Assembly (NCBI RefSeq): GCF_900182935.1
Contig: NZ_FXUE01000003.1
Span: 186,001-250,000, forward strand
Source of the DNA: Fibrobacter sp. UWB10
Lineage (GTDB): Bacteria > Fibrobacterota > Fibrobacteria > Fibrobacterales > Fibrobacteraceae
Direction of reading: 5' to 3'
Length of the DNA stretch: 64,000 nt
The notes under the pieces were generated by a model that searched no databases, was not told the origin of the DNA, and was given only the letters and a program-made list of their open reading frames with translations. Positions 1-64,000 of this stretch are shown one piece after another. Numbering within the stretch: position 1 is the first letter of the stretch; each line of letters begins with the position of its first letter. Made by a program: the position numbers and the translations under genes.

Positions 1-82
1 AAACGTTTACGCTATTGGAATCTCCGCAGTTGGTGCAGAGAAGGGCGAGTGCGCCCGCAATGCAAATGTTAAGCTTCTTCAT
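1..82 (-). CDS. Lipoprotein N-terminus (partial, runs off the window)
   Basis: Only the first 27 codons lie in the window. They encode a basic start (MKKLN), a hydrophobic core and then a Cys in CTNCGDS, which looks like a lipoprotein signal peptide although the residue before Cys (Asn) is atypical for a lipobox. A GGAGAG ribosome site lies just upstream of the ATG at 82, inside the end of the preceding gene. The reading frames overlap by 14 bp, so translation is probably coupled to the TIGR02147 gene. The rest of the protein is outside the window, so no function can be given. Confidence 0.6.
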   Translation of the reverse strand, partial: MKKLNICIAGALALLCTNCGDSNSVNV

Positions 83-902
83 TGTTGCTCTCCTTTATGC
101 TTTTAGTAAGCGGGAATAATTGTAAATTCAAACGGTAAACTTGTTCGATGCTCTTGTCTTCGGCGGCAATCGCAATAATCTGTCGACGGCATTCGTCCAA
201 CACTTTGACAATGCGGTCGTAGCTTTCGCGCGACACTCCCATGGTGACGCCGCTAAAGTTGCGTTCGTCAGCAGGGAGGTCAATCGCGGGCGTGGCGAGC
301 TTGGACATCATGCGATGCATACCCCTTAAAGCAAGTCGCGTGGCGTCCGGTGTGCCCTTGATCGATGTCTCGGCCAGCGTAAAGGAATCTCCGGCCTTCT
401 TTAGGAGACCCGCTTTGGTCAAGAAGTTCAGACTCTGCTGCACTTCGGCTGCCGAAACTTCGGGATAGCACATTTTGGCCATCTCGCCGGGGGTTGCTCC
501 TGGCATCAAGGGTGCAAGCTCGCGTACCACCGGGTTTTGCCAGGAATCGTAGAATTCGAACAGGTCGCCTTCCATCACGCGGACTTTGTGAACCTTGGCA
601 ATCGAAAGCATGCTCTCGTACGCAGCCTTCTTCTTCGCCTCGGTCCCGGCCTGCCCAAATTCCACGAGGGCTCGGAAATACTCCATTTCAAATCCCACGA
701 GGCCCATGGCGACCCCGGTGCGTTCCACGCCGATTTTACTCAGCTTGCTTTTGCCATCGCACACGACCTTCATGTACGACGACGAGGTAAATCCAGCGGC
801 CTTCGAAAAATCACGCCACGAAAACGCGGAACGACGCTTGCGGTCTTCGTAGTAGTCCAACATCAGTTGGCGAAAGTCGGTGTATTCAGTTATCGGTTTC
901 AT
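69..902 (-). CDS. TIGR02147 family protein (Fibrobacter-type putative regulator)
   Basis: 277 aa from the ATG at 902, chosen because AGGA sits 8-10 bases upstream; an upstream in-frame start at 971 has no such site. The opening MKPITEYTDFRQLMLDYYE, then FSWRDFSKAAGFTSSSYMKV at about 25-45, are typical of TIGR02147 proteins, which occur in many copies in Fibrobacter. The second stretch reads like a helix-turn-helix (DFSKAAGFTSSSYMKVV), so DNA binding is plausible; this is inference. The rest is predicted soluble and alpha-helical. It overlaps the start of a lipoprotein gene by 14 bp, an arrangement that suggests it controls or is co-made with that surface protein. Three 20-bp-spaced repeats lie upstream (1031-1084). 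Confidence 0.8.
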   Translation of the reverse strand: MKPITEYTDFRQLMLDYYEDRKRRSAFSWRDFSKAAGFTSSSYMKVVCDGKSKLSKIGVERTGVAMGLVGFEMEYFRALVEFGQAGTEAKKKAAYESMLSIAKVHKVRVMEGDLFEFYDSWQNPVVRELAPLMPGATPGEMAKMCYPEVSAAEVQQSLNFLTKAGLLKKAGDSFTLAETSIKGTPDATRLALRGMHRMMSKLATPAIDLPADERNFSGVTMGVSRESYDRIVKVLDECRRQIIAIAAEDKSIEQVYRLNLQLFPLTKSIKESNNEEA

Positions 903-1030
903 TGTTTTCCATCCTGTTACACCAAGAATATATCTCTTTTTTACACCCTTGTCAATAGTTTTATGCAACAAAAGTTAAGTTTTTTAAGAAAAATCACAAG
1001 ATTTTGTCAATTATTCTAAAATTATTTTCT

Positions 1031-1084
1031 ATATGCAACATTTGAGCTGTATATGCATCACTTGCTTTCTATATGCAACATTTG
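1031..1084. promoter_or_regulatory. Three direct repeats with 20-bp period (possible operator)
   Basis: ATATGCAACATTTG at 1031 and 1071 and ATATGCATCACTTG at 1051 begin exactly 20 bp apart, about two helical turns, so a dimeric or multimeric protein could bind on one face. A further TATGCAACA lies at 962. They are upstream of the TIGR02147 gene and downstream of tatC. Autoregulation by the TIGR02147 protein is an inference. Confidence 0.45.
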
Positions 1085-1117
1085 TTGGATGGTCCTCGGC
1101 GAAATGAGAAAACGCAA

Positions 1118-1846
1118 TCAGGCGTTTTGGTCAGGAGATTTCTTTTTAAAGCGCCTTGCGGCCAAAAGTCCGGCTTCAAAAAGCAGGTAAGTTGGTGCGC
1201 CCAGAATAATCTGGCTTAAAATATCGGGCGGCGTGAGCAATGCCGCTATTACGAGAATGCCAATGACAACGTAGGGCCGCTTGTCGCAAACGGTTTCGTA
1301 GCTCACGATGCCACCGCGAATTAAGGCGTACGTCACCAGCGGGAATTGGAACATGCAGCCGAACGCAAGCGAAAGCCAGAGCGCAAGCGAAATCAAATTC
1401 GAAACGCCAAATACAGGCGTAAGGGTTTTGCCCGCAAAGCTCATGCCGAACTGCACAATCAACGGAAAACAGACAATCAAGCAAAACGCGACGCCCGCTA
1501 TAAAGAGCACACTCGTAAGCCAAACAATCGAGCGAATGAACCGCTTTTCTTTTTCGTAAAGTGCTGGCAGCACGAACTGCCAAATGTTCCAGGCGATATA
1601 AGGCGAAAATAAAACGACGTCCAAAAGAGCTGCAATCTTAAGCTGCAGCAGGAATACTTCCATCGGAGAAAAGTAATGCAGCGTGATTCCGCTCTGTAAG
1701 GTAATTTGTTCGCAAAACCAGTCTAGGACGTAGGGCGAAGCTAAAAAGAGCGGGACAATGCCAATCGCAAGCGCTACAAAAGAACGGATCAGCGCTCGCC
1801 GGAGCGCTTCCAGGTGAGAAACTAAACTAGATTCCGCGTCTTGCAT
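1118..1846 (-). CDS. tatC: Sec-independent (Tat) protein translocase subunit TatC
   Basis: 242 aa inner-membrane protein with about six hydrophobic segments. It forms the twin-arginine signal receptor of the Tat pathway, which exports folded proteins. Family landmarks are visible: SHLEALRRAL near the N-terminus (HLxELRxR region), FSPMEVFLLQLKIA at about 60 (PxExF...K), FQFPLV near 165, and TPPDILSQIILGAP followed by FE near 205-225. It starts 11 bp after the tatA stop, so tatA-tatC form one unit; no tatB is seen next to it, as expected for a minimal TatAC system. Length is normal for the family. Confidence 0.95.
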   Translation of the reverse strand: MQDAESSLVSHLEALRRALIRSFVALAIGIVPLFLASPYVLDWFCEQITLQSGITLHYFSPMEVFLLQLKIAALLDVVLFSPYIAWNIWQFVLPALYEKEKRFIRSIVWLTSVLFIAGVAFCLIVCFPLIVQFGMSFAGKTLTPVFGVSNLISLALWLSLAFGCMFQFPLVTYALIRGGIVSYETVCDKRPYVVIGILVIAALLTPPDILSQIILGAPTYLLFEAGLLAARRFKKKSPDQNA

Positions 1847-1857
1847 TCTAAGCGAAT

Positions 1858-2058
1858 TTACTTCTTGTCTTCGGCCTCGGCAGCCTTTTCGACAGTCTTC
1901 TGTAAGTCTTCGGCTTCTTCCTTCAGGGCATCCTTTGCCTTCTTGTATTCGTTCTGGGCCTTGCCGAGCGAGCGGGCGAGTTCAGGAATGCGCTTTGCAC
2001 CGAACAGCAAAAGCACAACGACCACAATCAAGATAATTTCAGGAATTCCGATAGACAT
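1858..2058 (-). CDS. tatA: Twin-arginine translocase subunit TatA/TatE
   Basis: 66 aa. The ATG at 2058 is preferred over an upstream in-frame start because GGAAGG lies 5-6 bases ahead and the protein then begins MSIGIPEIILI. One N-terminal membrane helix, the hinge FGAKRIPELARSLGKA, and a charged amphipathic and Lys/Glu-rich tail are the classic TatA layout. TatA oligomers form the pore used with TatC. It is the first gene of tatA-tatC and is separated from the G3E GTPase gene by a strong terminator, so it should have its own promoter in 2059-2094. Confidence 0.93.
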   Translation of the reverse strand: MSIGIPEIILIVVVVLLLFGAKRIPELARSLGKAQNEYKKAKDALKEEAEDLQKTVEKAAEAEDKK

Positions 2059-2094
2059 GTTACCTTCCTTTTTTGTGAAATATAATATAAAAAA

Positions 2095-2115
2095 CACCCC
2101 GATAAAATCGGGGTG
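2095..2115 (-). terminator. Rho-independent terminator of the G3E GTPase gene
   Basis: Perfect 9-bp stem CACCCCGAT/ATCGGGGTG with an AAA loop; on the minus strand a T-rich run (TTTTTTATATT) follows. Confidence 0.9.
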
Positions 2116-2141
2116 CCTTGAATTTAATTTATTCTAGTAGA

Positions 2142-3455
2142 TTACTCGCCCAAGCAAGAATCCATTGCGGCGATAATCTTCTTCTTGTCCATGTGCTGGC
2201 CAATGAAGACAAGACGAATAATACGGTCGCCGTACTTTTCGTCCCACACCTTGAGCAGGTCCGGATTTTCGCGCAGAATGCGCTTCTGTTCGGCTTCGCT
2301 TTCGCTGGCGAACCAAGGTCCGAAATTCTGGGCAGAAGCCTGCTTGCCGGCCTGTTCGAACAGGTAGCTGTTATCGCGTTCGTCTTCGAACCACACGAGA
2401 CCCTTGGTGCGGATAATGCTGGTCGGATAGTCGTCGAGCAACACTTCGAAGCGTTCGCGAATCAGCGGACGGCGGCGTTCGTACACGAACGTACTGATGC
2501 CGTATTCGTCACCATGCGGATGGTCCTTGTCGTGGTGGTGGCCGCAATGGCACACGCCGTGTTCATGGTCGCAGTGGCTATGGTCTTCATGATCGTGGTC
2601 GTGTTCATCATGGTCATGGTGATGATGTTCGTGTTCGTCATGGTCATCGTCATCATCATGGTCATGATGGTGGTGATGTTCATGTTCGTCGTGGTCATCA
2701 TCTTCGTCTTCGGGAGACGTTTCCTTCATGAGTTCCTTGGCCCAAGCGGCGGAGTTGCCGACCTTTTCGAAATCGAACTGCTTGGTGTCCAAGATATCCT
2801 TCATTTCGACCTTGCCGTAATTCGTCTCGATCATCTTGGCTTCAGGCTGCAAGGCGCGAACCACGGCTTTCACGTGTTCAAGGTCGGTTTTAGACAAACT
2901 ATCAACCTTGTTCATCACGATGGTGTTGCAGAATTCAATCTGCTGAATTAGTAGGTTGGCGATGTCTTCTTCTTCGAGATCCTTGTCGAGCAGTTTCTGT
3001 CCGCCGGCGAATTCGTCGGCAAGGCGTGCTACGTCAACCACAGACACGATGTTGTCCAGATGGCAGGGGAGCGGGCGACCGTCGCGGCTCTGCAACTGGG
3101 CGCCGGCCATGCAAATGGTCTGTGCGATAGGAATCGGTTCGCAAATACCGCTCGCTTCAATCAGAATATAGTCGAACTTGTTCATTTCCAACAGTTCGGC
3201 AATTTGTTCCAAAAGGTCGGTCTTCAGGGAGCAGCAAATGCAGCCGTTCGACAGCGGAACAACCTTTCCGGAATCTTCTTTAGTGATGTTTCCGCCCTTT
3301 TCGATGAGCGTCTGGTCAATGTTCACTTCGCCGATGTCGTTCACGATCACGGCGACATGGTAACCTTGCTGGTTGTTGAGAACAAAATTGAGAAGGGTGG
3401 TTTTTCCGGCTCCGAGGTAGCCGGTGAGCAGCGTAATAGGTACTGACTTTTTCAT
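2142..3455 (-). CDS. CobW/G3E-family GTP-binding metallochaperone with His-rich insert
   Basis: 437 aa, cytoplasmic. The G3E GTPase core is clear: Walker A LLTGYLGAGKTTLLN (9-23), the metal-binding CxCC motif in SNGCICCSL (69-77), an EASGICEP switch region and an NKVD base-specificity motif. The C-terminal CobW domain carries RTKGLVWF and RLVFIGQHMDKK and ends DSCLGE. Between them, about residues 250-320 are almost only His, Asp and Glu, a probable zinc or other metal store. Related YeiR/ZNG1/CobW proteins deliver metals, most often zinc, to client enzymes; the client is not evident here. It stands alone between terminators. The His-rich DNA is a (GAT/CAT)n-like tract and may vary in length. 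Confidence 0.9.
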   Translation of the reverse strand: MKKSVPITLLTGYLGAGKTTLLNFVLNNQQGYHVAVIVNDIGEVNIDQTLIEKGGNITKEDSGKVVPLSNGCICCSLKTDLLEQIAELLEMNKFDYILIEASGICEPIPIAQTICMAGAQLQSRDGRPLPCHLDNIVSVVDVARLADEFAGGQKLLDKDLEEEDIANLLIQQIEFCNTIVMNKVDSLSKTDLEHVKAVVRALQPEAKMIETNYGKVEMKDILDTKQFDFEKVGNSAAWAKELMKETSPEDEDDDHDEHEHHHHHDHDDDDDHDEHEHHHHDHDEHDHDHEDHSHCDHEHGVCHCGHHHDKDHPHGDEYGISTFVYERRRPLIRERFEVLLDDYPTSIIRTKGLVWFEDERDNSYLFEQAGKQASAQNFGPWFASESEAEQKRILRENPDLLKVWDEKYGDRIIRLVFIGQHMDKKKIIAAMDSCLGE

Positions 3456-3503
3456 AGTACCTTAAAATTTAGTAAAATGGGCGAATTTCGGCTTTTTTGC
3501 ATA

Positions 3504-3538
3504 AAAAAACTAGCCCAGCAGAGCCGGACTAGTTTTTT
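3504..3538. terminator. Inverted repeat, likely bidirectional terminator
   Basis: AAAAAACTAG pairs with CTAGTTTTTT around a CC..GG inner stem; A- and T-runs on both sides suit either strand. It lies upstream of the G3E GTPase gene, so any transcript it ends starts elsewhere. Confidence 0.5.
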
Positions 3539-3540
3539 GG

Positions 3541-3783
3541 GGGTTAGGAGGAGAACAAAGAGTTCTATTGTATAAGATATAAAAATTTGGGGGGTGTGAC
3601 AAGAGGTTAACTGAAATTTTTCTTATTATTTTATTATTTTTGCATTTTTTGTGTGATTTGAATTTGTTGCATGGTACAAAAAGTTCCATTTTGCCGTTTT
3701 GGTGGCGTTTGGGACTCCTTTTGTGGCCAAATTTCTGTTTTTTGCGCAAAAACGGCTATATTTGCTTAAAGAATGGAGATTCT
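3541..3783. other. AT-rich gene-free stretch with candidate promoter
   Basis: About 240 bp without a convincing gene. Near its right end TTTTTTGC (3738-3745), an 11-base spacer and TATATTTG (3757-3764) match a layout seen before three other plus-strand genes in the window. The box ends 20 bases before the ATG at 3784. Confidence 0.4.
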
Positions 3784-4197
3784 ATGAACTGTCGAATACT
3801 GATGCGTTTCGTTGGAACGACCGACGAACTTTCCGCCGTATATGATGCCCTGATGGAGCAGTATCCCGAAATGGATCTGCCCAGCGAAGATAGTGGCGAT
3901 TGGTACTCGGTAGACGACGTGATGATGGACGAGTACGAATGCCGCTTCGAAGAATTGCCCGAAGGCGAACTCTTGGCAATGGATGGTTCCGTACTCATCG
4001 AAGATGAACTCCCCGAAGACTTCTTTGCTGATCTTATGGAACGCTTTGAGCGTGTATTTGCCGCATTCAAGTGGTCGTCGTTAGATGTTGGTGTCGGTTG
4101 CGGAGTCAGCGATGGCTGGGGCGAATTTAATCCAGATTACGCCGACGATTATTCCGACGAAGCTAACGAAATTTCCGAAGCCGTTCTCGGCTTCTAA
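3784..4197 (+). CDS. Small acidic protein of unknown function
   Basis: 137 aa from the ATG at 3784, preceded by GGAG 7-8 bases upstream; an earlier in-frame start has no ribosome site. No family recognised. It is very acidic (runs such as SEDSGDWYSVDDVMMDEYE and a tail DYADDYSDEANE), has no signal peptide or membrane segment, and is probably a folded cytoplasmic protein: VGTTDELSAVYDAL and FFADLMERFERVFAAFKW look like two amphipathic helices. Its stop codon (TAA, 4195-4197) overlaps the stop codon of the convergent radical SAM gene (TAG on the other strand, 4196-4194), with no terminator between them. Confidence 0.75.
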   Translation: MNCRILMRFVGTTDELSAVYDALMEQYPEMDLPSEDSGDWYSVDDVMMDEYECRFEELPEGELLAMDGSVLIEDELPEDFFADLMERFERVFAAFKWSSLDVGVGCGVSDGWGEFNPDYADDYSDEANEISEAVLGF

Positions 4198-5285
4198 TCC
4201 AAGTTTTTAATCATTAAGTTGTCGCAGATTTGTGCAAGCATTCTTTCGTGCGTGCAGACTTCAGGCGATACGCCTTCGATAGAACCGGTGCTGTAAAAAG
4301 AAGTACAGGCGCATTCATGTGCGCAGCAGCGGTAGCGTATGTCGCAACCTTCGCATTCTTTTTTGTCGTTGTCCAAGAACTGCTTAATTTGTTCGCATGC
4401 GTCTTCGTCGAATCCGGTAAAGACGTTACCTTGTAAGTAAGGAGGGTTCTCGTTCGAGGTAATGAACCTCGTGCACGGGAACATATTGCCGTTGGTTGCA
4501 ACGCCAATGGCGCCGTTGTATACGTGGCAAGAATATTGCCTGTATCGCAAATTTGAAAGGTACAGCTTTATTTTGTCTTGAATCGTGCCCAGGAACATCT
4601 TGTCGCCTTTTTCGCGGCATTCCTTCCAGTACAACGCCATCTTCTGGTATTGTAAGGCAAGCCTGTCAAAATCTTCGCCGGTCCATTTGCCGTCAAAGTC
4701 GACGCTTGTAGTAAGGCTTCTGAATCCTTGCTCGTGCAACCACTTGACGCTTTCGGCAAGGGTCTCGATGTGGGCGCGCGTCACTGTGCTTAAGGCGACT
4801 GCACCTAGCTTTACGAATCGCGGGATGTGTTTCTCGATGTCCTTGAAACTGCCGCCGTTATTTACGGTACGGCGTGCTATGTTGTGGTGATGTTCCGGGC
4901 CGTCCAGCGAAAGGTAAATGCGGAAATGTTCGCGTTCGCAAAAATCAAAGAAAGAATCGTCAAAAAGCGTGCCGTTCGTGTTGACGGCAAAGTTGAGCTT
5001 AAAGTTGCTGGGAGCTTCGCCTTTGTCTATGGCTTCGGCAAGGAATGCCTTGGCGATGTTCACGCCTTTGAAAATGGCGTCTTTGCGCAGTAACGGTTCG
5101 CCACCGAAAAAAGTAATGTTCAAATAAGTTTGCTTGAAAAACAGGCTGCGTTCTAGCCCCACGCGAATCGCTTGCTCGAGCGTTTCGTCGTCCATCACGT
5201 TATGACGGGCAGATTGCGTGTCCTTATAATAACAATAGGAACAGCGCAAGTTGCACTGTTCCGTAAGGCATAGAACTAAGTTCAT
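4194..5285 (-). CDS. Radical SAM/SPASM peptide-maturase-like enzyme
   Basis: 363 aa from the ATG at 5285, which overlaps the stop of the upstream lipoprotein gene as ATGA; an in-frame start 51 bp earlier would lie inside that gene. The N-terminus MNLVLCLTEQCNLRCSYCYY holds CX3CX2C (Cys11, 15, 18) for the SAM-binding 4Fe-4S cluster, and FFGGEPLL follows near 75. The C-terminal third carries many cysteines (GNMFPC, then CEGCDIRYRCCAHECAC and VCTHE) typical of a SPASM domain with auxiliary clusters. Such proteins modify peptides (RiPP maturases) or act as sulfatase maturases; no sulfatase is nearby, while a repeat-bearing lipoprotein is directly coupled, so that protein is the likely substrate (inference). 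Confidence 0.88.
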   Translation of the reverse strand: MNLVLCLTEQCNLRCSYCYYKDTQSARHNVMDDETLEQAIRVGLERSLFFKQTYLNITFFGGEPLLRKDAIFKGVNIAKAFLAEAIDKGEAPSNFKLNFAVNTNGTLFDDSFFDFCEREHFRIYLSLDGPEHHHNIARRTVNNGGSFKDIEKHIPRFVKLGAVALSTVTRAHIETLAESVKWLHEQGFRSLTTSVDFDGKWTGEDFDRLALQYQKMALYWKECREKGDKMFLGTIQDKIKLYLSNLRYRQYSCHVYNGAIGVATNGNMFPCTRFITSNENPPYLQGNVFTGFDEDACEQIKQFLDNDKKECEGCDIRYRCCAHECACTSFYSTGSIEGVSPEVCTHERMLAQICDNLMIKNLD

Positions 5286-5968
5286 GTAATGATGTCGTCT
5301 TGTTCGAAGGTCGTTACCATGCTCGTAATCAAGCACTTTGGATTTTTAGGATCGGTGCATATGTGGATGTTGATGCAGGAAGGGTCTCCTTCGCGGCATT
5401 CCTGGCCGGTGGACGAACTGGAGGGCTGTTCTACTTCGCTCGAAGAACTTTCTTCTACAATGGGATCGCCGGCGAGCGGTACCGGTTCTTCGGCGGAACT
5501 GCTTTGCGCGTTCACTTCGCTCGAAGAACTGCTTTCGAAGTCGCTTTCATCGGGAGCTTCGATAACGCCTGCTTCAGGAGGCGGATACGGTTCATCGTAA
5601 GATGAACTGCTCAGTGGCTTAGCTTCAGAAGAAGAGCTGGATTCTGGGTAGAGATCGTCTGGAGGAATGACTCCTGCTTGAGGAGGAAAATCTGGTTCTG
5701 CTGCAGACGAAAGTGCTTCGACAGCTGAACTGCTAAGAGCTTCATGACTCAGAGGAATATCGACAACGCTCGAACTGCTCGGAGTCTCGGTTTTGGGTGC
5801 TCCGGTGTCGGGATTCTCAAGATCGGGTCTCTCTGGAGCCGCGACGGAGCCGCTTTCTTCACAAGCGGTCAATGCAACGGCTGCAATGCCGAACGAGGCG
5901 GCAATGGCGCTCTTGGCGGCCAAACTGAGCTTCGCGCTGTTTTTGACGATTTTCTTCTCGATTTTCAT
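5282..5968 (-). CDS. Repeat-containing lipoprotein, probable substrate of the adjacent radical SAM enzyme
   Basis: 228 aa. GGAAGGAG precedes the ATG at 5968. A long basic leader (MKIEKKIVKNSAKLSLAAKS) and hydrophobic segment end in lipobox LTAC (Cys36), so the mature protein should be lipid-anchored. The body is low-complexity with many Ser-only linkers. Three related units of about 30-35 aa hold a Pro-rich core: DFPPQAGVIPPDD, PYPPPEAGVIEAPDE and PVPLAGDPIVEE, each followed by SSSS(S). The C-terminal 40 residues have four Cys (QECREGDPSCINIHICTDPKNPKC). No known enzyme domain. The ATGA overlap with the radical SAM gene means coupled translation, fitting a target-plus-maturase pair; the modified residues are unknown. 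Confidence 0.8.
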   Translation of the reverse strand: MKIEKKIVKNSAKLSLAAKSAIAASFGIAAVALTACEESGSVAAPERPDLENPDTGAPKTETPSSSSVVDIPLSHEALSSSAVEALSSAAEPDFPPQAGVIPPDDLYPESSSSSEAKPLSSSSYDEPYPPPEAGVIEAPDESDFESSSSSEVNAQSSSAEEPVPLAGDPIVEESSSSEVEQPSSSSTGQECREGDPSCINIHICTDPKNPKCLITSMVTTFEQDDIIT

Positions 5969-6064
5969 AGCAGAACTCCTTCCATCAAATCAAAATATAT
6001 ATAAACTAGCCCCCGATTTCTATAAGAAAAGCTGTTTTGCAAAAACCTGTGACCAAATACAAGA

Positions 6065-6089
6065 AAATCCGCCCTTTTGAGGCGGATTT
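6065..6089 (-). terminator. Terminator of the ilvBN operon
   Basis: 9-bp stem AAATCCGCC/GGCGGATTT, 7-base loop, followed on the minus strand by TTTCTTGT. Confidence 0.8.
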
Positions 6090-6132
6090 CTTGAAATCTT
6101 GGCGTGAAAGCCGAGCGGTCTTTTTTTTCCCG

Positions 6133-6630
6133 CTACGTCTGCTCTTCACCACGCAACATGATAACCTTACCCGTGCGAATGTATTCGACGATTTCGAATT
6201 TCTGCAACAGGCTCTTGAGCGTGTCGACCTTCTGGCTGTTTCCGGTGATCTGGATGATCATCGAAGTAGCGGTCATGTCCACGGTGTTGGCGTGGAAGTG
6301 GTCGCAAAGCTGCAGAATTTCGGTACGCTGGTCCGGAGTGCAACGCACCTTGATCAGTGCGAGTTCCTTTTCCACGGCGTCGGTATCGGTATGGTCCTTG
6401 GCCTGCACCACGTCCACGAGCTTTTCGAGCTGCTTGATAATCTGCATCAAGATCTCGGGATTGCCGTGAGCGATGATGTTCATGCGGCTAAAGTTCGGGT
6501 CGAGCGTGGGGGAGACCACCAGAGAATCGATGTTGTAACCACGGCGGGAGAACACGAGGGCGATGCGCACGAGCACGCCCGGGCGGTTTGCAACTAACAA
6601 ACTAATAGAATGTGCTTTATCCTTTAACAT
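6133..6630 (-). CDS. ilvN: Acetolactate synthase regulatory (small) subunit
   Basis: 165 aa. The N-terminal ACT domain is clear (SISLLVANRPGVLVRIALVFSRRGYNIDSL), followed by a second alpha/beta domain, the usual length and layout of IlvN/IlvH. It binds valine and confers feedback control on the catalytic subunit in branched-chain amino acid synthesis. AAGGAG overlaps the ilvB stop and the gap is 11 bp, so it is the second gene of ilvB-ilvN. Confidence 0.95.
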   Translation of the reverse strand: MLKDKAHSISLLVANRPGVLVRIALVFSRRGYNIDSLVVSPTLDPNFSRMNIIAHGNPEILMQIIKQLEKLVDVVQAKDHTDTDAVEKELALIKVRCTPDQRTEILQLCDHFHANTVDMTATSMIIQITGNSQKVDTLKSLLQKFEIVEYIRTGKVIMLRGEEQT

Positions 6631-6641
6631 GGCTTATCTCC

Positions 6642-8360
6642 TTAGGTCGATCCCGTGGGCTTTTCAAGTTGAGTCTTCGGCTGTTCGGTAATCATGCTCG
6701 TAATCGGAGCACCGGCCGGAATCATCGGGAACACGTTGTCTTCCTTTTCGCATTCGCAGTGGATGAGCACCGGGCCTTCGTTGTATTCCAAAGCCTTCTG
6801 AATCACGCGTTCGGCGTCGGCGCTGCGCTTGATACGGAGCCCCAGAATGCCGTAAGCTTCAGCGAGCTTTACGAAGTCGGGGTTGCCCTTCATGTCCACG
6901 CAGCTGTAACGCTTGTCGTAGAACATGTCCTGCCACTGGCGCACCATGCCCAGGTACTTGTTATCCATCACGAAAATCTTGATAGGGAGCTTGTGGATGG
7001 CGGCCGTTGCAAGTTCTGCTTCGGTCATCTGGAAACCACCGTCACCGCAGAAGGTCACCACCGGCCAACCGGTTTCGTTGCCGAAAGCGGCGCCAATGCA
7101 AGACGGAAGGCCAAAGCCCATGGTGCCTGCGCCGCCACTGGAGTGGAGCTGGCGCGGATAATTGGTGTGGAAGAACTGTGCCACCCACATCTGGTGCTGG
7201 CCCACGTCGGTCGTGACGATGGCCTTGCCCTGAGTGAGGTCGCTCACCGTCTGAATCACATGCTGCATACGCAGACCGCCCTGCTTCGGGTAGGTCAGCG
7301 GGAAACGCTTCTTCCAAGACTGGCAAGTCTTCACCCATTCGGCGGTGTCGAGCTTACCCACCAGCGGCAAGAGCTGTTCCAAAACGAGCTTTGCATCGCC
7401 GCACATGAACACATCCGGCTGCAACACCTTGCCTTCTTCGGCAGGGTCGATATCGATGTGCATCTTGATGGCGTCCTTACAGAAAACGTCAAGCTTACCG
7501 GTAATACGGTCGTCCCAGCGGCTACCGATCGAAAGAATCAAGTCGCAATCGAGAACGGCCTTGTTGGCGTACACGGTGCCGTGCATGCCGAGCATACCGA
7601 GAGAAAGTTCATGGTCGGTCGGGAAGGTGCCAAGGCCGAGCAAGGTGCAGCACACCGGGGCGTTCAGCTTTTCGGCGAGTTCCTTCACCTGGCGGCTAGC
7701 GCCAGAAATCATAGCGCCGTGGCCCACGAGCAAGAGCGGCTTCTTGGACTTCTTCAAGTATTCAGCAGCCTTTTCGATGCTTTCCGTAGAAGCGTAGCTC
7801 GGGATCTTGTAACCCGGAAGGTCCATCTTGTCGGTGAACGGAGCGGTGCAGGGGCCTGCAGTCACATCCTTCGGCAAGTCAATAAGCACGGGGCCCGGAC
7901 GGCCGCTGCGTGCAATGTGGAAGGCTTCCTTCATAATGCGCGGCAAATCGTTGGAATCCTTCACCAAGTAAGAATGCTTCACGGCTGCAAAAGTCATACC
8001 GCTGGTATCGCATTCCTGGAAGGCGTCCTTACCCAAGTTCGGAGTAGTCGTCTGAGCGGCAAGAACCACAATCGGGCTAGAATCCATAAGGGCGGTGTAG
8101 ATACCGGTAAAGGTGTTGGTGGCGCCCGGACCAGAAGTGACGAGAGCAACGCCGACCTTGCCGGTCTGGCGAGCGTAACCGTCGGCCATGTGGGTAGCAC
8201 CCTGTTCGTGGCGGGTCAACACTACTTTAATATTGGAATCCAGAATGGCATCGAACATCGGGATGGCCGATCCACCGGGATAACCGAAAATGGTATCAAT
8301 TCCTTCGCGCTTGAGGCATTCAATAATCACCTCTGCGCCACTTAATGGAGAATTTGCCAT
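6642..8360 (-). CDS. ilvB: Acetolactate synthase catalytic (large) subunit
   Basis: 572 aa thiamine-diphosphate enzyme that condenses two pyruvates (or pyruvate and 2-oxobutyrate), the first shared step to valine, leucine and isoleucine. Visible landmarks: [15 protein letters not shown] with [15 protein letters not shown] near the N-terminus (ThDP-activating Glu and pyrimidine site), the central LLVGHGAM region, and the ThDP-binding [15 protein letters not shown] with [12 protein letters not shown] near 445-490. Length is normal. It leads ilvB-ilvN; a good sigma-70-like promoter lies about 45 bp upstream and leaves no room for an attenuator leader. Confidence 0.97.
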
Positions 8361-8406
8361 AACTTTTCCTATCTAAATTAGGTTCTTGTTTTAAAAATAT
8401 GGCTGA

Positions 8407-8435
8407 AATATAGAACGAATACCCCCTAGTGGCAA
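8407..8435 (-). promoter_or_regulatory. Candidate promoter of ilvBN
   Basis: On the minus strand TTGCCA (8435-8430), a 17-base spacer and TATATT (8412-8407). Transcription would start near 8400, giving a leader of about 40 nt before the ilvB ATG. The remaining upstream DNA (8436-8650) is AT-rich and shows no gene. Confidence 0.6.
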
Positions 8436-8651
8436 GAGATTTACTCTAAAATATCTAAAAATTTTTAAGATTTTTTGAAAAGTTGTAAAATTTTGTGCTG
8501 TGCATTCTAAAAAGTTTGCCTATTTTAGGTGTATTTTTGAGAAGTCTTTTGCTTTTGACTGTGAAAATCTGTGTGTTTTTGATGCAAGTTTGGTTAAATT
8601 TGAATTTTGAATAAAGTAAATCGTGCGTTTTTGTGGTAAAGTCTAAATAAA

Positions 8652-8680
8652 AAGACCCTTTCGGAGGCCGAAAGAGTCTT
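8652..8680 (-). terminator. Terminator of the RidA-family gene
   Basis: AAGACcCTTTCGG pairs with CCGAAAGaGTCTT around AGG; minus strand continues TTTTTATTT. Confidence 0.85.
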
Positions 8681-8713
8681 GAAAAGGGTGCTTTTTATGA
8701 AAAAACGATTTTT

Positions 8714-9220
8714 TTAGCCTTCAATCCAGCCGTAACGGCCGTTGAACTTGGCTTCAGCCTTTAAAACTTGGAAGGTGCAGCTGATTTCGACTGCCACATT
8801 CTTGGGCAAATTCGATACGCCTACTGCCGTACGGGCATGCTTTCCGTTTTCGCCAAAAATCTTCACGGCAAGTTCGCTGGCGCCGTTCAGTACGGCGGGC
8901 TGTTCGTGGAATCCTTCGGCAGACTGCACAAAGCCTTGCATCTGCACGAGTCTAAGGGTTTCGCCTTCTTCGAGTTGCGTGAGGGCGGCTGCAACATTGT
9001 TCATGAGGCAAATTGCGGCGCCTTCGGCGGCCTTTTCAACAGAAACTTCGGTCGGAACAGAGCCACAGAAAGCTGAAAAGTCTCCGTTAATCGAGGGCAG
9101 TTGGCCCGAAACATAAATAGTGTCGCCATTGCGGGTGGCTGGTATGTACGCGGCAAGAGGTGCCGGACATTTGGGAAGTGTAAGTCCTAATTCTTGAACC
9201 TTTTTAACAATCTGATCCAT
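8714..9220 (-). CDS. RidA (YjgF/YER057c/UK114) family protein
   Basis: 168 aa, cytoplasmic. YVSGQLPSINGDF, the central helices with LMNNVAAALTQL, and the C-terminal HARTAVGVSNLPKNVAVEISCTF match RidA-like proteins, in the longer subgroup of about 150-160 aa rather than the 128-aa enamine deaminase. RidA proteins hydrolyse reactive enamine/imine intermediates, which form from threonine dehydratase feeding isoleucine synthesis, so its place behind ilvBN makes sense. The catalytic Arg of classic RidA could correspond to the Arg in HART, which I cannot confirm. It is a single-gene unit with its own terminator. Confidence 0.85.
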   Translation of the reverse strand: MDQIVKKVQELGLTLPKCPAPLAAYIPATRNGDTIYVSGQLPSINGDFSAFCGSVPTEVSVEKAAEGAAICLMNNVAAALTQLEEGETLRLVQMQGFVQSAEGFHEQPAVLNGASELAVKIFGENGKHARTAVGVSNLPKNVAVEISCTFQVLKAEAKFNGRYGWIEG

Positions 9221-9284
9221 TTTTTCTCCTTGGCGTTCTTCTCCAATGAACCATAATATACAATTTTATCTAAAAAAAAGAACA

Positions 9285-9311
9285 GCAATTTGTATGGTGT
9301 ATACAAATTGC
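9285..9311 (-). terminator. Terminator of the first LplT-Aas fusion gene
   Basis: Perfect 11-bp stem GCAATTTGTAT/ATACAAATTGC with loop GGTGT; the minus strand continues TGTTCTTTTTTTTA. Confidence 0.9.
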
Positions 9312-9336
9312 CGTGTAAGAGCTGCGTTATATGGGG

Positions 9337-12300
9337 CTAGGCTTTCTTTTCGACAAGCTCCAGGGCCATTTTCTTCATTCCGTTGAAGTCCCACTTGCCG
9401 GAACCCAGCTTCGGAATGTTGTCTACGACAAATACCGCACCCGGTTGCATGAGCGGTGGAATGCCTGCCTTGCGGAGGTTGCGAGAAACGTCTTCGGCGT
9501 TCACGTTGCCCTTGACCAGGAGCACGATCTTTTCGCCCTTGGCGGAATCCGGCACGGCTGTAACGGCGAATTCGCAATCTTCCATGACCTTGGATTCTGC
9601 AATGCGTAGTTCCACTGCCGTCAACGAAATCATTTCGCCACCGAGCTTGGCAAAGCGGCTGTAACGGCCGAGAATCTGTACGAATCCGTCCGGAGTGAGT
9701 TTGCATTTGTCGCCCGTCTTGTACCAGCGACGGCCATTGATGTTGATGACCACAGCGTCGGTCTTTTCCTTGTCTTTCAGGTATCCCTTCATCACCTGCG
9801 GACCGGTCACCACCAACATGCCTTCTTCGCCATTGGGCAAGAACTCGTTGGTTTCCGGATCGATGATGGCGCAAATGGCTCCCGGCACGGACATCCCGAT
9901 GCTGGAATTGTCGCTGCACTTTTCCATGGTCAAGAAGTCGTCCAGTAACACGTTCGGGGCGTTCAGGGTGGCAAGCGGCGTAAGTTCCGTACAACCGTAG
10001 CCTTCGTAAACATCCTTACCGAACTTGAGCTTGAAGGTTTCGCGCATTTCGGGGCGGAGCTTTTCAGCACCGGCAATGATATAGCGCAGAGAATCCAAGC
10101 ACATCGGGTGGACCCAGCGGTTAATGGCGATAGCGCGCAGGAACGTAGGCGTACCCATCATAATGGTTGTCTTATACTGGGCGCACACGCGGGCGAGCGT
10201 CTTGATGTCCGTCGGATCCGGGCAGAGCACCATGGGCACGCCATCCAACAGCGGCATCATGAAGGTCATGGTGAAGCCGAAGGAATGGAACAGCGGGAGC
10301 AAGGTGGTCATCACGTCGGTACGACGCAGCTTGATAATGTGGTCGCCTTGCTGGGCGTTGGAAATCACGTTCTTGTGGGTGAGTTCAACACCCTTCGGCG
10401 TGCCTTCGGAACCCGAGCTGAACAGAATCACGGCATCGTCATCGAGCTTGGCCGAGGTAAACCACAGACGGCGCAAAATGGCTGCCGGGCATGCACGGAT
10501 AATGAATGCCGAAACAAAACGGCAAACCGTCGACATCTTGGCTTCTTCTTCATCCAGATAAATCATCTGGCATTTGCCGGCAATCTGGCTGAAGGCCGGG
10601 TTCTTGCCGCAAAGTTTGTCGAAGAAGGGGCGAGTCGTCACTACGGTAGAAAGGTCGGCCTTTTCAATGCATCCGAGAATCGTATCCACCGGAGCAGAAT
10701 AGTTCAGGTTCACCGTCGTCTTGCCGACGCCGAGAATGGACATGATACCGAGTGCGGCGTCGCGGCTGGTGGGCATCATGAAGCCCACATTCTTGTCGTT
10801 CTTGGTGACAGACTTGATTACTTTACCGAGGTAGTGGCACAAGCGAATCATTCCGTAACCGTTCACATGGTTACCGGCGGGGTCAATCAAAATCATACGG
10901 CTACGACGCTTGCGCATGGCCTTGAACCACAGCGGAACAATGGAGGCGGAATGGTCCATGGCAATGTTCCAAATGTCGGTATCCAAAAGTTCCAGGTCGT
11001 GGCGGATTTCTTTTTCGGTTGCGTTAGTAGGCAGCGGCTTCGAGAAACCGACGCTAATGATGCGGTTAAAGGACTGCGGGCGATTCACGCTTTCGCTGGC
11101 GTGGCTGTAACGGCTGCCCCAAAGACCTTGAATGTAGAACGGAATAATCGGAGCTTCGGTGCCTTCAATTGCCTTGGAATAGTCCAACGAGAAGGTCGAC
11201 ACGAACGGAGTCTTCGATACTTCGCCTTCCGGGAAAATCACGACGGCTTCACCGTTCAAAAGAGCCTTGTGGATTTCTTCCATAGCGGGCGCCGGATCGC
11301 GGCGGTTAATGCTAATCAGGAAGTTCCCGTGGAAGAACCAACGCTGGTACCAATCGGCAAAAGTGTTGCGGTTGCTTGCAATACGGAGCGGTCTCGGGCT
11401 TGCAATCTGAAGCACTGCCCAGTCAATAAAGCTGAAGTGCGGACCCACCAAAAGAACCGGGCCCGATTCAGGAATGTTCTGCACGCCCATCACCTTCACT
11501 TTGTAGCGGAATACAAAGAAGAATGCAAAGCGGAGTGTAGCGCGCAAAAGGGCCATCGGGTTGTTCTTGAGGTTTGCGATAAAGCAGAGAGCAAGAATCA
11601 CTGCCAAAATCATGAAGCAGTAATCAAGCGTAATCGGCGTAAAGATCAAGAGCAGAGTCTGACCGCCCATAATCAGCACGAGCAAAGCCATCTGGATTGC
11701 GTTTGCCACAGCGTGAATACGGCCTGCGGTATCCGGACGCGTAAAGCTTTGAATCACGGTACGCAGAATCACGAAGGCGGAACCGGCGCACCAACCAATC
11801 ACGCCGTATAAGGCCGCTTGAATCCAACCGTTTTGTACCAGCGGGAGCGCGAACATGGTAATGGCGGAGGCTACAGCAGAGAACGGAATGAGGCCCGTTT
11901 CCACAAAACCCTTGGATGCCTTGCTCGCAGAGAAGGCGCCAACCACGTAGCCGGCGGTCACGATGAACATGGAAACCGGAATCACCGCGGTGCTGAGCAT
12001 GTCGGCCATGTTCTGAATCAAAATCAAGAAAATCTGAGTCACGCCCCAGAAGGCGGCAAGACCGAGAATTGAAAGGCGTACAATCGGGTGGCTCCAGGTG
12101 GCCGAGAAGTTGCGCATGGGGGAGCGCATCTTGAGGCTGTCATGGGTTTCGCCGACCTTGATGCAAAATCCCGCAATCGTTGTCACGACGCTTAAGCCAA
12201 GATAAATCCAGAGCGTTAAATCAATGCTTACCGGAGAATCGGGTCTGCCCGAAAGTCCCATGGCAAAGAAGGCTGCGGCAGCGGTGCCGAGAACCGAAAG

Positions 12301-12732
12301 GGCCATGTACCAAGAGTTGATCTTGACCAAATCTTCGCTTTCGACCATTTCTTTCATGATGCCGAGCTTAGCCGGGCTGAGTACTGCAAGGAAAATTCCG
12401 TACAGACCGAGAAGCCCGTAGGCAACCCATTCTGCGCCTGCCACATAGCAAACCACGATTGCGATTACCGAGGCGAGCATGCCCACCGAAGACCACGCCA
12501 TGACGCGGCCCTTGTGGAATCGGCCCGCAAAGTAGCTCGCTGCCGGGAGCATAAAGATGCTCGGTGCAAAAATGGCTACCTGCAACAGCATGCTGCGCCA
12601 CCAGAAGGCAGACCCCTCGAACGAGAACGAAAGCCACCGCTGGAAATGAACAAACAAGCCCATTTGCACAAAAATGCTACAAAAAACAAAAATTAAATAG
12701 GCTATGGAACTCTGGTACTTTGTAAGTTTCAT
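9337..12732 (-). CDS. LplT-like transporter / acyltransferase / acyl-ACP synthetase fusion (copy 1)
   Basis: 1131 aa. Residues ~1-395 are an MFS-type membrane domain like the lysophospholipid flippase LplT. Residues ~415-600 are a PlsC-type acyltransferase with HX4D in GPHFSFIDW (~430) and FPEGEVSKT. Residues ~640-1131 are an AMP-forming acyl-ACP synthetase with FSSGSEGTPKGVELTH (~770), YEGYGCTELTP and YKTGDKC. In E. coli, LplT and Aas are separate neighbouring proteins that import and re-acylate lysophosphatidylethanolamine; here all three steps are in one chain. The start at 12732 has only a weak GAGACGAAAG site. A paralogue with the same order lies at 45802-49254. Confidence 0.92.
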   Translation of the reverse strand: MKLTKYQSSIAYLIFVFCSIFVQMGLFVHFQRWLSFSFEGSAFWWRSMLLQVAIFAPSIFMLPAASYFAGRFHKGRVMAWSSVGMLASVIAIVVCYVAGAEWVAYGLLGLYGIFLAVLSPAKLGIMKEMVESEDLVKINSWYMALSVLGTAAAAFFAMGLSGRPDSPVSIDLTLWIYLGLSVVTTIAGFCIKVGETHDSLKMRSPMRNFSATWSHPIVRLSILGLAAFWGVTQIFLILIQNMADMLSTAVIPVSMFIVTAGYVVGAFSASKASKGFVETGLIPFSAVASAITMFALPLVQNGWIQAALYGVIGWCAGSAFVILRTVIQSFTRPDTAGRIHAVANAIQMALLVLIMGGQTLLLIFTPITLDYCFMILAVILALCFIANLKNNPMALLRATLRFAFFFVFRYKVKVMGVQNIPESGPVLLVGPHFSFIDWAVLQIASPRPLRIASNRNTFADWYQRWFFHGNFLISINRRDPAPAMEEIHKALLNGEAVVIFPEGEVSKTPFVSTFSLDYSKAIEGTEAPIIPFYIQGLWGSRYSHASESVNRPQSFNRIISVGFSKPLPTNATEKEIRHDLELLDTDIWNIAMDHSASIVPLWFKAMRKRRSRMILIDPAGNHVNGYGMIRLCHYLGKVIKSVTKNDKNVGFMMPTSRDAALGIMSILGVGKTTVNLNYSAPVDTILGCIEKADLSTVVTTRPFFDKLCGKNPAFSQIAGKCQMIYLDEEEAKMSTVCRFVSAFIIRACPAAILRRLWFTSAKLDDDAVILFSSGSEGTPKGVELTHKNVISNAQQGDHIIKLRRTDVMTTLLPLFHSFGFTMTFMMPLLDGVPMVLCPDPTDIKTLARVCAQYKTTIMMGTPTFLRAIAINRWVHPMCLDSLRYIIAGAEKLRPEMRETFKLKFGKDVYEGYGCTELTPLATLNAPNVLLDDFLTMEKCSDNSSIGMSVPGAICAIIDPETNEFLPNGEEGMLVVTGPQVMKGYLKDKEKTDAVVININGRRWYKTGDKCKLTPDGFVQILGRYSRFAKLGGEMISLTAVELRIAESKVMEDCEFAVTAVPDSAKGEKIVLLVKGNVNAEDVSRNLRKAGIPPLMQPGAVFVVDNIPKLGSGKWDFNGMKKMALELVEKKA

Positions 12733-12780
12733 CGTAGTCTTTCGTCTCTAGTCTGTAGGACCGAAGGTCCGTTCTTTCGT

Positions 12781-12882
12781 CTATTTTTTCTTGAACACCT
12801 TGTAAAAACAGAAGGTGCACATTCCGATAATGCCTGCCCACGAAAGGGTCATAAAAATCAGGCCGCTCGTAGAAAATTCCAT
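12781..12882 (-). CDS. MetS-like small subunit of the NSS transporter (33 aa)
   Basis: A 33-codon gene starting at ATG 12882, one base after the symporter stop codon, with a GAGGAGG ribosome site inside the end of that gene. The peptide begins MEFSTSGLIFMTLSWAG, has a single membrane helix and ends in a basic tail (YKVFKKK). This is the layout of MetS-type peptides that pair with NSS-family transporters, as in the MetPS methionine/alanine importer of Corynebacterium. Position, spacing and shape support the call; the sequence itself is too short for certainty. It probably stays in the inner membrane with the symporter. Downstream, a small GGACC/GGTCC hairpin at about 12757-12769 lacks a T-run, so transcription may continue into the LplT-Aas gene. 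Confidence 0.8.
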   Translation of the reverse strand: MEFSTSGLIFMTLSWAGIIGMCTFCFYKVFKKK

Positions 12883-12883
12883 G

Positions 12884-14536
12884 TTATGCCTCCTCGTTGT
12901 CGGAATCGCCGACAGTCATGTTCTGCTTGTGGAGAACGGTTGTCTTTCTGGCCGGGCCGTTCTCCTTCCAGGCGTAGTAGATGGCAATGTTCAAAAGCAC
13001 CACGAGGGCGAGCAGGAATCCGCGAACGCCCCAAGTAAAGCCAATCTGCGAGAATTCGCTACCGAGGAACGTCACCTTGGCATCGGCCGGAACGTTGCTT
13101 AACAAGAGCACGCCCATGCCATCGTGAATTATCCAGGCGACCAGCACGACTGCCAGGTAAATCGGGCACACGTACATAATGATCGGCCTAAAGAATCGGG
13201 GGAGTTTCAATGCGGCGCCGTCGTTCATCAATGCGAAAGCTTCGCATTCCGGCTTGCCGTCTTCGCCAATCACGTCGGACTTGCGGCGACCGAGCACAAA
13301 CGAGAAGATGAATGCCTGAATCGTGCCGAGAACCACCAGCAAGAAGCTTCCGCCCCAGAAGTCGAGCTCGTCGACCGCGCCTGCGGCAAGGCCGAAAATA
13401 CCCACAAGGCCTCCCAAGAAGGTCACGGTACCGGTAGCGGTAATGGAGCCCTTGCGGCTAAACTTCAGGTCGTCTTCGCAAAAACTGATCAGCGGCTGGA
13501 TAATCGAAATGGCGCTGGTGACGCCTGCGATAAAGAGCATCGCAAACCAAAGCGTCTGGAAGAATCCGCCAAAGGGTAGCTGGCCGAACACGAACGGCAT
13601 GGTCTGGAAACCGAGGCCGAAGGTGCCGAGCTTCGCGCATTCTTCAATATTGTTGCCGGCAATGAGCACGGCCATCGGAATCACAATCGTTCCGCCGAGG
13701 ATAATTTCGGCAAAGCCGTTGGTGGCGCTTGCGGTCAAGGACGAAAGCACCAGGTCTTCCTTGGGCTTCAGGTAGCTTGCGTAGCAGAAGACAATGCCCA
13801 TACCGAGGCTCATGGTAAAGAATACCTGGCCGGAGGCGGCAAGCCAAACGGCGGGGTTAAGAATTTCAGAAAGGTTCGGGTTCCACACGAAGGCAAGGCC
13901 CTTACCGATATCGCTAATGGTAAGCACGCGCACCACGAGGATAATGCCCATGATCAAAAGAATCGGCATGGTAATCTTGTTCACGCGTTCGATGCCCTTG
14001 CGCACGCCGAACGACAGGAGTCCCATGTTGCAGGCGAACGTAATCAAGAAGAAGAGGATGGCGGCAGGAACAGGGCCGACTTTGGTGTTCAGCATAATGT
14101 AGTTGCCGAAGAATTCCTTCATGGGCTCGTAACCGCCGGCGACCACTTCCATCAGTTTGCCTGTGGCAGAGTAGTAGGTGAACGCCAAAATCCAGGACTG
14201 GATAAAGATATAGTAGAAGCTGATGAACAGCGGGGGCAAGAGCCCGAGCGAACCCAGGTGCTTGGCCCAGGGCTTCTTATTCAGAATATAGTGGAATCCG
14301 CCCGGGGCGGTACCATGGTGCTTGTTACCGGCAGCGCGGCCAAGCGTCCATTCCATCCAAGAAAGGGGAATGCCCAAAAGTAAGAAGGCAATGAGGTACG
14401 GAATGATGAATGCGCCGCCACCGTTTGTGGCTGCCTGTACCGGAAAACGCAAAAAGTTGCCGAGTCCGACGGCGGAACCCGCGACCGCGAGAATCACACC
14501 CAGCTTCGAACCCCAGTTGTCTCTAGAGCTTTTCAT
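12884..14536 (-). CDS. Sodium-dependent transporter, neurotransmitter:sodium symporter (NSS/SNF) family
   Basis: 550 aa inner-membrane protein with about 12 hydrophobic segments. The first helix carries the NSS signature WGSKLGVILAVAGSAVGLGN then FLRFP, where the unwound TM1 binds Na+ and substrate. GGGAFIIPYL and PLSWMEWTLGR follow as in other bacterial members. NSS proteins import amino acids with sodium. The adjacent MetS-like peptide suggests a methionine/alanine-type importer, but substrate cannot be read from sequence. AAGGA lies about 9 bases before the ATG. Its promoter should lie in 14537-14700. Confidence 0.93.
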   Translation of the reverse strand: MKSSRDNWGSKLGVILAVAGSAVGLGNFLRFPVQAATNGGGAFIIPYLIAFLLLGIPLSWMEWTLGRAAGNKHHGTAPGGFHYILNKKPWAKHLGSLGLLPPLFISFYYIFIQSWILAFTYYSATGKLMEVVAGGYEPMKEFFGNYIMLNTKVGPVPAAILFFLITFACNMGLLSFGVRKGIERVNKITMPILLIMGIILVVRVLTISDIGKGLAFVWNPNLSEILNPAVWLAASGQVFFTMSLGMGIVFCYASYLKPKEDLVLSSLTASATNGFAEIILGGTIVIPMAVLIAGNNIEECAKLGTFGLGFQTMPFVFGQLPFGGFFQTLWFAMLFIAGVTSAISIIQPLISFCEDDLKFSRKGSITATGTVTFLGGLVGIFGLAAGAVDELDFWGGSFLLVVLGTIQAFIFSFVLGRRKSDVIGEDGKPECEAFALMNDGAALKLPRFFRPIIMYVCPIYLAVVLVAWIIHDGMGVLLLSNVPADAKVTFLGSEFSQIGFTWGVRGFLLALVVLLNIAIYYAWKENGPARKTTVLHKQNMTVGDSDNEEA

Positions 14537-14695
14537 TTTTCACATCCTTTAAATTTTTGGAACAAATTTAGCATTTCTCTGCTTGACTCTGATTTGCGTT
14601 AGCAAATTCGAATCCGTGTGGCACAATAAAAAAGCGCTTGTTTTACGTTAGTAATCGAGTGTATTTACTCTTGTATACAGATTTCTTGAAAAAAA

Positions 14696-14727
14696 CGGTG
14701 CTTTTTGTACCGTTGAAGTTTATCTTT
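14696..14727 (+). promoter_or_regulatory. Conserved promoter-like element before the SDR gene
   Basis: CGGTGCTTTTTGTA, 11 bases, then TATCTTT. The same two blocks with the same spacing stand before the FecR gene at 49639-49670, and looser versions before the genes at 3784 and 45802. The element ends 58 bp before the ATG. Confidence 0.5.
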
Positions 14728-14785
14728 ATATCCATAAACCGAGAGGGTGGGGTAACCCCTCGTTAAACATTAAAAAGGATGACTT

Positions 14786-15520
14786 ATGATCGACGTTAAG
14801 GGCAAATGGGCCTTGATTACGGGTGGTTGCCGTGGGGTAGGCCGCCTTACTGCTATCGAAATGGCAAAACTTGGCGCCAACATTATTCTGCAGGGCCGCG
14901 ACAAGACTCACGCCGAACCGGTGATGGCCGAAATCAAGAAGTACGGTGTCGAATGCCGTGCAGTGGGTTGCAACCTCGAAGTCGCTTGTGAAATCGACGC
15001 AGCCCTCTCTGAAATTGATTCTTGGGGCGTGCAGGTCGATATCGTGTTCAATAACGCGGGCCTCATGAGTCATTACTTTACCGATTATCTGACCAATACC
15101 ATGGAAGACTTCCACCAGGCTCTCGCCGTGAACTTCCTTGCTCCGATCAAGATTGCCTATCACTTCTTGCCGGGCATGATCAAGCGTGGTTTTGGCCGTA
15201 TGCAGCTTACCACAAGCGGCATTGCGAACGAACCTGAACTCATGGCGTATGCCTGCGCCAAGGCTGCTTTGACAAAATTTGTCAAGGATTTTGCCTGCAA
15301 GTTGAACGGTACCGATGTCATGATGAACGTGATGGATCCGGGTTGGTTACGCACCGATCTCGGTGGCCCGAATGCTCCTAACGCTCCCGAAACCGTGATT
15401 CCGGGTTCCATGGTGTCTGTCTTGCTCGACGACAAGAAGAGTGGCCGCTGGTTCAGTGCTCAGGAATTTACAGGCATGTCCCTTGCCGACGCTGTTGAAA
15501 AGGGCAAGTCTGTAGAGTAA
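14786..15520 (+). CDS. Short-chain dehydrogenase/reductase (SDR)
   Basis: 244 aa, cytoplasmic. The Rossmann motif TGGCRGVG (13-20) binds NAD(P); NNAG follows in IVFNNAGLMS (~90-95), then the catalytic Ser in TTSG and YACAK (Tyr and Lys of YxxxK), and MDPGWLRTDLGG after them. This is a classical SDR of normal length. The substrate is unknown. AAGGA sits 8-9 bases before the ATG. It is a single-gene unit: a terminator follows. Confidence 0.93.
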   Translation: MIDVKGKWALITGGCRGVGRLTAIEMAKLGANIILQGRDKTHAEPVMAEIKKYGVECRAVGCNLEVACEIDAALSEIDSWGVQVDIVFNNAGLMSHYFTDYLTNTMEDFHQALAVNFLAPIKIAYHFLPGMIKRGFGRMQLTTSGIANEPELMAYACAKAALTKFVKDFACKLNGTDVMMNVMDPGWLRTDLGGPNAPNAPETVIPGSMVSVLLDDKKSGRWFSAQEFTGMSLADAVEKGKSVE

Positions 15521-15554
15521 TTGTAAAATCGAGGTGTTTGAAATTTTACAATGG

Positions 15555-15587
15555 AGAAAGTCCGGCCTTCGGGTGGGACTTTCTTTT
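15555..15587 (+). terminator. Terminator of the SDR gene
   Basis: AGAAAGTCC pairs with GGACTTTCT across a 12-base loop, followed by TTT. Confidence 0.8.
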
Positions 15588-15734
15588 GTAAAAAGATGTT
15601 TAAGGAAACGGCGCTTATTGGGCTCATTTTTTGTTATAAAAAATATTACAAGGAAATTACGCATTGCTTTACTATTTTTTCTTTGGGACTTATAAGGGAT
15701 TGGTCTACACATAAACCAAAAAGGGCCACGAAGA

Positions 15735-18431
15735 ATGAAAAAGATTCTTTCAATCATGGCCATGGCTGCGGTGTCCGCCATGGCAATCAGTGCGAGCAGG
15801 GTGGGTCCTGTAAGCACTTACGGTGAACTTAAAGCAAATGGCAGTAAACTTTCGGGTTCTTGCCCGCAGTATGCAAATGAAGCCGTCCAGGTGAAGGGCA
15901 TGAGCCTTTTCTGGAGTTCCGCTGCTGATAGTGCAACTGCTTTCTACACGGAAAAAGCAGTGAACCTCATGGTGAAGGACATGGGCATCGAAGTGCTCCG
16001 CTTTGCTATGGGTGTGAGCAACAGCTTTGACAAGGGTCGTGGCTATATCACTGGCGGTGAAGACCTGCAGAAGGCTTACCTCAAGAACGTGGTGAACGCT
16101 GCCATTGAAAACGACATTTACGTGATTATCGACTGGCACATCGAAAGCTCTACGGGCTATACCGATGATGCTGTCAAGTTCTTTGACTATGCCGCAGAAA
16201 CCTACGGTGAATACAACAACGTGATTTTCGAAGTCTGGAACGAACCCACCGGTGGCTGGAGCGAAGTCAAGAGCCATGCTGATAGGGTTATTTCTGCCAT
16301 TCGTAAGCACTCTGACAACCTGATTCTTATCGGTAGTACAGGTTGGTCCAGTAATCCTGCTGAATGTGCTGGCTCCTTTAGCGATAAAAACTACGGCTGT
16401 ACGCTTCACTTCTACGCAGCCACCCACCCTGCTAACGGTGACAAGGCTCAGTCTGCAGCAAGTGCCATGAGCAAGGGCGTTCCGGTGTTTGCAACGGAAT
16501 GGGGTACCGTTTCTGCCGATGGTAACGGCGGTGCCAACCAGGGTGAAAGCGAAAAGTGGATTTCCTGGATGGATCAGAACAAGATTTCTTGGGCAAACTG
16601 GTCCGCTTCTGCTGTGAACGAAGGTTCTGCAGCATTTAACAAGATTAACCTTGATAACGGCCTTTCTTACTCCACCTCCGGTAACATGGTTAAGGGCTGG
16701 ATGAACAAGGGCAAGTCTTACAAGGATTGCGGCCTCCAGAACGGTAGCAGCTCTGGTAACTCCGGCTTCTCTACCGGTGTTGCTAACGGCGCAAAGACCG
16801 ATTTGATCGATGACGTGGAAGATAATGACCATTATGCTTATACTGGTGGTTTCTGGTCTGCATGGACTGATGCTGGCGAAAGCGGCACCAATGGTGTTGG
16901 TAAGTCTACCTTGACCAATGCCAAGTGGGAAAATGACTTCGGCAAGGAAGTCTATGACGTTCTCCTTCCGTCCGATGGTGGCAAGAACACCTCTAAGTAC
17001 ATGGTTGGTATGAAGGGTATCAAGCTTGCTAGAGGTACCTACGAATACGCTCCGTATGCTGACCTCGGCTTGAACCTCACGAAGGACACCACCGTGTTCA
17101 ACATGAAGTCCTGCAAGTCCATCAGCTACAAGTTCAAGGGCGCTAGCCACAACTTCCGTCTCGAAACCTCTCTCGTGACCAACTGGAACTTCCACCACGT
17201 GAACAAGGACGCTTCCGAAGAATGGAAGGAAGTGGAACTCACTTGGGATCAGTTCAACCAGGAAGACTGGGGCGATAACGACAAGCACTTCAACCTCAAG
17301 GACAAGGGCCTCGACAAGGTCATGCGCCTCGCTTGGGAAGTCAAGGGTGTGCTGAATGTCCCGGATGCTCAGAACCAGCCGTCTCTCGATTACCTCTATG
17401 TGGATGACGTACGTTGCGATGGCATGTCCATTTCCGCCATTAGCGGTGGTGCTGGCGATACTCCGAAGTCTTCTTCCTCTTCTGTCGGTGGCAAGTCTAG
17501 CTCCAGCAGCAAGGGTGGCAAGTCCAGCTCCAGCGGCACTCCGACTCTGTCTTCTTCTTCTGTTGCTCCGGTGATTACTGACCTTCTGGTTATTGATGAC
17601 GTTGAAGACGTTGATGAAGTTCTCAATACCACTGGTACTTGGTACGCTTACACCGACGTTGAAGGCGGTGGACAGTCTGCAATTACCAACACCTATGATC
17701 CGGCTCTTCCGGGTTATGTCGTTGTGTTCCCGGGTACCAAGGATGCTACTAACGGCACGAAGGGCTTTGTTGGCCTCGAAGGAATTTCTTGGAAAGACGG
17801 TACGCTCTCGTACGATCCGTTCGTTGCTCTTGGTGTTAACCTGAACGCTGACACCTCTAAGGGTGTTGACCTGACCAACTGCCCGGCTATCAGCTACCGC
17901 TATAAGGGTAACGGTCATACCATCAAGCTTCAGGACGGTCAGGTGACTGACTTCGCCTTCCATAACCGTAGGGTTGAAACAGCTGCTGAATGGACCACGA
18001 TTACCTTCGCTCAGGCCGAATTCAAGCAGCCGAGCTGGACTGAAACTAAGGTTGACTTCAACTGGGCTAACGTCAAGAAAATCTCCTGGGAAGTCATCGG
18101 TGCTCTCGGTTACTCTGACGAATTCCAGCCGGAACTCAACTACCTCTATGTGGATGACCTGAAGTGCGTCTCTTCTGCCGCAGGTGTCCGCGTGTCTCGC
18201 AAGGCTGCAAGCGACCTCAAGCTCACTGTGAACGGCGATATGCTGAACGTGGTGACCACTGGCGCTGCTCGCATCCAGGTGTTCGACATGCAGGGTAACA
18301 TGGTGATGAACCGCGTCGAAAGTGCCGCCGGTAATCATCAGGTGTCCTTCCAGGGCATGAACCGCGGTAACTATGTTGTCCGCGTGAAGTCTGCTGGCAT
18401 TGCCAAGACTGCTCGCATCAGCATCCGCTAA
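15735..18431 (+). CDS. Secreted GH5 endoglucanase with two CBM11-like modules and type IX-like tail
   Basis: 898 aa. Signal peptide at 1-20. The GH5 domain (~35-330) shows the acid/base Glu170 in VWNEP and the nucleophile Glu255 in FATEWGT, plus DWHIES and HFYAATHP. Two ~200-aa repeats follow (~355-560 and ~615-810), each opening DDVED and closing YLYVDDxxC; they look like CBM11/CIA30-type beta-sandwich binding modules. Ser/Gly/Lys linkers separate them. The last 75 residues (VFDMQGNMVMNR ... GNYVVRVKSAG...ARISIR) fit the basic terminal domain of Fibrobacter cellulases, likely a type IX secretion signal. It should cut beta-1,4-glucan at the cell surface or outside. Codon use is very biased, suggesting high expression. 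Confidence 0.93.
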   Translation: MKKILSIMAMAAVSAMAISASRVGPVSTYGELKANGSKLSGSCPQYANEAVQVKGMSLFWSSAADSATAFYTEKAVNLMVKDMGIEVLRFAMGVSNSFDKGRGYITGGEDLQKAYLKNVVNAAIENDIYVIIDWHIESSTGYTDDAVKFFDYAAETYGEYNNVIFEVWNEPTGGWSEVKSHADRVISAIRKHSDNLILIGSTGWSSNPAECAGSFSDKNYGCTLHFYAATHPANGDKAQSAASAMSKGVPVFATEWGTVSADGNGGANQGESEKWISWMDQNKISWANWSASAVNEGSAAFNKINLDNGLSYSTSGNMVKGWMNKGKSYKDCGLQNGSSSGNSGFSTGVANGAKTDLIDDVEDNDHYAYTGGFWSAWTDAGESGTNGVGKSTLTNAKWENDFGKEVYDVLLPSDGGKNTSKYMVGMKGIKLARGTYEYAPYADLGLNLTKDTTVFNMKSCKSISYKFKGASHNFRLETSLVTNWNFHHVNKDASEEWKEVELTWDQFNQEDWGDNDKHFNLKDKGLDKVMRLAWEVKGVLNVPDAQNQPSLDYLYVDDVRCDGMSISAISGGAGDTPKSSSSSVGGKSSSSSKGGKSSSSGTPTLSSSSVAPVITDLLVIDDVEDVDEVLNTTGTWYAYTDVEGGGQSAITNTYDPALPGYVVVFPGTKDATNGTKGFVGLEGISWKDGTLSYDPFVALGVNLNADTSKGVDLTNCPAISYRYKGNGHTIKLQDGQVTDFAFHNRRVETAAEWTTITFAQAEFKQPSWTETKVDFNWANVKKISWEVIGALGYSDEFQPELNYLYVDDLKCVSSAAGVRVSRKAASDLKLTVNGDMLNVVTTGAARIQVFDMQGNMVMNRVESAAGNHQVSFQGMNRGNYVVRVKSAGIAKTARISIR

Positions 18432-18439
18432 GATTTATC

Positions 18440-18498
18440 CCCGGCCTAGCGCCGGGAATCCTCTTTTAACAAAAACCCCGGTTTTAACCGGGGTTTTT
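18440..18498. terminator. Two hairpins between convergent GH5 and tgt genes
   Basis: CCCGGC/GCCGGG (18440-18456) is followed by AAAAACCCCGG/CCGGGGTTTTT (18471-18498). The second has A and T runs on both sides and can stop transcription in both directions. Confidence 0.9.
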
Positions 18499-18541
18499 GT
18501 CATGCTGAATATAGTTCAGCATCAGCTTTTTTTGCCTGAAA

Positions 18542-19699
<1,158 letters not shown>

Positions 19700-19837
19700 T
19701 CAGGCGTTTTTTCCTATAGAGGGCTATTGTCAATTTATCCATAGCAATATTGATAATAAACGGATTTTTACGCAAAAAAGGGGTAATTTTACCTTTGGAT
19801 GGGTCCGCGTGTGTGGACTCCCGCATGGAGTGATTAT

Positions 19838-22036
19838 ATGTTAAGTTTTTTTAAAACGAACCCCTGGGTGCGCTCTTTGGGTGCAGCCGCTTTTGGGTTA
19901 GCGGCTACAATGGCTTATGCCGACAACCCGATTTCAACTTACCATTACCTGGCAGACCCTTCGGCTGCAGCCGACGATAGTACCTTCTACATCTTGACCG
20001 ATGTGGATGACTACAGTCCCCAGAAGAATTACGACTACGATATCGTGGGCCTTAATGCATTTACGTCCAAGGACATGAAAAACTGGACCGACCACGGCAT
20101 GGTTTTCCGCTCCAAGCGCGAATTTGGGGATTACCCCAACAATACTTGGGCTTCTGGTATCGCTGTCCATAAGGGTAGAATCTACATCGTTTACCCCAAC
20201 GGCGCTAGCGGCGTGGGTATGCTTACTGCGACAAGCATCGACGGCCCTTATACCGACCCCGTCAAGGAAACCCATGGCGTGAACTACATTGCTGCATCCT
20301 ATGGCTCCAGCGTGATTGGTGGCTGCGACGGCATTGCACACTGTTTCGATCCGGGAATTTTCATTGAAGATGACGGCACGGGTTACGTGATTTTCGGCGG
20401 TGGCGAAAACGGTCAGCGCCCCTATGGCAACAACCTGGACATCATCAAGTTTACCGAAAACAATGGCAAGATTACCATCGACAAGAATTCCCTGACGCGC
20501 GTCAGTGCTCAGAATTCCTTCGAAGCTCCCTATATCCACAAGAAGGGGAGTAAGTACTACTTGAGTTTCAATACGCCTCCTCAGGTGATCGATTACGGCA
20601 TGGCTGACAAGATTACGGGCCCTTACACGTTCGTTGGTACGGTTATCCCCGGAATCAGTGCTGTGCCCGATGCTCATAACGAGGGCGGCAACAACCACCA
20701 GGGCTTTGCTGAATTCCAGGGCAAGTGGTACGCCGTGTACCATGACCGCCGCTTGGTGACTGCGGATGAACATCCGGGTTCCTGCACCCAGTCGGGCCAA
20801 TGCACTAATAGCCCGAACAAGGAAAACCACAGAAGCGTGTCCATTGATGAACTCACCTGGAGTGGAGACAGGATGAACAAGCTGACCTTTACCCGTGAAG
20901 GTCCCAAGCAAATCAAGAATTTTGACCCCTATAATACCTACAAGGCTCTCACCAGTTCCAAGCAGCGCAATGTGCGCAGCCGTACCGACTGGACCAAGGG
21001 TAAGCCCGTTGTACATGTGCTGACTCCGCTTGCTACCAAGGAATCCTGGATTCGCGTTTCTGGCGTTGATTTCGGTAATGGAGCCCAGAACCTTCGCATC
21101 AAGGCCGCCAACGTGGGCGATGGCAACAAGGTTGAAATCCATAAGGGTTCTGTGAGTGGTACGCTCGCTGGTACCTGCGAACTCGCTAAGACCGGCAATT
21201 GGAACTCTTATGTTGATAACGATTGCGAAATGAGCGGCCTTTCTGGTGTTGTCGATGAACTCTTCTTCGTGTTCAAGGGTTCTAAGGATTCCACCATGGG
21301 TCTTCTGGAATGGGAATTCCAGGGCACCAAGCGTGAACCTGAACCGCAGACTGCTTTCGGCGGCAAGGCTTGGGATATTCCGGGCAAGATTGAAGCCGAA
21401 AACTTCGACGAACCGGGTTATGGCGCAGGCAACGATTCCTATGCCGAAAACGATTCTGACAACCATGGTGATAGCGAATTGCGCAAAGGCACCGGCGTTG
21501 ACCTTTACGAAAAAGAAACCGGCGTAGTGGTGGGTTACAACCAGGCTGGCGAATGGCTCGAATACACCGTGAACGTGAAGGAAGCTGGTGATTACACCAT
21601 GTACGCTTCTGTTGCCACTGACAATTCGACTGCAGGCTTCAAGCTCTCTATCGATGGCGATGAAGTGGCTGAAGTTCCGGTCTCTGGTTCTAGCTGGGAT
21701 GACTTTACCAAGGTGAAGGCTAACCTGACGCTCCCCGCAGGCGAACATATCCTCCGCTTCGAAGTGACGGGCGATTGGTTCGATATCGACTACTTCAACT
21801 TTGTGGCGGGTAAGGATGCTCCGGAAAATACGACTGCTATTACCGCTGTCAAGCTCCAGAACAAGATTGAAAAGACCTACAACGTGTTCAGCCTCACCGG
21901 CGTGAAGGTCGGTACGGTTGACCTGTCCCGCATGGATGCTTCGAAGGCTCTCAGCGCTGCTGGCTTTGCCAAGGGTGTCTACATGCTCAAGCAGGCAAAG
22001 GGCGGCAAGACTTTCATGGTGAATACGACTAAGTAA
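19838..22036 (+). CDS. Secreted GH43 glycosidase with CBM6-like modules and type IX-like tail
   Basis: 732 aa from the ATG at 19838 (GGAG 7 bases upstream); an earlier in-frame start is rejected because the signal peptide then would not be N-terminal. Signal peptide ends near Ala28. The GH43 five-bladed propeller domain shows Asp40 (YLADPS, base), Asp171 (FDPGIF) and Glu229 (FEAPYIHK, acid). Two beta-sandwich modules follow; the second (IPGKIEAENFDEPGYGAGND...) is a clear CBM6 type. The C-terminus (YNVFSLTGVKVGT...FAKGVYMLKQ) fits a type IX-secretion tail. GH43 enzymes with CBM6 act on xylan or arabinan side chains; the exact substrate is open. Confidence 0.92.
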   Translation: MLSFFKTNPWVRSLGAAAFGLAATMAYADNPISTYHYLADPSAAADDSTFYILTDVDDYSPQKNYDYDIVGLNAFTSKDMKNWTDHGMVFRSKREFGDYPNNTWASGIAVHKGRIYIVYPNGASGVGMLTATSIDGPYTDPVKETHGVNYIAASYGSSVIGGCDGIAHCFDPGIFIEDDGTGYVIFGGGENGQRPYGNNLDIIKFTENNGKITIDKNSLTRVSAQNSFEAPYIHKKGSKYYLSFNTPPQVIDYGMADKITGPYTFVGTVIPGISAVPDAHNEGGNNHQGFAEFQGKWYAVYHDRRLVTADEHPGSCTQSGQCTNSPNKENHRSVSIDELTWSGDRMNKLTFTREGPKQIKNFDPYNTYKALTSSKQRNVRSRTDWTKGKPVVHVLTPLATKESWIRVSGVDFGNGAQNLRIKAANVGDGNKVEIHKGSVSGTLAGTCELAKTGNWNSYVDNDCEMSGLSGVVDELFFVFKGSKDSTMGLLEWEFQGTKREPEPQTAFGGKAWDIPGKIEAENFDEPGYGAGNDSYAENDSDNHGDSELRKGTGVDLYEKETGVVVGYNQAGEWLEYTVNVKEAGDYTMYASVATDNSTAGFKLSIDGDEVAEVPVSGSSWDDFTKVKANLTLPAGEHILRFEVTGDWFDIDYFNFVAGKDAPENTTAITAVKLQNKIEKTYNVFSLTGVKVGTVDLSRMDASKALSAAGFAKGVYMLKQAKGGKTFMVNTTK

Positions 22037-22067
22037 TTCACGGCAAGCTTACATACACCTCCAACAG

Positions 22068-22101
22068 TCTTCCTGGCACTTCGGTGCCGGGAGGATTTTT
22101 T
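22068..22101 (+). terminator. Terminator of the GH43 gene
   Basis: TCTTCCTGGCAC pairs with GTGCCGGGAGGA (with G-T pairs) around a TTCG tetraloop, then TTTTTT. Confidence 0.9.
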
Positions 22102-22146
22102 GTATAGAGACTGTTCGGCTCAAAAGTTGTGGTGTATAAAACGAAA

Positions 22147-22172
22147 AAAGACTCAGTTTTCACTGAGTCTTT
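22147..22172 (-). terminator. Terminator downstream of tRNA-Leu copy 1
   Basis: 10-bp stem AAAGACTCAG/CTGAGTCTTT; the minus strand continues TTTTTCG. Confidence 0.85.
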
Positions 22173-22176
22173 CTTC

Positions 22177-22260
22177 TGCGGTCGGACAGACTTGAACTGT
22201 CATGGGATCGCTCCCACTAGCACCTCAAGCTAGCGTGTCTACCAATTCCACCACGACCGC
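22177..22260 (-). tRNA. tRNA-Leu (anticodon GAG), copy 1
   Basis: The minus strand folds as a class II tRNA: acceptor GCGGTCG/CGACCGC-like ends, D-arm with AATTGGTAGACAC, anticodon stem CTAGC/GCTAG with loop TTGAGGT (anticodon GAG), long variable arm TGGGAGCGATCCCA and T-arm ACAGTTCAAGTCTGT. CCA is not encoded. It reads CUC and CUU leucine codons. The 83-bp tRNA body is identical to the copy at 24272-24355, while flanking DNA differs. Confidence 0.95.
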
Positions 22261-22381
22261 GTGGTCCTTAGCGGAACAGCCCAAATTTAGTTTAATTCGT
22301 TCCGCTTGTAAAGGGGTAAGGATGAATTTTTTTCAAAAAAATCAAAAAAAATTCTTTTAAGAAAACAAGTTCTTTTTTTAT

Positions 22382-22782
22382 ATGCGGGAGGGAACCCAGC
22401 TCGGAGTTGCGAAGGCCGCACGGTTCCCTCCCTGCACCCTCCTTTACGTTGGCCGACGCTTTATTATCTACACGGTTCGTTATTGTTTCTCTTTATTATT
22501 TATCTCGCTACAAGAAAAGCAGTCTAATAAAAGACTGTTTCTTCATATTGTCTTCCCGCACGTAGATGACAATAGCCACTTGCAGCTTTGCTGCTTAGAG
22601 TACCTTGGCATAATACTAACCGAACAAAGTTCGGAGTATTATGAAGCCAAGTTACATCGGTGGCTGTGTTGTCATAATAAATTGGTAGCGGCACTAAAGT
22701 GCCGAGCCACACAGAGGATATGGTCCTCGGAACGGGGACGGGATCTCCTCTTGCGGTCTGAAGAGGAACATGTTTGTCCGAA
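22382..22782 (-). other. Gene-free region of nested inverted repeats, candidate structured RNA
   Basis: No credible protein is encoded. Stems seen (plus coordinates): GGAGGGAACC/GGTTCCCTCC (22387-22431), CAGTCT/AGACTG (22520-22537), GCAGC-TTT-GCTGC (22582-22594), a long nested hairpin CTTGGC...CATAATACT...CCGAAC-AAA-GTTCGG...AGTATTATG...GCCAAG (22603-22653), CGGCAC-TAAA-GTGCCG (22689-22704), GAGGA/TCCTC and TCCTCTT/AAGAGGA (22745-22766). GACAA..GCCAC (22567-22578) and GTGGC..TTGTC (22659-22673) close a junction that holds two of these hairpins. It starts at the murD stop and ends 120 bp before tRNA-Leu copy 1. It matches no RNA class I could test by eye (RNase P, tmRNA, SRP). The strand is a guess from its neighbours. 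Confidence 0.5.
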
Positions 22783-24120
22783 TTACAAATCTGCGACGAG
22801 CTTGTCAAACACTTGGCCGCGGACTTTGTAGTTCTTGAACAGTCCGAAGCTTGCGCAGGCGGGGCTCATGATAACGGTGCCGCCCTCGCCGATCTGCAAG
22901 CTGTCTGCAAATGCTTCTTCCAGAGTGGGGAAGATGTTTGCGGTGATTTTGAGCCCGGCCTGCTGCAAGGAGTCCAGCATGCGCTGCGCTGTGGCGCCGA
23001 TGAGCGCGATGCGCTTGAGGTTCGGGCGTTCATTCACCAGAATCTGCGAGAGTTCGGTAAAGTCTGCATTCTTTTCGGAGCCTCCGAGAATCAGCGCGAA
23101 GGGGCGCTTCATGCTTGCGGTCGCGGCGATCGTCGCGTCGGGGCGGGTGGCGTAGCTGTCGTTGTAGAATTCGATGCCATTCTTTTCGCCCTTGAATTCC
23201 ATACGGAAGGGGAGTGTTTCGTAGCTCTTCAGGGCTTCGAACGCGTCTGCCACCTTGATTCCCAAGGCCTTGCAAGCGAGGGTCGCCGCTGCCATATTTT
23301 CGAGCTGGTAAATGCCGCGTACCTTGCAGTCCGACAGATAAAGCTTTGTGCCGTCAATCGTGAGCGTGGCGCCTTCAATCACTGCATCTCCGTCATCGTT
23401 CAGACTCACGGCGTACTTTGTCTTAGCCGGGCTTTCGCTTGCAATCTTTGCCGTCGGAGCAGCGTCCTTCAAGTACACGCATGCTCCGTCACGCTTTTGC
23501 CAGCGAACCAAGTTAGCCTTCGCATCGCGATATTCTTCGACGCTCTGGTGCCAATCCAAGTGTTCGGTCGACACGCGCAGCACCACAGCTACGTCCGGCG
23601 ACAAGGACAATGTCATCAACTGAAAACTTGAAAGTTCCAGAATGCTCACTCGGTCTGCCGTCTCGTTCTTCAATAAATCAAGCGCCGGCACACCGAAGTT
23701 GCCGCCAATCTCGTTGTTTACGCCGCACTTGGTCAGAATATGGCTAATCATGCTCACGGTAGAGCCCTTGCCGAGCGTACCCGTAACGCCTACAACCTTC
23801 TTGGATTTAGTTTGTTCTAAAAATAACTGAATCTGGCTTGTCATCAGGCCGCCGTTCATTTGGAACTTGAACAGAGCGGGGCTCATCGGGTAAACGCCTG
23901 CGGAACGCACCACGGTCACGCAGTCCTTAAGACCGTCCATGTAGTTTTCTCCGCTGCAAACCTTTACGTTCACGCCGGCGGGTACTTCCGGCAGGTTCAC
24001 CGGATTCTTGTCCATGACCACGATATCTTTGATACCGCTACGTACAAGGTAATTAAACGTGCTCTGGCCTTCGACGCCAAAACCTAAAACACCTACGGGG
24101 GCTATAAGATTAGAATTCAT
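22783..24120 (-). CDS. murD: UDP-N-acetylmuramoylalanine--D-glutamate ligase
   Basis: 445 aa from the ATG at 24120; an upstream TTG at 24153 is possible but less likely. It adds D-Glu to UDP-MurNAc-L-Ala in peptidoglycan synthesis. Seen: the N-terminal UDP-binding GVLGFGVEGQST, the ATP loop GVTGTLGKGST (~107-117), ILELSSFQL, STEHLDWHQS and the C-terminal NDSYATRPDATIAA with LILGGSEKNADF. The ATP loop carries an extra Gly compared with the usual GTNGKS/T form; other motifs are intact, so it is probably functional. It stands alone, away from other mur genes, between two identical tRNA-Leu genes. Confidence 0.93.
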   Translation of the reverse strand: MNSNLIAPVGVLGFGVEGQSTFNYLVRSGIKDIVVMDKNPVNLPEVPAGVNVKVCSGENYMDGLKDCVTVVRSAGVYPMSPALFKFQMNGGLMTSQIQLFLEQTKSKKVVGVTGTLGKGSTVSMISHILTKCGVNNEIGGNFGVPALDLLKNETADRVSILELSSFQLMTLSLSPDVAVVLRVSTEHLDWHQSVEEYRDAKANLVRWQKRDGACVYLKDAAPTAKIASESPAKTKYAVSLNDDGDAVIEGATLTIDGTKLYLSDCKVRGIYQLENMAAATLACKALGIKVADAFEALKSYETLPFRMEFKGEKNGIEFYNDSYATRPDATIAATASMKRPFALILGGSEKNADFTELSQILVNERPNLKRIALIGATAQRMLDSLQQAGLKITANIFPTLEEAFADSLQIGEGGTVIMSPACASFGLFKNYKVRGQVFDKLVADL

Positions 24121-24211
24121 ATTCTTCTCTGTCGATACATTTGATTTCTGCAATATCCCAGCAAAAGCAAGAGCTCAGTACAAAACAAATAATTGTCAGA
24201 AAACACTTCAT
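24110..24211 (-). CDS. Possible 33-aa leader peptide before murD
   Basis: An open frame from ATG 24211 begins MKCFLTIICFVLSSCFC, like a short signal peptide with a Cys near the end of the hydrophobic part. Its stop overlaps the murD start by 11 bp. No clear ribosome site precedes it, so it may be chance; alternatively it is a small secreted or leader peptide coupled to murD. Confidence 0.2.
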   Translation of the reverse strand: MKCFLTIICFVLSSCFCWDIAEIKCIDREEYEF

Positions 24212-24243
24212 GCCAAGAAATCTAACATTTTTGCCTAGCGAAA

Positions 24244-24266
24244 AAGTCCGCCACAAGGGCGGACTT
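24244..24266 (-). terminator. Terminator downstream of tRNA-Leu copy 2
   Basis: 9-bp stem AAGTCCGCC/GGCGGACTT with loop ACAAG; the minus strand continues TTTTTCGC. Confidence 0.85.
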
Positions 24267-24271
24267 CGTAA

Positions 24272-24355
24272 TGCGGTCGGACAGACTTGAACTGTCATGG
24301 GATCGCTCCCACTAGCACCTCAAGCTAGCGTGTCTACCAATTCCACCACGACCGC
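24272..24355 (-). tRNA. tRNA-Leu (anticodon GAG), copy 2
   Basis: Identical over its 83-bp body to the copy at 22177-22260, with the same anticodon loop TTGAGGT and no encoded CCA. It lies 37 bp after the secG stop on the same strand, so it may be co-transcribed with tpiA-secG, and ends in its own terminator. Confidence 0.95.
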
Positions 24356-24392
24356 AGGCTGTTGGCGAGCCTAAGCTTCGCCAAACAAATCC

Positions 24393-24776
24393 TTATTCAG
24401 CTGCAGGAGCGGCCGGAGCTTCGGTAGCCGGAGCAGCAGGTGCTGCAAAGTCAGCCGGAAGTGCCGGAGCCGGGGCTTGCTGCTGAGCAGCGTTTTCGCG
24501 GGTAGCCTTCTGCATCGAAGATTCTTCGACAGCCTGGTCCTGCTTAGCAGTAATCAGGCCGAGGGCGAACACGACGATAAAGAAGATCACGGCCACGACG
24601 CGGGTCAACTTCTGGATGAAGGTCGCGGCACCTGCGGTAGAGAAAGCAGACTGGGAAGTCATGCCACCGAGACCTGCGAGACCGCCCATCTTGTCGTTCT
24701 GAACCAGAACGAGCAACATGAGGAAGAGGCACAGGAACACGTGCAGAACGATACCAATCCAAAAGAGTGTTGTCAT
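24393..24776 (-). CDS. secG: Preprotein translocase subunit SecG
   Basis: 127 aa. Two membrane helices with the SecG motif LVLVQNDKMGGLAGLGG between them and GAATFIQKLTR before the second, then a long Ala/Pro/Glu-rich cytoplasmic tail (APAAPATEAPAAPAAE) that is longer than in E. coli. SecG assists SecYE during SecA-driven export. It follows tpiA by 29 bp, a pairing common in bacteria. Confidence 0.95.
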   Translation of the reverse strand: MTTLFWIGIVLHVFLCLFLMLLVLVQNDKMGGLAGLGGMTSQSAFSTAGAATFIQKLTRVVAVIFFIVVFALGLITAKQDQAVEESSMQKATRENAAQQQAPAPALPADFAAPAAPATEAPAAPAAE

Positions 24777-24805
24777 AGTCGTTTTACCTTGGTTTTAAGT
24801 TTTAA

Positions 24806-25567
24806 TTAGCGAGCTTCAGCTGCGTCGATGATTTCCTTGAAGGTGTTAGCCTTGAGGCCTGCACCACCGATCAAACCACCGTCGATATCCTTCTGAGCGA
24901 GGAGGCCGGCAGCGTTTGCACCCTTCATGGAACCACCGTACTGAATGCGCATGCCTTCAGCAACAGCTTCGCCGTAAATTTCCTTCACAACGGAACGAGC
25001 GTAGGCCTGGGTGTCCTGAGCCTGTTCGTCGGTAGCGGTAACGCCGGTACCGATTGCCCAAACCGGTTCGTAAGCGAGAACGCACTTGGCGGCGTCTTCA
25101 GCAGAAACGTCCTTGAAAGCGCCCTTGATCTGGAGGCCGAGGACTTCCTTCAGGATGCCACCGTTACGCTGGTCGAGGGTTTCGCCAATGCAGATGATCG
25201 GCTTCAGACCGGCTTCGAGGGTCTTCTTGACCTTGAGGTTCACAGTTTCTTCGGTTTCGTGGAAGTACTGACGCTGTTCGGAGTGACCGATGATGATGTA
25301 TTCAGCACCGATTTCCTTGACCATGTCCACAGAAACCTTACCAGTGTATGCGCCCTGGTCCTTCCAGTGAATGTCCTGGATGGCGAGCTTCACGTTGGAA
25401 CCCTTGATGACGTCGGCGACCTTAGCGGCGGCGAGGTAAGTCGGGGCGATGACCACTTCGGTCTTCTTCACGTCCTTGACGGCTTCCACGATATCCTTAG
25501 CGAGCTGAATGGATTCGCTAACGGTCTTGTTCATCTTCCAGTTACCAGCGATGATATACTGACGCAT
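24806..25567 (-). CDS. tpiA: Triosephosphate isomerase
   Basis: 253 aa from ATG 25567 with AAGGAG 7 bases upstream; a longer in-frame extension lacks any family similarity. It interconverts dihydroxyacetone phosphate and glyceraldehyde 3-phosphate. Active-site residues are visible: NWKMN (Lys near 12), IIGHSEQRQYF (His) and AYEPVWAIGTG (Glu, with the flexible loop), and the phosphate-binding YGGSMKGANA. Normal length. Confidence 0.98.
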   Translation of the reverse strand: MRQYIIAGNWKMNKTVSESIQLAKDIVEAVKDVKKTEVVIAPTYLAAAKVADVIKGSNVKLAIQDIHWKDQGAYTGKVSVDMVKEIGAEYIIIGHSEQRQYFHETEETVNLKVKKTLEAGLKPIICIGETLDQRNGGILKEVLGLQIKGAFKDVSAEDAAKCVLAYEPVWAIGTGVTATDEQAQDTQAYARSVVKEIYGEAVAEGMRIQYGGSMKGANAAGLLAQKDIDGGLIGGAGLKANTFKEIIDAAEAR

Positions 25568-25612
25568 AATTAACTCCTTGAGAGGTTTAAAATTTAACGC
25601 GCCTAAATTTAG

Positions 25613-25646
25613 TAAAAAAAGACCGCCCCCGGTAGTCCGAGGGCGT
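25613..25646 (-). terminator. Terminator of the BamE-like lipoprotein gene
   Basis: CGCCCcCGG pairs with CCGaGGGCG (25624-25645); the minus strand continues GTCTTTTTTTACT. Confidence 0.85.
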
Positions 25647-25671
25647 ATCTTTTCGCATAAATTGCTTATGT

Positions 25672-25693
25672 CATTCCCGTAAAAGCGGGAATC
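25672..25693. repeat. Short palindromic repeat (ATTCCCG...CGGGAAT)
   Basis: CATTCCCG-taaaag-CGGGAATC is of the dispersed palindrome type common in bacterial intergenic DNA. Only one copy is seen in this window, so repeat status is inferred from general knowledge. Confidence 0.4.
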
Positions 25694-25703
25694 TCCACTT
25701 AAA

Positions 25704-26144
25704 TTAGTAGTTGGAGGAATGCTTGGAGGTCGGAGCCGGGGATCCACCGTAGCGGTCGCCTTCGATCTTTTCCAGAATCCATTCTTCTTCGTAGCCCTTC
25801 AAACGAGCCTGGTCGGGGTGCTTCCAAAAGAGGCGGGTAATGAGTTCGCCTTCGCGGGTGTAGTATTCCCAAATGCTCTGCTTTTCGGTGGTCTTTTCGT
25901 GGTCAGGAGGTCCCCACAAGAGGTTCACCATGTCGTTGGTCATGCCTTCTTCGATATAGCCCTGCTTGAACACGTCTTTCAGGCGCTTGTCGATACCCAT
26001 GCTTTCCTTAACGGCAAAGTATTCGCGTTCGTATTCGTTACGACCTTCACCGCGTTCGATCAGAATGGGGGAGGAATAGCGGTTGGCACAGGCCCAGAAC
26101 ATCAGGGCGCTCACGCCAAGCAAGCAAATATGAGAGAGTTTCAT
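25704..26144 (-). CDS. Lipoprotein with SmpA/BamE-like domain
   Basis: 146 aa. TAGGAG lies 5 bases before the ATG. Signal peptide ends in lipobox FWAC (Cys19). The middle has GMTNDMVNLLWGPPDHEKTT, matching the GMTxxxVxxxxGxP signature of SmpA/OmlA (BamE) folds, followed by WEYY and a Tyr/Glu-rich end. BamE-type lipoproteins support outer-membrane protein assembly; here only the fold is suggested, and the role is unproven. Single gene, divergent from the gene at 26224. Confidence 0.7.
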   Translation of the reverse strand: MKLSHICLLGVSALMFWACANRYSSPILIERGEGRNEYEREYFAVKESMGIDKRLKDVFKQGYIEEGMTNDMVNLLWGPPDHEKTTEKQSIWEYYTREGELITRLFWKHPDQARLKGYEEEWILEKIEGDRYGGSPAPTSKHSSNY

Positions 26145-26223
26145 TGTGACTCCTATAAATTAATGCCTACAAAATAAGAATTTATGGCGCAAATGGGGAA
26201 ATTATTTTAAATTTTATTCCGAA

Positions 26224-27201
26224 ATGACTTATTTTAAGAAATTATTGGCCTTTTCTATAATTTTTTTTACTTGTAACATCGCGTCTTTTGCTGATGGTTT
26301 CAATGAAAATGCGAATTTTGGTTTCCGCTATGGGCCAAACCTTTCTTGGAGTATCATGGGCAATACGCCGTTTGTGTGGGGACAGTGGCTTCCGCAGGCA
26401 ACGTCCATGCTCCATTATTCCTGGTTGGAACCGCTCAGTGAACTTGCTTACGGTGAACGCCTAGGGCGCTTGCCGACATACCTGCGCATGGATGGCGCTA
26501 TTGAAATATCCCCGTTTTACGCGGGCTATCTTGCTGGAATTGGCCTTCGCCCGTTCAAGACCAATCCGCAATTTGAATTGAATGTCGTCTATGAAAGCTA
26601 CATCTATCTGCGCTCGAATTTGGAAATGGTCACCGCCGAAGTGGTAGGCGAGGGTCGCATTGCAGAAACCTGGAACGCCGACTATGTTGTAGACAATATT
26701 TACGAAGATGATGCCGCCTATGACTATACCCAGTCGCTTGATATGGCGTTGAGCGTTAGTTATTCTTTCCCGAGAGGCTCCATTATTGGTGCTAAGTTCC
26801 ACTACATCTTTTCGGATATCAGTACCGATTTCGAGGGTAAAAGCTACGACTATCGCCGCAACATTCCCGTGTTCAGCCGCGATTTTGTGCTAGTTCTCGA
26901 TACTTACGGACGTATTCCCATAAACGATCATTTTGCGGCGTTGTTTGAATCGAATTATTACAAGACCGGTTTCTTGCGCGAAAAGAATACGGTTCAGAAA
27001 GAATCCCTTGGTTATGGCAAGGCTATGCTCGGTGTCCATTTCTTCTGGGACAACTGCTTACAGAATTTAATCTTGGAAGTGGGCGGTTGGAATCGCACCG
27101 AAAAGCGCTTCTACGATGGATCACTCGCGCAGCAGTTCTTGGTTCAGCTTGAGTATCAGGGGTATTTTTCTTTCCCCTTTCACAGGAATTTTTCTAAATA
27201 A
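26224..27201 (+). CDS. Secreted protein, probable outer-membrane beta-barrel
   Basis: 325 aa. Signal peptide 1-23 (cleavage after FA in IASFADG). The rest alternates aromatic and polar residues in strand-like blocks (FGFRYGPNLSW, FELNVVYESYIYLRS, SLDMALSVSYSFP, LVQLEYQGYFSFPF), as in outer-membrane barrels. No family recognised. No clear ribosome site precedes the ATG. Its last 27 codons overlap the convergent gene at 27121-27891 on the other strand. Confidence 0.7.
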   Translation: MTYFKKLLAFSIIFFTCNIASFADGFNENANFGFRYGPNLSWSIMGNTPFVWGQWLPQATSMLHYSWLEPLSELAYGERLGRLPTYLRMDGAIEISPFYAGYLAGIGLRPFKTNPQFELNVVYESYIYLRSNLEMVTAEVVGEGRIAETWNADYVVDNIYEDDAAYDYTQSLDMALSVSYSFPRGSIIGAKFHYIFSDISTDFEGKSYDYRRNIPVFSRDFVLVLDTYGRIPINDHFAALFESNYYKTGFLREKNTVQKESLGYGKAMLGVHFFWDNCLQNLILEVGGWNRTEKRFYDGSLAQQFLVQLEYQGYFSFPFHRNFSK

Positions 27202-27891
27202 ATCCGGCAGTGGCGGTTTCGGCTTGCCTTCTACGCTGTTCTTGAGCGGGTCGGCCTGCAATGCCTGTACGGTGTAGGCTGAACGAATCCATAGTTCGCC
27301 GCTATATCTTTCATTTTCGACTTTCACCAAAGTCGGGAGCATTTCTCCAGAATAATTGCGCCACTGGCGAATCGTGAAGATTCGCTTTTCGTGATGCACT
27401 CCGTTCATGGCCACCTTTGTCGGGTGCGGAAGGCTGTCTGCGACAAGGCTCCACCAGGCCATTGAGAATGCTGTCGAAAGGATGTTCGGCTTCTGGATTG
27501 TCGAATCTCGGCACAGGAACTGCCCGTTGGCCAAAAGTTCCATGTCGTCAAGTTTCAGGGGTGTTTCGCCGATATGTTCTTTCAAATGGTGCGTGCCCAG
27601 CTGCCTTTTGACCTTTATATTCGGGAATTCCATGTAACGGTATTCGCCGGCGGTAATAAAGTTGAACGGCGGGCGGTCAGGCTGGTTCACAAAGAAGGTG
27701 TCGAGCGCTTCGGGATGGTGTCTCCATTCGACATCGAGCGACACTCGGGACAGCTTTTCGTTAATGAAAAAGCCTTCTATGTTCACGACCATCGGGTTTT
27801 CCAACAAAAAGTGCGGGCAAGAGGTTTGGGCCTGGCATAAAACTGCCGCTCCGGCAACCGCAATCATCGCACTTCTTATTTTGTTGAACAT
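27121..27891 (-). CDS. Secreted protein of unknown function
   Basis: 256 aa from ATG 27891. Signal peptide of about 22 residues (MFNKIRSAMIAVAGAAVLC, cleavage near AQA). The mature part has no recognised domain; stretches such as VVNIEGFFINEKLSRVSLDVEW, GEYRYMEFPNIKVKRQLGTH and RIFTIRQWRNYSG suggest a beta-rich periplasmic or outer-membrane protein. Its C-terminal 27 codons overlap the end of the convergent gene at 26224-27201. Both reading frames look genuine, so the overlap appears real. Confidence 0.65.
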   Translation of the reverse strand: MFNKIRSAMIAVAGAAVLCQAQTSCPHFLLENPMVVNIEGFFINEKLSRVSLDVEWRHHPEALDTFFVNQPDRPPFNFITAGEYRYMEFPNIKVKRQLGTHHLKEHIGETPLKLDDMELLANGQFLCRDSTIQKPNILSTAFSMAWWSLVADSLPHPTKVAMNGVHHEKRIFTIRQWRNYSGEMLPTLVKVENERYSGELWIRSAYTVQALQADPLKNSVEGKPKPPLPDLFRKIPVKGERKIPLILKLNQELLRE

Positions 27892-27925
27892 GGCGTACAA
27901 AATAGCAAATTATTTGCACAAAGGA

Positions 27926-27968
27926 AAACCCCGACCCATCCCAATGGCTAAAGGATAGGCCAGGGTTT
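27926..27968 (-). terminator. Possible recA terminator
   Basis: On the minus strand AAACCC..GG pairs with CC..GGGTTTT across a long loop, ending GGGGTTTTCCTTTG. Weaker than other terminators here. Confidence 0.4.
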
Positions 27969-28003
27969 GTTGCTCTTCAGGAAGAAAATGTTTGGGTAGG
28001 GGA

Positions 28004-29104
28004 CTATGCGTCGTCGCTTACGCTGACTTCGCTGTCGTCATCAGCTTCGATGGCATCGCCTTCGTTCAGCTTGAACAGTTCGACGTCCTTCATGCTTTCG
28101 CGGATCTTCTGCTCAATTTCGTTGCAGAGGTCCACGTTGTCCTTCAAGAACAGGCGGGTGTTTTCACGACCCTGGCCAATGCGTTCGTTGTTGTAGCTGA
28201 ACCATGATCCGCTCTTCTGGATAATGTCGAGCTCGGTTGCAAGGTCGAGGATAGAAGCTTCGCGAGAAATACCGCAACCGTACAGAATGTCGAATTCGCA
28301 CTGGGTAAACGGAGCGGCCACCTTGTTCTTGACAACCTTAACGCGGGTGCGGTTACCGATGACTTCTTCGCCGTCCTTGATGGCTGCAATGCGGCGGATA
28401 TCGATACGCTGGGTGGCGTAGAACTTCAGGGCGTTACCGCCGGTGGTGGTTTCGGGGTTGCCGAACATCACGCCAATCTTCATACGCAGCTGGTTAATGA
28501 ACAGCATGCAAGTGTTGGACTTGGAAAGAATACCGGTGAGCTTACGGAGGGCCTGGCTCATGAGGCGGGCCTGCAGACCCACATGGTTGTCGCCCATTTC
28601 GCCGTTGATTTCGGCTTGCGGAACGAGGGCTGCCACAGAGTCAATCACGATGATGTCGATGGCGCCGGAACGCACGAGGGTTTCGGCAATGTCGAGGGCC
28701 TGTTCACCGGTATCCGGCTGGGAAACCAGGAGCGATTCGATATCCACACCGAGCTTGCGGGCGTAGACAGCGTCAAAAGCGTGTTCTGCATCAATAAAGG
28801 CTGCCACACCGCCAAGTTTCTGGGCTTCGGCAATGGCGTGCAGGGTAAGGGTTGTCTTACCGGAAGATTCGGGTCCGTAAATTTCGATAATACGGCCGCG
28901 CGGGAAACCGCCTACGCCAAGGGCCATGTCGAGCTGGATACAACCCGTAGGAATAACGGGAATGTCTTCGACGGGCTGCTGGCCGAGTGCCATGATGGAA
29001 CCTTTACCATAATTCTTTTCAATTTGGGCGATGGCGGCTTCTACTGCCTTGGCCTTGTCTGCGGAAAGGTTGCTAGTCGGGGTGTTTGTTGTTTTCTTAG
29101 CCAT
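28004..29104 (-). CDS. recA: Recombinase RecA
   Basis: 366 aa from ATG 29104 (GGAG 7-8 bases upstream). ATP-dependent strand exchange and SOS co-protease. Walker [42 protein letters not shown], the L2-region [29 protein letters not shown] and an acidic tail ([13 protein letters not shown]) are all present. Length normal. pncC lies upstream on the same strand, a common pairing. Confidence 0.98.
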
Positions 29105-29144
29105 GTTTGACTCCATTTTGTTTTTTCGTTTTTAAATATAACAT

Positions 29145-29696
29145 TTAGTGTTCACTTGTGCAAGTGCTTTTTTGGTTATTCAATAAAAAAAGTAGCTTGC
29201 CCAGCACACTATACACGCTTTTTTGGCGCACTTCTGTGCGGTTTCCTTCGAAAATTTTACAAAAAGCCTCATTTTGCAAACTATTGGCGACAGCCATCCA
29301 CACTGTACCAACAGGTTTGCCGGGTTCTGCTCCGGTGGGCCCTGCAATACCAGAGGTTGCAATTGCCCATTCGCAACCGAATTTCTTGCGGGCGCCCTCG
29401 GCCATAGCCTTTACGGTTTCAGCAGAAACGGCTCCCTTTTCTTCGAGCACCTGGTGGGGTACCCCAAGCAAGGCTTCCTTAACCTCGTTCTGGTAAGCGA
29501 CAATGCCGCCGGCAAGTACAGCCGAGGATCCGGCCTCGTTCACGATGCTGCTTGCCACAAGGCCGCCCGTGAGCGATTCGGCGGTAGCCATCATTTCGCC
29601 CCGTGCGATGAGCGCATCCTTGATGGCCTTGACCAGCAGGGAAATCTTGTTTTCGAAGCCTTCGCTTTGAAGATCAAAATCTTTTGTATCGCTCAT
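29145..29696 (-). CDS. CinA C-terminal domain protein (nicotinamide-nucleotide amidase, PncC-like)
   Basis: 183 aa from ATG 29696, chosen because CGGAG is 7 bases upstream; earlier ATGs at 29702 and further are too near or have no site. TAESLTGGLVASSIVNEAGSS and GGIVAYQNEVKEALLGVP followed by GAVSAETVKAMAEGAR and ATSGIAGPTG are the CinA/PncC family landmarks. PncC deamidates NMN to nicotinate mononucleotide. The N-terminal CinA domain is absent, so this is the stand-alone form. Upstream of recA by 40 bp, as in many bacteria. Confidence 0.92.
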   Translation of the reverse strand: MSDTKDFDLQSEGFENKISLLVKAIKDALIARGEMMATAESLTGGLVASSIVNEAGSSAVLAGGIVAYQNEVKEALLGVPHQVLEEKGAVSAETVKAMAEGARKKFGCEWAIATSGIAGPTGAEPGKPVGTVWMAVANSLQNEAFCKIFEGNRTEVRQKSVYSVLGKLLFLLNNQKSTCTSEH

Positions 29697-29882
29697 TTTC
29701 ATACTCCGTAATTTAGAATTATTTTGTGTCATAAAATGACAATTAGGTAAAAACCTGAAATTTTTTTGAAAATATACCTTTTGGAACCTCGGTATGCCGT
29801 TCCTTTGCTAAAAAATGAAAAATTATTGCCAAAGATTGAAAAAAACATATATTTGAACAAACAAATATAAAGGAGAACAATG

Positions 29883-30644
29883 ATGAATTGCTTAAAATAC
29901 GCGCTCTTGACCTGCGCGGCACTTCTTGCTGCTTGCGGAGATGATTCTTCTACCTCTGCGTCTGATACACCTGATAATCCGGCTAAAACTTCTGATGTTG
30001 CGGCGAACTACCTTAATCCCGACTATCCGTATGGGGAGGTGACGGATGCTCGTGACGGTCAGGTCTACAAGACGACTACAATTGGTTCGCAGACCTGGCT
30101 TGCGCAGAATATGAACTACGAAACGGCGAATTCTGCCTGCTTTAACAATGTCGCCGACAGTTGCTCCAAGTACGGAAGGCTCTATGCGTGGAAAGACGCT
30201 AAGGATGTTTGCCCGTCTGGTTGGCACTTGCCCGATACAACGGAGTGGAATATGTTGTTGGCTGAAACAGGTGGAATGGATTCGGCAACCGTAAACCTTA
30301 TTTCGAAGAATGGTTGGCCTAGAAGCGAAAGCTCCGCTGCTTCTCTAGATTCTATCGTATCCCAAATGGATTCTGACTTGACTGTCAAAATTCCCAAGGG
30401 TTGGGGTGGATCGGACCCGTATGGTTTTTCAGCTCTTCCGGCAGGAGTAAAGCATAAAGGTGGCGAATTTATGGGGGTCGGTGGCATAAGTGATTTTTGG
30501 CTAGCTACGGAATACTTGGTAAATCTGCTTGGCGACAGTGTCGATGAAGCCTATTATGCGGATTTGCTTATTTTAGGATATTACGTTTATGTGTTACCTG
30601 AAGAAAAGGCCAGCTTCAAGTCTGTTCGCTGCGTCAAGGATTAG
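29883..30644 (+). CDS. Lipoprotein with Fibrobacter succinogenes major paralogous domain
   Basis: 253 aa. Two adjacent ATGs exist (29880, 29883); the second is better spaced (6 bases) from AGGAG. Signal peptide ends in lipobox LAAC. After a Ser/Thr linker comes the domain typical of Fibrobacter paralogues (TIGR02145): DARDGQVYKTTTIGSQTWLAQNMNY, CFNNVADSCSKYGRLYAW, VCPSGWHLPDTTEWN, then YGFSALPAGVKHKGGEFMG, WLATEY and SVRCVKD. Proteins of this family are secreted or lipid-anchored and of unknown function. Followed after 27 bp by a DUF5683 gene. Confidence 0.88.
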   Translation: MNCLKYALLTCAALLAACGDDSSTSASDTPDNPAKTSDVAANYLNPDYPYGEVTDARDGQVYKTTTIGSQTWLAQNMNYETANSACFNNVADSCSKYGRLYAWKDAKDVCPSGWHLPDTTEWNMLLAETGGMDSATVNLISKNGWPRSESSAASLDSIVSQMDSDLTVKIPKGWGGSDPYGFSALPAGVKHKGGEFMGVGGISDFWLATEYLVNLLGDSVDEAYYADLLILGYYVYVLPEEKASFKSVRCVKD

Positions 30645-30671
30645 GTCATCTTTTTCTATATTGTCAAGCCG

Positions 30672-31688
30672 ATGTCAAATCGTCTGCTTGCTATAATCTT
30701 GTTTGTATGCCTCGCGTTTGCTGCGGGGGCTAGTGCGCAGACGGTTCCGGCGGATTCTTCGCAGACAGAAGAATCTGCCGATACCTTGGCGAGCGATCCT
30801 TTGCAAAAGGGTAAAACGGGCATTGTCGCTATCGATACGCTTACCGTAAACGAATGGGATATTCCGACCAAGCGCAATTCTTTGCCGCTTACCATGTTGT
30901 TTGCGCTATTCCCGGGTGGTGGCCAGTATTATACGGAACATTATGTACGTGGTGGCTTTATCACGGGTATCGAACTTTTGTTGCTTTACGAAGTAACAGC
31001 AAACAAGAGCTATCAGCATAAGCGAGTCCTTGAACAGGCTGAACCCTTCAAAGATTCCGTGGCCTATTACACCGAAAAGATGCTTCACGAAAAGAATCGC
31101 GATAGTTTGGCGCATTTCCATTCCAAACGTAGCGAGTTTATTGGACGCGTACATGAAAAAAGCGACAAGAAAATGGAACAAGAAGACCTGCGCAAGGCAG
31201 AAACCGCCTGGATGTACGGCCTTTACCTGTATAGTTTCTTTGATGCTTTTGGAATCTGGTACAATAACAATTATCGCAGCGTAGAACTCAGGAGCATGAA
31301 AACGGCTCTGCTATGGTCCATTATTCCCGGTTTTGGACAAATGTATAACCGCGAATTCGGCAAACAGGGGCTTTTGTATATGGCGTTCATCGGTTCTGCG
31401 ACAAGCATTTGGACCTCGCAGAACATGGTGGAATACTACCTAGACCGCAAGCATGTGGTAGAACTCGAAAGTACGTCTTCCGACGAATATGAACGTGTCT
31501 GTGAGCGTGTGACCTATTACCGCAAGAATCGTAACCAGTACATTTGGGCGCTTGCACTACTTTATCTGTATTCCATGGGTGATGCGGCAGTCGACGCCTT
31601 GTTGAGCGACTTTGACAACCCCATGCACTTGGCCGTATTGCCGCGCCTTGAAGGCGGCGTCCAGGCCCTTATGTCCTTTGACTTTTAA
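30672..31688 (+). CDS. DUF5683-type membrane protein
   Basis: 338 aa. Signal peptide-like N-terminus (1-23, ASAQ). Two similar hydrophobic modules carry the motifs FPGGGQYYTEHYVRGG (~80) and IPGFGQMYNREFGKQG (~215), the pattern of DUF5683/TM2-like proteins in Bacteroidota and Fibrobacterota. Between them is a charged helical stretch (residues ~115-175) that may be coiled coil. Function unknown; probably envelope-located. No good ribosome site is visible, so it may be translated after the upstream lipoprotein gene. Confidence 0.75.
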   Translation: MSNRLLAIILFVCLAFAAGASAQTVPADSSQTEESADTLASDPLQKGKTGIVAIDTLTVNEWDIPTKRNSLPLTMLFALFPGGGQYYTEHYVRGGFITGIELLLLYEVTANKSYQHKRVLEQAEPFKDSVAYYTEKMLHEKNRDSLAHFHSKRSEFIGRVHEKSDKKMEQEDLRKAETAWMYGLYLYSFFDAFGIWYNNNYRSVELRSMKTALLWSIIPGFGQMYNREFGKQGLLYMAFIGSATSIWTSQNMVEYYLDRKHVVELESTSSDEYERVCERVTYYRKNRNQYIWALALLYLYSMGDAAVDALLSDFDNPMHLAVLPRLEGGVQALMSFDF

Positions 31689-31690
31689 TC

Positions 31691-31750
31691 AATGTGTAAT
31701 GTGAAGTGTGTAATGAGTAATTAGTCATTTCTCATCTCACATCCCACATT
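31691..31750. repeat. AATGTG imperfect palindrome, copy A
   Basis: A ~60-bp imperfect inverted repeat: left arm AATGTGAAGTGTG..ATGAGTAAT, right arm ATTTCTCATCTCACA..CACATT. It lies between two convergent genes. A related element is at 60191-60268. Confidence 0.55.
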
Positions 31751-31754
31751 TCCT

Positions 31755-32372
31755 CTATCCAATTTTCAGCGGCTGCATCTGGATGCCGTCATGAATCTTC
31801 GTGAACGTGCCGCGGTAATGTCCGTCGGCGTTACGCTTGAATTCAAAACGGGTCACCATAGCGTAGCTGAATGCGCCTTCCACGAACTTGTCGTCGGGGA
31901 GCCCGCAGGCAAAATGCTGCAAGGCGGCGATAACGCCCGCATGCGAAATCCACAGGAATTCGCCGTCGTCGTCGAGAGTGTCCAGTAAGGACTGCACGCG
32001 GCGGTCGATGTCGTAAAAGCATTCTCCGCCTTCAAAGCGGTAGCCGCGCAGGTCGCGTGCCCATGCTTCCATTTCTTTGCGGGGCACTGCTGTCAGTTTT
32101 TGACCTTCCCAGGTGCCAAAATTCATTTCGATGATTTCTTCGCGCTTTTCCATAGTAAGCCCTGTCGCTTTTTCGGCCTTTTCGGCGAGTCTCAGGCAAC
32201 GTTTGAGGGGGCTTGTGAACATGCGCGTGGGCTTTGCGCCGGCATCCAGCAAAGCCTTCAATGCTCCGTCGCTTTCTTCTTCGAAAGTGGGGGATACGTC
32301 AAAATCGAGCCTGCCATAGCAGACATCATTCGGATTGTAGGGCTTGGTGTGGCGGATAGTCCAAAGAATCAT
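31755..32372 (-). CDS. Histidine phosphatase family protein (CobC/alpha-ribazole phosphatase-like)
   Basis: 205 aa, cytoplasmic. The catalytic N-terminal TIRHTKP has RHT where most members have RHG; CYGRLDFDVS then matches the CYGxxD stretch of CobC-like phosphatases. LKRCLRLAEKAEKATG, EMNFGTWEGQ and ISHAGVI (second catalytic His) complete the fold. CobC dephosphorylates alpha-ribazole phosphate in cobalamin assembly, but no other cobalamin gene is near, so the substrate is uncertain. AAAGG lies 4 bases before the ATG. The start is only about 20 bp after the terminator of the SRP RNA gene, so expression may rely on read-through. Confidence 0.82.
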   Translation of the reverse strand: MILWTIRHTKPYNPNDVCYGRLDFDVSPTFEEESDGALKALLDAGAKPTRMFTSPLKRCLRLAEKAEKATGLTMEKREEIIEMNFGTWEGQKLTAVPRKEMEAWARDLRGYRFEGGECFYDIDRRVQSLLDTLDDDGEFLWISHAGVIAALQHFACGLPDDKFVEGAFSYAMVTRFEFKRNADGHYRGTFTKIHDGIQMQPLKIG

Positions 32373-32391
32373 AAAACCTTTACAAAAGAAA

Positions 32392-32410
32392 AAGGCCCTT
32401 TGCAGGGCTT
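32392..32410 (-). terminator. Terminator of the SRP RNA gene
   Basis: GCCCT pairs with AGGGC around TTGC; the minus strand continues CTTTTTCTTTTG. Confidence 0.8.
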
Positions 32411-32418
32411 AAAAAGAA

Positions 32419-32514
32419 ATCCTAGGCGACCTGAGCACATAAAAATTCACAAGTCCGTTGCTGCTTTCGCCCTGGCGAGTTGCCCGCAAATAGTCATTGC
32501 GCAGGGCCTAGGAA
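32419..32514 (-). ncRNA. ffs: Small signal recognition particle RNA (4.5S type)
   Basis: The minus strand reads TTCCTAGGCCCTGCGC... and ends ...AGGTCGCCTAGGA, closing a terminal stem CCTAGG/CCTAGG. The apical part has the SRP domain IV signature: CCAGG, a hairpin GC-GAAA-GC, then AGCA (CCAGGGCGAAAGCAGCAACGG), which binds the Ffh M domain. Total about 96 nt, the size of bacterial small SRP RNA. It has a TTGACA promoter upstream and a terminator downstream. The apical stem is only 2 bp plus GAAA, shorter than the E. coli form. Confidence 0.85.
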
Positions 32515-32520
32515 CCCGCA

Positions 32521-32549
32521 ATTTAGCAATATGTCGTGATTTTTGTCAA
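32521..32549 (-). promoter_or_regulatory. Promoter of the SRP RNA gene
   Basis: Minus strand: consensus TTGACA (32549-32544), 17-base spacer, CTAAAT (32526-32521), start expected near 32514, matching the RNA's 5' stem. Confidence 0.7.
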
Positions 32550-32702
32550 GGGAAAGCGGCAAAAACAAATTTTCGGAACAAAAGTGGACGATTTGTCCAT
32601 GAAAAAGGCTAGCTTTGTGAAAAAAAAGTAACCTGTGTAAAGTTTTTTTATGTATTTTTTGAATCGGGAGTTGAAATCCTGTAATACAACAGGGGGTAAA
32701 AG

Positions 32703-35700
32703 ATGGTTAGAGTAAACAACGTGAAAAACTTTTTAAACAAGTTATGGCTCGTTCTGATTGTAGCGGGGGTTGCCTCTGCTGCAAATGTTGAACCGTTGGT
32801 TTTTGATAGCCTTACCACGTATTATACGGATCTCACAAATGTGAGCGATCCAGCTACGATGGATACCGCATTGAAGGCTCGTCATCAAAAGTATTGGGAT
32901 AAACTGATGACCTTCAAGATGTGGGGTTCTTTTGGCATTAAGATGGGACATGCTGAAGCACCTGATGTCAATGGCGCCATTGGTACCGCTCATGGAGATA
33001 TGAACCTGATAAATGGAGATCATCATCTTGGTGGCCCAATTTACATTGGTGGTAGTATCAATTTTGGTGATGGTCCGGATAGATTCTTGAGTGGCCCCGT
33101 ACGTACGACTGGAGATTTCGCTGTGGGGCAGAATGGAGGTAACTTCGTTGGCACGTATTGTGTTGAAAGTAGAGCGACTTTTGTAAAGGACGAAGTTGTT
33201 ACAATTGGTCGCCTTTCTCAGGGAGGCTCTGCAAAGATCGGTTATTGTTCATACGATAGCATTCCTGAAGTTCCTACATATCTTACGATTCCTGATGTTC
33301 CTGCGCTTCCCGCTAAACCAAAGTTGTATGTAGAAGATTTTGTTGTTCCTGCAGGAAAAACCTATGCAATTGATGTGCCGGCAGAAGCTAATGCTAAGAA
33401 TATGTTTGACTTGTACATTAATGGAAGCATTGTATTGCAGGATAATGCAAAGTTGCATATTCGTATGCAGTCTTCGAAAAGTCTTGCACGCATTTTCATG
33501 AATGGTACCGTAAAAGTAAGTTCTGGCTCGCAAATACAGGTTGTTTATGTAGACGGAGGAGCCTTGTATGATACAACAGGTATTGGCTCGTGGTCCAATA
33601 TAACCGACTCTGTGATGGTTGAAAACAAAGATTATGCAGGCAACGTTTTATTCCATTGCAAGGATGATCTTACATGGCCATCAATGAATGGCAATGCTGC
33701 TTTCTATCAAGGATCCTTCTTGTCGAAAGGCACCATCAATGTCAATTCTAATTTGACTCTTGCTGGTCAGCTTTTGGGAAATTGGCTTGAAACAGGTCAT
33801 GAATTTGACGGTAAGTCCTTCCGCTATGTTCCGTTCGATCCTCCTGTCTTGCAGACGGCGGAAGGCGTAAAGACTTACTTGGTCGAAGGGCACAAGCAAG
33901 ATACGGTTAAGATTGCTCTGGACAAAGAAGCGACGACGCTTATTGATTTCGAATATTGCTTTGACTTCCAGGGAACTGTAGATGGCAAAGACCCCAATGG
34001 TCTTGCCGCTCGCGCTGATATCACTACTGAAAATATTCCGTTGTTCAATGGGACGGAATGCGTCAATCCTGGCAAGGCCTATTTTGATGTCGGTAGCAAG
34101 AATTTGAGAACCCCCATCATTTTGGTCGCCAACGATGACAAAATTGATGAAGGTACTGACAGCAAGCCGGGAAAAGAAACCTTTAGAATTATCATTCAGA
34201 ACCTGAATGCAGCAACGCTGAAGGACGGTTCTCATGATGGTTACATCACTCTGGAAATCAGCGATCCTGACCTTGATCCGCTCAAGTTCAAAAAAGACAC
34301 GTTGCATGCGGTTAACGAAAATCCGCTGAATGGTACTGTGATTGATACCCTGCGCGGTGTTCACGGTATTGTTGGTTGCCCCGCTTGCGTGTATAGCATA
34401 AGCGATACTAGCCATTATAGCGATTATGTAACGGTAACGGATTCCGGTTATGTTTTGGTCAAGGATTCTACCATCTTTGATTTCGAAAAGATTCAGTATA
34501 TCGATATTCAAGTTCACGTAGAAGATGTTGACAATAAGATGAAGGCCGATACGACGATTATTATTCCGATTGGCAACGTCAACGAAGATCCGATTTTGGA
34601 AGACCAGGAATTTGAAGTCGATGAACACAGAGCCCCGGGAACGGTTGTTGGTACTCTTGAATGGGGTGAAAACGACTCTGTGCCCGTATTCAGGCAAGAC
34701 GTGTTCACTGCAGTGGGTGGCGATACCGCTTTCTTCGCTGTTTCTCCGACTGGCGTGATTACGACCAAGAAGGAATTCGACTACGAAACGGAACCGGATT
34801 CTTACACAATCGAAGTTAAGCTGGCTGACAAGAACGACCCGACGCTCTTTGTTATCAAGCCTGTGGTAATCAATATCCGTAACGTAAATGAAAATCCGAA
34901 GATTACGACGGATACCATCAGCGTTACCGAAAATAGCCCGAAGGGTACCGTGGTTGATACTTTGAAGGCTATCGATTATGATTTGGACGATACTGTCTTG
35001 ACATGGACGCTTATTAACGATCCGAGCAAATGCTTTGATTTGTCTACAGACGGCGTTGTTACGCTCAAGTGTTCTGACATTGATTACGAAAAGACTCCGG
35101 TCATTTCGATTCGTGTCAAGGTCGAAGACCAGCATGGTGGATATGATACCAAGATTATCACGGTGAATGTCCGCGATATCCCGTCGCCGCTGGTCGAAAT
35201 TGTTGAAGCCAGCAACGAAGATTCGACTTGGATTAAACCGGAAGACCCGATTTATACGAACGAAGACAGCTTGAATGTCTGCTGGGAAGTAAACCGTAAA
35301 AACATGACTTGCGGCGATACGACGCTTGTGCCGGGCCGAAACGAAATCTGCAAGGAAGTCTGCGATGTCGATGGCTTCGAAGGCTGTGCTGAAGATTGCC
35401 TAATCGTGTACTACAGCGATATTTCGCCGGTGGTGACTATCTCTGCTGCAACCGATGCGAACTTGGGCGGCAACATCTATACGATTGTGGAACAGACTGC
35501 TTCTTCTGACACGAACGTGTATGTCAAGGACACCGTGAATGAAATTACTGTGACGATTGTGGATAACGATCCGCAAAAGAGCAAGAGCGATACGACTCGT
35601 TTCACGATTCCCGTTGACTTGAGCAAGAAAATCGATGTTCCGCAAAAGACTTACGATGCCCTTTCGAATGTGGCAAAACAGACTGTTTCGCTTGATATCG

Positions 35701-37259
35701 ACAACCCGAATACCACCAGTACGCCTATTAACGGCTCCTATATCCAGAAGACTTATTCTGCCAAGGTGGCTGGTACCGAGGTTAAGGTCAGCTACGTGAC
35801 TGACAAGAAGGGTAACGTTGTAAAGCAGGCTATTGTAAACGAAAAGGGTAAGATTGATTCTATTGAAGTCATTACCGTTTCTTACGAGACTGTGATTGAC
35901 GGCAAGACGGTGACCGTTTCTTACCAGGCCGATGCCGTTACGGGTGAAGCTCTGTATGTCGATGGCAACGGTGGCTTTATTCCGACTAAGAACGTTGACA
36001 AGTCTAGCGGAATCTTCAAGGTGTCTTATGAATATGTTGACGCCAAAACGGGAAATTCTGTTGAATTGACTTACATTGTCGACAAGTCGGGCAACATGGT
36101 CAAGAACCCGGATGGCGACCGCGGCTATCAGGTGTCTTACACCTATGTAGATAAGTATGGCAATGCGGCCAAGCAGGCTGTGTTTGTGGTGCTCGACCAG
36201 ACAGTTCCTGTGGTTGAAATCCTTTCGCCGACCAGAATGCAGGTTATCCGTTCCAACTTCGTGAATGTCAAGTGGACGGTTGATGGCGTGGAGCAGGATA
36301 CGCTTGTTCTGCAGGGGCTTGAAAAGGGTGTGAACACCATTGTGCGCTTCTACAAGGATAAGGCCGGTAACGAAGTCTACGATTCTGTAGTCGTGATTAT
36401 GAAGGATAGTAGGGATATCGAAATTGCGGTGGAACAGCCCGTAACGACTGTTTCCAAGGATAAAGTAGACGAATACTATGCCAAGAACCCGCCCAAGAAG
36501 GGTGAAACCTTTGCTGTGAGCATCAGGAACCCCACGACCGAAGAAGAAGTGGAAACCTTGATTGGTGGCAGCTTCAAGACCAAGGAAGGTAGCGGTAAGG
36601 AACCGTATCCGGGTGTCAAGGGTACCAAGCATTTGGGACCGACCCTTGTCATGGATGTCAAGCTCCCGACGGTGAATGGTGTTAGCGGTCTTGCAACACT
36701 GGATGATTTGATCCTCCCGAATGGCAAGATTTCGAGCAAGGGTATCGGAATCGATACGTCTAAACTCGACCAAAACGCCAAGGAATTCTACGAGGAATTC
36801 ACTGTGGAAGAATACGTGAGCCGTTTCTGCGAAGATGGAACCAAAATTCCGAGCGATTTGAGCCAGTTTAACTTGTACAAGTCTAAATTGCGCATGAAGA
36901 TTTGGGTCTATACCTCGCTGGGTAACTTTGTGAACTTCTTCGATTTCACTCAGGAATTGAACGATCCGGACTATACGAACGAAGCTGGCGTTCTGCAGAT
37001 GTTCTTTGAAATGAAACCGGACAAGGATGGTTACGTACATGCCAAGAACAAGAAACTGCTTGCTACGGGCGCCTATGTATATAAAGTAGAGGCTAACCTG
37101 CGTAACCAGTTACGTTGTACTATTCCGGACCAGTCATACAATCCGGTGAAGAACTCGGGCGACGGTTTCGGTACTTCGACCAAGCGTAAGGGCGATGTCA
37201 TTAAGTCGAATGACGAACTCCTGAAACCCTTCGGTTACAAGCGCCCTGCAAACAAGTAA
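32703..37259 (+). CDS. Giant cadherin-repeat cell-surface protein (copy 1)
   Basis: 1518 aa. GGGGG lies 5-9 bases before the ATG; signal peptide ends near residue 26 (ASAA). An N-terminal module (~30-385) with LGGPIYIGGSINFG and repeated glycine strands resembles choice-of-anchor-type beta-helical domains. A Calx-beta-like domain (~390-520, KIDEGTDSKPGKETFRIII) is followed by three cadherin-like repeats (~525-830) with calcium-type linkers NEDP and NENP. Then come Ig-like sheets with a Cys-rich stretch (~850-890), a segment with alternating VSYETVIDGKTVTVSY units (~1000-1150), and a C-terminal ~280-aa region shared with the next gene (LIGGSFKTKEGSGKEPYPG..., YTSLGNFV..., GAYVYKVE, ends FGYKRP). 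Probably an adhesin; secretion route likely type IX. Confidence 0.8.
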   Translation: MVRVNNVKNFLNKLWLVLIVAGVASAANVEPLVFDSLTTYYTDLTNVSDPATMDTALKARHQKYWDKLMTFKMWGSFGIKMGHAEAPDVNGAIGTAHGDMNLINGDHHLGGPIYIGGSINFGDGPDRFLSGPVRTTGDFAVGQNGGNFVGTYCVESRATFVKDEVVTIGRLSQGGSAKIGYCSYDSIPEVPTYLTIPDVPALPAKPKLYVEDFVVPAGKTYAIDVPAEANAKNMFDLYINGSIVLQDNAKLHIRMQSSKSLARIFMNGTVKVSSGSQIQVVYVDGGALYDTTGIGSWSNITDSVMVENKDYAGNVLFHCKDDLTWPSMNGNAAFYQGSFLSKGTINVNSNLTLAGQLLGNWLETGHEFDGKSFRYVPFDPPVLQTAEGVKTYLVEGHKQDTVKIALDKEATTLIDFEYCFDFQGTVDGKDPNGLAARADITTENIPLFNGTECVNPGKAYFDVGSKNLRTPIILVANDDKIDEGTDSKPGKETFRIIIQNLNAATLKDGSHDGYITLEISDPDLDPLKFKKDTLHAVNENPLNGTVIDTLRGVHGIVGCPACVYSISDTSHYSDYVTVTDSGYVLVKDSTIFDFEKIQYIDIQVHVEDVDNKMKADTTIIIPIGNVNEDPILEDQEFEVDEHRAPGTVVGTLEWGENDSVPVFRQDVFTAVGGDTAFFAVSPTGVITTKKEFDYETEPDSYTIEVKLADKNDPTLFVIKPVVINIRNVNENPKITTDTISVTENSPKGTVVDTLKAIDYDLDDTVLTWTLINDPSKCFDLSTDGVVTLKCSDIDYEKTPVISIRVKVEDQHGGYDTKIITVNVRDIPSPLVEIVEASNEDSTWIKPEDPIYTNEDSLNVCWEVNRKNMTCGDTTLVPGRNEICKEVCDVDGFEGCAEDCLIVYYSDISPVVTISAATDANLGGNIYTIVEQTASSDTNVYVKDTVNEITVTIVDNDPQKSKSDTTRFTIPVDLSKKIDVPQKTYDALSNVAKQTVSLDIDNPNTTSTPINGSYIQKTYSAKVAGTEVKVSYVTDKKGNVVKQAIVNEKGKIDSIEVITVSYETVIDGKTVTVSYQADAVTGEALYVDGNGGFIPTKNVDKSSGIFKVSYEYVDAKTGNSVELTYIVDKSGNMVKNPDGDRGYQVSYTYVDKYGNAAKQAVFVVLDQTVPVVEILSPTRMQVIRSNFVNVKWTVDGVEQDTLVLQGLEKGVNTIVRFYKDKAGNEVYDSVVVIMKDSRDIEIAVEQPVTTVSKDKVDEYYAKNPPKKGETFAVSIRNPTTEEEVETLIGGSFKTKEGSGKEPYPGVKGTKHLGPTLVMDVKLPTVNGVSGLATLDDLILPNGKISSKGIGIDTSKLDQNAKEFYEEFTVEEYVSRFCEDGTKIPSDLSQFNLYKSKLRMKIWVYTSLGNFVNFFDFTQELNDPDYTNEAGVLQMFFEMKPDKDGYVHAKNKKLLATGAYVYKVEANLRNQLRCTIPDQSYNPVKNSGDGFGTSTKRKGDVIKSNDELLKPFGYKRPANK

Positions 37260-37282
37260 ATCTTTTTCTGAATAAATGAAAG

Positions 37283-37305
37283 AACCCGGTTCAGCCGGGT
37301 TTTTT
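37283..37305 (+). terminator. Terminator after surface-protein copy 1
   Basis: AACCCGG/CCGGGTT stem with TTCAG loop, then TTTTTA. The rest of the 290-bp gap before 37550 is AT-rich and holds a TATCTTT box at 37488-37494 that may be the next promoter. Confidence 0.9.
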
Positions 37306-37549
37306 ATATGGTTCCCGTTTATTTTGTTTTTAAATTTTTACAAAGCAAGGCTTTTTACGTGCAAAAAAGCGTGCCTCGTGTCACAAAATATTGCGTTTTT
37401 GATAAAAAGTGAGTTTCCTGTTGATAAAATGTATGATTTGTATACGATTTATTTAAATATGGTATTGTAATAATTATAAAAGTTTTGTATCTTTTATGTA
37501 GGAAATATTTAAGGGGTGTATTATACTCATTCCTTATTGGAGTAAAAAT

Positions 37550-40500
37550 ATGTGGTTTGGAAAGAAAAAGCTAATAAATTTAGCCATTGCACTGGCTATG
37601 TCGGTCCCCGCTCTTGCAGCGGATCTTGAACCGTTCCATTTTGCAAATGCTGGATCTTCTCATGATGCCCAACAAGCATTTTGGAACAATTTAATGAAAT
37701 ATAAGGTGTTCGGCGCCCATGGCATTACCTTCTTGGGCGGTGAAATCTTTGTTACGGATAGTTCGGGCTGGTTTGGTACCGCTGACGGCAACTTTGATAT
37801 GGGTGGTGCCAACAAAAAACATACTATTGGTGGACCAGTCTTGATTGGTGGAAAGATTATTTTAAGTAATGGTCAAGATACGCTTTCTACGGGACCTGTT
37901 TTGGTTACCGGAGGTATTGAAAAATCGCCTGTAGCAAGCTGGGATGCACCGAACGTTGTCAAAGGAACGCAGTGCCTAGATGGCAGTGTTTTTGCTGATT
38001 ACACTGCGCTTGTTGGCGGCTACAATACATATAGCTCTTGTCCGATAAAAGACAAGTATTATATTAACGAAAAACTGACAATCCCTACTATTCCTGGTCC
38101 TATAGCCGAACATGATTCGATGGTTCTGAATAATAACCTGAGGGTTATTGATGTTCCTAAAGCAAGTGCTTCTGATCCGGCATCGTATGATTACTACATA
38201 AAGGGTATTAAGTTTGAAAATAACAGTGTCCTTGTTGTAAGAATGCCGCATGGTGGCCGTTTAACCCGAATCTTTGTGGGTGAATATGGCCTAGATATGG
38301 GATCTGCGCATCCCAAGATTCGTATTGTATATATGAATGAGAATGCTACATGGAACGGTTCGTGGGGTGCTCTGCCAACATATAATGCGAATTCAAAAGA
38401 GTGGTCTGCTACTAATGCAACCGTTGTGCAGAATGAGGATTATTCAGGTAATTTGCTGATTTATACAGGCGGTAATTTGTCATGGGGAGCTTTGGTTGCT
38501 CAGGACTCCATGGAAGGAACCTTTATATCGTCTCAGGAAATCTATATCAAACAGCATATGACTTTAGCTGGTCAATTGCTTGCAAATACTGTTAAGATCG
38601 ATGCTCAATTTGATGGCACTGGTTTCCGCTTTGTTCCGTTTGATCCGGATACATTGGATCCGACTGCTCTTGCTAAAGGCCGTTTCCCTGAAAATGGAGA
38701 AGATGTCGAAGTTCCTATACAACTTGATTCTAATGCTCAGGTTGATGTGCATTTCAAGTATTGCTTTGATGTAGATATGAATCAAAGTGGATATGCTAAT
38801 AAGAATGACTTTAATATAACGCAGAAAGCGAAATTCCCGATTTGTTCTAAGGGAGAAAGGGGATCTGTTATGATTCCGATGAATTCGCTTGTCCCGTCTG
38901 CGGATACGAAGGTCTATATAAACGTGGCCAAGGATACCGATAAGGAAGGCGATGAAAAGCTTGTCCTAAGAATTTATGATTTGACTGGCGCTGTTATGCC
39001 AGGTGACACACTGCGTGAAGGTGCGTTTGAATTGACTATTGTAGACATGAATGGCCCTGAATTTAATGATAAGGTGTCCTCATATAATGTTAATGAAAAT
39101 ACGGCTGCAACGACTGTATTTGCAACGATTCCTATCAAGAATGTTGATGTCGCCGCTGCTGATATTGATAATTTCAAACTTATTGTTGATGGTAGTGACG
39201 CGACTGCGGCAAAATCCTTATTCAACTTTGAATTGGTGAAGAAAGCCATCAAAAATTCTGATGTCTATGATACCGCTTATATTGTGATGTCTGTTAAGAC
39301 TGCTGATCTTAACTACGAAGAGTTGACGAAAACTTCTTTCAAGCTTACATTCCGTTTGGATGATAACGGAACTATTAGTGATTCTACGACTCGTACCATT
39401 AACGTGATTGACGTGAACGAAAAGCCGGCTGTTTCTGATACTACGTTTAGCATTAAAGAAAACCCGAAGAAAAATGCTACTGTTGGTACTGTGAAGGCTA
39501 CGGATCCTGATACCAAGAATCCTACGAAGTTCGGTCATTTGGAATATGTCTTGGTTGATACCTCTGTTCCGTTTAATGTGGGTTCCTCGACGGGTGTAAT
39601 TACTGTTCGTGATTCTACAAAGTTGGATTACGAAGCGTTGAAAGATCAGGACTACAAGTTTACTTTTGATGTGAAAGTTAAAAACTGCGAACAGGCAAGT
39701 AATGGTGCTTGGACGCTGAATTGCTTGGATACAATCTCTCATGTCATTGTTAAGGTGCTTGATGTCAATGAACCTCCGCATATCATTGATGATGGTCATG
39801 ATCTCGAAGTGGATGAAAATACGCCGAGTGGTACTCTTGTTTTCGATGTTACTACGGGTGGTTCCGCTAAAATTGAAGTCGTTGATGTTGACGGGATTGA
39901 CGATGCATCGAAATTGTCTGTTACCCTGGTGGGAATCGACAATGTGACTGGCAAGCCGACTGCAGAAGAATTGTTCAAAACACCGATTCATCCGACGGAA
40001 GATCCTGCGACCGGAAAAATGGTGTTAGTTGTTGCGGTTAATGATGCTAGCTTGCTGGATTATGAAACCGTAAAGTCTTATTATACTGTAAAACTTATTG
40101 TGACGGATCATGATGGTGCAAAGGATTCTGTTACAAAGAAGCTTGTCGTTAACGACGTTAACGAAGCTCCGGAAATCACGGGTGTTCGTGGATTGAATGA
40201 TGGCTTTACCGGTACTACAAGAGAAGATTTCACCTTGTATCCGAAGGAAAACTTGGGCAAGAATGCCTCGGTTGGCGTTGTCCAGGCTAAAGATCCTGAT
40301 ACCAAGAATGTTACGAAGTACGGCCATCTTGAGTATAGAATTATTCCTGATGCCTCTAATCCGGTTCCGTTCACAATGAAGGGCGGTACAGGCTATAGTA
40401 CAGACTCGACCATCTATGTAAGCGATTCTACAAAGATGAATCACGAAGATGGTATTGTGTACTCGTTTAAAGTGGAAACTGCCAACTGCTTGAAGAACGC

Positions 40501-43500
40501 TTCGACGGGTAAGTATACGCAGTCTTGCTTGTATGACACTGCTTTGGTTACCGTGAAAATTCAGAATGTTCCGGAAGATCCGAAAATCCAGTGCTATACG
40601 GGCGATACGAATTGTAACGGTCCGTATGATGTGAAGGAAAATACGGCTTTGAACACTCTCGTTCATGCATTCCAGATTGTTGACCCAGATAAGGACCAGG
40701 CTAAAAACATGGACTCCGTTTGGCTTGCAGACAGGAAGAGCGGTGGCAAGGCTGGTGACTACTTCAAGGCTGTCACTAGTGGTGATTCGTTGAAGATTGT
40801 GGTGAAGAGCAATATCAACTATGAAACAATTAAAGACACGATTTACAATGTAAGAGTGACTATTAAGGATAAAGATGGCAAGACTGCTTACATTGACCGT
40901 ACGATTAATATTGTTGATGTGAACGAAAAACCGGCTTTTGCAAGCAAGGATACGACGATTTCTGTTAAGGAAAATACGCCTAACAAGACTGTTGTTGGTT
41001 CGTTGCCGGCTACTGACCCGGATATTAAGCATGTCAGGGAATTCGGTCACCTCGAATACTCCATTATTGACCGTGTTGCAAAGAATATCCCGTTCGACAT
41101 GGAATCCAATAAAATTGTCGTGACCGATGTTAGCCGTTTGGATTATGAAGCTCTGCAGCCTACGGCTAAGTTCTCCTTCTATGTCCAGGTGGCAAACTGC
41201 GAACTGAATACTTCGACGAACAAGTATACTGGCGCCTGCCTCTATGACACCGCCAAGGTGACGCTCTCTGTGACCGACGAACCTGAAAAGACGGAAATTA
41301 TTCCTGACTGTAAGGGTGACAGCTGCACCGTATGCACTGGCCCAGATTGCCACGACATTGTGGATTCGCTCTGCAAGGGTCCGAATTGCACCGGTGTTCA
41401 TACTCACGATTCTGTCTTGACTCTGGCCGTAAAGGAAAATGTTCCGACTGGTTACAAGATTATCGACTACTTGGTTTCTGACGAAGACGTTGGAACTGGC
41501 CACAAGGATACGCTGGTAGCCTCCTTCAAGAATACAAATAAGTCTGGTGCTGACAGCCTGTTCAAGATTGCAATGGTAAAGGTTGGAGGCCAGTGGAGAG
41601 TCGTGGTATCCGTAAAGGATGGCAGCAAGCTCGACTACGAAAAGGTCAAGGACAAACATGCGATTACGATTTACGTTAGCGACCCTGACGATCCGGCCGG
41701 TATGGGAGACTCCATCCGTCGTATTATCGAGGTTGTCGACGTGAACGAAGCTCCGAAGGCTAAAGATGCTGACCTGAAGCCCGAAGAAAACCTGCCGAAG
41801 GGTACGGTCATTGGCAAGTTGGATGTCTCTGAACCGGATACCAAGCATGTCAGGGAATTTGGCCACTTGGAATACTCCATTATCGGTAAGGATTCCACCT
41901 TCGCATTCGTGATGGATTCCAACAAGGTTAAGGTAAATGATCCGTCCAAGATGGACTACGAATTGGCCGTTCATAAGTACGTGTTCAATGTCTTGATTTC
42001 AAACTGCGAATTTGATTCGACCTCTGGCAAGTATGATGGCGCCTGCTTGTACGATACCGCCAAGGTGACGGTTGACATTCAGGATGTCAATGAAAAGCCG
42101 AAGATTATCATTGACGGTCCTGTCCCGGATGGCGATGACGATTCCGATACTCTCTGCGTTGCCGTCTGCGATACTACAGACCGTGGCGTCAAGAGTAAGG
42201 ATTCTATTCTTACCATTGGTGTCAGGGAAAACCCCGACAATCCGAATGGAACAAAGAAGATTATTACTCCGACGGGTATGATCTTGTTCCAGTATCATGT
42301 TGCCGACGAAGATACCAACCATGCTACTGGTGCTAAGGTAACTTGGTTCGACGCAGGTTCTTCTATCTCGAGTGTGAGCAAGAAGGGTTCCGACCTATTT
42401 ACGATTGCTTACGACTCTGTAAAACATGTGATTACGGTTCGCGTCAAGGACGAAAAGCTGCTTGACTATGAGGCTCTTAGAAATGCAACTTCTCGTAATG
42501 ATCCGGATCCGGAATACACGATGGGTATTGTCGTGACTGACCCGAAGGGCCTGGCCGATACGCTTTATCGTAAGATTCGCGTGACGGACGAAAATGAAAA
42601 GCCGCTGTTCGATGTATGGCCGCTCGTTATTACCGAAAACAATAAGATCAATGATTCCCTTGGTCACGTGGAACACCCGAGCGATATCGACTCCATGTCT
42701 AGGAACCCGGATCTGTACGATAACGGTTTCAAGATGACGGGTGGTGATACCTCTTTGTTCTGGCTCGACAAGGACTCTACGGACTTGATGCGTGTCATGA
42801 TTCGCGCGAATGTTGTGCTTGACTGCGAAAACGGTCAGTATACCTGCGGTCAGGACTCCATGTATTGGGTGTACATGACGTATGGCGATACAACCCTCAG
42901 GACTGTATACACTGACCTGAAGATTCCTGTCAAGTTGATTGACTTGGATGAAGCGCCTGTGGTTCTGACCGATACTATCGGTGTCGACGAAAATTCGCCG
43001 AAGGGTACCGTTGTCGATACCATCAAGTGGTCTGACGTTGACCGTTTCGATACCGTAATGACCTTCAAGATTGCGAAGGATCCGACCGGTTGCTTCGAAA
43101 TCGACAACATTACGGGTGAAATTACGGTTAAAAAGAACAAGTGTGCCGGTCTTGACTACGAAAAGAATCCGACTGTTAAGATCGATGTCGCTATCACTGA
43201 CATGGTGAATGTTCCGGACAGCTTGTACGATGATAACTGCAAGTGCCAGTTGATTTCTGCCAAGAATGGTCCGATTACCACCACGAAGACTATCGTGGTC
43301 AACATCCACGACATTAACGAACCGCCTTCTATTTCGGATAAGACGATTGCTGTGCCGGAATCTACCACGGTATGGTCTGTGATTGATACGGTGAAGGCTA
43401 CCGATCCGGATAAGAAGAAGGAATTCAGCCAGCTGACCTACACGATTGTGGACGGTGACTCTGCTGTATTCCAGATTGACCCGAAGACGGGTGTGCTGGT

Positions 43501-45697
43501 TCTGAAGGATACCTTGGATTACGAAAGCAAGAAGGATTACGTAATCTATGTCCAGGTGGATGACGGCGAATTTGCCGATACCGCCAAGGTCAAGATTAAC
43601 GTGACGAACGTGCCTGAATACTCTAAGGTGATTATCACTCAGTACGATAACGTTGATTCTACCTGGACTTACCCGGATACGGTCTATACGAACGTCCAGA
43701 AGGGTGTGCTTACCTGGCGCCAGGATGACGAAATCGTATCTGTGGATACCACGCTCAAGAAGGGCAAGAACGTCATTATCATTACCTACAAGGATCCGAA
43801 GAAGGACTTCCCGGGCAAGGATACGGTTGTCATTATGTACAACAACGATGTTCCGTCTGTCGAAGTTTCTGCAAAGATCAAGCATATCGACGCCGAAAAC
43901 GTGTTCACGATTGTTGAAAATACCGGTGAAAAGGATTCTACAATCTACGTCAACCAGCCGCGTGATTCCGTGTTCGTGCACGTGAAGGATGCTGCCAACA
44001 AGCGTGATACTTCGTTCGCTCTCGAAGTGGATTTGGAACCGGTTAACGTGTCTAACGCTCTCCTGAATAAGATGAGCTCTATTGCCGACAGCAAGCTGAT
44101 GCTTGATGAAACCCCGACCGGCCCTGTGACCCGCGCATTGGTCAACGATTCTGCCGTGAAGGTTTCTTACAACCAGGTTGTCGGTAACGATACGGTGACG
44201 GTGTCTTACATGCTCGACAAGAATGGCGAACCGATTCTGGTTCCGGTAACGAATGAAAAGGGCAAGACTCAGTCTCGCGAAATTATCACCGTTACCTATA
44301 AGACCAAGATTGGCAAGCGTGAAGTTGAACTTTCTTACCAGGCCGACGCTATGACGGGTGAAATCCTTGCAAAGGGTCCGTCCGGCGAACTCATGGTACA
44401 GGGCGCTTCTACTGCCAAGTACTCTACGAAGAAGTGTAAGAAGGATTCGACCTGCGTTAAGAACCCGAATGTGGGCGAAGGTATCTTTACGGTGACTACC
44501 ACAAGCATCGATAAGCTGGGCAGCCCGACGGTGGTGTCCTACGCTATCGACGAAAAGGGTAACATGGTCAAGAACGCCGAAGGCGATATCGGTTACTCCG
44601 TGACCTACACCTATAAGAACATCTATGGCAACTTCGCTATCGAATCTGTGTTCATCGTGCTTGACCAGACCTTCCCGGTTGTCGAAATCTTGTCTCCGGG
44701 TAAGGGCCAGGTGATCCGTTCCAACTACGTGGAAGTGGTTTGGACTGTTAACGGTGTCAAGCAGGATACCTTGACGATGCAGGGCCTTGAAAAGGGCTTG
44801 AACCCCATTGTCCGCTTCTTCCGCGACAAGGCTGGTAACGAAGCTTCTGATACGGTGGCTGTGATCATGAAGGATAGCAAGAGTGTTGATATCTCTGTTG
44901 TGAATCCGGTGACCGAAATGGACAAGGAAAAGGTTGAAGAATACTATGCCGATCATGCTCCGAAGAAGGGTCAGACCTTTGCTGTGAGCATCAAGAACCC
45001 GACTACCGAAGAAGAAGTGGAAACTTTGATCGGTGGCTCGTTCAAGACGAAGAAGGGTAGCGGCAAGGAACCGTATCCAGGCAAGGATACCCAGCATTTG
45101 GGCCCGACTCTCGCCATGGATATCAAGCTCCCGGTCGTGTACGGTGTTCGTGGCCTTGCAACGATGGATGACTTGATGACTTCTGACGGTATGATTCCGC
45201 TTGAAGGCGTTGATGCCAAGAATAGCCACAAGATTTCTGCTGAAGAATACGTTGAAAAGTACTGCGAAGACGGTACCAAGGTTCCGACCGATTTCAGCCA
45301 GTTCAACTTGTACGATTCCAAGCTGAGCGTCAAGATCTGGGTGTACACCTCGCTCGGTAACTTCGTGGATTACTTCAGCTTCAAGCAGGATCTGAATGAC
45401 CCGACGTTCACTGATGACGCTGGCTTACTCCAGATGTACTTTGAACAGAAACCGGATAAGGATGGCTATGTGAAGGCTGATAACGGTAAGCTGTATGCAA
45501 CGGGTGCCTACGTCTATAAGGTTGAAGCATCCCTGCGTTCTAAGCTCCGTTGTACGCTCCCGGCTTCGGACTACAGCTATGAACAGGAACAGAAGACTGG
45601 TGATGGCTTTAGCTCCTCTGCAAAGCGTAAGGGCGATGTCGTGAAGAATAGCGATGATCTCCTGAAGTCCTTCGGTTACCGCCGTCCGAGAAATTAA
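37550..45697 (+). CDS. Giant cadherin-repeat cell-surface protein (copy 2)
   Basis: 2715 aa. GGAG precedes the ATG; signal peptide ends at about residue 24 (ALAA). It has the same plan as the preceding gene: N-terminal glycine-strand module (IGGPVLIGGKIILSNG), Calx-beta-like domain (DTDKEGDEKLVLRIYD), then about twelve cadherin-like repeats (~500-2020) joined by DVNExP-type linkers (NEKPAV, NEPPHI, NEAPEI, NEKPAF, NEAPKA, NEKPLF, DEAPVV, NEPPSI). Several share the block KHVREFGHLEYSII, so they arose by recent internal duplication. A Cys-rich insert (CKGDSCTVCTGPDC...) sits near 1250-1285. The C-terminal third matches copy 1 closely and ends FGYRRPRN. Calcium-stiffened adhesion stalk is the best inference. 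Confidence 0.82.
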   Translation: MWFGKKKLINLAIALAMSVPALAADLEPFHFANAGSSHDAQQAFWNNLMKYKVFGAHGITFLGGEIFVTDSSGWFGTADGNFDMGGANKKHTIGGPVLIGGKIILSNGQDTLSTGPVLVTGGIEKSPVASWDAPNVVKGTQCLDGSVFADYTALVGGYNTYSSCPIKDKYYINEKLTIPTIPGPIAEHDSMVLNNNLRVIDVPKASASDPASYDYYIKGIKFENNSVLVVRMPHGGRLTRIFVGEYGLDMGSAHPKIRIVYMNENATWNGSWGALPTYNANSKEWSATNATVVQNEDYSGNLLIYTGGNLSWGALVAQDSMEGTFISSQEIYIKQHMTLAGQLLANTVKIDAQFDGTGFRFVPFDPDTLDPTALAKGRFPENGEDVEVPIQLDSNAQVDVHFKYCFDVDMNQSGYANKNDFNITQKAKFPICSKGERGSVMIPMNSLVPSADTKVYINVAKDTDKEGDEKLVLRIYDLTGAVMPGDTLREGAFELTIVDMNGPEFNDKVSSYNVNENTAATTVFATIPIKNVDVAAADIDNFKLIVDGSDATAAKSLFNFELVKKAIKNSDVYDTAYIVMSVKTADLNYEELTKTSFKLTFRLDDNGTISDSTTRTINVIDVNEKPAVSDTTFSIKENPKKNATVGTVKATDPDTKNPTKFGHLEYVLVDTSVPFNVGSSTGVITVRDSTKLDYEALKDQDYKFTFDVKVKNCEQASNGAWTLNCLDTISHVIVKVLDVNEPPHIIDDGHDLEVDENTPSGTLVFDVTTGGSAKIEVVDVDGIDDASKLSVTLVGIDNVTGKPTAEELFKTPIHPTEDPATGKMVLVVAVNDASLLDYETVKSYYTVKLIVTDHDGAKDSVTKKLVVNDVNEAPEITGVRGLNDGFTGTTREDFTLYPKENLGKNASVGVVQAKDPDTKNVTKYGHLEYRIIPDASNPVPFTMKGGTGYSTDSTIYVSDSTKMNHEDGIVYSFKVETANCLKNASTGKYTQSCLYDTALVTVKIQNVPEDPKIQCYTGDTNCNGPYDVKENTALNTLVHAFQIVDPDKDQAKNMDSVWLADRKSGGKAGDYFKAVTSGDSLKIVVKSNINYETIKDTIYNVRVTIKDKDGKTAYIDRTINIVDVNEKPAFASKDTTISVKENTPNKTVVGSLPATDPDIKHVREFGHLEYSIIDRVAKNIPFDMESNKIVVTDVSRLDYEALQPTAKFSFYVQVANCELNTSTNKYTGACLYDTAKVTLSVTDEPEKTEIIPDCKGDSCTVCTGPDCHDIVDSLCKGPNCTGVHTHDSVLTLAVKENVPTGYKIIDYLVSDEDVGTGHKDTLVASFKNTNKSGADSLFKIAMVKVGGQWRVVVSVKDGSKLDYEKVKDKHAITIYVSDPDDPAGMGDSIRRIIEVVDVNEAPKAKDADLKPEENLPKGTVIGKLDVSEPDTKHVREFGHLEYSIIGKDSTFAFVMDSNKVKVNDPSKMDYELAVHKYVFNVLISNCEFDSTSGKYDGACLYDTAKVTVDIQDVNEKPKIIIDGPVPDGDDDSDTLCVAVCDTTDRGVKSKDSILTIGVRENPDNPNGTKKIITPTGMILFQYHVADEDTNHATGAKVTWFDAGSSISSVSKKGSDLFTIAYDSVKHVITVRVKDEKLLDYEALRNATSRNDPDPEYTMGIVVTDPKGLADTLYRKIRVTDENEKPLFDVWPLVITENNKINDSLGHVEHPSDIDSMSRNPDLYDNGFKMTGGDTSLFWLDKDSTDLMRVMIRANVVLDCENGQYTCGQDSMYWVYMTYGDTTLRTVYTDLKIPVKLIDLDEAPVVLTDTIGVDENSPKGTVVDTIKWSDVDRFDTVMTFKIAKDPTGCFEIDNITGEITVKKNKCAGLDYEKNPTVKIDVAITDMVNVPDSLYDDNCKCQLISAKNGPITTTKTIVVNIHDINEPPSISDKTIAVPESTTVWSVIDTVKATDPDKKKEFSQLTYTIVDGDSAVFQIDPKTGVLVLKDTLDYESKKDYVIYVQVDDGEFADTAKVKINVTNVPEYSKVIITQYDNVDSTWTYPDTVYTNVQKGVLTWRQDDEIVSVDTTLKKGKNVIIITYKDPKKDFPGKDTVVIMYNNDVPSVEVSAKIKHIDAENVFTIVENTGEKDSTIYVNQPRDSVFVHVKDAANKRDTSFALEVDLEPVNVSNALLNKMSSIADSKLMLDETPTGPVTRALVNDSAVKVSYNQVVGNDTVTVSYMLDKNGEPILVPVTNEKGKTQSREIITVTYKTKIGKREVELSYQADAMTGEILAKGPSGELMVQGASTAKYSTKKCKKDSTCVKNPNVGEGIFTVTTTSIDKLGSPTVVSYAIDEKGNMVKNAEGDIGYSVTYTYKNIYGNFAIESVFIVLDQTFPVVEILSPGKGQVIRSNYVEVVWTVNGVKQDTLTMQGLEKGLNPIVRFFRDKAGNEASDTVAVIMKDSKSVDISVVNPVTEMDKEKVEEYYADHAPKKGQTFAVSIKNPTTEEEVETLIGGSFKTKKGSGKEPYPGKDTQHLGPTLAMDIKLPVVYGVRGLATMDDLMTSDGMIPLEGVDAKNSHKISAEEYVEKYCEDGTKVPTDFSQFNLYDSKLSVKIWVYTSLGNFVDYFSFKQDLNDPTFTDDAGLLQMYFEQKPDKDGYVKADNGKLYATGAYVYKVEASLRSKLRCTLPASDYSYEQEQKTGDGFSSSAKRKGDVVKNSDDLLKSFGYRRPRN

Positions 45698-45722
45698 TCG
45701 CTAAAATAAAGACCTTGAATTT

Positions 45723-45746
45723 AACCCCGGCTAGGCCGGGGTTTTC
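45723..45746 (+). terminator. Terminator after surface-protein copy 2
   Basis: AACCCCGGC/GCCGGGGTT stem with TAG loop, then TT. Confidence 0.9.
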
Positions 45747-45748
45747 TG

Positions 45749-45775
45749 TTTTTTACATGCAAAAAGTGTATCTTT
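45749..45775 (+). promoter_or_regulatory. Promoter-like element before LplT-Aas copy 2
   Basis: TTTTTTACA, 11 bases, TATCTTT; same layout as at 14701 and 49644. It directly follows the terminator and ends 27 bases before the ATG at 45802. Confidence 0.4.
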
Positions 45776-45801
45776 TACCCCATAAATCCAAGGAATTAGA
45801 A

Positions 45802-48800
45802 ATGGAAAAACATCAAGGTTCTTTTGCTTTTTACGGGGTCGTTTTTTCACAGGTTGCTTCGACCACGGCCCTCGTTGCCCTCATGGAATTGGTGCTTAAC
45901 CGTTTACATTTATTTGAATCAAGCGATAGCTCGTTTATAGTTTTGCACCTTTTGATTCTTTTGCCTTGCGTGCTGCTTGTAACACCTGCCGGCTATTTTT
46001 CGGATAAATATCCTAAAGAACGCGTTTTGCGCATTATTTCACTGTTGCTTTTGCCTGCTGTGGGTGTGTTTGGTGTTGCGTCGTATGTTGGGAGTATGAC
46101 TTTTGTGTTTGCGGCTGCGGCCCTTTTCTTTGTGCTGCAAGCGATTGCTTCGCCGGCAAAGAGCGGTTACCTTAAAGAATTGGTGGGCGTGCGTATGCTG
46201 GCAAATGGGGCTGGCTGGTTCAGTATCGTTACCTTTGTAAGCTTGCTGTTGTCGGCAGCGGCGACCGCGGTTGCGTTTGAACAGATTGCTCCGCAGACGT
46301 TGGATTTTGCCCATTTGATGCAGGGCGTGCTCCCGATTATTGCTGGCATTGCGGGTGTTGAACTCTTGGGCGTGGTGTTTGCGTTTATGCTGCCCTCGAT
46401 TGGCGCCTACGATGCCGAAATGAAATTCCCCTGGAGCCGCTACTACAATTTTGCCTTTACCCGCCGCAAGTTCAGGAAGGCTTGGAAGAACCGTGCGCTC
46501 CGCCAGTCGATTATTGGCCTTTCCATGTTCTGGGTCATGATCTTCTTGCTGTTGTTCATTGTGCAGGAAATGTTCGGCTCGGGTTCGCTGTTCGATAAGG
46601 ATTTGAAGGCGAACTATGCGATTGTGGGCACGATTGTGGGCTTGGTGGTTGGTTCTTACTACGCTATGCGCATGTCCAAGGCTTTTATTGAAATGGGCCT
46701 TATTCCGCTGGGTACGGCTGGCGCTGCAGCCCTGATTCTGATTATTCCGTTTATTCCGCGACCCTACAATGCGGTTGCGTTTGCCTTGCTCGGTTTCTGT
46801 GGCGGGCTTTATGCGCTCCCGATGTTTGCGATGCTCCTGTATAATACCAAGCCGCGCTCGGCTGGTCATGTGCTTTCGATTAGCAATGCGGTGCAGAACA
46901 TTTGCATTATCGCTTTTGACGTGCTTTTGATGGTGGCGCTCAAGTACCTGAACTTTGGGCGCATGGACTTGTTCTTTATTTTGGGTATTTTCTGCTTGGC
47001 TGGCACGGTGTGGGCTCTTTGGGCCATGCCGCATACATTGCTCCGTCAGTTACTGCGTTCGGCGCTTTCGATTCACTACAAGTTCTTGGTGTCGGGCGTA
47101 CAGAATATTCCGTGGGAAGGCCCGGTACTGTTGGTGGGTAACCATATTTCGTACATCGACTGGGCTCTGATCCAGATGGCAAGCCCGAGGCCCATGCGCT
47201 TTGTGATTACGCGCAGACCGTATGAAAAGTGGTATGTGCGCCTGCTGCTTTCGCAGATGAAGACGATCAACTTGGATATTTCGAACCCGGCTCCTGCGAT
47301 GGAAAGTGCGCGCCGTGCGCTGTTGCGTGGTGAAGCTGTTGTGATGTTCCCCGAAAACGCAATGACTTCGACCGGTAACATGAACCGCTTTAGACTTGAT
47401 TATTCGGCGGCTATTCGCGATGTGCCTAAGGTTAAGTTGTTGCCGTTCTATGTGCAGGGCCTGTGGGGTAGTTCGTATTCTATGGCCGATGCAGGCTTTA
47501 AGGACTTGGTACATTCGGGTGGACGTATTGTGACGGTTGCTTTTGGTAACGAACTCCCGCTTGAAGCGGACCCCGTAACGATTAAGCGCGCCGTGCAGGA
47601 ACTTTCTATTACCGCTTGGGAAACTTACATCCGCAAGCTTCGTCCGGTGGCTTCTGCTTGGATTCGTACGGCAAAGAAGGTGGGGAGTGGCCCGTCGGTG
47701 TATAGCCCCGACGGCAAGCACTTGTCTGCCCATACGCTTACGACTGCGGTTCTTTCTTTTGCCAAGGTTATTGATAAATTAACTACCGGCGAAAAGCAGG
47801 TGGGTGTGTTGATTCCGCCTTCGGGCCCGGGTATTATTGCAAACATGGCATGTCTGGTGCGCGGTAAGACGGTTTACAACTTGAACTACACCAATACGCC
47901 CGAAACCATGGACTATTGCTGTGGTGTTGCCGAAGTCAAGAGCATTATTACCGCGAAGGTCTTTGTCGAAAAGTTGAAGCAGAAGGGCATTAACATGGAC
48001 ATTCTGCTTTCGAAGTACAAAGTGTACTACATGGAAGACCTGAAGGAAATGATTCCGAAGAGTGCCTTGATTCTCAACTTCTTGAGAGTGCTCGTGTTGC
48101 CGGCTTGGTACTTGGAACTAAGATTCTTCAAGAAAGTGACGCTTGATGATGTGGCTACGGTTATCTTTAGTTCGGGCTCCGAAGGTAGGCCGAAGGGCGT
48201 GGAACTCACGCATTACAACTTGATGGGTAACATTAAACAGTGCGAAAGCGTGCTGAACCCTTGCCAAGACGACGTGTTCTTGGGTTCGCTCCCGCTGTTC
48301 CATGCGTTCGGTTTTTCGATTACGACGATGCTTTGTCTTGTTGAAGGTGTGCCGGTGGCCACCTGCCCTGATCCGACCGATGCAAAGCTTGTGTCGCGTA
48401 TTTGTGCTCAGTTCAAGGTGTCATTCATGGTGGCGACGGGCACGTTCCTGCGCATGTGGGGTGTGAACCGCGCGGTACACCCGCTGATGTTTGCAAGCGT
48501 GCGCCGCATTTACGCCGGTGCCGAAAAGATTCGCGAAGACGTGCGCCAGCTTTACCGCACCAAATTCAAACTTGAAATCTTTGAAGGCTTCGGCTGTACC
48601 GAGACGACTCCTGTGGCTGCCGTGAATACCAAGGACACCTTGATGGATGACTACAAGACCGTTCTTGTGGGCAACAAGCCGGGTACCGTGGGCGCACCGC
48701 TGCCGGGTACGCAGTTCCGCATTGTGGACCCCGATACCATGGAAGAACTGCCCGTTGGTGAAGATGGCTTGATTTTGATTGGCGGTGCCCAGATTATGAA

Positions 48801-49254
48801 GGGCTACCTCAAGAACCCCGAAAAGACGGCGCAGGCGATTGCAATCATTAACGGTCGCCGTTGGTACAAGACGGGCGACAAGGGCCATGTGGACGAAGAC
48901 GGCTATCTGACGATTGTGGACCGCTACAGCCGCTTTGCAAAGCTCGGCGGTGAAATGGTGAGCTTGGGCTCGGTCGACTTCAAGATTTCGGAAACCACGT
49001 TCTTTGAGGGCGTGGACCACTTTACGGTGGCCGTGCCCGATGGCTCCAAGGGCGAAAAGATTGCCCTGTTGTTTGCAGGCGATATTTCTGAAGACGAGGC
49101 CAAGGATAGGCTCAAGCAGGTGGGACTCCCGCCGCTCATGCAGCCGTCTTATGTGCTCAAACTCGATGATTTGCCCAAGTTGGGCTCCGGAAAGTGTGAC
49201 TTCCAGACCGGCAAGAAGATTGCTATGGAAAGACTTGGACTTAAAAACGAATAG
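45802..49254 (+). CDS. LplT-like transporter / acyltransferase / acyl-ACP synthetase fusion (copy 2)
   Basis: 1150 aa from ATG 45802 (AAGGA upstream; an earlier in-frame start would overlap the terminator). Same three-part plan as the gene at 9337-12732: MFS-type membrane domain (~1-415), PlsC-type acyltransferase with HX4D in GNHISYIDW (~447), and AMP-forming ligase with IFSSGSEGRPKGVELTH (~787), FEGFGCTETTPVA and YKTGDKG. The acyltransferase motif reads FPENAM where the family and copy 1 have FPEG, which could alter activity or lipid choice. Role: re-acylation of lysophospholipids or a related lipid at the inner membrane. SUI1 gene follows after 9 bp. Confidence 0.92.
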   Translation: MEKHQGSFAFYGVVFSQVASTTALVALMELVLNRLHLFESSDSSFIVLHLLILLPCVLLVTPAGYFSDKYPKERVLRIISLLLLPAVGVFGVASYVGSMTFVFAAAALFFVLQAIASPAKSGYLKELVGVRMLANGAGWFSIVTFVSLLLSAAATAVAFEQIAPQTLDFAHLMQGVLPIIAGIAGVELLGVVFAFMLPSIGAYDAEMKFPWSRYYNFAFTRRKFRKAWKNRALRQSIIGLSMFWVMIFLLLFIVQEMFGSGSLFDKDLKANYAIVGTIVGLVVGSYYAMRMSKAFIEMGLIPLGTAGAAALILIIPFIPRPYNAVAFALLGFCGGLYALPMFAMLLYNTKPRSAGHVLSISNAVQNICIIAFDVLLMVALKYLNFGRMDLFFILGIFCLAGTVWALWAMPHTLLRQLLRSALSIHYKFLVSGVQNIPWEGPVLLVGNHISYIDWALIQMASPRPMRFVITRRPYEKWYVRLLLSQMKTINLDISNPAPAMESARRALLRGEAVVMFPENAMTSTGNMNRFRLDYSAAIRDVPKVKLLPFYVQGLWGSSYSMADAGFKDLVHSGGRIVTVAFGNELPLEADPVTIKRAVQELSITAWETYIRKLRPVASAWIRTAKKVGSGPSVYSPDGKHLSAHTLTTAVLSFAKVIDKLTTGEKQVGVLIPPSGPGIIANMACLVRGKTVYNLNYTNTPETMDYCCGVAEVKSIITAKVFVEKLKQKGINMDILLSKYKVYYMEDLKEMIPKSALILNFLRVLVLPAWYLELRFFKKVTLDDVATVIFSSGSEGRPKGVELTHYNLMGNIKQCESVLNPCQDDVFLGSLPLFHAFGFSITTMLCLVEGVPVATCPDPTDAKLVSRICAQFKVSFMVATGTFLRMWGVNRAVHPLMFASVRRIYAGAEKIREDVRQLYRTKFKLEIFEGFGCTETTPVAAVNTKDTLMDDYKTVLVGNKPGTVGAPLPGTQFRIVDPDTMEELPVGEDGLILIGGAQIMKGYLKNPEKTAQAIAIINGRRWYKTGDKGHVDEDGYLTIVDRYSRFAKLGGEMVSLGSVDFKISETTFFEGVDHFTVAVPDGSKGEKIALLFAGDISEDEAKDRLKQVGLPPLMQPSYVLKLDDLPKLGSGKCDFQTGKKIAMERLGLKNE

Positions 49255-49263
49255 AGGTTGGTA

Positions 49264-49593
49264 ATGGGTATAGAGGAACGTTCTACATTGGTTTATTCTA
49301 CCGCTTTGGGTGGCCGCGTTAAGCAGGAAAAGCCCAAGGCTGAACGCCCGCAGGGCGATGGCGTGGTGCGAATCCAGTTAAAGCGCCTAGGCGGCGGTAA
49401 AATGGCCAGTGTAGTGACCGGAGTACCGCTTGATGAACCTGAACTCAAGGAACTTGGCCGCGAACTCAAGCAAAAGTGCGGGGTAGGCGGCTCGGTCAAG
49501 GATTTTGTGATTGAAATCCAGGGGGACAAGCGAAATCTGCTTAAAACGGAGCTTGAAAAGCGCGGGTATACGGTAAAACTCGCCGGTGGCTAA
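49264..49593 (+). CDS. SUI1/eIF1-family (YciH-like) translation factor
   Basis: 109 aa from ATG 49264, with AGAGG six bases upstream overlapping the previous stop; a TTG six bases earlier is rejected. The C-terminal half is the SUI1 domain: VVRIQLKRLGGGKMASVVTG, LKQKCGVGGSVKDFVIEIQG and KRGYTVKLAGG. Bacterial YciH-type proteins bind the 30S subunit and influence initiation fidelity. It probably shares a transcript with the LplT-Aas gene. Confidence 0.93.
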   Translation: MGIEERSTLVYSTALGGRVKQEKPKAERPQGDGVVRIQLKRLGGGKMASVVTGVPLDEPELKELGRELKQKCGVGGSVKDFVIEIQGDKRNLLKTELEKRGYTVKLAGG

Positions 49594-49638
49594 AATTGCC
49601 TATTTTGGGCATGATTTATATCACCAAATAAAAAAAGT

Positions 49639-49670
49639 CGGTGCTTTTTGTAAAAAAAAAGAATATCTTT
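49639..49670 (+). promoter_or_regulatory. Conserved promoter-like element before the FecR gene
   Basis: CGGTGCTTTTTGTA, 11 bases, TATCTTT; identical blocks and spacing to 14696-14727. The box ends 27 bases before the ATG at 49698. Confidence 0.5.
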
Positions 49671-49697
49671 TGTCTTGATAGAGAAAGGGGCAAAATA

Positions 49698-51326
49698 ATG
49701 TTCAGTATTTCTGTTTCAGGCAAAATGTTTCTACGTACAATGATGGTTCTTGCCGTGATTCCGGCAATGGTTTTCTCGGCTCCGGCAGTGGGTACTGCCC
49801 GTATGAAGGTGGGTACTGTTGAACGTTGGAAGGCGAAACAAGACCTGTGGAAACCGATCGGAAACGGCGCTAAGGTTTATCAGACTGATAAGGTGCGCAC
49901 CGGCGAGGAATCCGAAGTTACTATCGGCCTCCAAGACGGCAGCGCCATTAGAATCGGCGAAAAATCCGTTGTTGAAATGGAAACCCTTTTTGAGCCTAAC
50001 GATGAAGGCGGATTTGAAACCAAGATTGACGTTGAAAAAGGCTTCTTGAACTTTGCTGTTCATAAACTTAAAAGCAAAAAATCGAAGTTTATCTTTAAGA
50101 CCGGGACAGCAACTGCATCGATCCGCGGTACCGAAGGTTACATTGGTGGCGAAGATGTTTTCTTTGCCGGTTTGAAGACGGGTAAACTCGAAATTACGCC
50201 CAACGGCTCTGACCAGTCCGTTATGATTGGTGCTGGTGAAACGACTTTCGGCAGGGATTCCCTGGTGGTCGTAAAGCTTGCGTCTTCGGGTGAAGCTCGC
50301 TTTGCCAAGCGCTTGAGCAAGATTTTGGCAGACAAGTCCAAGTCTGTAAAGGATTTGCAGACTGAATTGCAGAAGGCTGACTCCACGTTCCAGGAAGAAC
50401 TGAAAGAAGAAGCCAAGAAGGCTGCAACGACGCTTCCGGAAAATGGCTTTATTGTAACGACCGGTTCTCCGGCTGATGTTTGCGAAGAAGGCCTTTCGAT
50501 TGACGGTTCGTATCGCACGGCCGATGAAAACGCTTCGTTGGTTTTGAAGGTCGGAAAGGGTTATACGTCGAACAACTTGATTCATGCAACCGATGGCCAA
50601 GCCCATTCGTTCTCTGAAAAGATTGTCATTAGCGATGAAAACGGACTTTGGACTGCAGACAAGGCTACGCTTGAATTCAAGGGCGCCGGCATTACCAGCT
50701 CCAAAACGGTAGACCTGCATGTCAACAAGGCTTGCGCAGAAGTGAACACCAAGGCTCCTTCGGTTGTAATTGCTTCGTACGATTCCTTGCGTTGCGTGGC
50801 CAATGTGTCGGTGGGTGAAATGAAAAACGATGCCGCCTTGTTGGCTTTTGAATCCGATGGCAGCCAGGTGTCCGAAGAAACGGTTACCAAGAACGCCCAA
50901 AAGCGTTTGAAATTGCAGAAGGGCCGTCATGAATATGTGGTTCGTGTTGAAGACCAGGCTGGAAACAAAACCGAAGTTTCAAAGAAAATGGGTTGCTATC
51001 CGAACAAACGATTCCCAATTGATGTCTTAGGAGGCCCGAAAGAAATCTTGAAGGTCCCGCCTCCGCCGCAAGATTTTGTTGACCGTATTACGCAAACGTT
51101 GCAGTTTAGAATCCGGATTCCCGAAAACGATCCTGAATATTTATACAAGGTAACGGTCCGACAAGCCGGGAAGGTTATCTTGCAGGAATCGCTCTCGCAA
51201 ATCCATACCTTGGATTACCAGATTCCTGTAACGCTTTCACGTAGCACGAGAAATATTATCGATATCGAAGTCGTCCATAAGAGTGGCTACATATCGAGAG
51301 CTAAGAAGGAATACGAGGTTCGTTAA
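49698..51326 (+). CDS. Secreted FecR-domain protein
   Basis: 542 aa from ATG 49698 (AAAGGGG upstream). Signal peptide to about residue 30 (VFSAPAV). A FecR domain (~35-165) is clear: TARMKVGTVERWK, KVYQTDKVRTGEESEVTIGL and QDGSAIRIGEKSVVEM, then FLNFAVHKLKSKKSKFIFKTG and ATASIRGTEGYIGG. There is no anti-sigma membrane anchor, so this is the secreted type, not a signal transducer. A charged helical stretch (~215-240) and Ig-like repeats (~255-430) follow. TAATG couples it to the next gene (stop 51324-51326, start 51326), so the two products likely work together at the outer membrane. Confidence 0.85.
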   Translation: MFSISVSGKMFLRTMMVLAVIPAMVFSAPAVGTARMKVGTVERWKAKQDLWKPIGNGAKVYQTDKVRTGEESEVTIGLQDGSAIRIGEKSVVEMETLFEPNDEGGFETKIDVEKGFLNFAVHKLKSKKSKFIFKTGTATASIRGTEGYIGGEDVFFAGLKTGKLEITPNGSDQSVMIGAGETTFGRDSLVVVKLASSGEARFAKRLSKILADKSKSVKDLQTELQKADSTFQEELKEEAKKAATTLPENGFIVTTGSPADVCEEGLSIDGSYRTADENASLVLKVGKGYTSNNLIHATDGQAHSFSEKIVISDENGLWTADKATLEFKGAGITSSKTVDLHVNKACAEVNTKAPSVVIASYDSLRCVANVSVGEMKNDAALLAFESDGSQVSEETVTKNAQKRLKLQKGRHEYVVRVEDQAGNKTEVSKKMGCYPNKRFPIDVLGGPKEILKVPPPPQDFVDRITQTLQFRIRIPENDPEYLYKVTVRQAGKVILQESLSQIHTLDYQIPVTLSRSTRNIIDIEVVHKSGYISRAKKEYEVR

Positions 51327-54300
51327 TGAAATTAAGGGATTGGACCTTAACGATAATATTTATGGCAGCACTCCAAGTGAGTGCTTTTGCCGTTGATAGG
51401 GAACCCGGGCAAGGGAGCGTTATCGGGGGAGATGTCAGCGGATTCTTGAAAAAGGATCGTTCTCCGTACTTGGTGAAGGAAACTTTGGTGGTTCCAGAAG
51501 GAAAGGCCTTGATTGTAGAAGCCGGTACGGTACTTTATTTTTCTGCAGGAACGGGTATCGACGTTCGCGGGGGCTCGCTTGCCGTGATGGGTGAAAATGC
51601 CAATCCCGTTTTGATGACTTCTGCCGAAGATGGTGCTCTGTGGAATGGTGTCTCGATTACGGGCGTTAAACCTTCTGAAATCCAGGGGACGCATCTTAAA
51701 AATGCGGTGTACGGCTATTCTGTGGAAAGCGGATCTCTAGAAGTTCGTGACGGTATCATTTCGAATGTAGAACGTGCTGCAGTTTATGTGCGCAACGGTT
51801 CTTTCGATATGCAGTGGTCCAAAATTGAAAAGTGCCCGAATGTGGGCGTGTGGGCGGTACAAGATGCAGCCGTCGATATCGATGCGTCTACGCTGTCGGG
51901 TAACAACATAGCGATTGTTGCGGGTGAAGGCTCTTCGGTCAATTTAAAACGTTCGCAGCTGAACGTAAACGAAGTGGCTGTACTTGATTTCGGTGACAAC
52001 GATTTCAAACAAAGAAATTCGACTATTGAAGGTAACGAAATTGGTTATGTTTCTGCCGACATTCCTCCTCAAAATGTACGACCTGCGTTAGAGAACAACC
52101 AGAAGCTATTCTCGAGCAACGTGGAAGACTATTTTGACCAATTGCGCGAACATCCCAATAATCCTTATGCAAATACCATGAAGTTTTCAGCCTTGCAAAA
52201 GGAAACCGTGGATTCTTCTTGGAATGTTTCGGGTAATGTGGGTATCGAAATTGGCTATCATAAGGTGATGACTCGCCATAATTCTTCGGGTAAAACGTAC
52301 GAGTCGCAAGGGGATTCGGTGTTGCCGGGCGAACGTTATATCAACTATTTCCAGGTGCCGGGTTTCTTTACCAACATCAATGCGAACTTGTTGATGAAAT
52401 CGCCTACGGGGGCAACTTTTGAATTTGTAGCCGATGTATCGAGCGATGCATGGGACAATTTCAAAATTTACCAGTTGCAGGCCAGCTATACCGACGATAT
52501 GCAACGATTGGTACTGGGTGATTTTTATGCAAACGGCGGTGACCTTTATTTGGCAGGAGTTAGCGCTTTTGGTGCTAGTTACGATATAAACCTGATGAAG
52601 AGAACTGCATACGATCCGATGTTTGTTGGGTCAGTCTTTGCCGGTGAAGTGAGAGCACCTAAGTTACCAGGTAAACGCAATTATGATGTGTACAAGGACT
52701 ACATTGACGATGGTGAAGCCGAAGCGCAGAGAATGGTTGCTGGCGGCAAGGTCCGTTGGAATATGCACCGACGCTTTAATGGAACCTTGGGCTTTATTGG
52801 AAGCAAAGATTACGTGGAAGACCCGTTCCTGAGAGACGGCATGGATGCGAATACGAATACCATGAACCCGGTGATTTCTTCGAGAAACATCTTTGCTGAT
52901 GGAAACTGGTTGTTTTACCCAGGTGATATCAAGTTGAATGGTCAAATTGCGATGGGGGCTGCCGATACGGCGAATGCCGCCAAGATTCGTGCGATCAACC
53001 AGGTGTTTTCAGAAGCCGGACTGGATGCGTCTAATTTTGCATTGCTCAACAAGCTCATGAACAATGTGAACGAAGTGAATTCGCTGAGTAGGAGCCAGTT
53101 GGAATCAATCTTTGGCGAAAATTCCATGATGACGCCAACTGAAATGCGTGCTGAATTGAAAAGATTGCTGGCGAAGGCCTCGGATGTGGCAAAAGGGATT
53201 CATACCGATGATGTTAGCCCTGCAAGTGGTGATTTCTGGGGACATGAACACTTGGCGTTCTCGGGCGCTTACCAGTGGTCGAATTCGAAAACCTTTGTTG
53301 AAGGTTTCTTTAGATATGTGGGAAGCGAGTATTACAGCGCCGGTTCTGATGGCTTGCTGCAGAATACGCGTATGATTGGCGGTAACTTGAAACACAAGGT
53401 TTATGAATTCTGGGACTTGGGTTTTGGTTATACCATGAATGTTGAAAATGCTGCTGGTCAAGGTGATGACTACAACGTATTTGGCTTGGGTGAAGGAACC
53501 CAGTTAGGACTTACGGGTGCTGAAAGCGGTTGGCTTAAAGAACATGAACAAGACCCGGTGAGAACGCTCTACATTCATGATGGTTACTTGAAGAATGATT
53601 TTAAGTTGAATGAAAAAATGGGTCTTTCGTTCAAGTATTCGTTCAACTATAGGACTCGTAATACTCCGCAGCGTCTGTATGCCAACTATTCTGCTTCGTC
53701 TGGCATTTATAATGATCCGTGGTTCAAGGAAATTCCTGGTCGCTCGACTTTCGAGGTTGCCGATAGTTTGGATACGGTTGTTATCGATTCGATTCGATGG
53801 GCGAACTATTATGCGCTTTCGAACGAAGAATATTTGGCGACTCAGTTCGAAGAAAAGTTGATGAAGCATACCCTCGAATTGGGGTGGTCCTACAAAATGA
53901 GCAAGAATATGCTGAAGTTGGGAACGGCTTTGATCGTGTTTAAGGATATGTCTGACTTTGTGCAGAAGGATAAAATTTCTCGATTTAGCTTCACGAATGA
54001 AACCTATGGTATTTTAGGGTATTATTTCCATGGCAGCGATTACTTGGAACAGCGTTTCCCGATGTCGTTGACAACATCGTTCGAAGGTTTCAAGAATACG
54101 ATGGCCTTGACACCTAGGTACAAGCTTTATAATCGTAACGACATGAGTGAATTTGAATGGAACTTCATGGACAACATGGATATTACGATTTGCCCGAAAC
54201 TCCTTGAACTTTCAATGGGTGGCGGTATTCGTCAGAATTTCTTGAGTTACGAAATCGATGATACGGATTATGATGAAATGGAATTGGATATAGATGCCTC

Positions 54301-54439
54301 TACAAAACTGCGTGTGCATCATTCCCAGTCCTTGTATTCTGATTGGACTGTGGGCGTTCTATTCAATTATCGTCCGGATAACAAGGCTGACCAGTACAAG
54401 GATTTCTATATCATAGCGGCCTTGAATTACGATTTCTAA
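51326..54439 (+). CDS. Beta-helix plus beta-barrel outer-membrane protein
   Basis: 1037 aa. Signal peptide 1-22 (VSAFAVD). Residues ~25-270 repeat short strands (GGSLAVMGENANPVLMTSAE, ESGSLEVRDGIISNVERAAV, VNLKRSQLNVNEVAVLDFGD) as in right-handed parallel beta-helix domains. From ~300 to the end, alternating aromatic strands (TFEFVADVSS, LGFGYTMNVENA, LSFKYSFNYRTRN, YSDWTVGVLFNYRP, ending FYIIAALNYDF with a terminal Phe) fit a large outer-membrane barrel. A helical insert at ~555-620 may be periplasmic. No family name is sure. Translationally coupled (TAATG) to the FecR-domain gene upstream. Confidence 0.75.
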   Translation: MKLRDWTLTIIFMAALQVSAFAVDREPGQGSVIGGDVSGFLKKDRSPYLVKETLVVPEGKALIVEAGTVLYFSAGTGIDVRGGSLAVMGENANPVLMTSAEDGALWNGVSITGVKPSEIQGTHLKNAVYGYSVESGSLEVRDGIISNVERAAVYVRNGSFDMQWSKIEKCPNVGVWAVQDAAVDIDASTLSGNNIAIVAGEGSSVNLKRSQLNVNEVAVLDFGDNDFKQRNSTIEGNEIGYVSADIPPQNVRPALENNQKLFSSNVEDYFDQLREHPNNPYANTMKFSALQKETVDSSWNVSGNVGIEIGYHKVMTRHNSSGKTYESQGDSVLPGERYINYFQVPGFFTNINANLLMKSPTGATFEFVADVSSDAWDNFKIYQLQASYTDDMQRLVLGDFYANGGDLYLAGVSAFGASYDINLMKRTAYDPMFVGSVFAGEVRAPKLPGKRNYDVYKDYIDDGEAEAQRMVAGGKVRWNMHRRFNGTLGFIGSKDYVEDPFLRDGMDANTNTMNPVISSRNIFADGNWLFYPGDIKLNGQIAMGAADTANAAKIRAINQVFSEAGLDASNFALLNKLMNNVNEVNSLSRSQLESIFGENSMMTPTEMRAELKRLLAKASDVAKGIHTDDVSPASGDFWGHEHLAFSGAYQWSNSKTFVEGFFRYVGSEYYSAGSDGLLQNTRMIGGNLKHKVYEFWDLGFGYTMNVENAAGQGDDYNVFGLGEGTQLGLTGAESGWLKEHEQDPVRTLYIHDGYLKNDFKLNEKMGLSFKYSFNYRTRNTPQRLYANYSASSGIYNDPWFKEIPGRSTFEVADSLDTVVIDSIRWANYYALSNEEYLATQFEEKLMKHTLELGWSYKMSKNMLKLGTALIVFKDMSDFVQKDKISRFSFTNETYGILGYYFHGSDYLEQRFPMSLTTSFEGFKNTMALTPRYKLYNRNDMSEFEWNFMDNMDITICPKLLELSMGGGIRQNFLSYEIDDTDYDEMELDIDASTKLRVHHSQSLYSDWTVGVLFNYRPDNKADQYKDFYIIAALNYDF

Positions 54440-54445
54440 TTACTT

Positions 54446-55273
54446 ATGTACATCGGTTGTCATCTTTCTTCGTCTGCGGGCTTTCTTGCCATGGGCGAGA
54501 CCGCAGTTTCTATTGGTGCAAATACATTCCAGTTCTTTACGCGTAATCCGCGTGGTGGTGCAGCAAAGCCGTTTGACAAGGCGGATGCTGCGGCCTTGGT
54601 GAAATTGCTGGAGGCAAAACAGTTTGGTCCGATTTTGGCTCATGCGCCGTATACGCTGAATGCCTGCGCTGCAGACGAAGGCCTTAGGCAGTATGCGATT
54701 GACGTCATGAAAGACGACCTTTTCCGTATGGACCATTTCCCGGGAGCGATGTACAATTTTCATCCGGGAAGCCACGTCAAGCAGGGGGTCGAGGTGGGAA
54801 TAGACCTGATTTCGAAAGCCCTGAATCAGATTTTGACGCCGACGCAAAAGACGACGGTACTTTTGGAAACGATGGCCGGGAAGGGCTCCGAGGTGGGGCG
54901 CACCTTTGAAGAACTGCGGGCGATTATTGACCGCGTGGAACTTTCGGACAAGCTGGGCGTTTGTTTGGATACTTGCCATGTTTTTGATGGCGGTTACGAT
55001 ATCGTGGACCACTTGGACGATGTTTTGGCCGATTTTGATAAGGCGATTGGTTTAAATCGTTTGCGGGCCATCCATTTGAACGATTCCAAGAACCCGATGG
55101 GAAGCCATAAGGATCGTCATGAGGTTCTTGGGGGTGGTTTTATTGGTTTGGACGCTCTATTACGGATTGTAAATCATCCGAAACTTAAAAATTTGCCTTT
55201 TTACCTAGAAACACCGAATGAATTACCTGGATATGCCAAGGAAATTGCTATAGTTCGAAAGAGCTCAGGCTAG
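54446..55273 (+). CDS. nfo: Endonuclease IV (AP endonuclease)
   Basis: 275 aa, cytoplasmic. Cleaves DNA 5' to abasic sites in base-excision repair with a trinuclear zinc site. Metal ligands and motifs are visible: [75 protein letters not shown] and ETPNE. Length is typical. It starts 6 bp after the barrel gene, so it may ride on that operon. The pairing with envelope genes has no obvious logic. Confidence 0.97.
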
Positions 55274-55338
55274 AGGTGTTTTATGTGCGGTTTCGGCGGT
55301 AAACAGATTTGTGTACACGTGAACTAGGGATTGTTCGT

Positions 55339-57123
55339 ATGAATATCTATTCTTATGGTATGAAGATTCCAGTTCGCTATAACCATGTCGGTTACGCTCC
55401 TGATTCCGCAAAGATTTTCTTTGTGAACCCCCAGGAGCTTGAACCTAATTGTGGGAGCCTGGAAGCATATAAGTTTCGTGTCATAAGGCATGTGCTCTGT
55501 TCTGAATCTTCCGCCGTATGGGAAGGCTCTTTTACCAAGGATTCCTTTGACCATATCGGAACTTGCGAGTATACGGGCGAAAACCTCTGGTCGGGTGATT
55601 TTTCAAAAGTTATCGAACCGGGACGCTTTACGATCCAGATTTTGCGTAAGGGTGGAGCCGAAGGCGAAAAACTGCTTTTTGAAACCGAGCCGTTTGAAAT
55701 TTCGACGGAATGGATTTATCGCCAGCTGTTGGCCAATATCAAGTCTTTTTACTACCAGCGCAGTGGTTTCGATTTGACTGCTGATTTTGCAGGCAAGTGG
55801 GCGAGACCTGCTGCACACATGGACGATTGCATTGGGTTCCACCCGAGCATGAACCGCGAAGGAACTTGGAATGCTCATGGTGGCTGGTATGATGCCGGCG
55901 ATTATGGCAAGTACATTGTGAATGGCGGCGTGTCTGTTGCGACATTGCTGCTTGCTTGCGAATTGATGGAAATTTCTTCAAGCGATAGCCGTGCTTATAA
56001 GGCTGTGCATTCGGCGCAACCGATTGTCGGACCCGATGGTCTAAAAATGTACAGCCTGATGGACGAAGTGCGTTTCGAACTTGAATTCTTCTTGCGCATG
56101 CAGGATACCGATGGCGGTGTATTCTTCAAGGTGACGCCCGAACATTGGGATGGCTTTGTTTCGCCGAGTGATTCTGACATGTCGCAAAAGCGCATGATTC
56201 TTGGAAAGTCTACGACTTCGACTTTGAATTTTGCAGGAGCTTTGGCGGCGGCTTCGCGCGTGTATCGCCAATGCGATACGGCGTTCGCAGAACGCTGCCT
56301 GCAAGCCGCGGTAAAGGCCTACAATTGGGCTGTGTCGCGCCCGTTTGTGGATTGGCCGCACAATACCGAAGGCAGTGGCGGTTACGGTGACGAACACGCC
56401 GAAGACGAATTTTTCTGGGCCCGCGCTATGCTTTACCGCGAATTGCTGGCCCGCGGCGAAGCCATTGAAGGCGTCTCGGCCGAAAGCTTGCGACCGATTC
56501 TTTTAGAAGACATGAAAGTGATTCCGCCTAAGTCTGCTCTGGACTGGCGTGATACACAGAACTTGGGCTGGATAGCGCTTGCCTTGCAGGATACTGACAA
56601 GGAATTCCGGCTTTTTGCTCGCACGACGCTGAACATGACAGCCCGTGAAATCATTGATTTGCAACGGAGCGATGCCTATGGCGTTCCGATGCGCAAATTC
56701 ATTTGGGGCAGTAATGGCGATATTGCAAACCATGCCTTGACGCTTGCGATTGTAAAACGCTGGGCCCCGAGTTTGGGCGGAACATCGCTTGATTTCTGGT
56801 GCCGCGAACTGGTGAACTACATTTATGGCCGTAATCCGGTAGACGTGAGCTTTGTAACTGGTTCTGCTTGGAGTTCGCCCAAGGATCCGCATCACCGCTT
56901 GAGTCATTCCGATGGCGTTGAAGAACCGATTCCGGGACTTTTGGTGGGTGGCATTAACAGCGACCGCCAAGACATGCATCGCTCGCCGCTTATTGTGCCG
57001 CATTATCCGGGCGAACAGTCTGGCCTTTCGTATACAGATGAACGTTGTTCGTTTGCAAGTAACGAAACCGCCATTAACTGGAACGCTCCGCTCACAGCGG
57101 TTCTTGCGTTACTTTCCTGCTAA
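55339..57123 (+). CDS. GH9 cellulase without signal peptide
   Basis: 594 aa from ATG 55339 (AGGGA 10 bases upstream). An N-terminal Ig-like domain (YNHVGYAPDSAKIFFVN...) precedes the (alpha/alpha)6 GH9 domain: GGWYDAGDYGKYIVNGG (catalytic-base Asp185/Asp188), the HHRLSHSDG motif and the acid Glu576 in SNETAINWNAPL. All catalytic landmarks are intact, so it should cleave beta-1,4-glucan. There is no hydrophobic signal peptide in any nearby frame and no C-terminal sorting tail, unlike the GH5 and GH43 proteins here, so it may act inside the cell on imported cellodextrins. A 14-codon frame with a good ribosome site (55283-55327) precedes it. Confidence 0.92.
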   Translation: MNIYSYGMKIPVRYNHVGYAPDSAKIFFVNPQELEPNCGSLEAYKFRVIRHVLCSESSAVWEGSFTKDSFDHIGTCEYTGENLWSGDFSKVIEPGRFTIQILRKGGAEGEKLLFETEPFEISTEWIYRQLLANIKSFYYQRSGFDLTADFAGKWARPAAHMDDCIGFHPSMNREGTWNAHGGWYDAGDYGKYIVNGGVSVATLLLACELMEISSSDSRAYKAVHSAQPIVGPDGLKMYSLMDEVRFELEFFLRMQDTDGGVFFKVTPEHWDGFVSPSDSDMSQKRMILGKSTTSTLNFAGALAAASRVYRQCDTAFAERCLQAAVKAYNWAVSRPFVDWPHNTEGSGGYGDEHAEDEFFWARAMLYRELLARGEAIEGVSAESLRPILLEDMKVIPPKSALDWRDTQNLGWIALALQDTDKEFRLFARTTLNMTAREIIDLQRSDAYGVPMRKFIWGSNGDIANHALTLAIVKRWAPSLGGTSLDFWCRELVNYIYGRNPVDVSFVTGSAWSSPKDPHHRLSHSDGVEEPIPGLLVGGINSDRQDMHRSPLIVPHYPGEQSGLSYTDERCSFASNETAINWNAPLTAVLALLSC

Positions 57124-57136
57124 TTCCCTTTTAGGG

Positions 57137-57976
57137 TTATTTGCTAGAATCTTTCTTACTTGCAGTAGAATCGTTCTTGACTGCAGTTGTATCTTTTGCG
57201 GTTGTATCTGCAACCGGTTCTGCTTTTTCTTTAACCTTGGGCAATAGCGATTGCAGGTCTACGATAGGATCTTTTTCGTTTTCGTATTCCTTGGCAGACA
57301 CAATCGGCCTGTAATAGAACGAATCGGCTGCGGTAAGAATCCCTGTCGGGAGCAGATCGAAGTAAGAGGCTGCAAGGGACAACCAGTTGCGCAACCATTC
57401 CTTACGAGATTCGCGGCTTGAATACCAAGAGTCTGCGTTGTATTGGTAATGGTGAACGTCGGTTGTCAAGTATATCGGAGTGTCACCCGAAAGTGTTTGG
57501 AAAATGCGCTTGACGCGGTGGGTGGCGGCGGCGCCCGTAATGAGCAACACGGTGTCGGCATTGTGCTTTTTGAGCCAGGGAACAATGGTGAATGCTTCGC
57601 CAATGGTCGACGGGTCATCATGTCGTGCGATAAAAACGGCGTTGCTATCGAATTGTCCGAGGCGTAAAAAGTCTTCCAGATAGAATTCGGCATTGCTGCG
57701 TGTGCGGAGAATGCGACGGCCAAGAATCAGCACGGAGTCCACCTTGCCGCTAGCAACAAGGTCTGCGGCCAAATCGATGCGTTCCATGTCGGCACTTTGA
57801 CCATCGAGAACGACAGCCCACTTTACATGTTCGAATTCGTCGTCATCGACAAGCCAGTGGCCGCTATGCGTCATAATCATGTAGAATACGATGACCATGA
57901 GTACAAATGCTGCAGCGATGGCGCTGTAAATGATTCTCTTTTTTTGAATCTGTTTTTTAGTGGGTAGTTTAGCCAA
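57137..57976 (-). CDS. YdcF/SanA-like DUF218 membrane-anchored protein
   Basis: 279 aa from a TTG start at 57976, preferred because AAGGAG lies 6 bases upstream and the protein then opens with a short basic segment before one membrane helix (IIYSAIAAAFVLMVIVFYMIM). A longer form from ATG 58018 would overlap rimI by 50 bp. WAVVLDGQ, RIDLAADLVASGKVDSVLILG and VLLITGAAATHRVKRIFQTL follow the DUF218 pattern; members affect envelope barrier function. The tail is Asp/Thr/Lys rich (DTTAKDTTAVKNDSTASKK). Last gene of ddl-tsaB-rimI; it ends 13 bp from the convergent GH9 gene. Confidence 0.75.
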   Translation of the reverse strand: MAKLPTKKQIQKKRIIYSAIAAAFVLMVIVFYMIMTHSGHWLVDDDEFEHVKWAVVLDGQSADMERIDLAADLVASGKVDSVLILGRRILRTRSNAEFYLEDFLRLGQFDSNAVFIARHDDPSTIGEAFTIVPWLKKHNADTVLLITGAAATHRVKRIFQTLSGDTPIYLTTDVHHYQYNADSWYSSRESRKEWLRNWLSLAASYFDLLPTGILTAADSFYYRPIVSAKEYENEKDPIVDLQSLLPKVKEKAEPVADTTAKDTTAVKNDSTASKKDSSK

Positions 57977-58412
57977 TTTGAGCTCCTTCGGTGCGGTAGA
58001 GCGCCGCATTTTCGCCATCGGCGTAATATTTCTTTCGGATTCCGAATAAATTAAATCCGTGTTTTTCGTAGAAGTTGCGGGCCTTGATATTGTTTTCGCG
58101 AACTTCTAGAAAACAACAGTCGGACTTGTCTAAATCAAGCTGCGAAAGCCCTGCGTGCAAAAGCTGCGTGCCGATACCCTTGCGCTGTGCCGTTTCGCTT
58201 ACGGCAATCGATAAGAGCTCGGAATCTGCACCCAGCAAATGAAATACGGCGTAGCCTTCAATGGCGCCTTCGTTTTCGTATACGACCGCGTAGGTGTAGG
58301 GCGCTTTGATTTCTTGCTCGTATTGCCGTTCGTTCCAATCTTGGAACGCAAGTTCGCCCTGAATCCTCAGTACGGCAGGAATGTCGGCGGAATTCATTTT
58401 GCGAATAGACAT
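57969..58412 (-). CDS. rimI: GNAT N-acetyltransferase, ribosomal-protein-alanine acetyltransferase type
   Basis: 147 aa, cytoplasmic. The acetyl-CoA motif is ETAQRKGIGTQLLHAGL, followed by CCFLEVRENNIKARNFYEKHGF and YYADGENAALY, the typical RimI end. RimI acetylates the N-terminus of ribosomal protein S18; related enzymes act on other targets. It sits between tsaB and a DUF218 gene, and a tsaB-rimI pair is common. AGGA lies 6 bases before the ATG. Confidence 0.93.
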   Translation of the reverse strand: MSIRKMNSADIPAVLRIQGELAFQDWNERQYEQEIKAPYTYAVVYENEGAIEGYAVFHLLGADSELLSIAVSETAQRKGIGTQLLHAGLSQLDLDKSDCCFLEVRENNIKARNFYEKHGFNLFGIRKKYYADGENAALYRTEGAQIG

Positions 58413-58429
58413 TGCGTGTCCTAGGCGGT

Positions 58430-59080
58430 TCAGTGCAACTTTTCGAAGTACGAGGGCTGAATGTAGTTTGCTTCGAGCATCAAGCTAGGGGTGACCGAAT
58501 CAAAGAGTTTGGCCCAGGCGCTTAGCGGGCGGCCTTTGTCGAGAACCGTTGTAGCTCCGATTTCTTTGAATACGGCTGTGAGCGTTTCGTCGGCAAGGGC
58601 TGCTTCGTCGACCACGACTGTTTTTACAGCGCTTGCTTTGAGGGCGTCGACCACTTGCTTTGTTTCGATAAAGCTTTCGTTATTGGCAAGGCGCAGGTAC
58701 CAGTAGTCCTTGCGGGCGCGGATAACAACTGCCGCATTTTCGACGGCAGCATTTTCGGATGCGTCGGCAAAGCAGGCGAGGGCTTGCAGCGTAGAAACGC
58801 CGTAGAGCTTGCGCTTGCCGCTAAAACTTAAGCCTTCGCAAAAGGCGACTCCCGTGCGCAGTCCGCTGAAAGAGCCCGGGCCGAGCGTGACCATGACTCG
58901 CGTGACTTGGTCGAGCGCGGCACCAGCCTTGTCTAGCAGTGCGTCGAGCATGGCCGATGCCGTTTCTCCGCGGGCCGATTCGTCGACGGATTCAAAGTAA
59001 CGGGGGTCGGCGGCGCCCGATTCAAGGAGCGCCATCGAGATTCCCTTGCGCGAAGTATCTACAAATAAGTCGAAGGTCAT
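58430..59080 (-). CDS. tsaB: tRNA threonylcarbamoyladenosine synthesis protein TsaB
   Basis: 216 aa. LFVDTSRKGISMALLESG, then VMVTLGPGSFSGLRTGVAFCEGLSFSGKRKLYGVSTLQALA are the TsaB (YeaZ) signature of the actin-like ATPase fold. With TsaD and TsaE it makes t6A37 in ANN-decoding tRNAs. Its start is 2 bp after the ddl stop and it is followed by rimI 17 bp on. Confidence 0.95.
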   Translation of the reverse strand: MTFDLFVDTSRKGISMALLESGAADPRYFESVDESARGETASAMLDALLDKAGAALDQVTRVMVTLGPGSFSGLRTGVAFCEGLSFSGKRKLYGVSTLQALACFADASENAAVENAAVVIRARKDYWYLRLANNESFIETKQVVDALKASAVKTVVVDEAALADETLTAVFKEIGATTVLDKGRPLSAWAKLFDSVTPSLMLEANYIQPSYFEKLH

Positions 59081-59082
59081 GA

Positions 59083-60117
59083 TTAACGCTTGATGTAGAG
59101 GCTCTTGTCGATAATCAAGTCAATCAGCTGGCTGTAGGTAATGCCGTTGCAGGCAGCCTGCTGCGGCAAGAGCGACGTGGGAGTCATGCCCGGGAGCGTG
59201 TTTGTTTCGATGGCGAACAGCTGCTTGTCCTTGGTAATGCGGACGTCGGTACGGCTGTAGCCGGCACCGCCCAAGGCATAGTGGGCGTTCTTCACGAGTT
59301 CCTGAATACGGGCTGTCAAATCGGGATCGAATTCGGCCGGAGTGACTTCCTTGCATTCGCCGTTGTACTTGGCTTCAAAGTCAAAGTATTCGCGGGTGGT
59401 CATGCGCATTTCGGTCGGCGGAAGCGGCTTTTCGCCTTCGATGTAGCCACAGCTAGCTTCTTCGCCGGCAATGAACTTTTCGCAGAGCAGGCGGTTGGAA
59501 TCCTTGAACAAATCCTGGGCGATCTTGCCGGCTTCGTCCAAGTCCTTTGCAATGCCGATACCGATAGAGGAACCACCCAGCGGGTCCTTGATTACCAGCG
59601 GGAATCCGAGTTCGTCAGAAACAGATACGAGCGTGTCGCCGGTAAAGTCGTGCTTCCAAATCACGCGGTACGGCGGGGTCGGAATGCCGTTGGCCTTATA
59701 GATTTCCTTGGACTTCACCTTGTCCATGGCGAGGGCTGATGCGAGGAGACCGCAACCGGTGTAGGGAATGCCCCAGTTTTCGAGCAAAGCCTGAATGTGG
59801 CCGTCTTCGCCCCACTTGCCGTGCAGAGCGAGGAATGCGATGTCTGCATCGGGGAGTTCAGAAAGGGCGGGGTTCTTTTTGCAGTTTGCGGCAGAGCCTT
59901 CGAGTCCGCGGAAGTAATTGACCGAGAAATTGTCCTTCTGGTACGGGGAAAGTTCGCGGGAAGACCAGTGCCAGGTGCCGTCTTTGTCGATGAGCACTGG
60001 GTGGATGTTGTAACGGTCCGGGTTCATGGCACGAACAACGCCGGTGCCACTGACAACGGAAACATCATGTTCGGTGGACGGGCCACCCATTAAAACCAAT
60101 ACGCGCATACGAGCCAT
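59083..60117 (-). CDS. ddl: D-alanine--D-alanine ligase
   Basis: 344 aa ATP-grasp enzyme that joins two D-Ala for the peptidoglycan stem. Seen: VLMGGPSTEHDVSVVSGTGVV, FLALHGKWGEDGHIQALLE, GCGLLASALAMDK, PLVIKDPLGGSSIGIGIAKD, EKFIAGEEASCG and the Mg/ATP-binding YSRTDVRITKD with IETNTLPGMTPTSLLPQQA. Normal length. AAGAGG is 6 bases before the ATG at 60117. It leads ddl-tsaB-rimI-ydcF-like. Confidence 0.97.
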   Translation of the reverse strand: MARMRVLVLMGGPSTEHDVSVVSGTGVVRAMNPDRYNIHPVLIDKDGTWHWSSRELSPYQKDNFSVNYFRGLEGSAANCKKNPALSELPDADIAFLALHGKWGEDGHIQALLENWGIPYTGCGLLASALAMDKVKSKEIYKANGIPTPPYRVIWKHDFTGDTLVSVSDELGFPLVIKDPLGGSSIGIGIAKDLDEAGKIAQDLFKDSNRLLCEKFIAGEEASCGYIEGEKPLPPTEMRMTTREYFDFEAKYNGECKEVTPAEFDPDLTARIQELVKNAHYALGGAGYSRTDVRITKDKQLFAIETNTLPGMTPTSLLPQQAACNGITYSQLIDLIIDKSLYIKR

Positions 60118-60190
60118 CGTAAACCTCTTTAGTAAAAATCTTTGTGAATAATGTAGTAAAATAGTAGACAGTAGGCGGTAGACGGTGGTT

Positions 60191-60268
60191 AATGTGAAAT
60201 GTGAGATGAGTAATTAATAATGAACAATGAATAGCTCATTTCTCATTCCACATCACTCATTCCACATT
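60191..60268. repeat. AATGTG imperfect palindrome, copy B
   Basis: Left arm AATGTGAAATGTGAGATGAG then TAATTA; right arm CTCATTTCTCATTCCACATC... ending CCACATT. Same family as 31691-31750. It lies between divergent ddl and epimerase genes, after a short GTAGACAGTAGGCGGTAGAC run. Confidence 0.55.
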
Positions 60269-60335
60269 TTTTAATAAACCAGGTTGCCTGTATTGCAAAA
60301 GGTTTGTATTTTGTAGGTATTAGAGAGGTATATGT

Positions 60336-61256
60336 ATGCGAGTATTCGTTACAGGTGGAACAGGGTTCATTGGACATTATGTGGTCAAGGCCCTTTTGGA
60401 AAATGGCCACGAAGTCGTCATTGCGACAAGACACCCCAACAAGGTCCCGACCCTCAAGGCAAATCCCCATGTTTCGTTCGTGGAATGCGCCTTGACCGAT
60501 TTCGATATCATGGCAGAAGGCCTGCAGGGCTGCGACGCCTGCATTCACATTGCACTCGGCTGGGGCGATACCCCGAGCACGATGCTTGCTAACGATACCC
60601 GCGCAACGGTGATGCTGCTTGAAAATGCGGCAAAGGCCGGTTGCAAAAAGTTTATTTATACTAGCAGTACCGCGGCAATGGGCCGTATGCGCCCCTCGAT
60701 GCGCGAAGTGACGAGTAACTTGCCGATGGACCTTTACGGTGCCACCAAGGCCGCTGGCGAAGCCTTTGTGCTTGGCTTTACTCATGGCTACGGAACCCAG
60801 TTCCCTGAAGTCAAGATGACCCGCAACATTATTCGCCCGGGTTACACGTTTGGAAACCCTGCTTGGCCCGATGGCTGTTCTCAGCCGGACCGCAGATTCT
60901 TCTCGATGGCACAGGCTGTCAAAGAAAACCGCGACATCAATATCATCAAGAATGATGGAACGCAGTTCATTCATGCAAGCCAGCAGGCAAAGCTTTACCT
61001 GAGCCTTCTTGAATCCGACAAGAACGAAGAAATCTTCCTCGGTCTTGGTGAAGTTTGGATGAGCTGGAAGGAAATCGCCGAAATGATGGTTTCGATGAAA
61101 CCTGGTTGCAAGTCCAAAATCATTGAAAGCGACCTTGGCTGGGGTGACGAACCCATGCTCTTTGACGTGAGCAAGATTCAGGAACAGTTCGGGCTCGTCT
61201 TTGATGCTCACGAGTTCATGCTCGATCACGTCAAGTGGACTTATAACCAGATTTAA
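60336..61256 (+). CDS. NAD-dependent epimerase/dehydratase (extended SDR)
   Basis: 306 aa. VTGGTGFIGHYVVKALL binds NAD(P); YTSSTAAMG and YGATKAAGE give the catalytic Ser and YxxxK. FIHASQQAKLYLSLLE and the C-terminal helical domain follow the family of nucleotide-sugar epimerases and related reductases. The substrate is unknown, and no sugar-pathway genes lie nearby. GAGAGG lies 8 bases before the ATG. Confidence 0.9.
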   Translation: MRVFVTGGTGFIGHYVVKALLENGHEVVIATRHPNKVPTLKANPHVSFVECALTDFDIMAEGLQGCDACIHIALGWGDTPSTMLANDTRATVMLLENAAKAGCKKFIYTSSTAAMGRMRPSMREVTSNLPMDLYGATKAAGEAFVLGFTHGYGTQFPEVKMTRNIIRPGYTFGNPAWPDGCSQPDRRFFSMAQAVKENRDINIIKNDGTQFIHASQQAKLYLSLLESDKNEEIFLGLGEVWMSWKEIAEMMVSMKPGCKSKIIESDLGWGDEPMLFDVSKIQEQFGLVFDAHEFMLDHVKWTYNQI

Positions 61257-61282
61257 TTTAGAATTAGACGGAAATAAAAAAG

Positions 61283-61306
61283 GCGAGAGCAAATGCTCTC
61301 GCTTTT
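61283..61306. terminator. Bidirectional terminator between epimerase and purF
   Basis: GCGAGAGC/GCTCTCGC stem with AAAT loop, TTTTCC on the right and (minus) TTTTTATTT on the left. Confidence 0.9.
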
Positions 61307-61311
61307 CCTTT

Positions 61312-62697
61312 TTAACCGCAGCGGGTCTTTGTCGTGTCTATTCCGATGTAATCGGGGTAGTCGTTGTCAAAGCAGGCGGCGCAGTAGTTTTCGCCTTCAC
61401 CGGTACATTCCTTCATGCCTTCGACGCTCAGGTAGCCGAGGCTTTCGACACCGAGCATCTTGGCGATTTCGGGGGGCGTCATGGAACTTGCGGCAAGTTC
61501 GCCTTGGCTTGGGAAATCCATGCCGAAGAAGCACGGGTGTGCCACCGGAGGCGATGCGATGCGGATATGCACTTCTAAGGCGCCGGCATCGCGCAGCATC
61601 TTGGAAAGGATCTTGAGCGTGGTGCCGCGCACAATGGAATCTTCCACGACGCAGACGCGCTTGTTCTTGAGCACGCCCTCGATGGGGTTGAACTTGAGCT
61701 TGACCTTCTGTTCGCGCACGTTCTGCGTGGGGTCAATGAAGGTTCGGCCCACGTAGTGGTTACGGAGCAAGCCGATTTCAAAGCGGATGCCGCTCGCCTG
61801 GGCGTAGCCGAGAGCAGCGGTAGTGGCGCTGTCGGGCACCGAGATGACGATGTCGGCATCCACCGGGCATTCCTTGGCGAGCTGCTTGCCCATTTTGCGG
61901 CGGACCTTATCGCAGCTCTGTTCAAAAATCTTGGAATCGGGGCGGCTAAAGTAGATGTATTCGAAAATGCAGTGGGCGAGGCGATCCTTTTGCACGAAGC
62001 GTTCGGAATGCAGCCCGTTTTTGGTAATGGTCAGGAATTCGCCTGCCTGAATGTCGCGAATGTAGTGGGCGCCCAGCAAGTCGAAGGCGCAAGTTTCGCT
62101 GGCGACGCACCAGGCTTTACCCATGCGGGCAAGCGACAGCGGGCGGAATCCGAATCCGTCGCGGGCGACGTACATGGTGTCTTTGCTAATGAAAACGAGG
62201 CAGAAACTGCCGGTAAATTTTGCGACGGCCTTCTTGATGGCATCGCCCAGGTCATCGGCCTGGGTGCGTGCGATTTCATGCAGAAGAATTTCGGAATCGG
62301 ATGTCGTCTGAAAAATATGACCGTCGGCTTCCATTTCGGCACGGAGCTCGGCGGCGTTAGTGATGTTTCCGTTGTGGGCGACTGCAATCTGGCCCCATTT
62401 GCAACTCACCAAAATCGGCTGCGCGTTGGCAAGCGTTGAGGCGCCTGTGGTGCTGTAACGCACGTGGCCAATGCCTGCAAAGCCGTCAAATTCATTGATG
62501 TCGTGTTCTCGGAGAAGGGTCGATACAAGTCCCATTGACTTGCGGACGCGAATCTTGTCTCCGTCGGTGACCGCGAATCCGGCACTTTCCTGCCCGCGGT
62601 GTTGCAGGGCGTAAAGCCCCATGGTAATATTCCTTACGACAGTGTCGCCATTGTAAATGCCGATCACGCCGCATTCTTCGTGCAATTCGTCGAGCAT
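61312..62697 (-). CDS. purF: Amidophosphoribosyltransferase
   Basis: 461 aa. First step of purine synthesis: PRPP plus glutamine to phosphoribosylamine. Cys9 in EECGVIGIYN is the glutaminase nucleophile after removal of an 8-residue propeptide. RHRGQESAGFAV-type sequence (LQHRGQESAGF), GHVRYSTTG and the PRPP loop VVEDSIVRGTTLK are clear. The C-terminal CRxC-like cysteines (TGEGENYCAACF) are those that bind the Fe-S cluster in the Bacillus type. It is transcribed alone with a structured leader upstream. Confidence 0.97.
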   Translation of the reverse strand: MLDELHEECGVIGIYNGDTVVRNITMGLYALQHRGQESAGFAVTDGDKIRVRKSMGLVSTLLREHDINEFDGFAGIGHVRYSTTGASTLANAQPILVSCKWGQIAVAHNGNITNAAELRAEMEADGHIFQTTSDSEILLHEIARTQADDLGDAIKKAVAKFTGSFCLVFISKDTMYVARDGFGFRPLSLARMGKAWCVASETCAFDLLGAHYIRDIQAGEFLTITKNGLHSERFVQKDRLAHCIFEYIYFSRPDSKIFEQSCDKVRRKMGKQLAKECPVDADIVISVPDSATTAALGYAQASGIRFEIGLLRNHYVGRTFIDPTQNVREQKVKLKFNPIEGVLKNKRVCVVEDSIVRGTTLKILSKMLRDAGALEVHIRIASPPVAHPCFFGMDFPSQGELAASSMTPPEIAKMLGVESLGYLSVEGMKECTGEGENYCAACFDNDYPDYIGIDTTKTRCG

Positions 62698-62704
62698 AAC
62701 GCCT

Positions 62705-62785
62705 CTTTGAAATGTATGTCCCCTCTACCTCGAAGGTCACAGCCCACCCGGACGGGTGCAAGCAAGGGAACGGCCGCCCTTGTTA
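62705..62785 (-). promoter_or_regulatory. Structured purF leader (matches Fibro-purF RNA motif)
   Basis: In the 85 bases before purF three hairpins follow on the minus strand: AAGGG/CCCTT (62781-62764), CACCC-GTCC-GGGTG (62758-62745) and ACCT/AGGT (62737-62727) with conserved-looking joins GGGCTGTGACC and AGAGGGGACA. A candidate structured RNA called Fibro-purF has been described before purF in Fibrobacter; position and host fit, but I did not compare to its alignment. Confidence 0.6.
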
Positions 62786-62802
62786 AGCAAAAAATGTGCC
62801 AT

Positions 62803-62831
62803 TTTGGCGATTTTGGCTCAAAAACGCCAAA
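62803..62831. promoter_or_regulatory. TTTGGCG...CGCCAAA inverted repeat
   Basis: 7-bp arms separated by 15 bases, between the purF leader and the upstream terminator. It could be an operator at the purF promoter or part of the leader. Confidence 0.35.
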
Positions 62832-62847
62832 TTCCTAAATAAAAAGA

Positions 62848-62880
62848 AGAAAGGTTTTACAACGGATGTAAAACCTTTCT
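62848..62880 (-). terminator. Terminator after the 47-aa peptide gene
   Basis: Perfect 14-bp stem AGAAAGGTTTTACA/TGTAAAACCTTTCT, loop ACGGA, then TCTTTTTATTT on the minus strand. Confidence 0.92.
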
Positions 62881-62909
62881 GTAGAATTTACGTTTTATGT
62901 AAAACTGGG

Positions 62910-63053
62910 CTATGCCATGTCCGTCTTGTCCGATGAGGAATCTAGTCCAGAAAGTGGACCTGCATAACTTGCTTGCAACAAGTTGGCCTGGTTGTTGAGC
63001 TTGATTTCTTTCATTTCGGGGGCGCTATAATTTTTCTTTAGTTCTTTGTTCAT
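62910..63053 (-). CDS. 47-aa peptide, possible peptide precursor
   Basis: ATG at 63053 with AAGGAG 7 bases upstream that overlaps the stop of the previous gene (gap 10 bp). The peptide begins MNKELKKNYSAPEMKEIKL, has LLQASYAGPLSG in the middle and ends DSSSDKTDMA. A charged N-terminal part with the NYxAPEM pattern followed by a Gly/Ser-rich end resembles small peptides of unknown role, and leader-core precursors, in Bacteroidota. No modifying enzyme lies next to it in view. A strong terminator closes the unit 30 bp later. Confidence 0.7.
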   Translation of the reverse strand: MNKELKKNYSAPEMKEIKLNNQANLLQASYAGPLSGLDSSSDKTDMA

Positions 63054-63063
63054 GGAGTTCTCC

Positions 63064-64000
63064 TTATTTCTTTAAGACTTTCTTGCCGTAGTAAGCGCCG
63101 CGGGCCTGGTGCGTGCCATTCAGCTTGCGGCCCTTAAGATCGTAGTCGCGGTTCATCTTGAATTCGCTGGAACGAGTATTGATGCTCCCGATAGCTGTCG
63201 TATGTTCGTTGCCGTTGGTACTTTCGACAATGACCACGTCCATGGTGGCAGGGCGATTCTTTTCCTTGAGTTCTGGAGTGAAAATATCTCTTGTGAATAT
63301 GAATGCACGGAAGGGGGCGAGTGTGGCTCCGGCACCGACTTTGACAAACTGGCCGGCAGTTTTAAAATCTTCAGTGACTTGATCGTTGAACCCGTAAATA
63401 TTGTCACTAATAAGATGCTCTGGTGTAAATTCCATGAATTCATCGCTGGCAAGAATAAACCAGATTCCTCTACCGATTGCAGGGGTGAGTGTTTTAGGTG
63501 TTTCAGCTATATCTACGGCGCCTTTAATTACGAGGGTTTCAGATTCCATCTGTATGAGGTACGGTCTATAAGCTTCGGTTTTTACTTGGCTGATGTCTTC
63601 GGATCCATCTTTTAAGTTTTTAACTTGAACTTCCAATTTTCCGTTGACTTCTTCGACTCCCTGGAAATCGTAGATGTTCTTGACTCCGCTCAGTTGATTC
63701 AGGTTGACTGCGAAGGGGAGCATGATTGTGGAGTATCCATTTGCCGAAAGAGGGAACTTTCTTTCGAAAACGACGGAGTCTACGTGTTTCTCTTCGACGT
63801 CGCCGACGGATCCGTAGTAGTCGCCGTCGATGAATGCGATTGTTTTTCCGTCTTCGGTGATGTATCGGATGGCGGGATAATCTTTTTTCATCATGAGCGT
63901 GTTGTTGTAGGCGTAAAGTTTGTAGTCGCTTGTTTTTGCCACGAGATGGTTGAATATTCCATTGTTGATAGCATCATTGGTGATGTATTCCGATTGTCCG
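63064..64000 (-). CDS. Secreted surface protein, C-terminal part (truncated by window)
   Basis: 312 aa are visible; the frame stays open to the window edge, so the start and signal peptide are outside. The internal GTG at 63942 is not taken as start because the frame continues upstream (GQSEYITNDAINNG...). The visible part is beta-rich (YGSTIMLPFAVNLNQL-like stretches, GIWFILASDEFMEFTPEHL). The C-terminus DYDLKGRKLNGTHQARGAYYG then KKVLKK fits a short type IX-secretion-like tail. Function unknown; the 47-aa peptide gene is co-transcribed downstream. Confidence 0.75.
   Translation of the reverse strand, partial: GQSEYITNDAINNGIFNHLVAKTSDYKLYAYNNTLMMKKDYPAIRYITEDGKTIAFIDGDYYGSVGDVEEKHVDSVVFERKFPLSANGYSTIMLPFAVNLNQLSGVKNIYDFQGVEEVNGKLEVQVKNLKDGSEDISQVKTEAYRPYLIQMESETLVIKGAVDIAETPKTLTPAIGRGIWFILASDEFMEFTPEHLISDNIYGFNDQVTEDFKTAGQFVKVGAGATLAPFRAFIFTRDIFTPELKEKNRPATMDVVIVESTNGNEHTTAIGSINTRSSEFKMNRDYDLKGRKLNGTHQARGAYYGKKVLKK

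Follow-up and report, generated by a model that had tools for sequence, protein, structure and literature searches.

A lipoprotein with glycine-centred repeat cores as the putative substrate of an adjacent radical SAM/SPASM enzyme in Fibrobacter

The window, a stretch of 64,000 nucleotides from Fibrobacter sp. UWB10 (contig NZ_FXUE01000003.1, positions 186,001 to 250,000), carries on its reverse strand a gene pair encoding a lipoprotein precursor and a radical SAM/SPASM enzyme. The features of the locus are listed below, with the evidence for each in brackets.

5282..5968 (-): lipoprotein precursor, 228 aa, putative substrate (universal enzyme partner in lineages A, B and C and in the outgroup genera)
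5945..5968 (-): leader-like N-terminal motif MKIEKKIV, preceding the signal-peptide core (M.I.K starts upstream of enzymes; DNA pattern scan)
5861..5872 (-): lipobox LTAC, Cys36 expected to be lipidated (sequence; lipobox Cys of relatives at 27-42)
5705..5767 (-): segment VVDIPLSHEALSSSAVEALSS, conserved in class A (sequence comparison)
5666..5686 (-): core 1, PPQAGVI, aa 95-101 (sequence; motif enrichment)
5561..5581 (-): core 2, PPEAGVI, aa 130-136 (sequence; motif enrichment)
5459..5479 (-): core 3, PLAGDPI, aa 164-170 (sequence; motif enrichment)
5333..5401 (-): Cys module ECREGDPSCINIHICTDPKNPKC, variable (relatives whose enzymes are 93-96% identical carry different modules here)
5291..5323 (-): tail SMVTTFEQDDI, invariant in class A (79 of 79 distinct class A sequences)
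5282..5285 (-): ATGA overlap, coupling the lipoprotein stop to the enzyme start (sequence; upstream ORF set)
4194..5285 (-): radical SAM/SPASM enzyme, 363 aa, without RRE domain (PF04055; AlphaFold2 pLDDT 93; Foldseek)
5232..5255 (-): CX3CX2C [4Fe-4S]/SAM motif, C11, C15 and C18 (invariant)
4254..4529 (-): SPASM region, C253, C271, C311, C314, C320, C325, C327 and C344 (invariant)

Re-reading of 5282-5968 (-) confirmed the architecture described in the original prediction, i.e. a lipobox at Cys36, three repeat cores about 35 aa apart and a C-terminus with four Cys, as well as the overlap of the radical SAM start codon with the lipoprotein stop (ATG and TGA in ATGA). The signal peptide has a lipobox that conforms to [L][ASTVI][GAS]C, an arrangement retained in the relatives, and the product is considered a putative bacterial lipoprotein in which lipidation of Cys36 would be expected. 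The cores sit between Ser runs, with a core-to-core spacing of 35 and 34 aa. The four tail Cys are found at positions 191, 198, 204 and 212, and the tail contains one CX3D (CREGD), with C.D occurring in many relatives. The window lipoprotein matched no NCBIfam model, and the partner proteins tested gave nothing significant in Pfam or NCBIfam.

The convergent gene at 3784-4197 (+) encodes an acidic protein of 137 aa with no family match. It shares its stop region with the enzyme gene, as had been noted (TAA at 4195-4197 on the forward strand, TAG at 4194-4196 on the reverse strand), and it had been proposed as a possible further component. It is, however, a core gene of the genus, present in 25 of 25 Fibrobacter genomes including those without the enzyme, and is therefore not part of the system, which it adjoins only in some species. 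Further along the reverse strand, sequence reading points to a GTP-binding metal-chaperone-like protein of the CobW/ZNG type with a long His/Asp-rich stretch (2142-3455) and to adjoining TatC-like and TatA-like genes (1118-2097).

The enzyme matches Pfam PF04055, and both its CX3CX2C motif and its set of SPASM Cys are invariant across 24 members of the enzyme family. The GTG start at 5336 in the ORF list lies upstream of the conserved ATG start. The AlphaFold2 model is confident and lacks an RRE domain, since nothing precedes the first barrel strand and nothing follows the SPASM helix; no recognised leader-binding domain is visible in it. An RRE domain for leader binding is common in RiPP systems, yet not obligatory. 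Foldseek with this model returned CteB (5why/5wgg) as the best match, followed by anSMEcpe and ChlB, and CteB is the closest solved structure by profile as well as by fold. The closest solved structures are peptide or protein maturases, including ChlB, which is a SPASM enzyme about as large as the one in the window and which, according to the PDB titles, was crystallised together with its precursor's leader region. Based on the motif Cys, PF04055 and the predicted fold, the window enzyme is a member of the radical SAM/SPASM peptide-maturase superfamily.

A search of 168 genomes across the phylum, in which E <= 1e-60 was taken as a strong match, confined strong enzyme matches to Fibrobacteraceae (64 genomes of four genera), and 112 non-identical enzymes of this family formed the enzyme set. 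The original prediction proposed that co-occurrence of the two genes be checked in relatives, and in the lipoprotein-type lineages it proved exceptionless: a lipoprotein lies upstream of 78 of 78 enzymes, a count comprising 72 cases from a regular-expression search plus L018, L169 and four enzymes of other genera by manual reading. In L018 (genome G035) the lipoprotein frame reads LKIEKKRI without an ATG at the leader, and it probably has a non-ATG start codon. The other 34 of the 112 enzymes form a single sister clade, clade D, with no lipoprotein. Partnerless upstream, they could be taken for orphans, a reading that was abandoned since a small, mostly Lys-rich protein is encoded 11-40 nt downstream in 34 of 34. 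The type of partner, lipoprotein or Lys-rich protein, splits exactly by enzyme clade. The genome of the window itself carries a second copy of the enzyme type (G000:C5:263452-264549; L002/L204), which belongs to clade D, lacks a lipoprotein and is followed after 28 nt by a Lys-rich protein of 99 aa (MATKIETKAVAAKSTAK...).

The first set of upstream ORFs, picked by position alone, consisted of lipoproteins beginning with M.I.K. Across 61 Fibrobacter genomes, a DNA pattern for MKIEK..[VI] matched 65 times, and 59 of these matches fall at enzyme loci; none of 14 sampled Fibrobacter genomes without the enzyme had a match. These two results constitute the independent evidence for the leader, the invariance of the leader columns in the class A alignment being partly forced by the search expression; lipoproteins in trans were sought by pattern only. 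It could be argued that the gene order is an operon coincidence involving an ordinary Ser-rich Fibrobacter lipoprotein, since other lipoproteins of the same genome have Ser-rich linkers as well (L223). Given the pairing in every one of the 78 cases, in diverse gene contexts and in four genera, and the absence of leader-type genes from enzyme-less genomes, this explanation is very improbable. The pairing of enzyme and lipoprotein is not due to chance, as indicated by its universality in the family and by the enrichment of the core motif relative to shuffled sequences, which control lipoproteins do not exhibit.

In class A, a single enzyme is often preceded by a tandem array of two to five lipoproteins that share one design. 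Among species with 93-96% identical enzymes, the lipoproteins hardly differ in their N-terminal half, while the C-terminal Cys module is exchanged wholesale. Variation in repeat number, also suggested as a check, was found as well, with close relatives carrying two or three cores beside enzymes at least 93% identical. As far as can be judged from sequence, such arrays and variation are the behaviour of precursor genes and not of enzyme subunits. At the level of gene organisation, the locus presents what characterises a RiPP system, namely a putative maturase beside a putative precursor with a conserved leader and a variable core. Alternatively, the lipoprotein could be a partner or sensor of an enzyme that modifies some other protein; its modification is proposed from sequence, and the clade D partner is a protein of a different kind, both of which leave room for such a role. 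However, substrates rather than subunits are suggested by the tandem arrays of divergent lipoproteins found with one enzyme, by the cassette-like variation of the C-termini where the enzymes are near-identical and by the fact that another small partner can take the place of the lipoprotein, and we regard a partner or sensor as improbable.

A profile-guided scan of GTDB genomes for the wider family revealed enzyme relatives at 25-35% identity in many phyla and two further types of partner encoded immediately before such enzymes. In Clostridia, Akkermansia and Kiritimatiellae, the relatives lie mostly behind lipoproteins, generally short, with the leader MKI.P.K.YKKPLYA or similar and short xG[DEV][VPI] cores repeated as LAGDV, LDGDVAI or LEGGAP. 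The second type comprises exported proteins of about 270 aa with the leader MK..PV..Y..P.YP, an HG.G.G..GC segment and the C-terminus QVkDFidWLK.QG.I, and is found in Clostridia, Planctomycetota, Deltaproteobacteria, Bacteroidetes and others (loci including L065, L070, L071, L073, L081, L083, L089, L098 and L108); the two proteins of this type that were tested belong to no Pfam or NCBIfam family. A recognisable partner is missing for some enzyme relatives. In the enzyme tree, partnered enzymes group with the Fibrobacteraceae clade, with the exception of the Akkermansia/Kiritimatiellae branch, which lies further out. Five other-phylum relatives tested against the PapB model scored 205-226 bits, all below the cut-off of 340. 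At locus L041, another radical SAM gene was observed upstream on the opposite strand; the gene next to it, of 204 aa and made up in part of HCK.WCKFSDPEHIK repeats, is putatively a different precursor.

Concerning the location of the modified sites, the strict core motif was compared with composition shuffles. It was observed 99 times in class C (19.7 in shuffles), 11 times in the outgroup genera (2.9), 56 times in other-phylum partners (15.9) and 74 times in class A (39.3), while control lipoproteins showed no enrichment (11 vs. 13.5); a looser motif occurred 42 times in the Lys-rich partners of clade D (14.3). For xG[DEV][VPI], the enrichment amounts to 3.5-5-fold in other phyla, class C and the outgroup and to 1.9-fold in class A, values not fully independent of the hypothesis in that the motif was defined after inspection of the same sequences, and partly independent in that it was first seen in Fibrobacter and then recurred in other phyla. 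The cores are degenerate, with Gly as the sole constant residue; its preferred neighbours are L or T two residues before it, A or S directly before it (in other phyla, E or D), D, V or E directly after it and V, I or P in the next position.

In class A, a tail Cys followed by SM[VIA][TS]T, approximately C...SM[VI][TS]TFE, is present in all 79 distinct sequences; no other element beyond the signal is conserved throughout the class. Several class A lipoproteins have no AG core, and the cores therefore cannot be the sole conserved target. On the other hand, the C...SM tail is absent from class C, the outgroup genera and most other-phylum partners, while class B has the SM.. tail with no conserved Cys. 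For this reason the cores appear to be the ancestral, general target, and the tail an addition of class A that may serve as a second one. The proposal of the original prediction that the repeated PPxAGVI cores are the modified sites is thus upheld in part: the recurrence of xG cores beside related enzymes in other phyla favours them as targets, whereas in class A, to which the window lipoprotein belongs, the sites are unsettled between cores and tail.

A competing explanation for class A places the site in the C-terminal Cys module and the SMVTTFE tail, where thioethers from Cys to Asp/Glu or to tail residues would be formed as in PapB and CteB, the AG repeats being spacers. The Cys upstream of the tail motif in every class A sequence is consistent with this, as are PapB (NF047865) as the nearest model, CteB as the nearest structure and the CREGD of the window tail together with the C.D of many relatives; moreover, PapB tolerates spacings of 0-6 (PMC9413430). 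Nevertheless, the partners that lack the tail mostly have no Cys there and yet accompany the same kind of enzyme, the class B tail comes without a conserved Cys, and some class A tails have no Asp/Glu near the Cys. We thus consider a thioether-bearing tail an unlikely, though not negligible, account of class A.

We somewhat favour a model in which the enzyme modifies the repeated cores of the adjacent lipoprotein, guided by the leader and before export. The two genes would form a stand-alone RiPP-like module of lipoprotein precursor and SPASM enzyme. The enzyme would bind the extended N-terminus of the nascent lipoprotein, MKIEKKIV, as a leader; this is the n-region before the hydrophobic core. 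Residues in the repeated xG[VDEI][PVI] cores, displayed on flexible Ser/Pro linkers, would then be modified in the cytoplasm, and in class A the Cys/SMVTTFE tail may be a further target of the enzyme. After export of the modified precursor by Sec, signal peptidase II would cut once to release both leader and signal, and the protein would be anchored via Cys36; no dedicated protease or transporter would then be needed, which makes this the most economical model. The analysis demonstrates the gene structure, the universal pairing, the conserved N-terminus, the motif enrichment across phyla, the cluster ligands and, as a prediction, the enzyme fold, from which we infer the role of the lipoprotein as substrate, the order of modification, export and cleavage, and the location of the sites.

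Regarding the chemistry, a backbone (C-alpha) change at or beside the Gly would fit the core sequences. Cys thioethers at the AG cores were rejected as a general mechanism, since the Gly is invariant with variable flanks and no Cys lies near the cores. The variable neighbours of the Gly also make side-chain-specific chemistry, such as the cyclopropylglycine formation by TvgB, an incomplete explanation. It is conceivable, with somewhat less confidence than in the model for the window, that a hitherto undescribed class of lipoprotein RiPPs exists in multiple phyla. An extended lipoprotein signal peptide would act as the leader in this class and would be removed by signal peptidase II as leader peptidase, while a SPASM enzyme without an RRE would introduce a new, Gly-centred and Cys-independent modification at many xG[DEV][VPI] cores per protein; in one Fibrobacter clade, the same enzyme type would have turned to a Lys-rich substrate that is not a lipoprotein.

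A RiPP precursor is usually a short peptide that is secreted and has a protease and an exporter of its own. The evidence presented here suggests that radical chemistry acts on long repeat proteins anchored in the membrane, which the general lipoprotein pathway would export and trim. The setting is fibre-degrading bacteria of the rumen and gut as well as several other phyla; substrates occur in arrays, and the enzyme tree shows a clear change of substrate. If the lipoproteins are indeed modified, a new modification of surface proteins would be added to those known, and the compact pair of genes, with its many natural variants of the substrate, would lend itself to studies of how a leader is recognised.

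Among known systems, the TIGR04133 (rSAM_w_lipo)/TIGR04134 (lipo_with_rSAM) pair resembles the window locus in that the enzyme lies directly behind lipoproteins, possibly in tandem, with no transporter or protease evident. The same genome contains a genuine TIGR04133 enzyme (623 bits) behind three tandem lipoproteins with the leader KHWKKI...LFW..C, two of them with LYGCPP/LYGTPQ motifs (L223, G000:C1:101500-107500), which constitutes a second, different radical SAM-lipoprotein system. The pairing of a radical SAM enzyme with lipoproteins, whose display on the cell surface the original prediction regarded as an unusual location for such a modification, is not without precedent, TIGR04133/TIGR04134 being one. 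The shared logic and the true system in the same genome could suggest that the window locus belongs to TIGR04133/TIGR04134, but its enzyme scored 30.4 bits against a curated cut-off of 425 and its lipoprotein matched no NCBIfam model, making membership extremely unlikely. The enzyme families differ, and the L223 lipoproteins, with their own leader and LYG.P motifs, have no Ser-spaced AG cores. The TIGR04134 model itself matched nowhere, neither the window lipoprotein nor even the true TIGR04133 locus.

PapB, the ranthipeptide maturase of freyrasin (NF047865), is the best NCBIfam match, a SPASM enzyme acting at repeated sites in one precursor. Assignment to this family was rejected at 212.5 bits (curated cut-off 340). 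Its precursor carries a set of repeated Cys-X3-Asp/Glu motifs, whereas the partner in the window is a lipoprotein with a single CREGD, and class C and outgroup partners have essentially no Cys in their mature repeats. The SCIFF maturase CteB (TIGR03974; PDB 5WGG/5WHY) offers the closest solved structure; the respective model gave 115.6 bits (curated cut-off 425), excluding assignment, and the SCIFF peptide has six Cys, unlike the window partner. TvgB converts the TVGG repeats of TvgA to cyclopropylglycine (PMC9062424) and is likewise a radical SAM enzyme of the SPASM type that works repeatedly on a short, Cys-free repeat containing Gly. However, the window lipoprotein has no TVGG, and with V, I, D, E, Y or M beside the Gly, not all cores can be explained by the Val-specific chemistry of TvgB; dioxygenase or peptidase genes as in the Tvg comparison were not seen. 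Bufferins are MNIO-modified RiPP precursors that carry Sec signal peptides, in some cases of the lipoprotein kind, and these may also function as the recognition region (PMC12452194). Their enzyme is an MNIO with a partner protein and modifies Cys; they set a precedent for such signal peptides on RiPP precursors. A literature search, with most subscription journals outside its reach, returned no described Fibrobacter or lipoprotein system of this kind. The present family, its repeat cores and the substrate switch thus appear undescribed in the literature searched, and the general kind is already known, since TIGR04133/TIGR04134 defines a pairing of radical SAM enzyme and lipoprotein.
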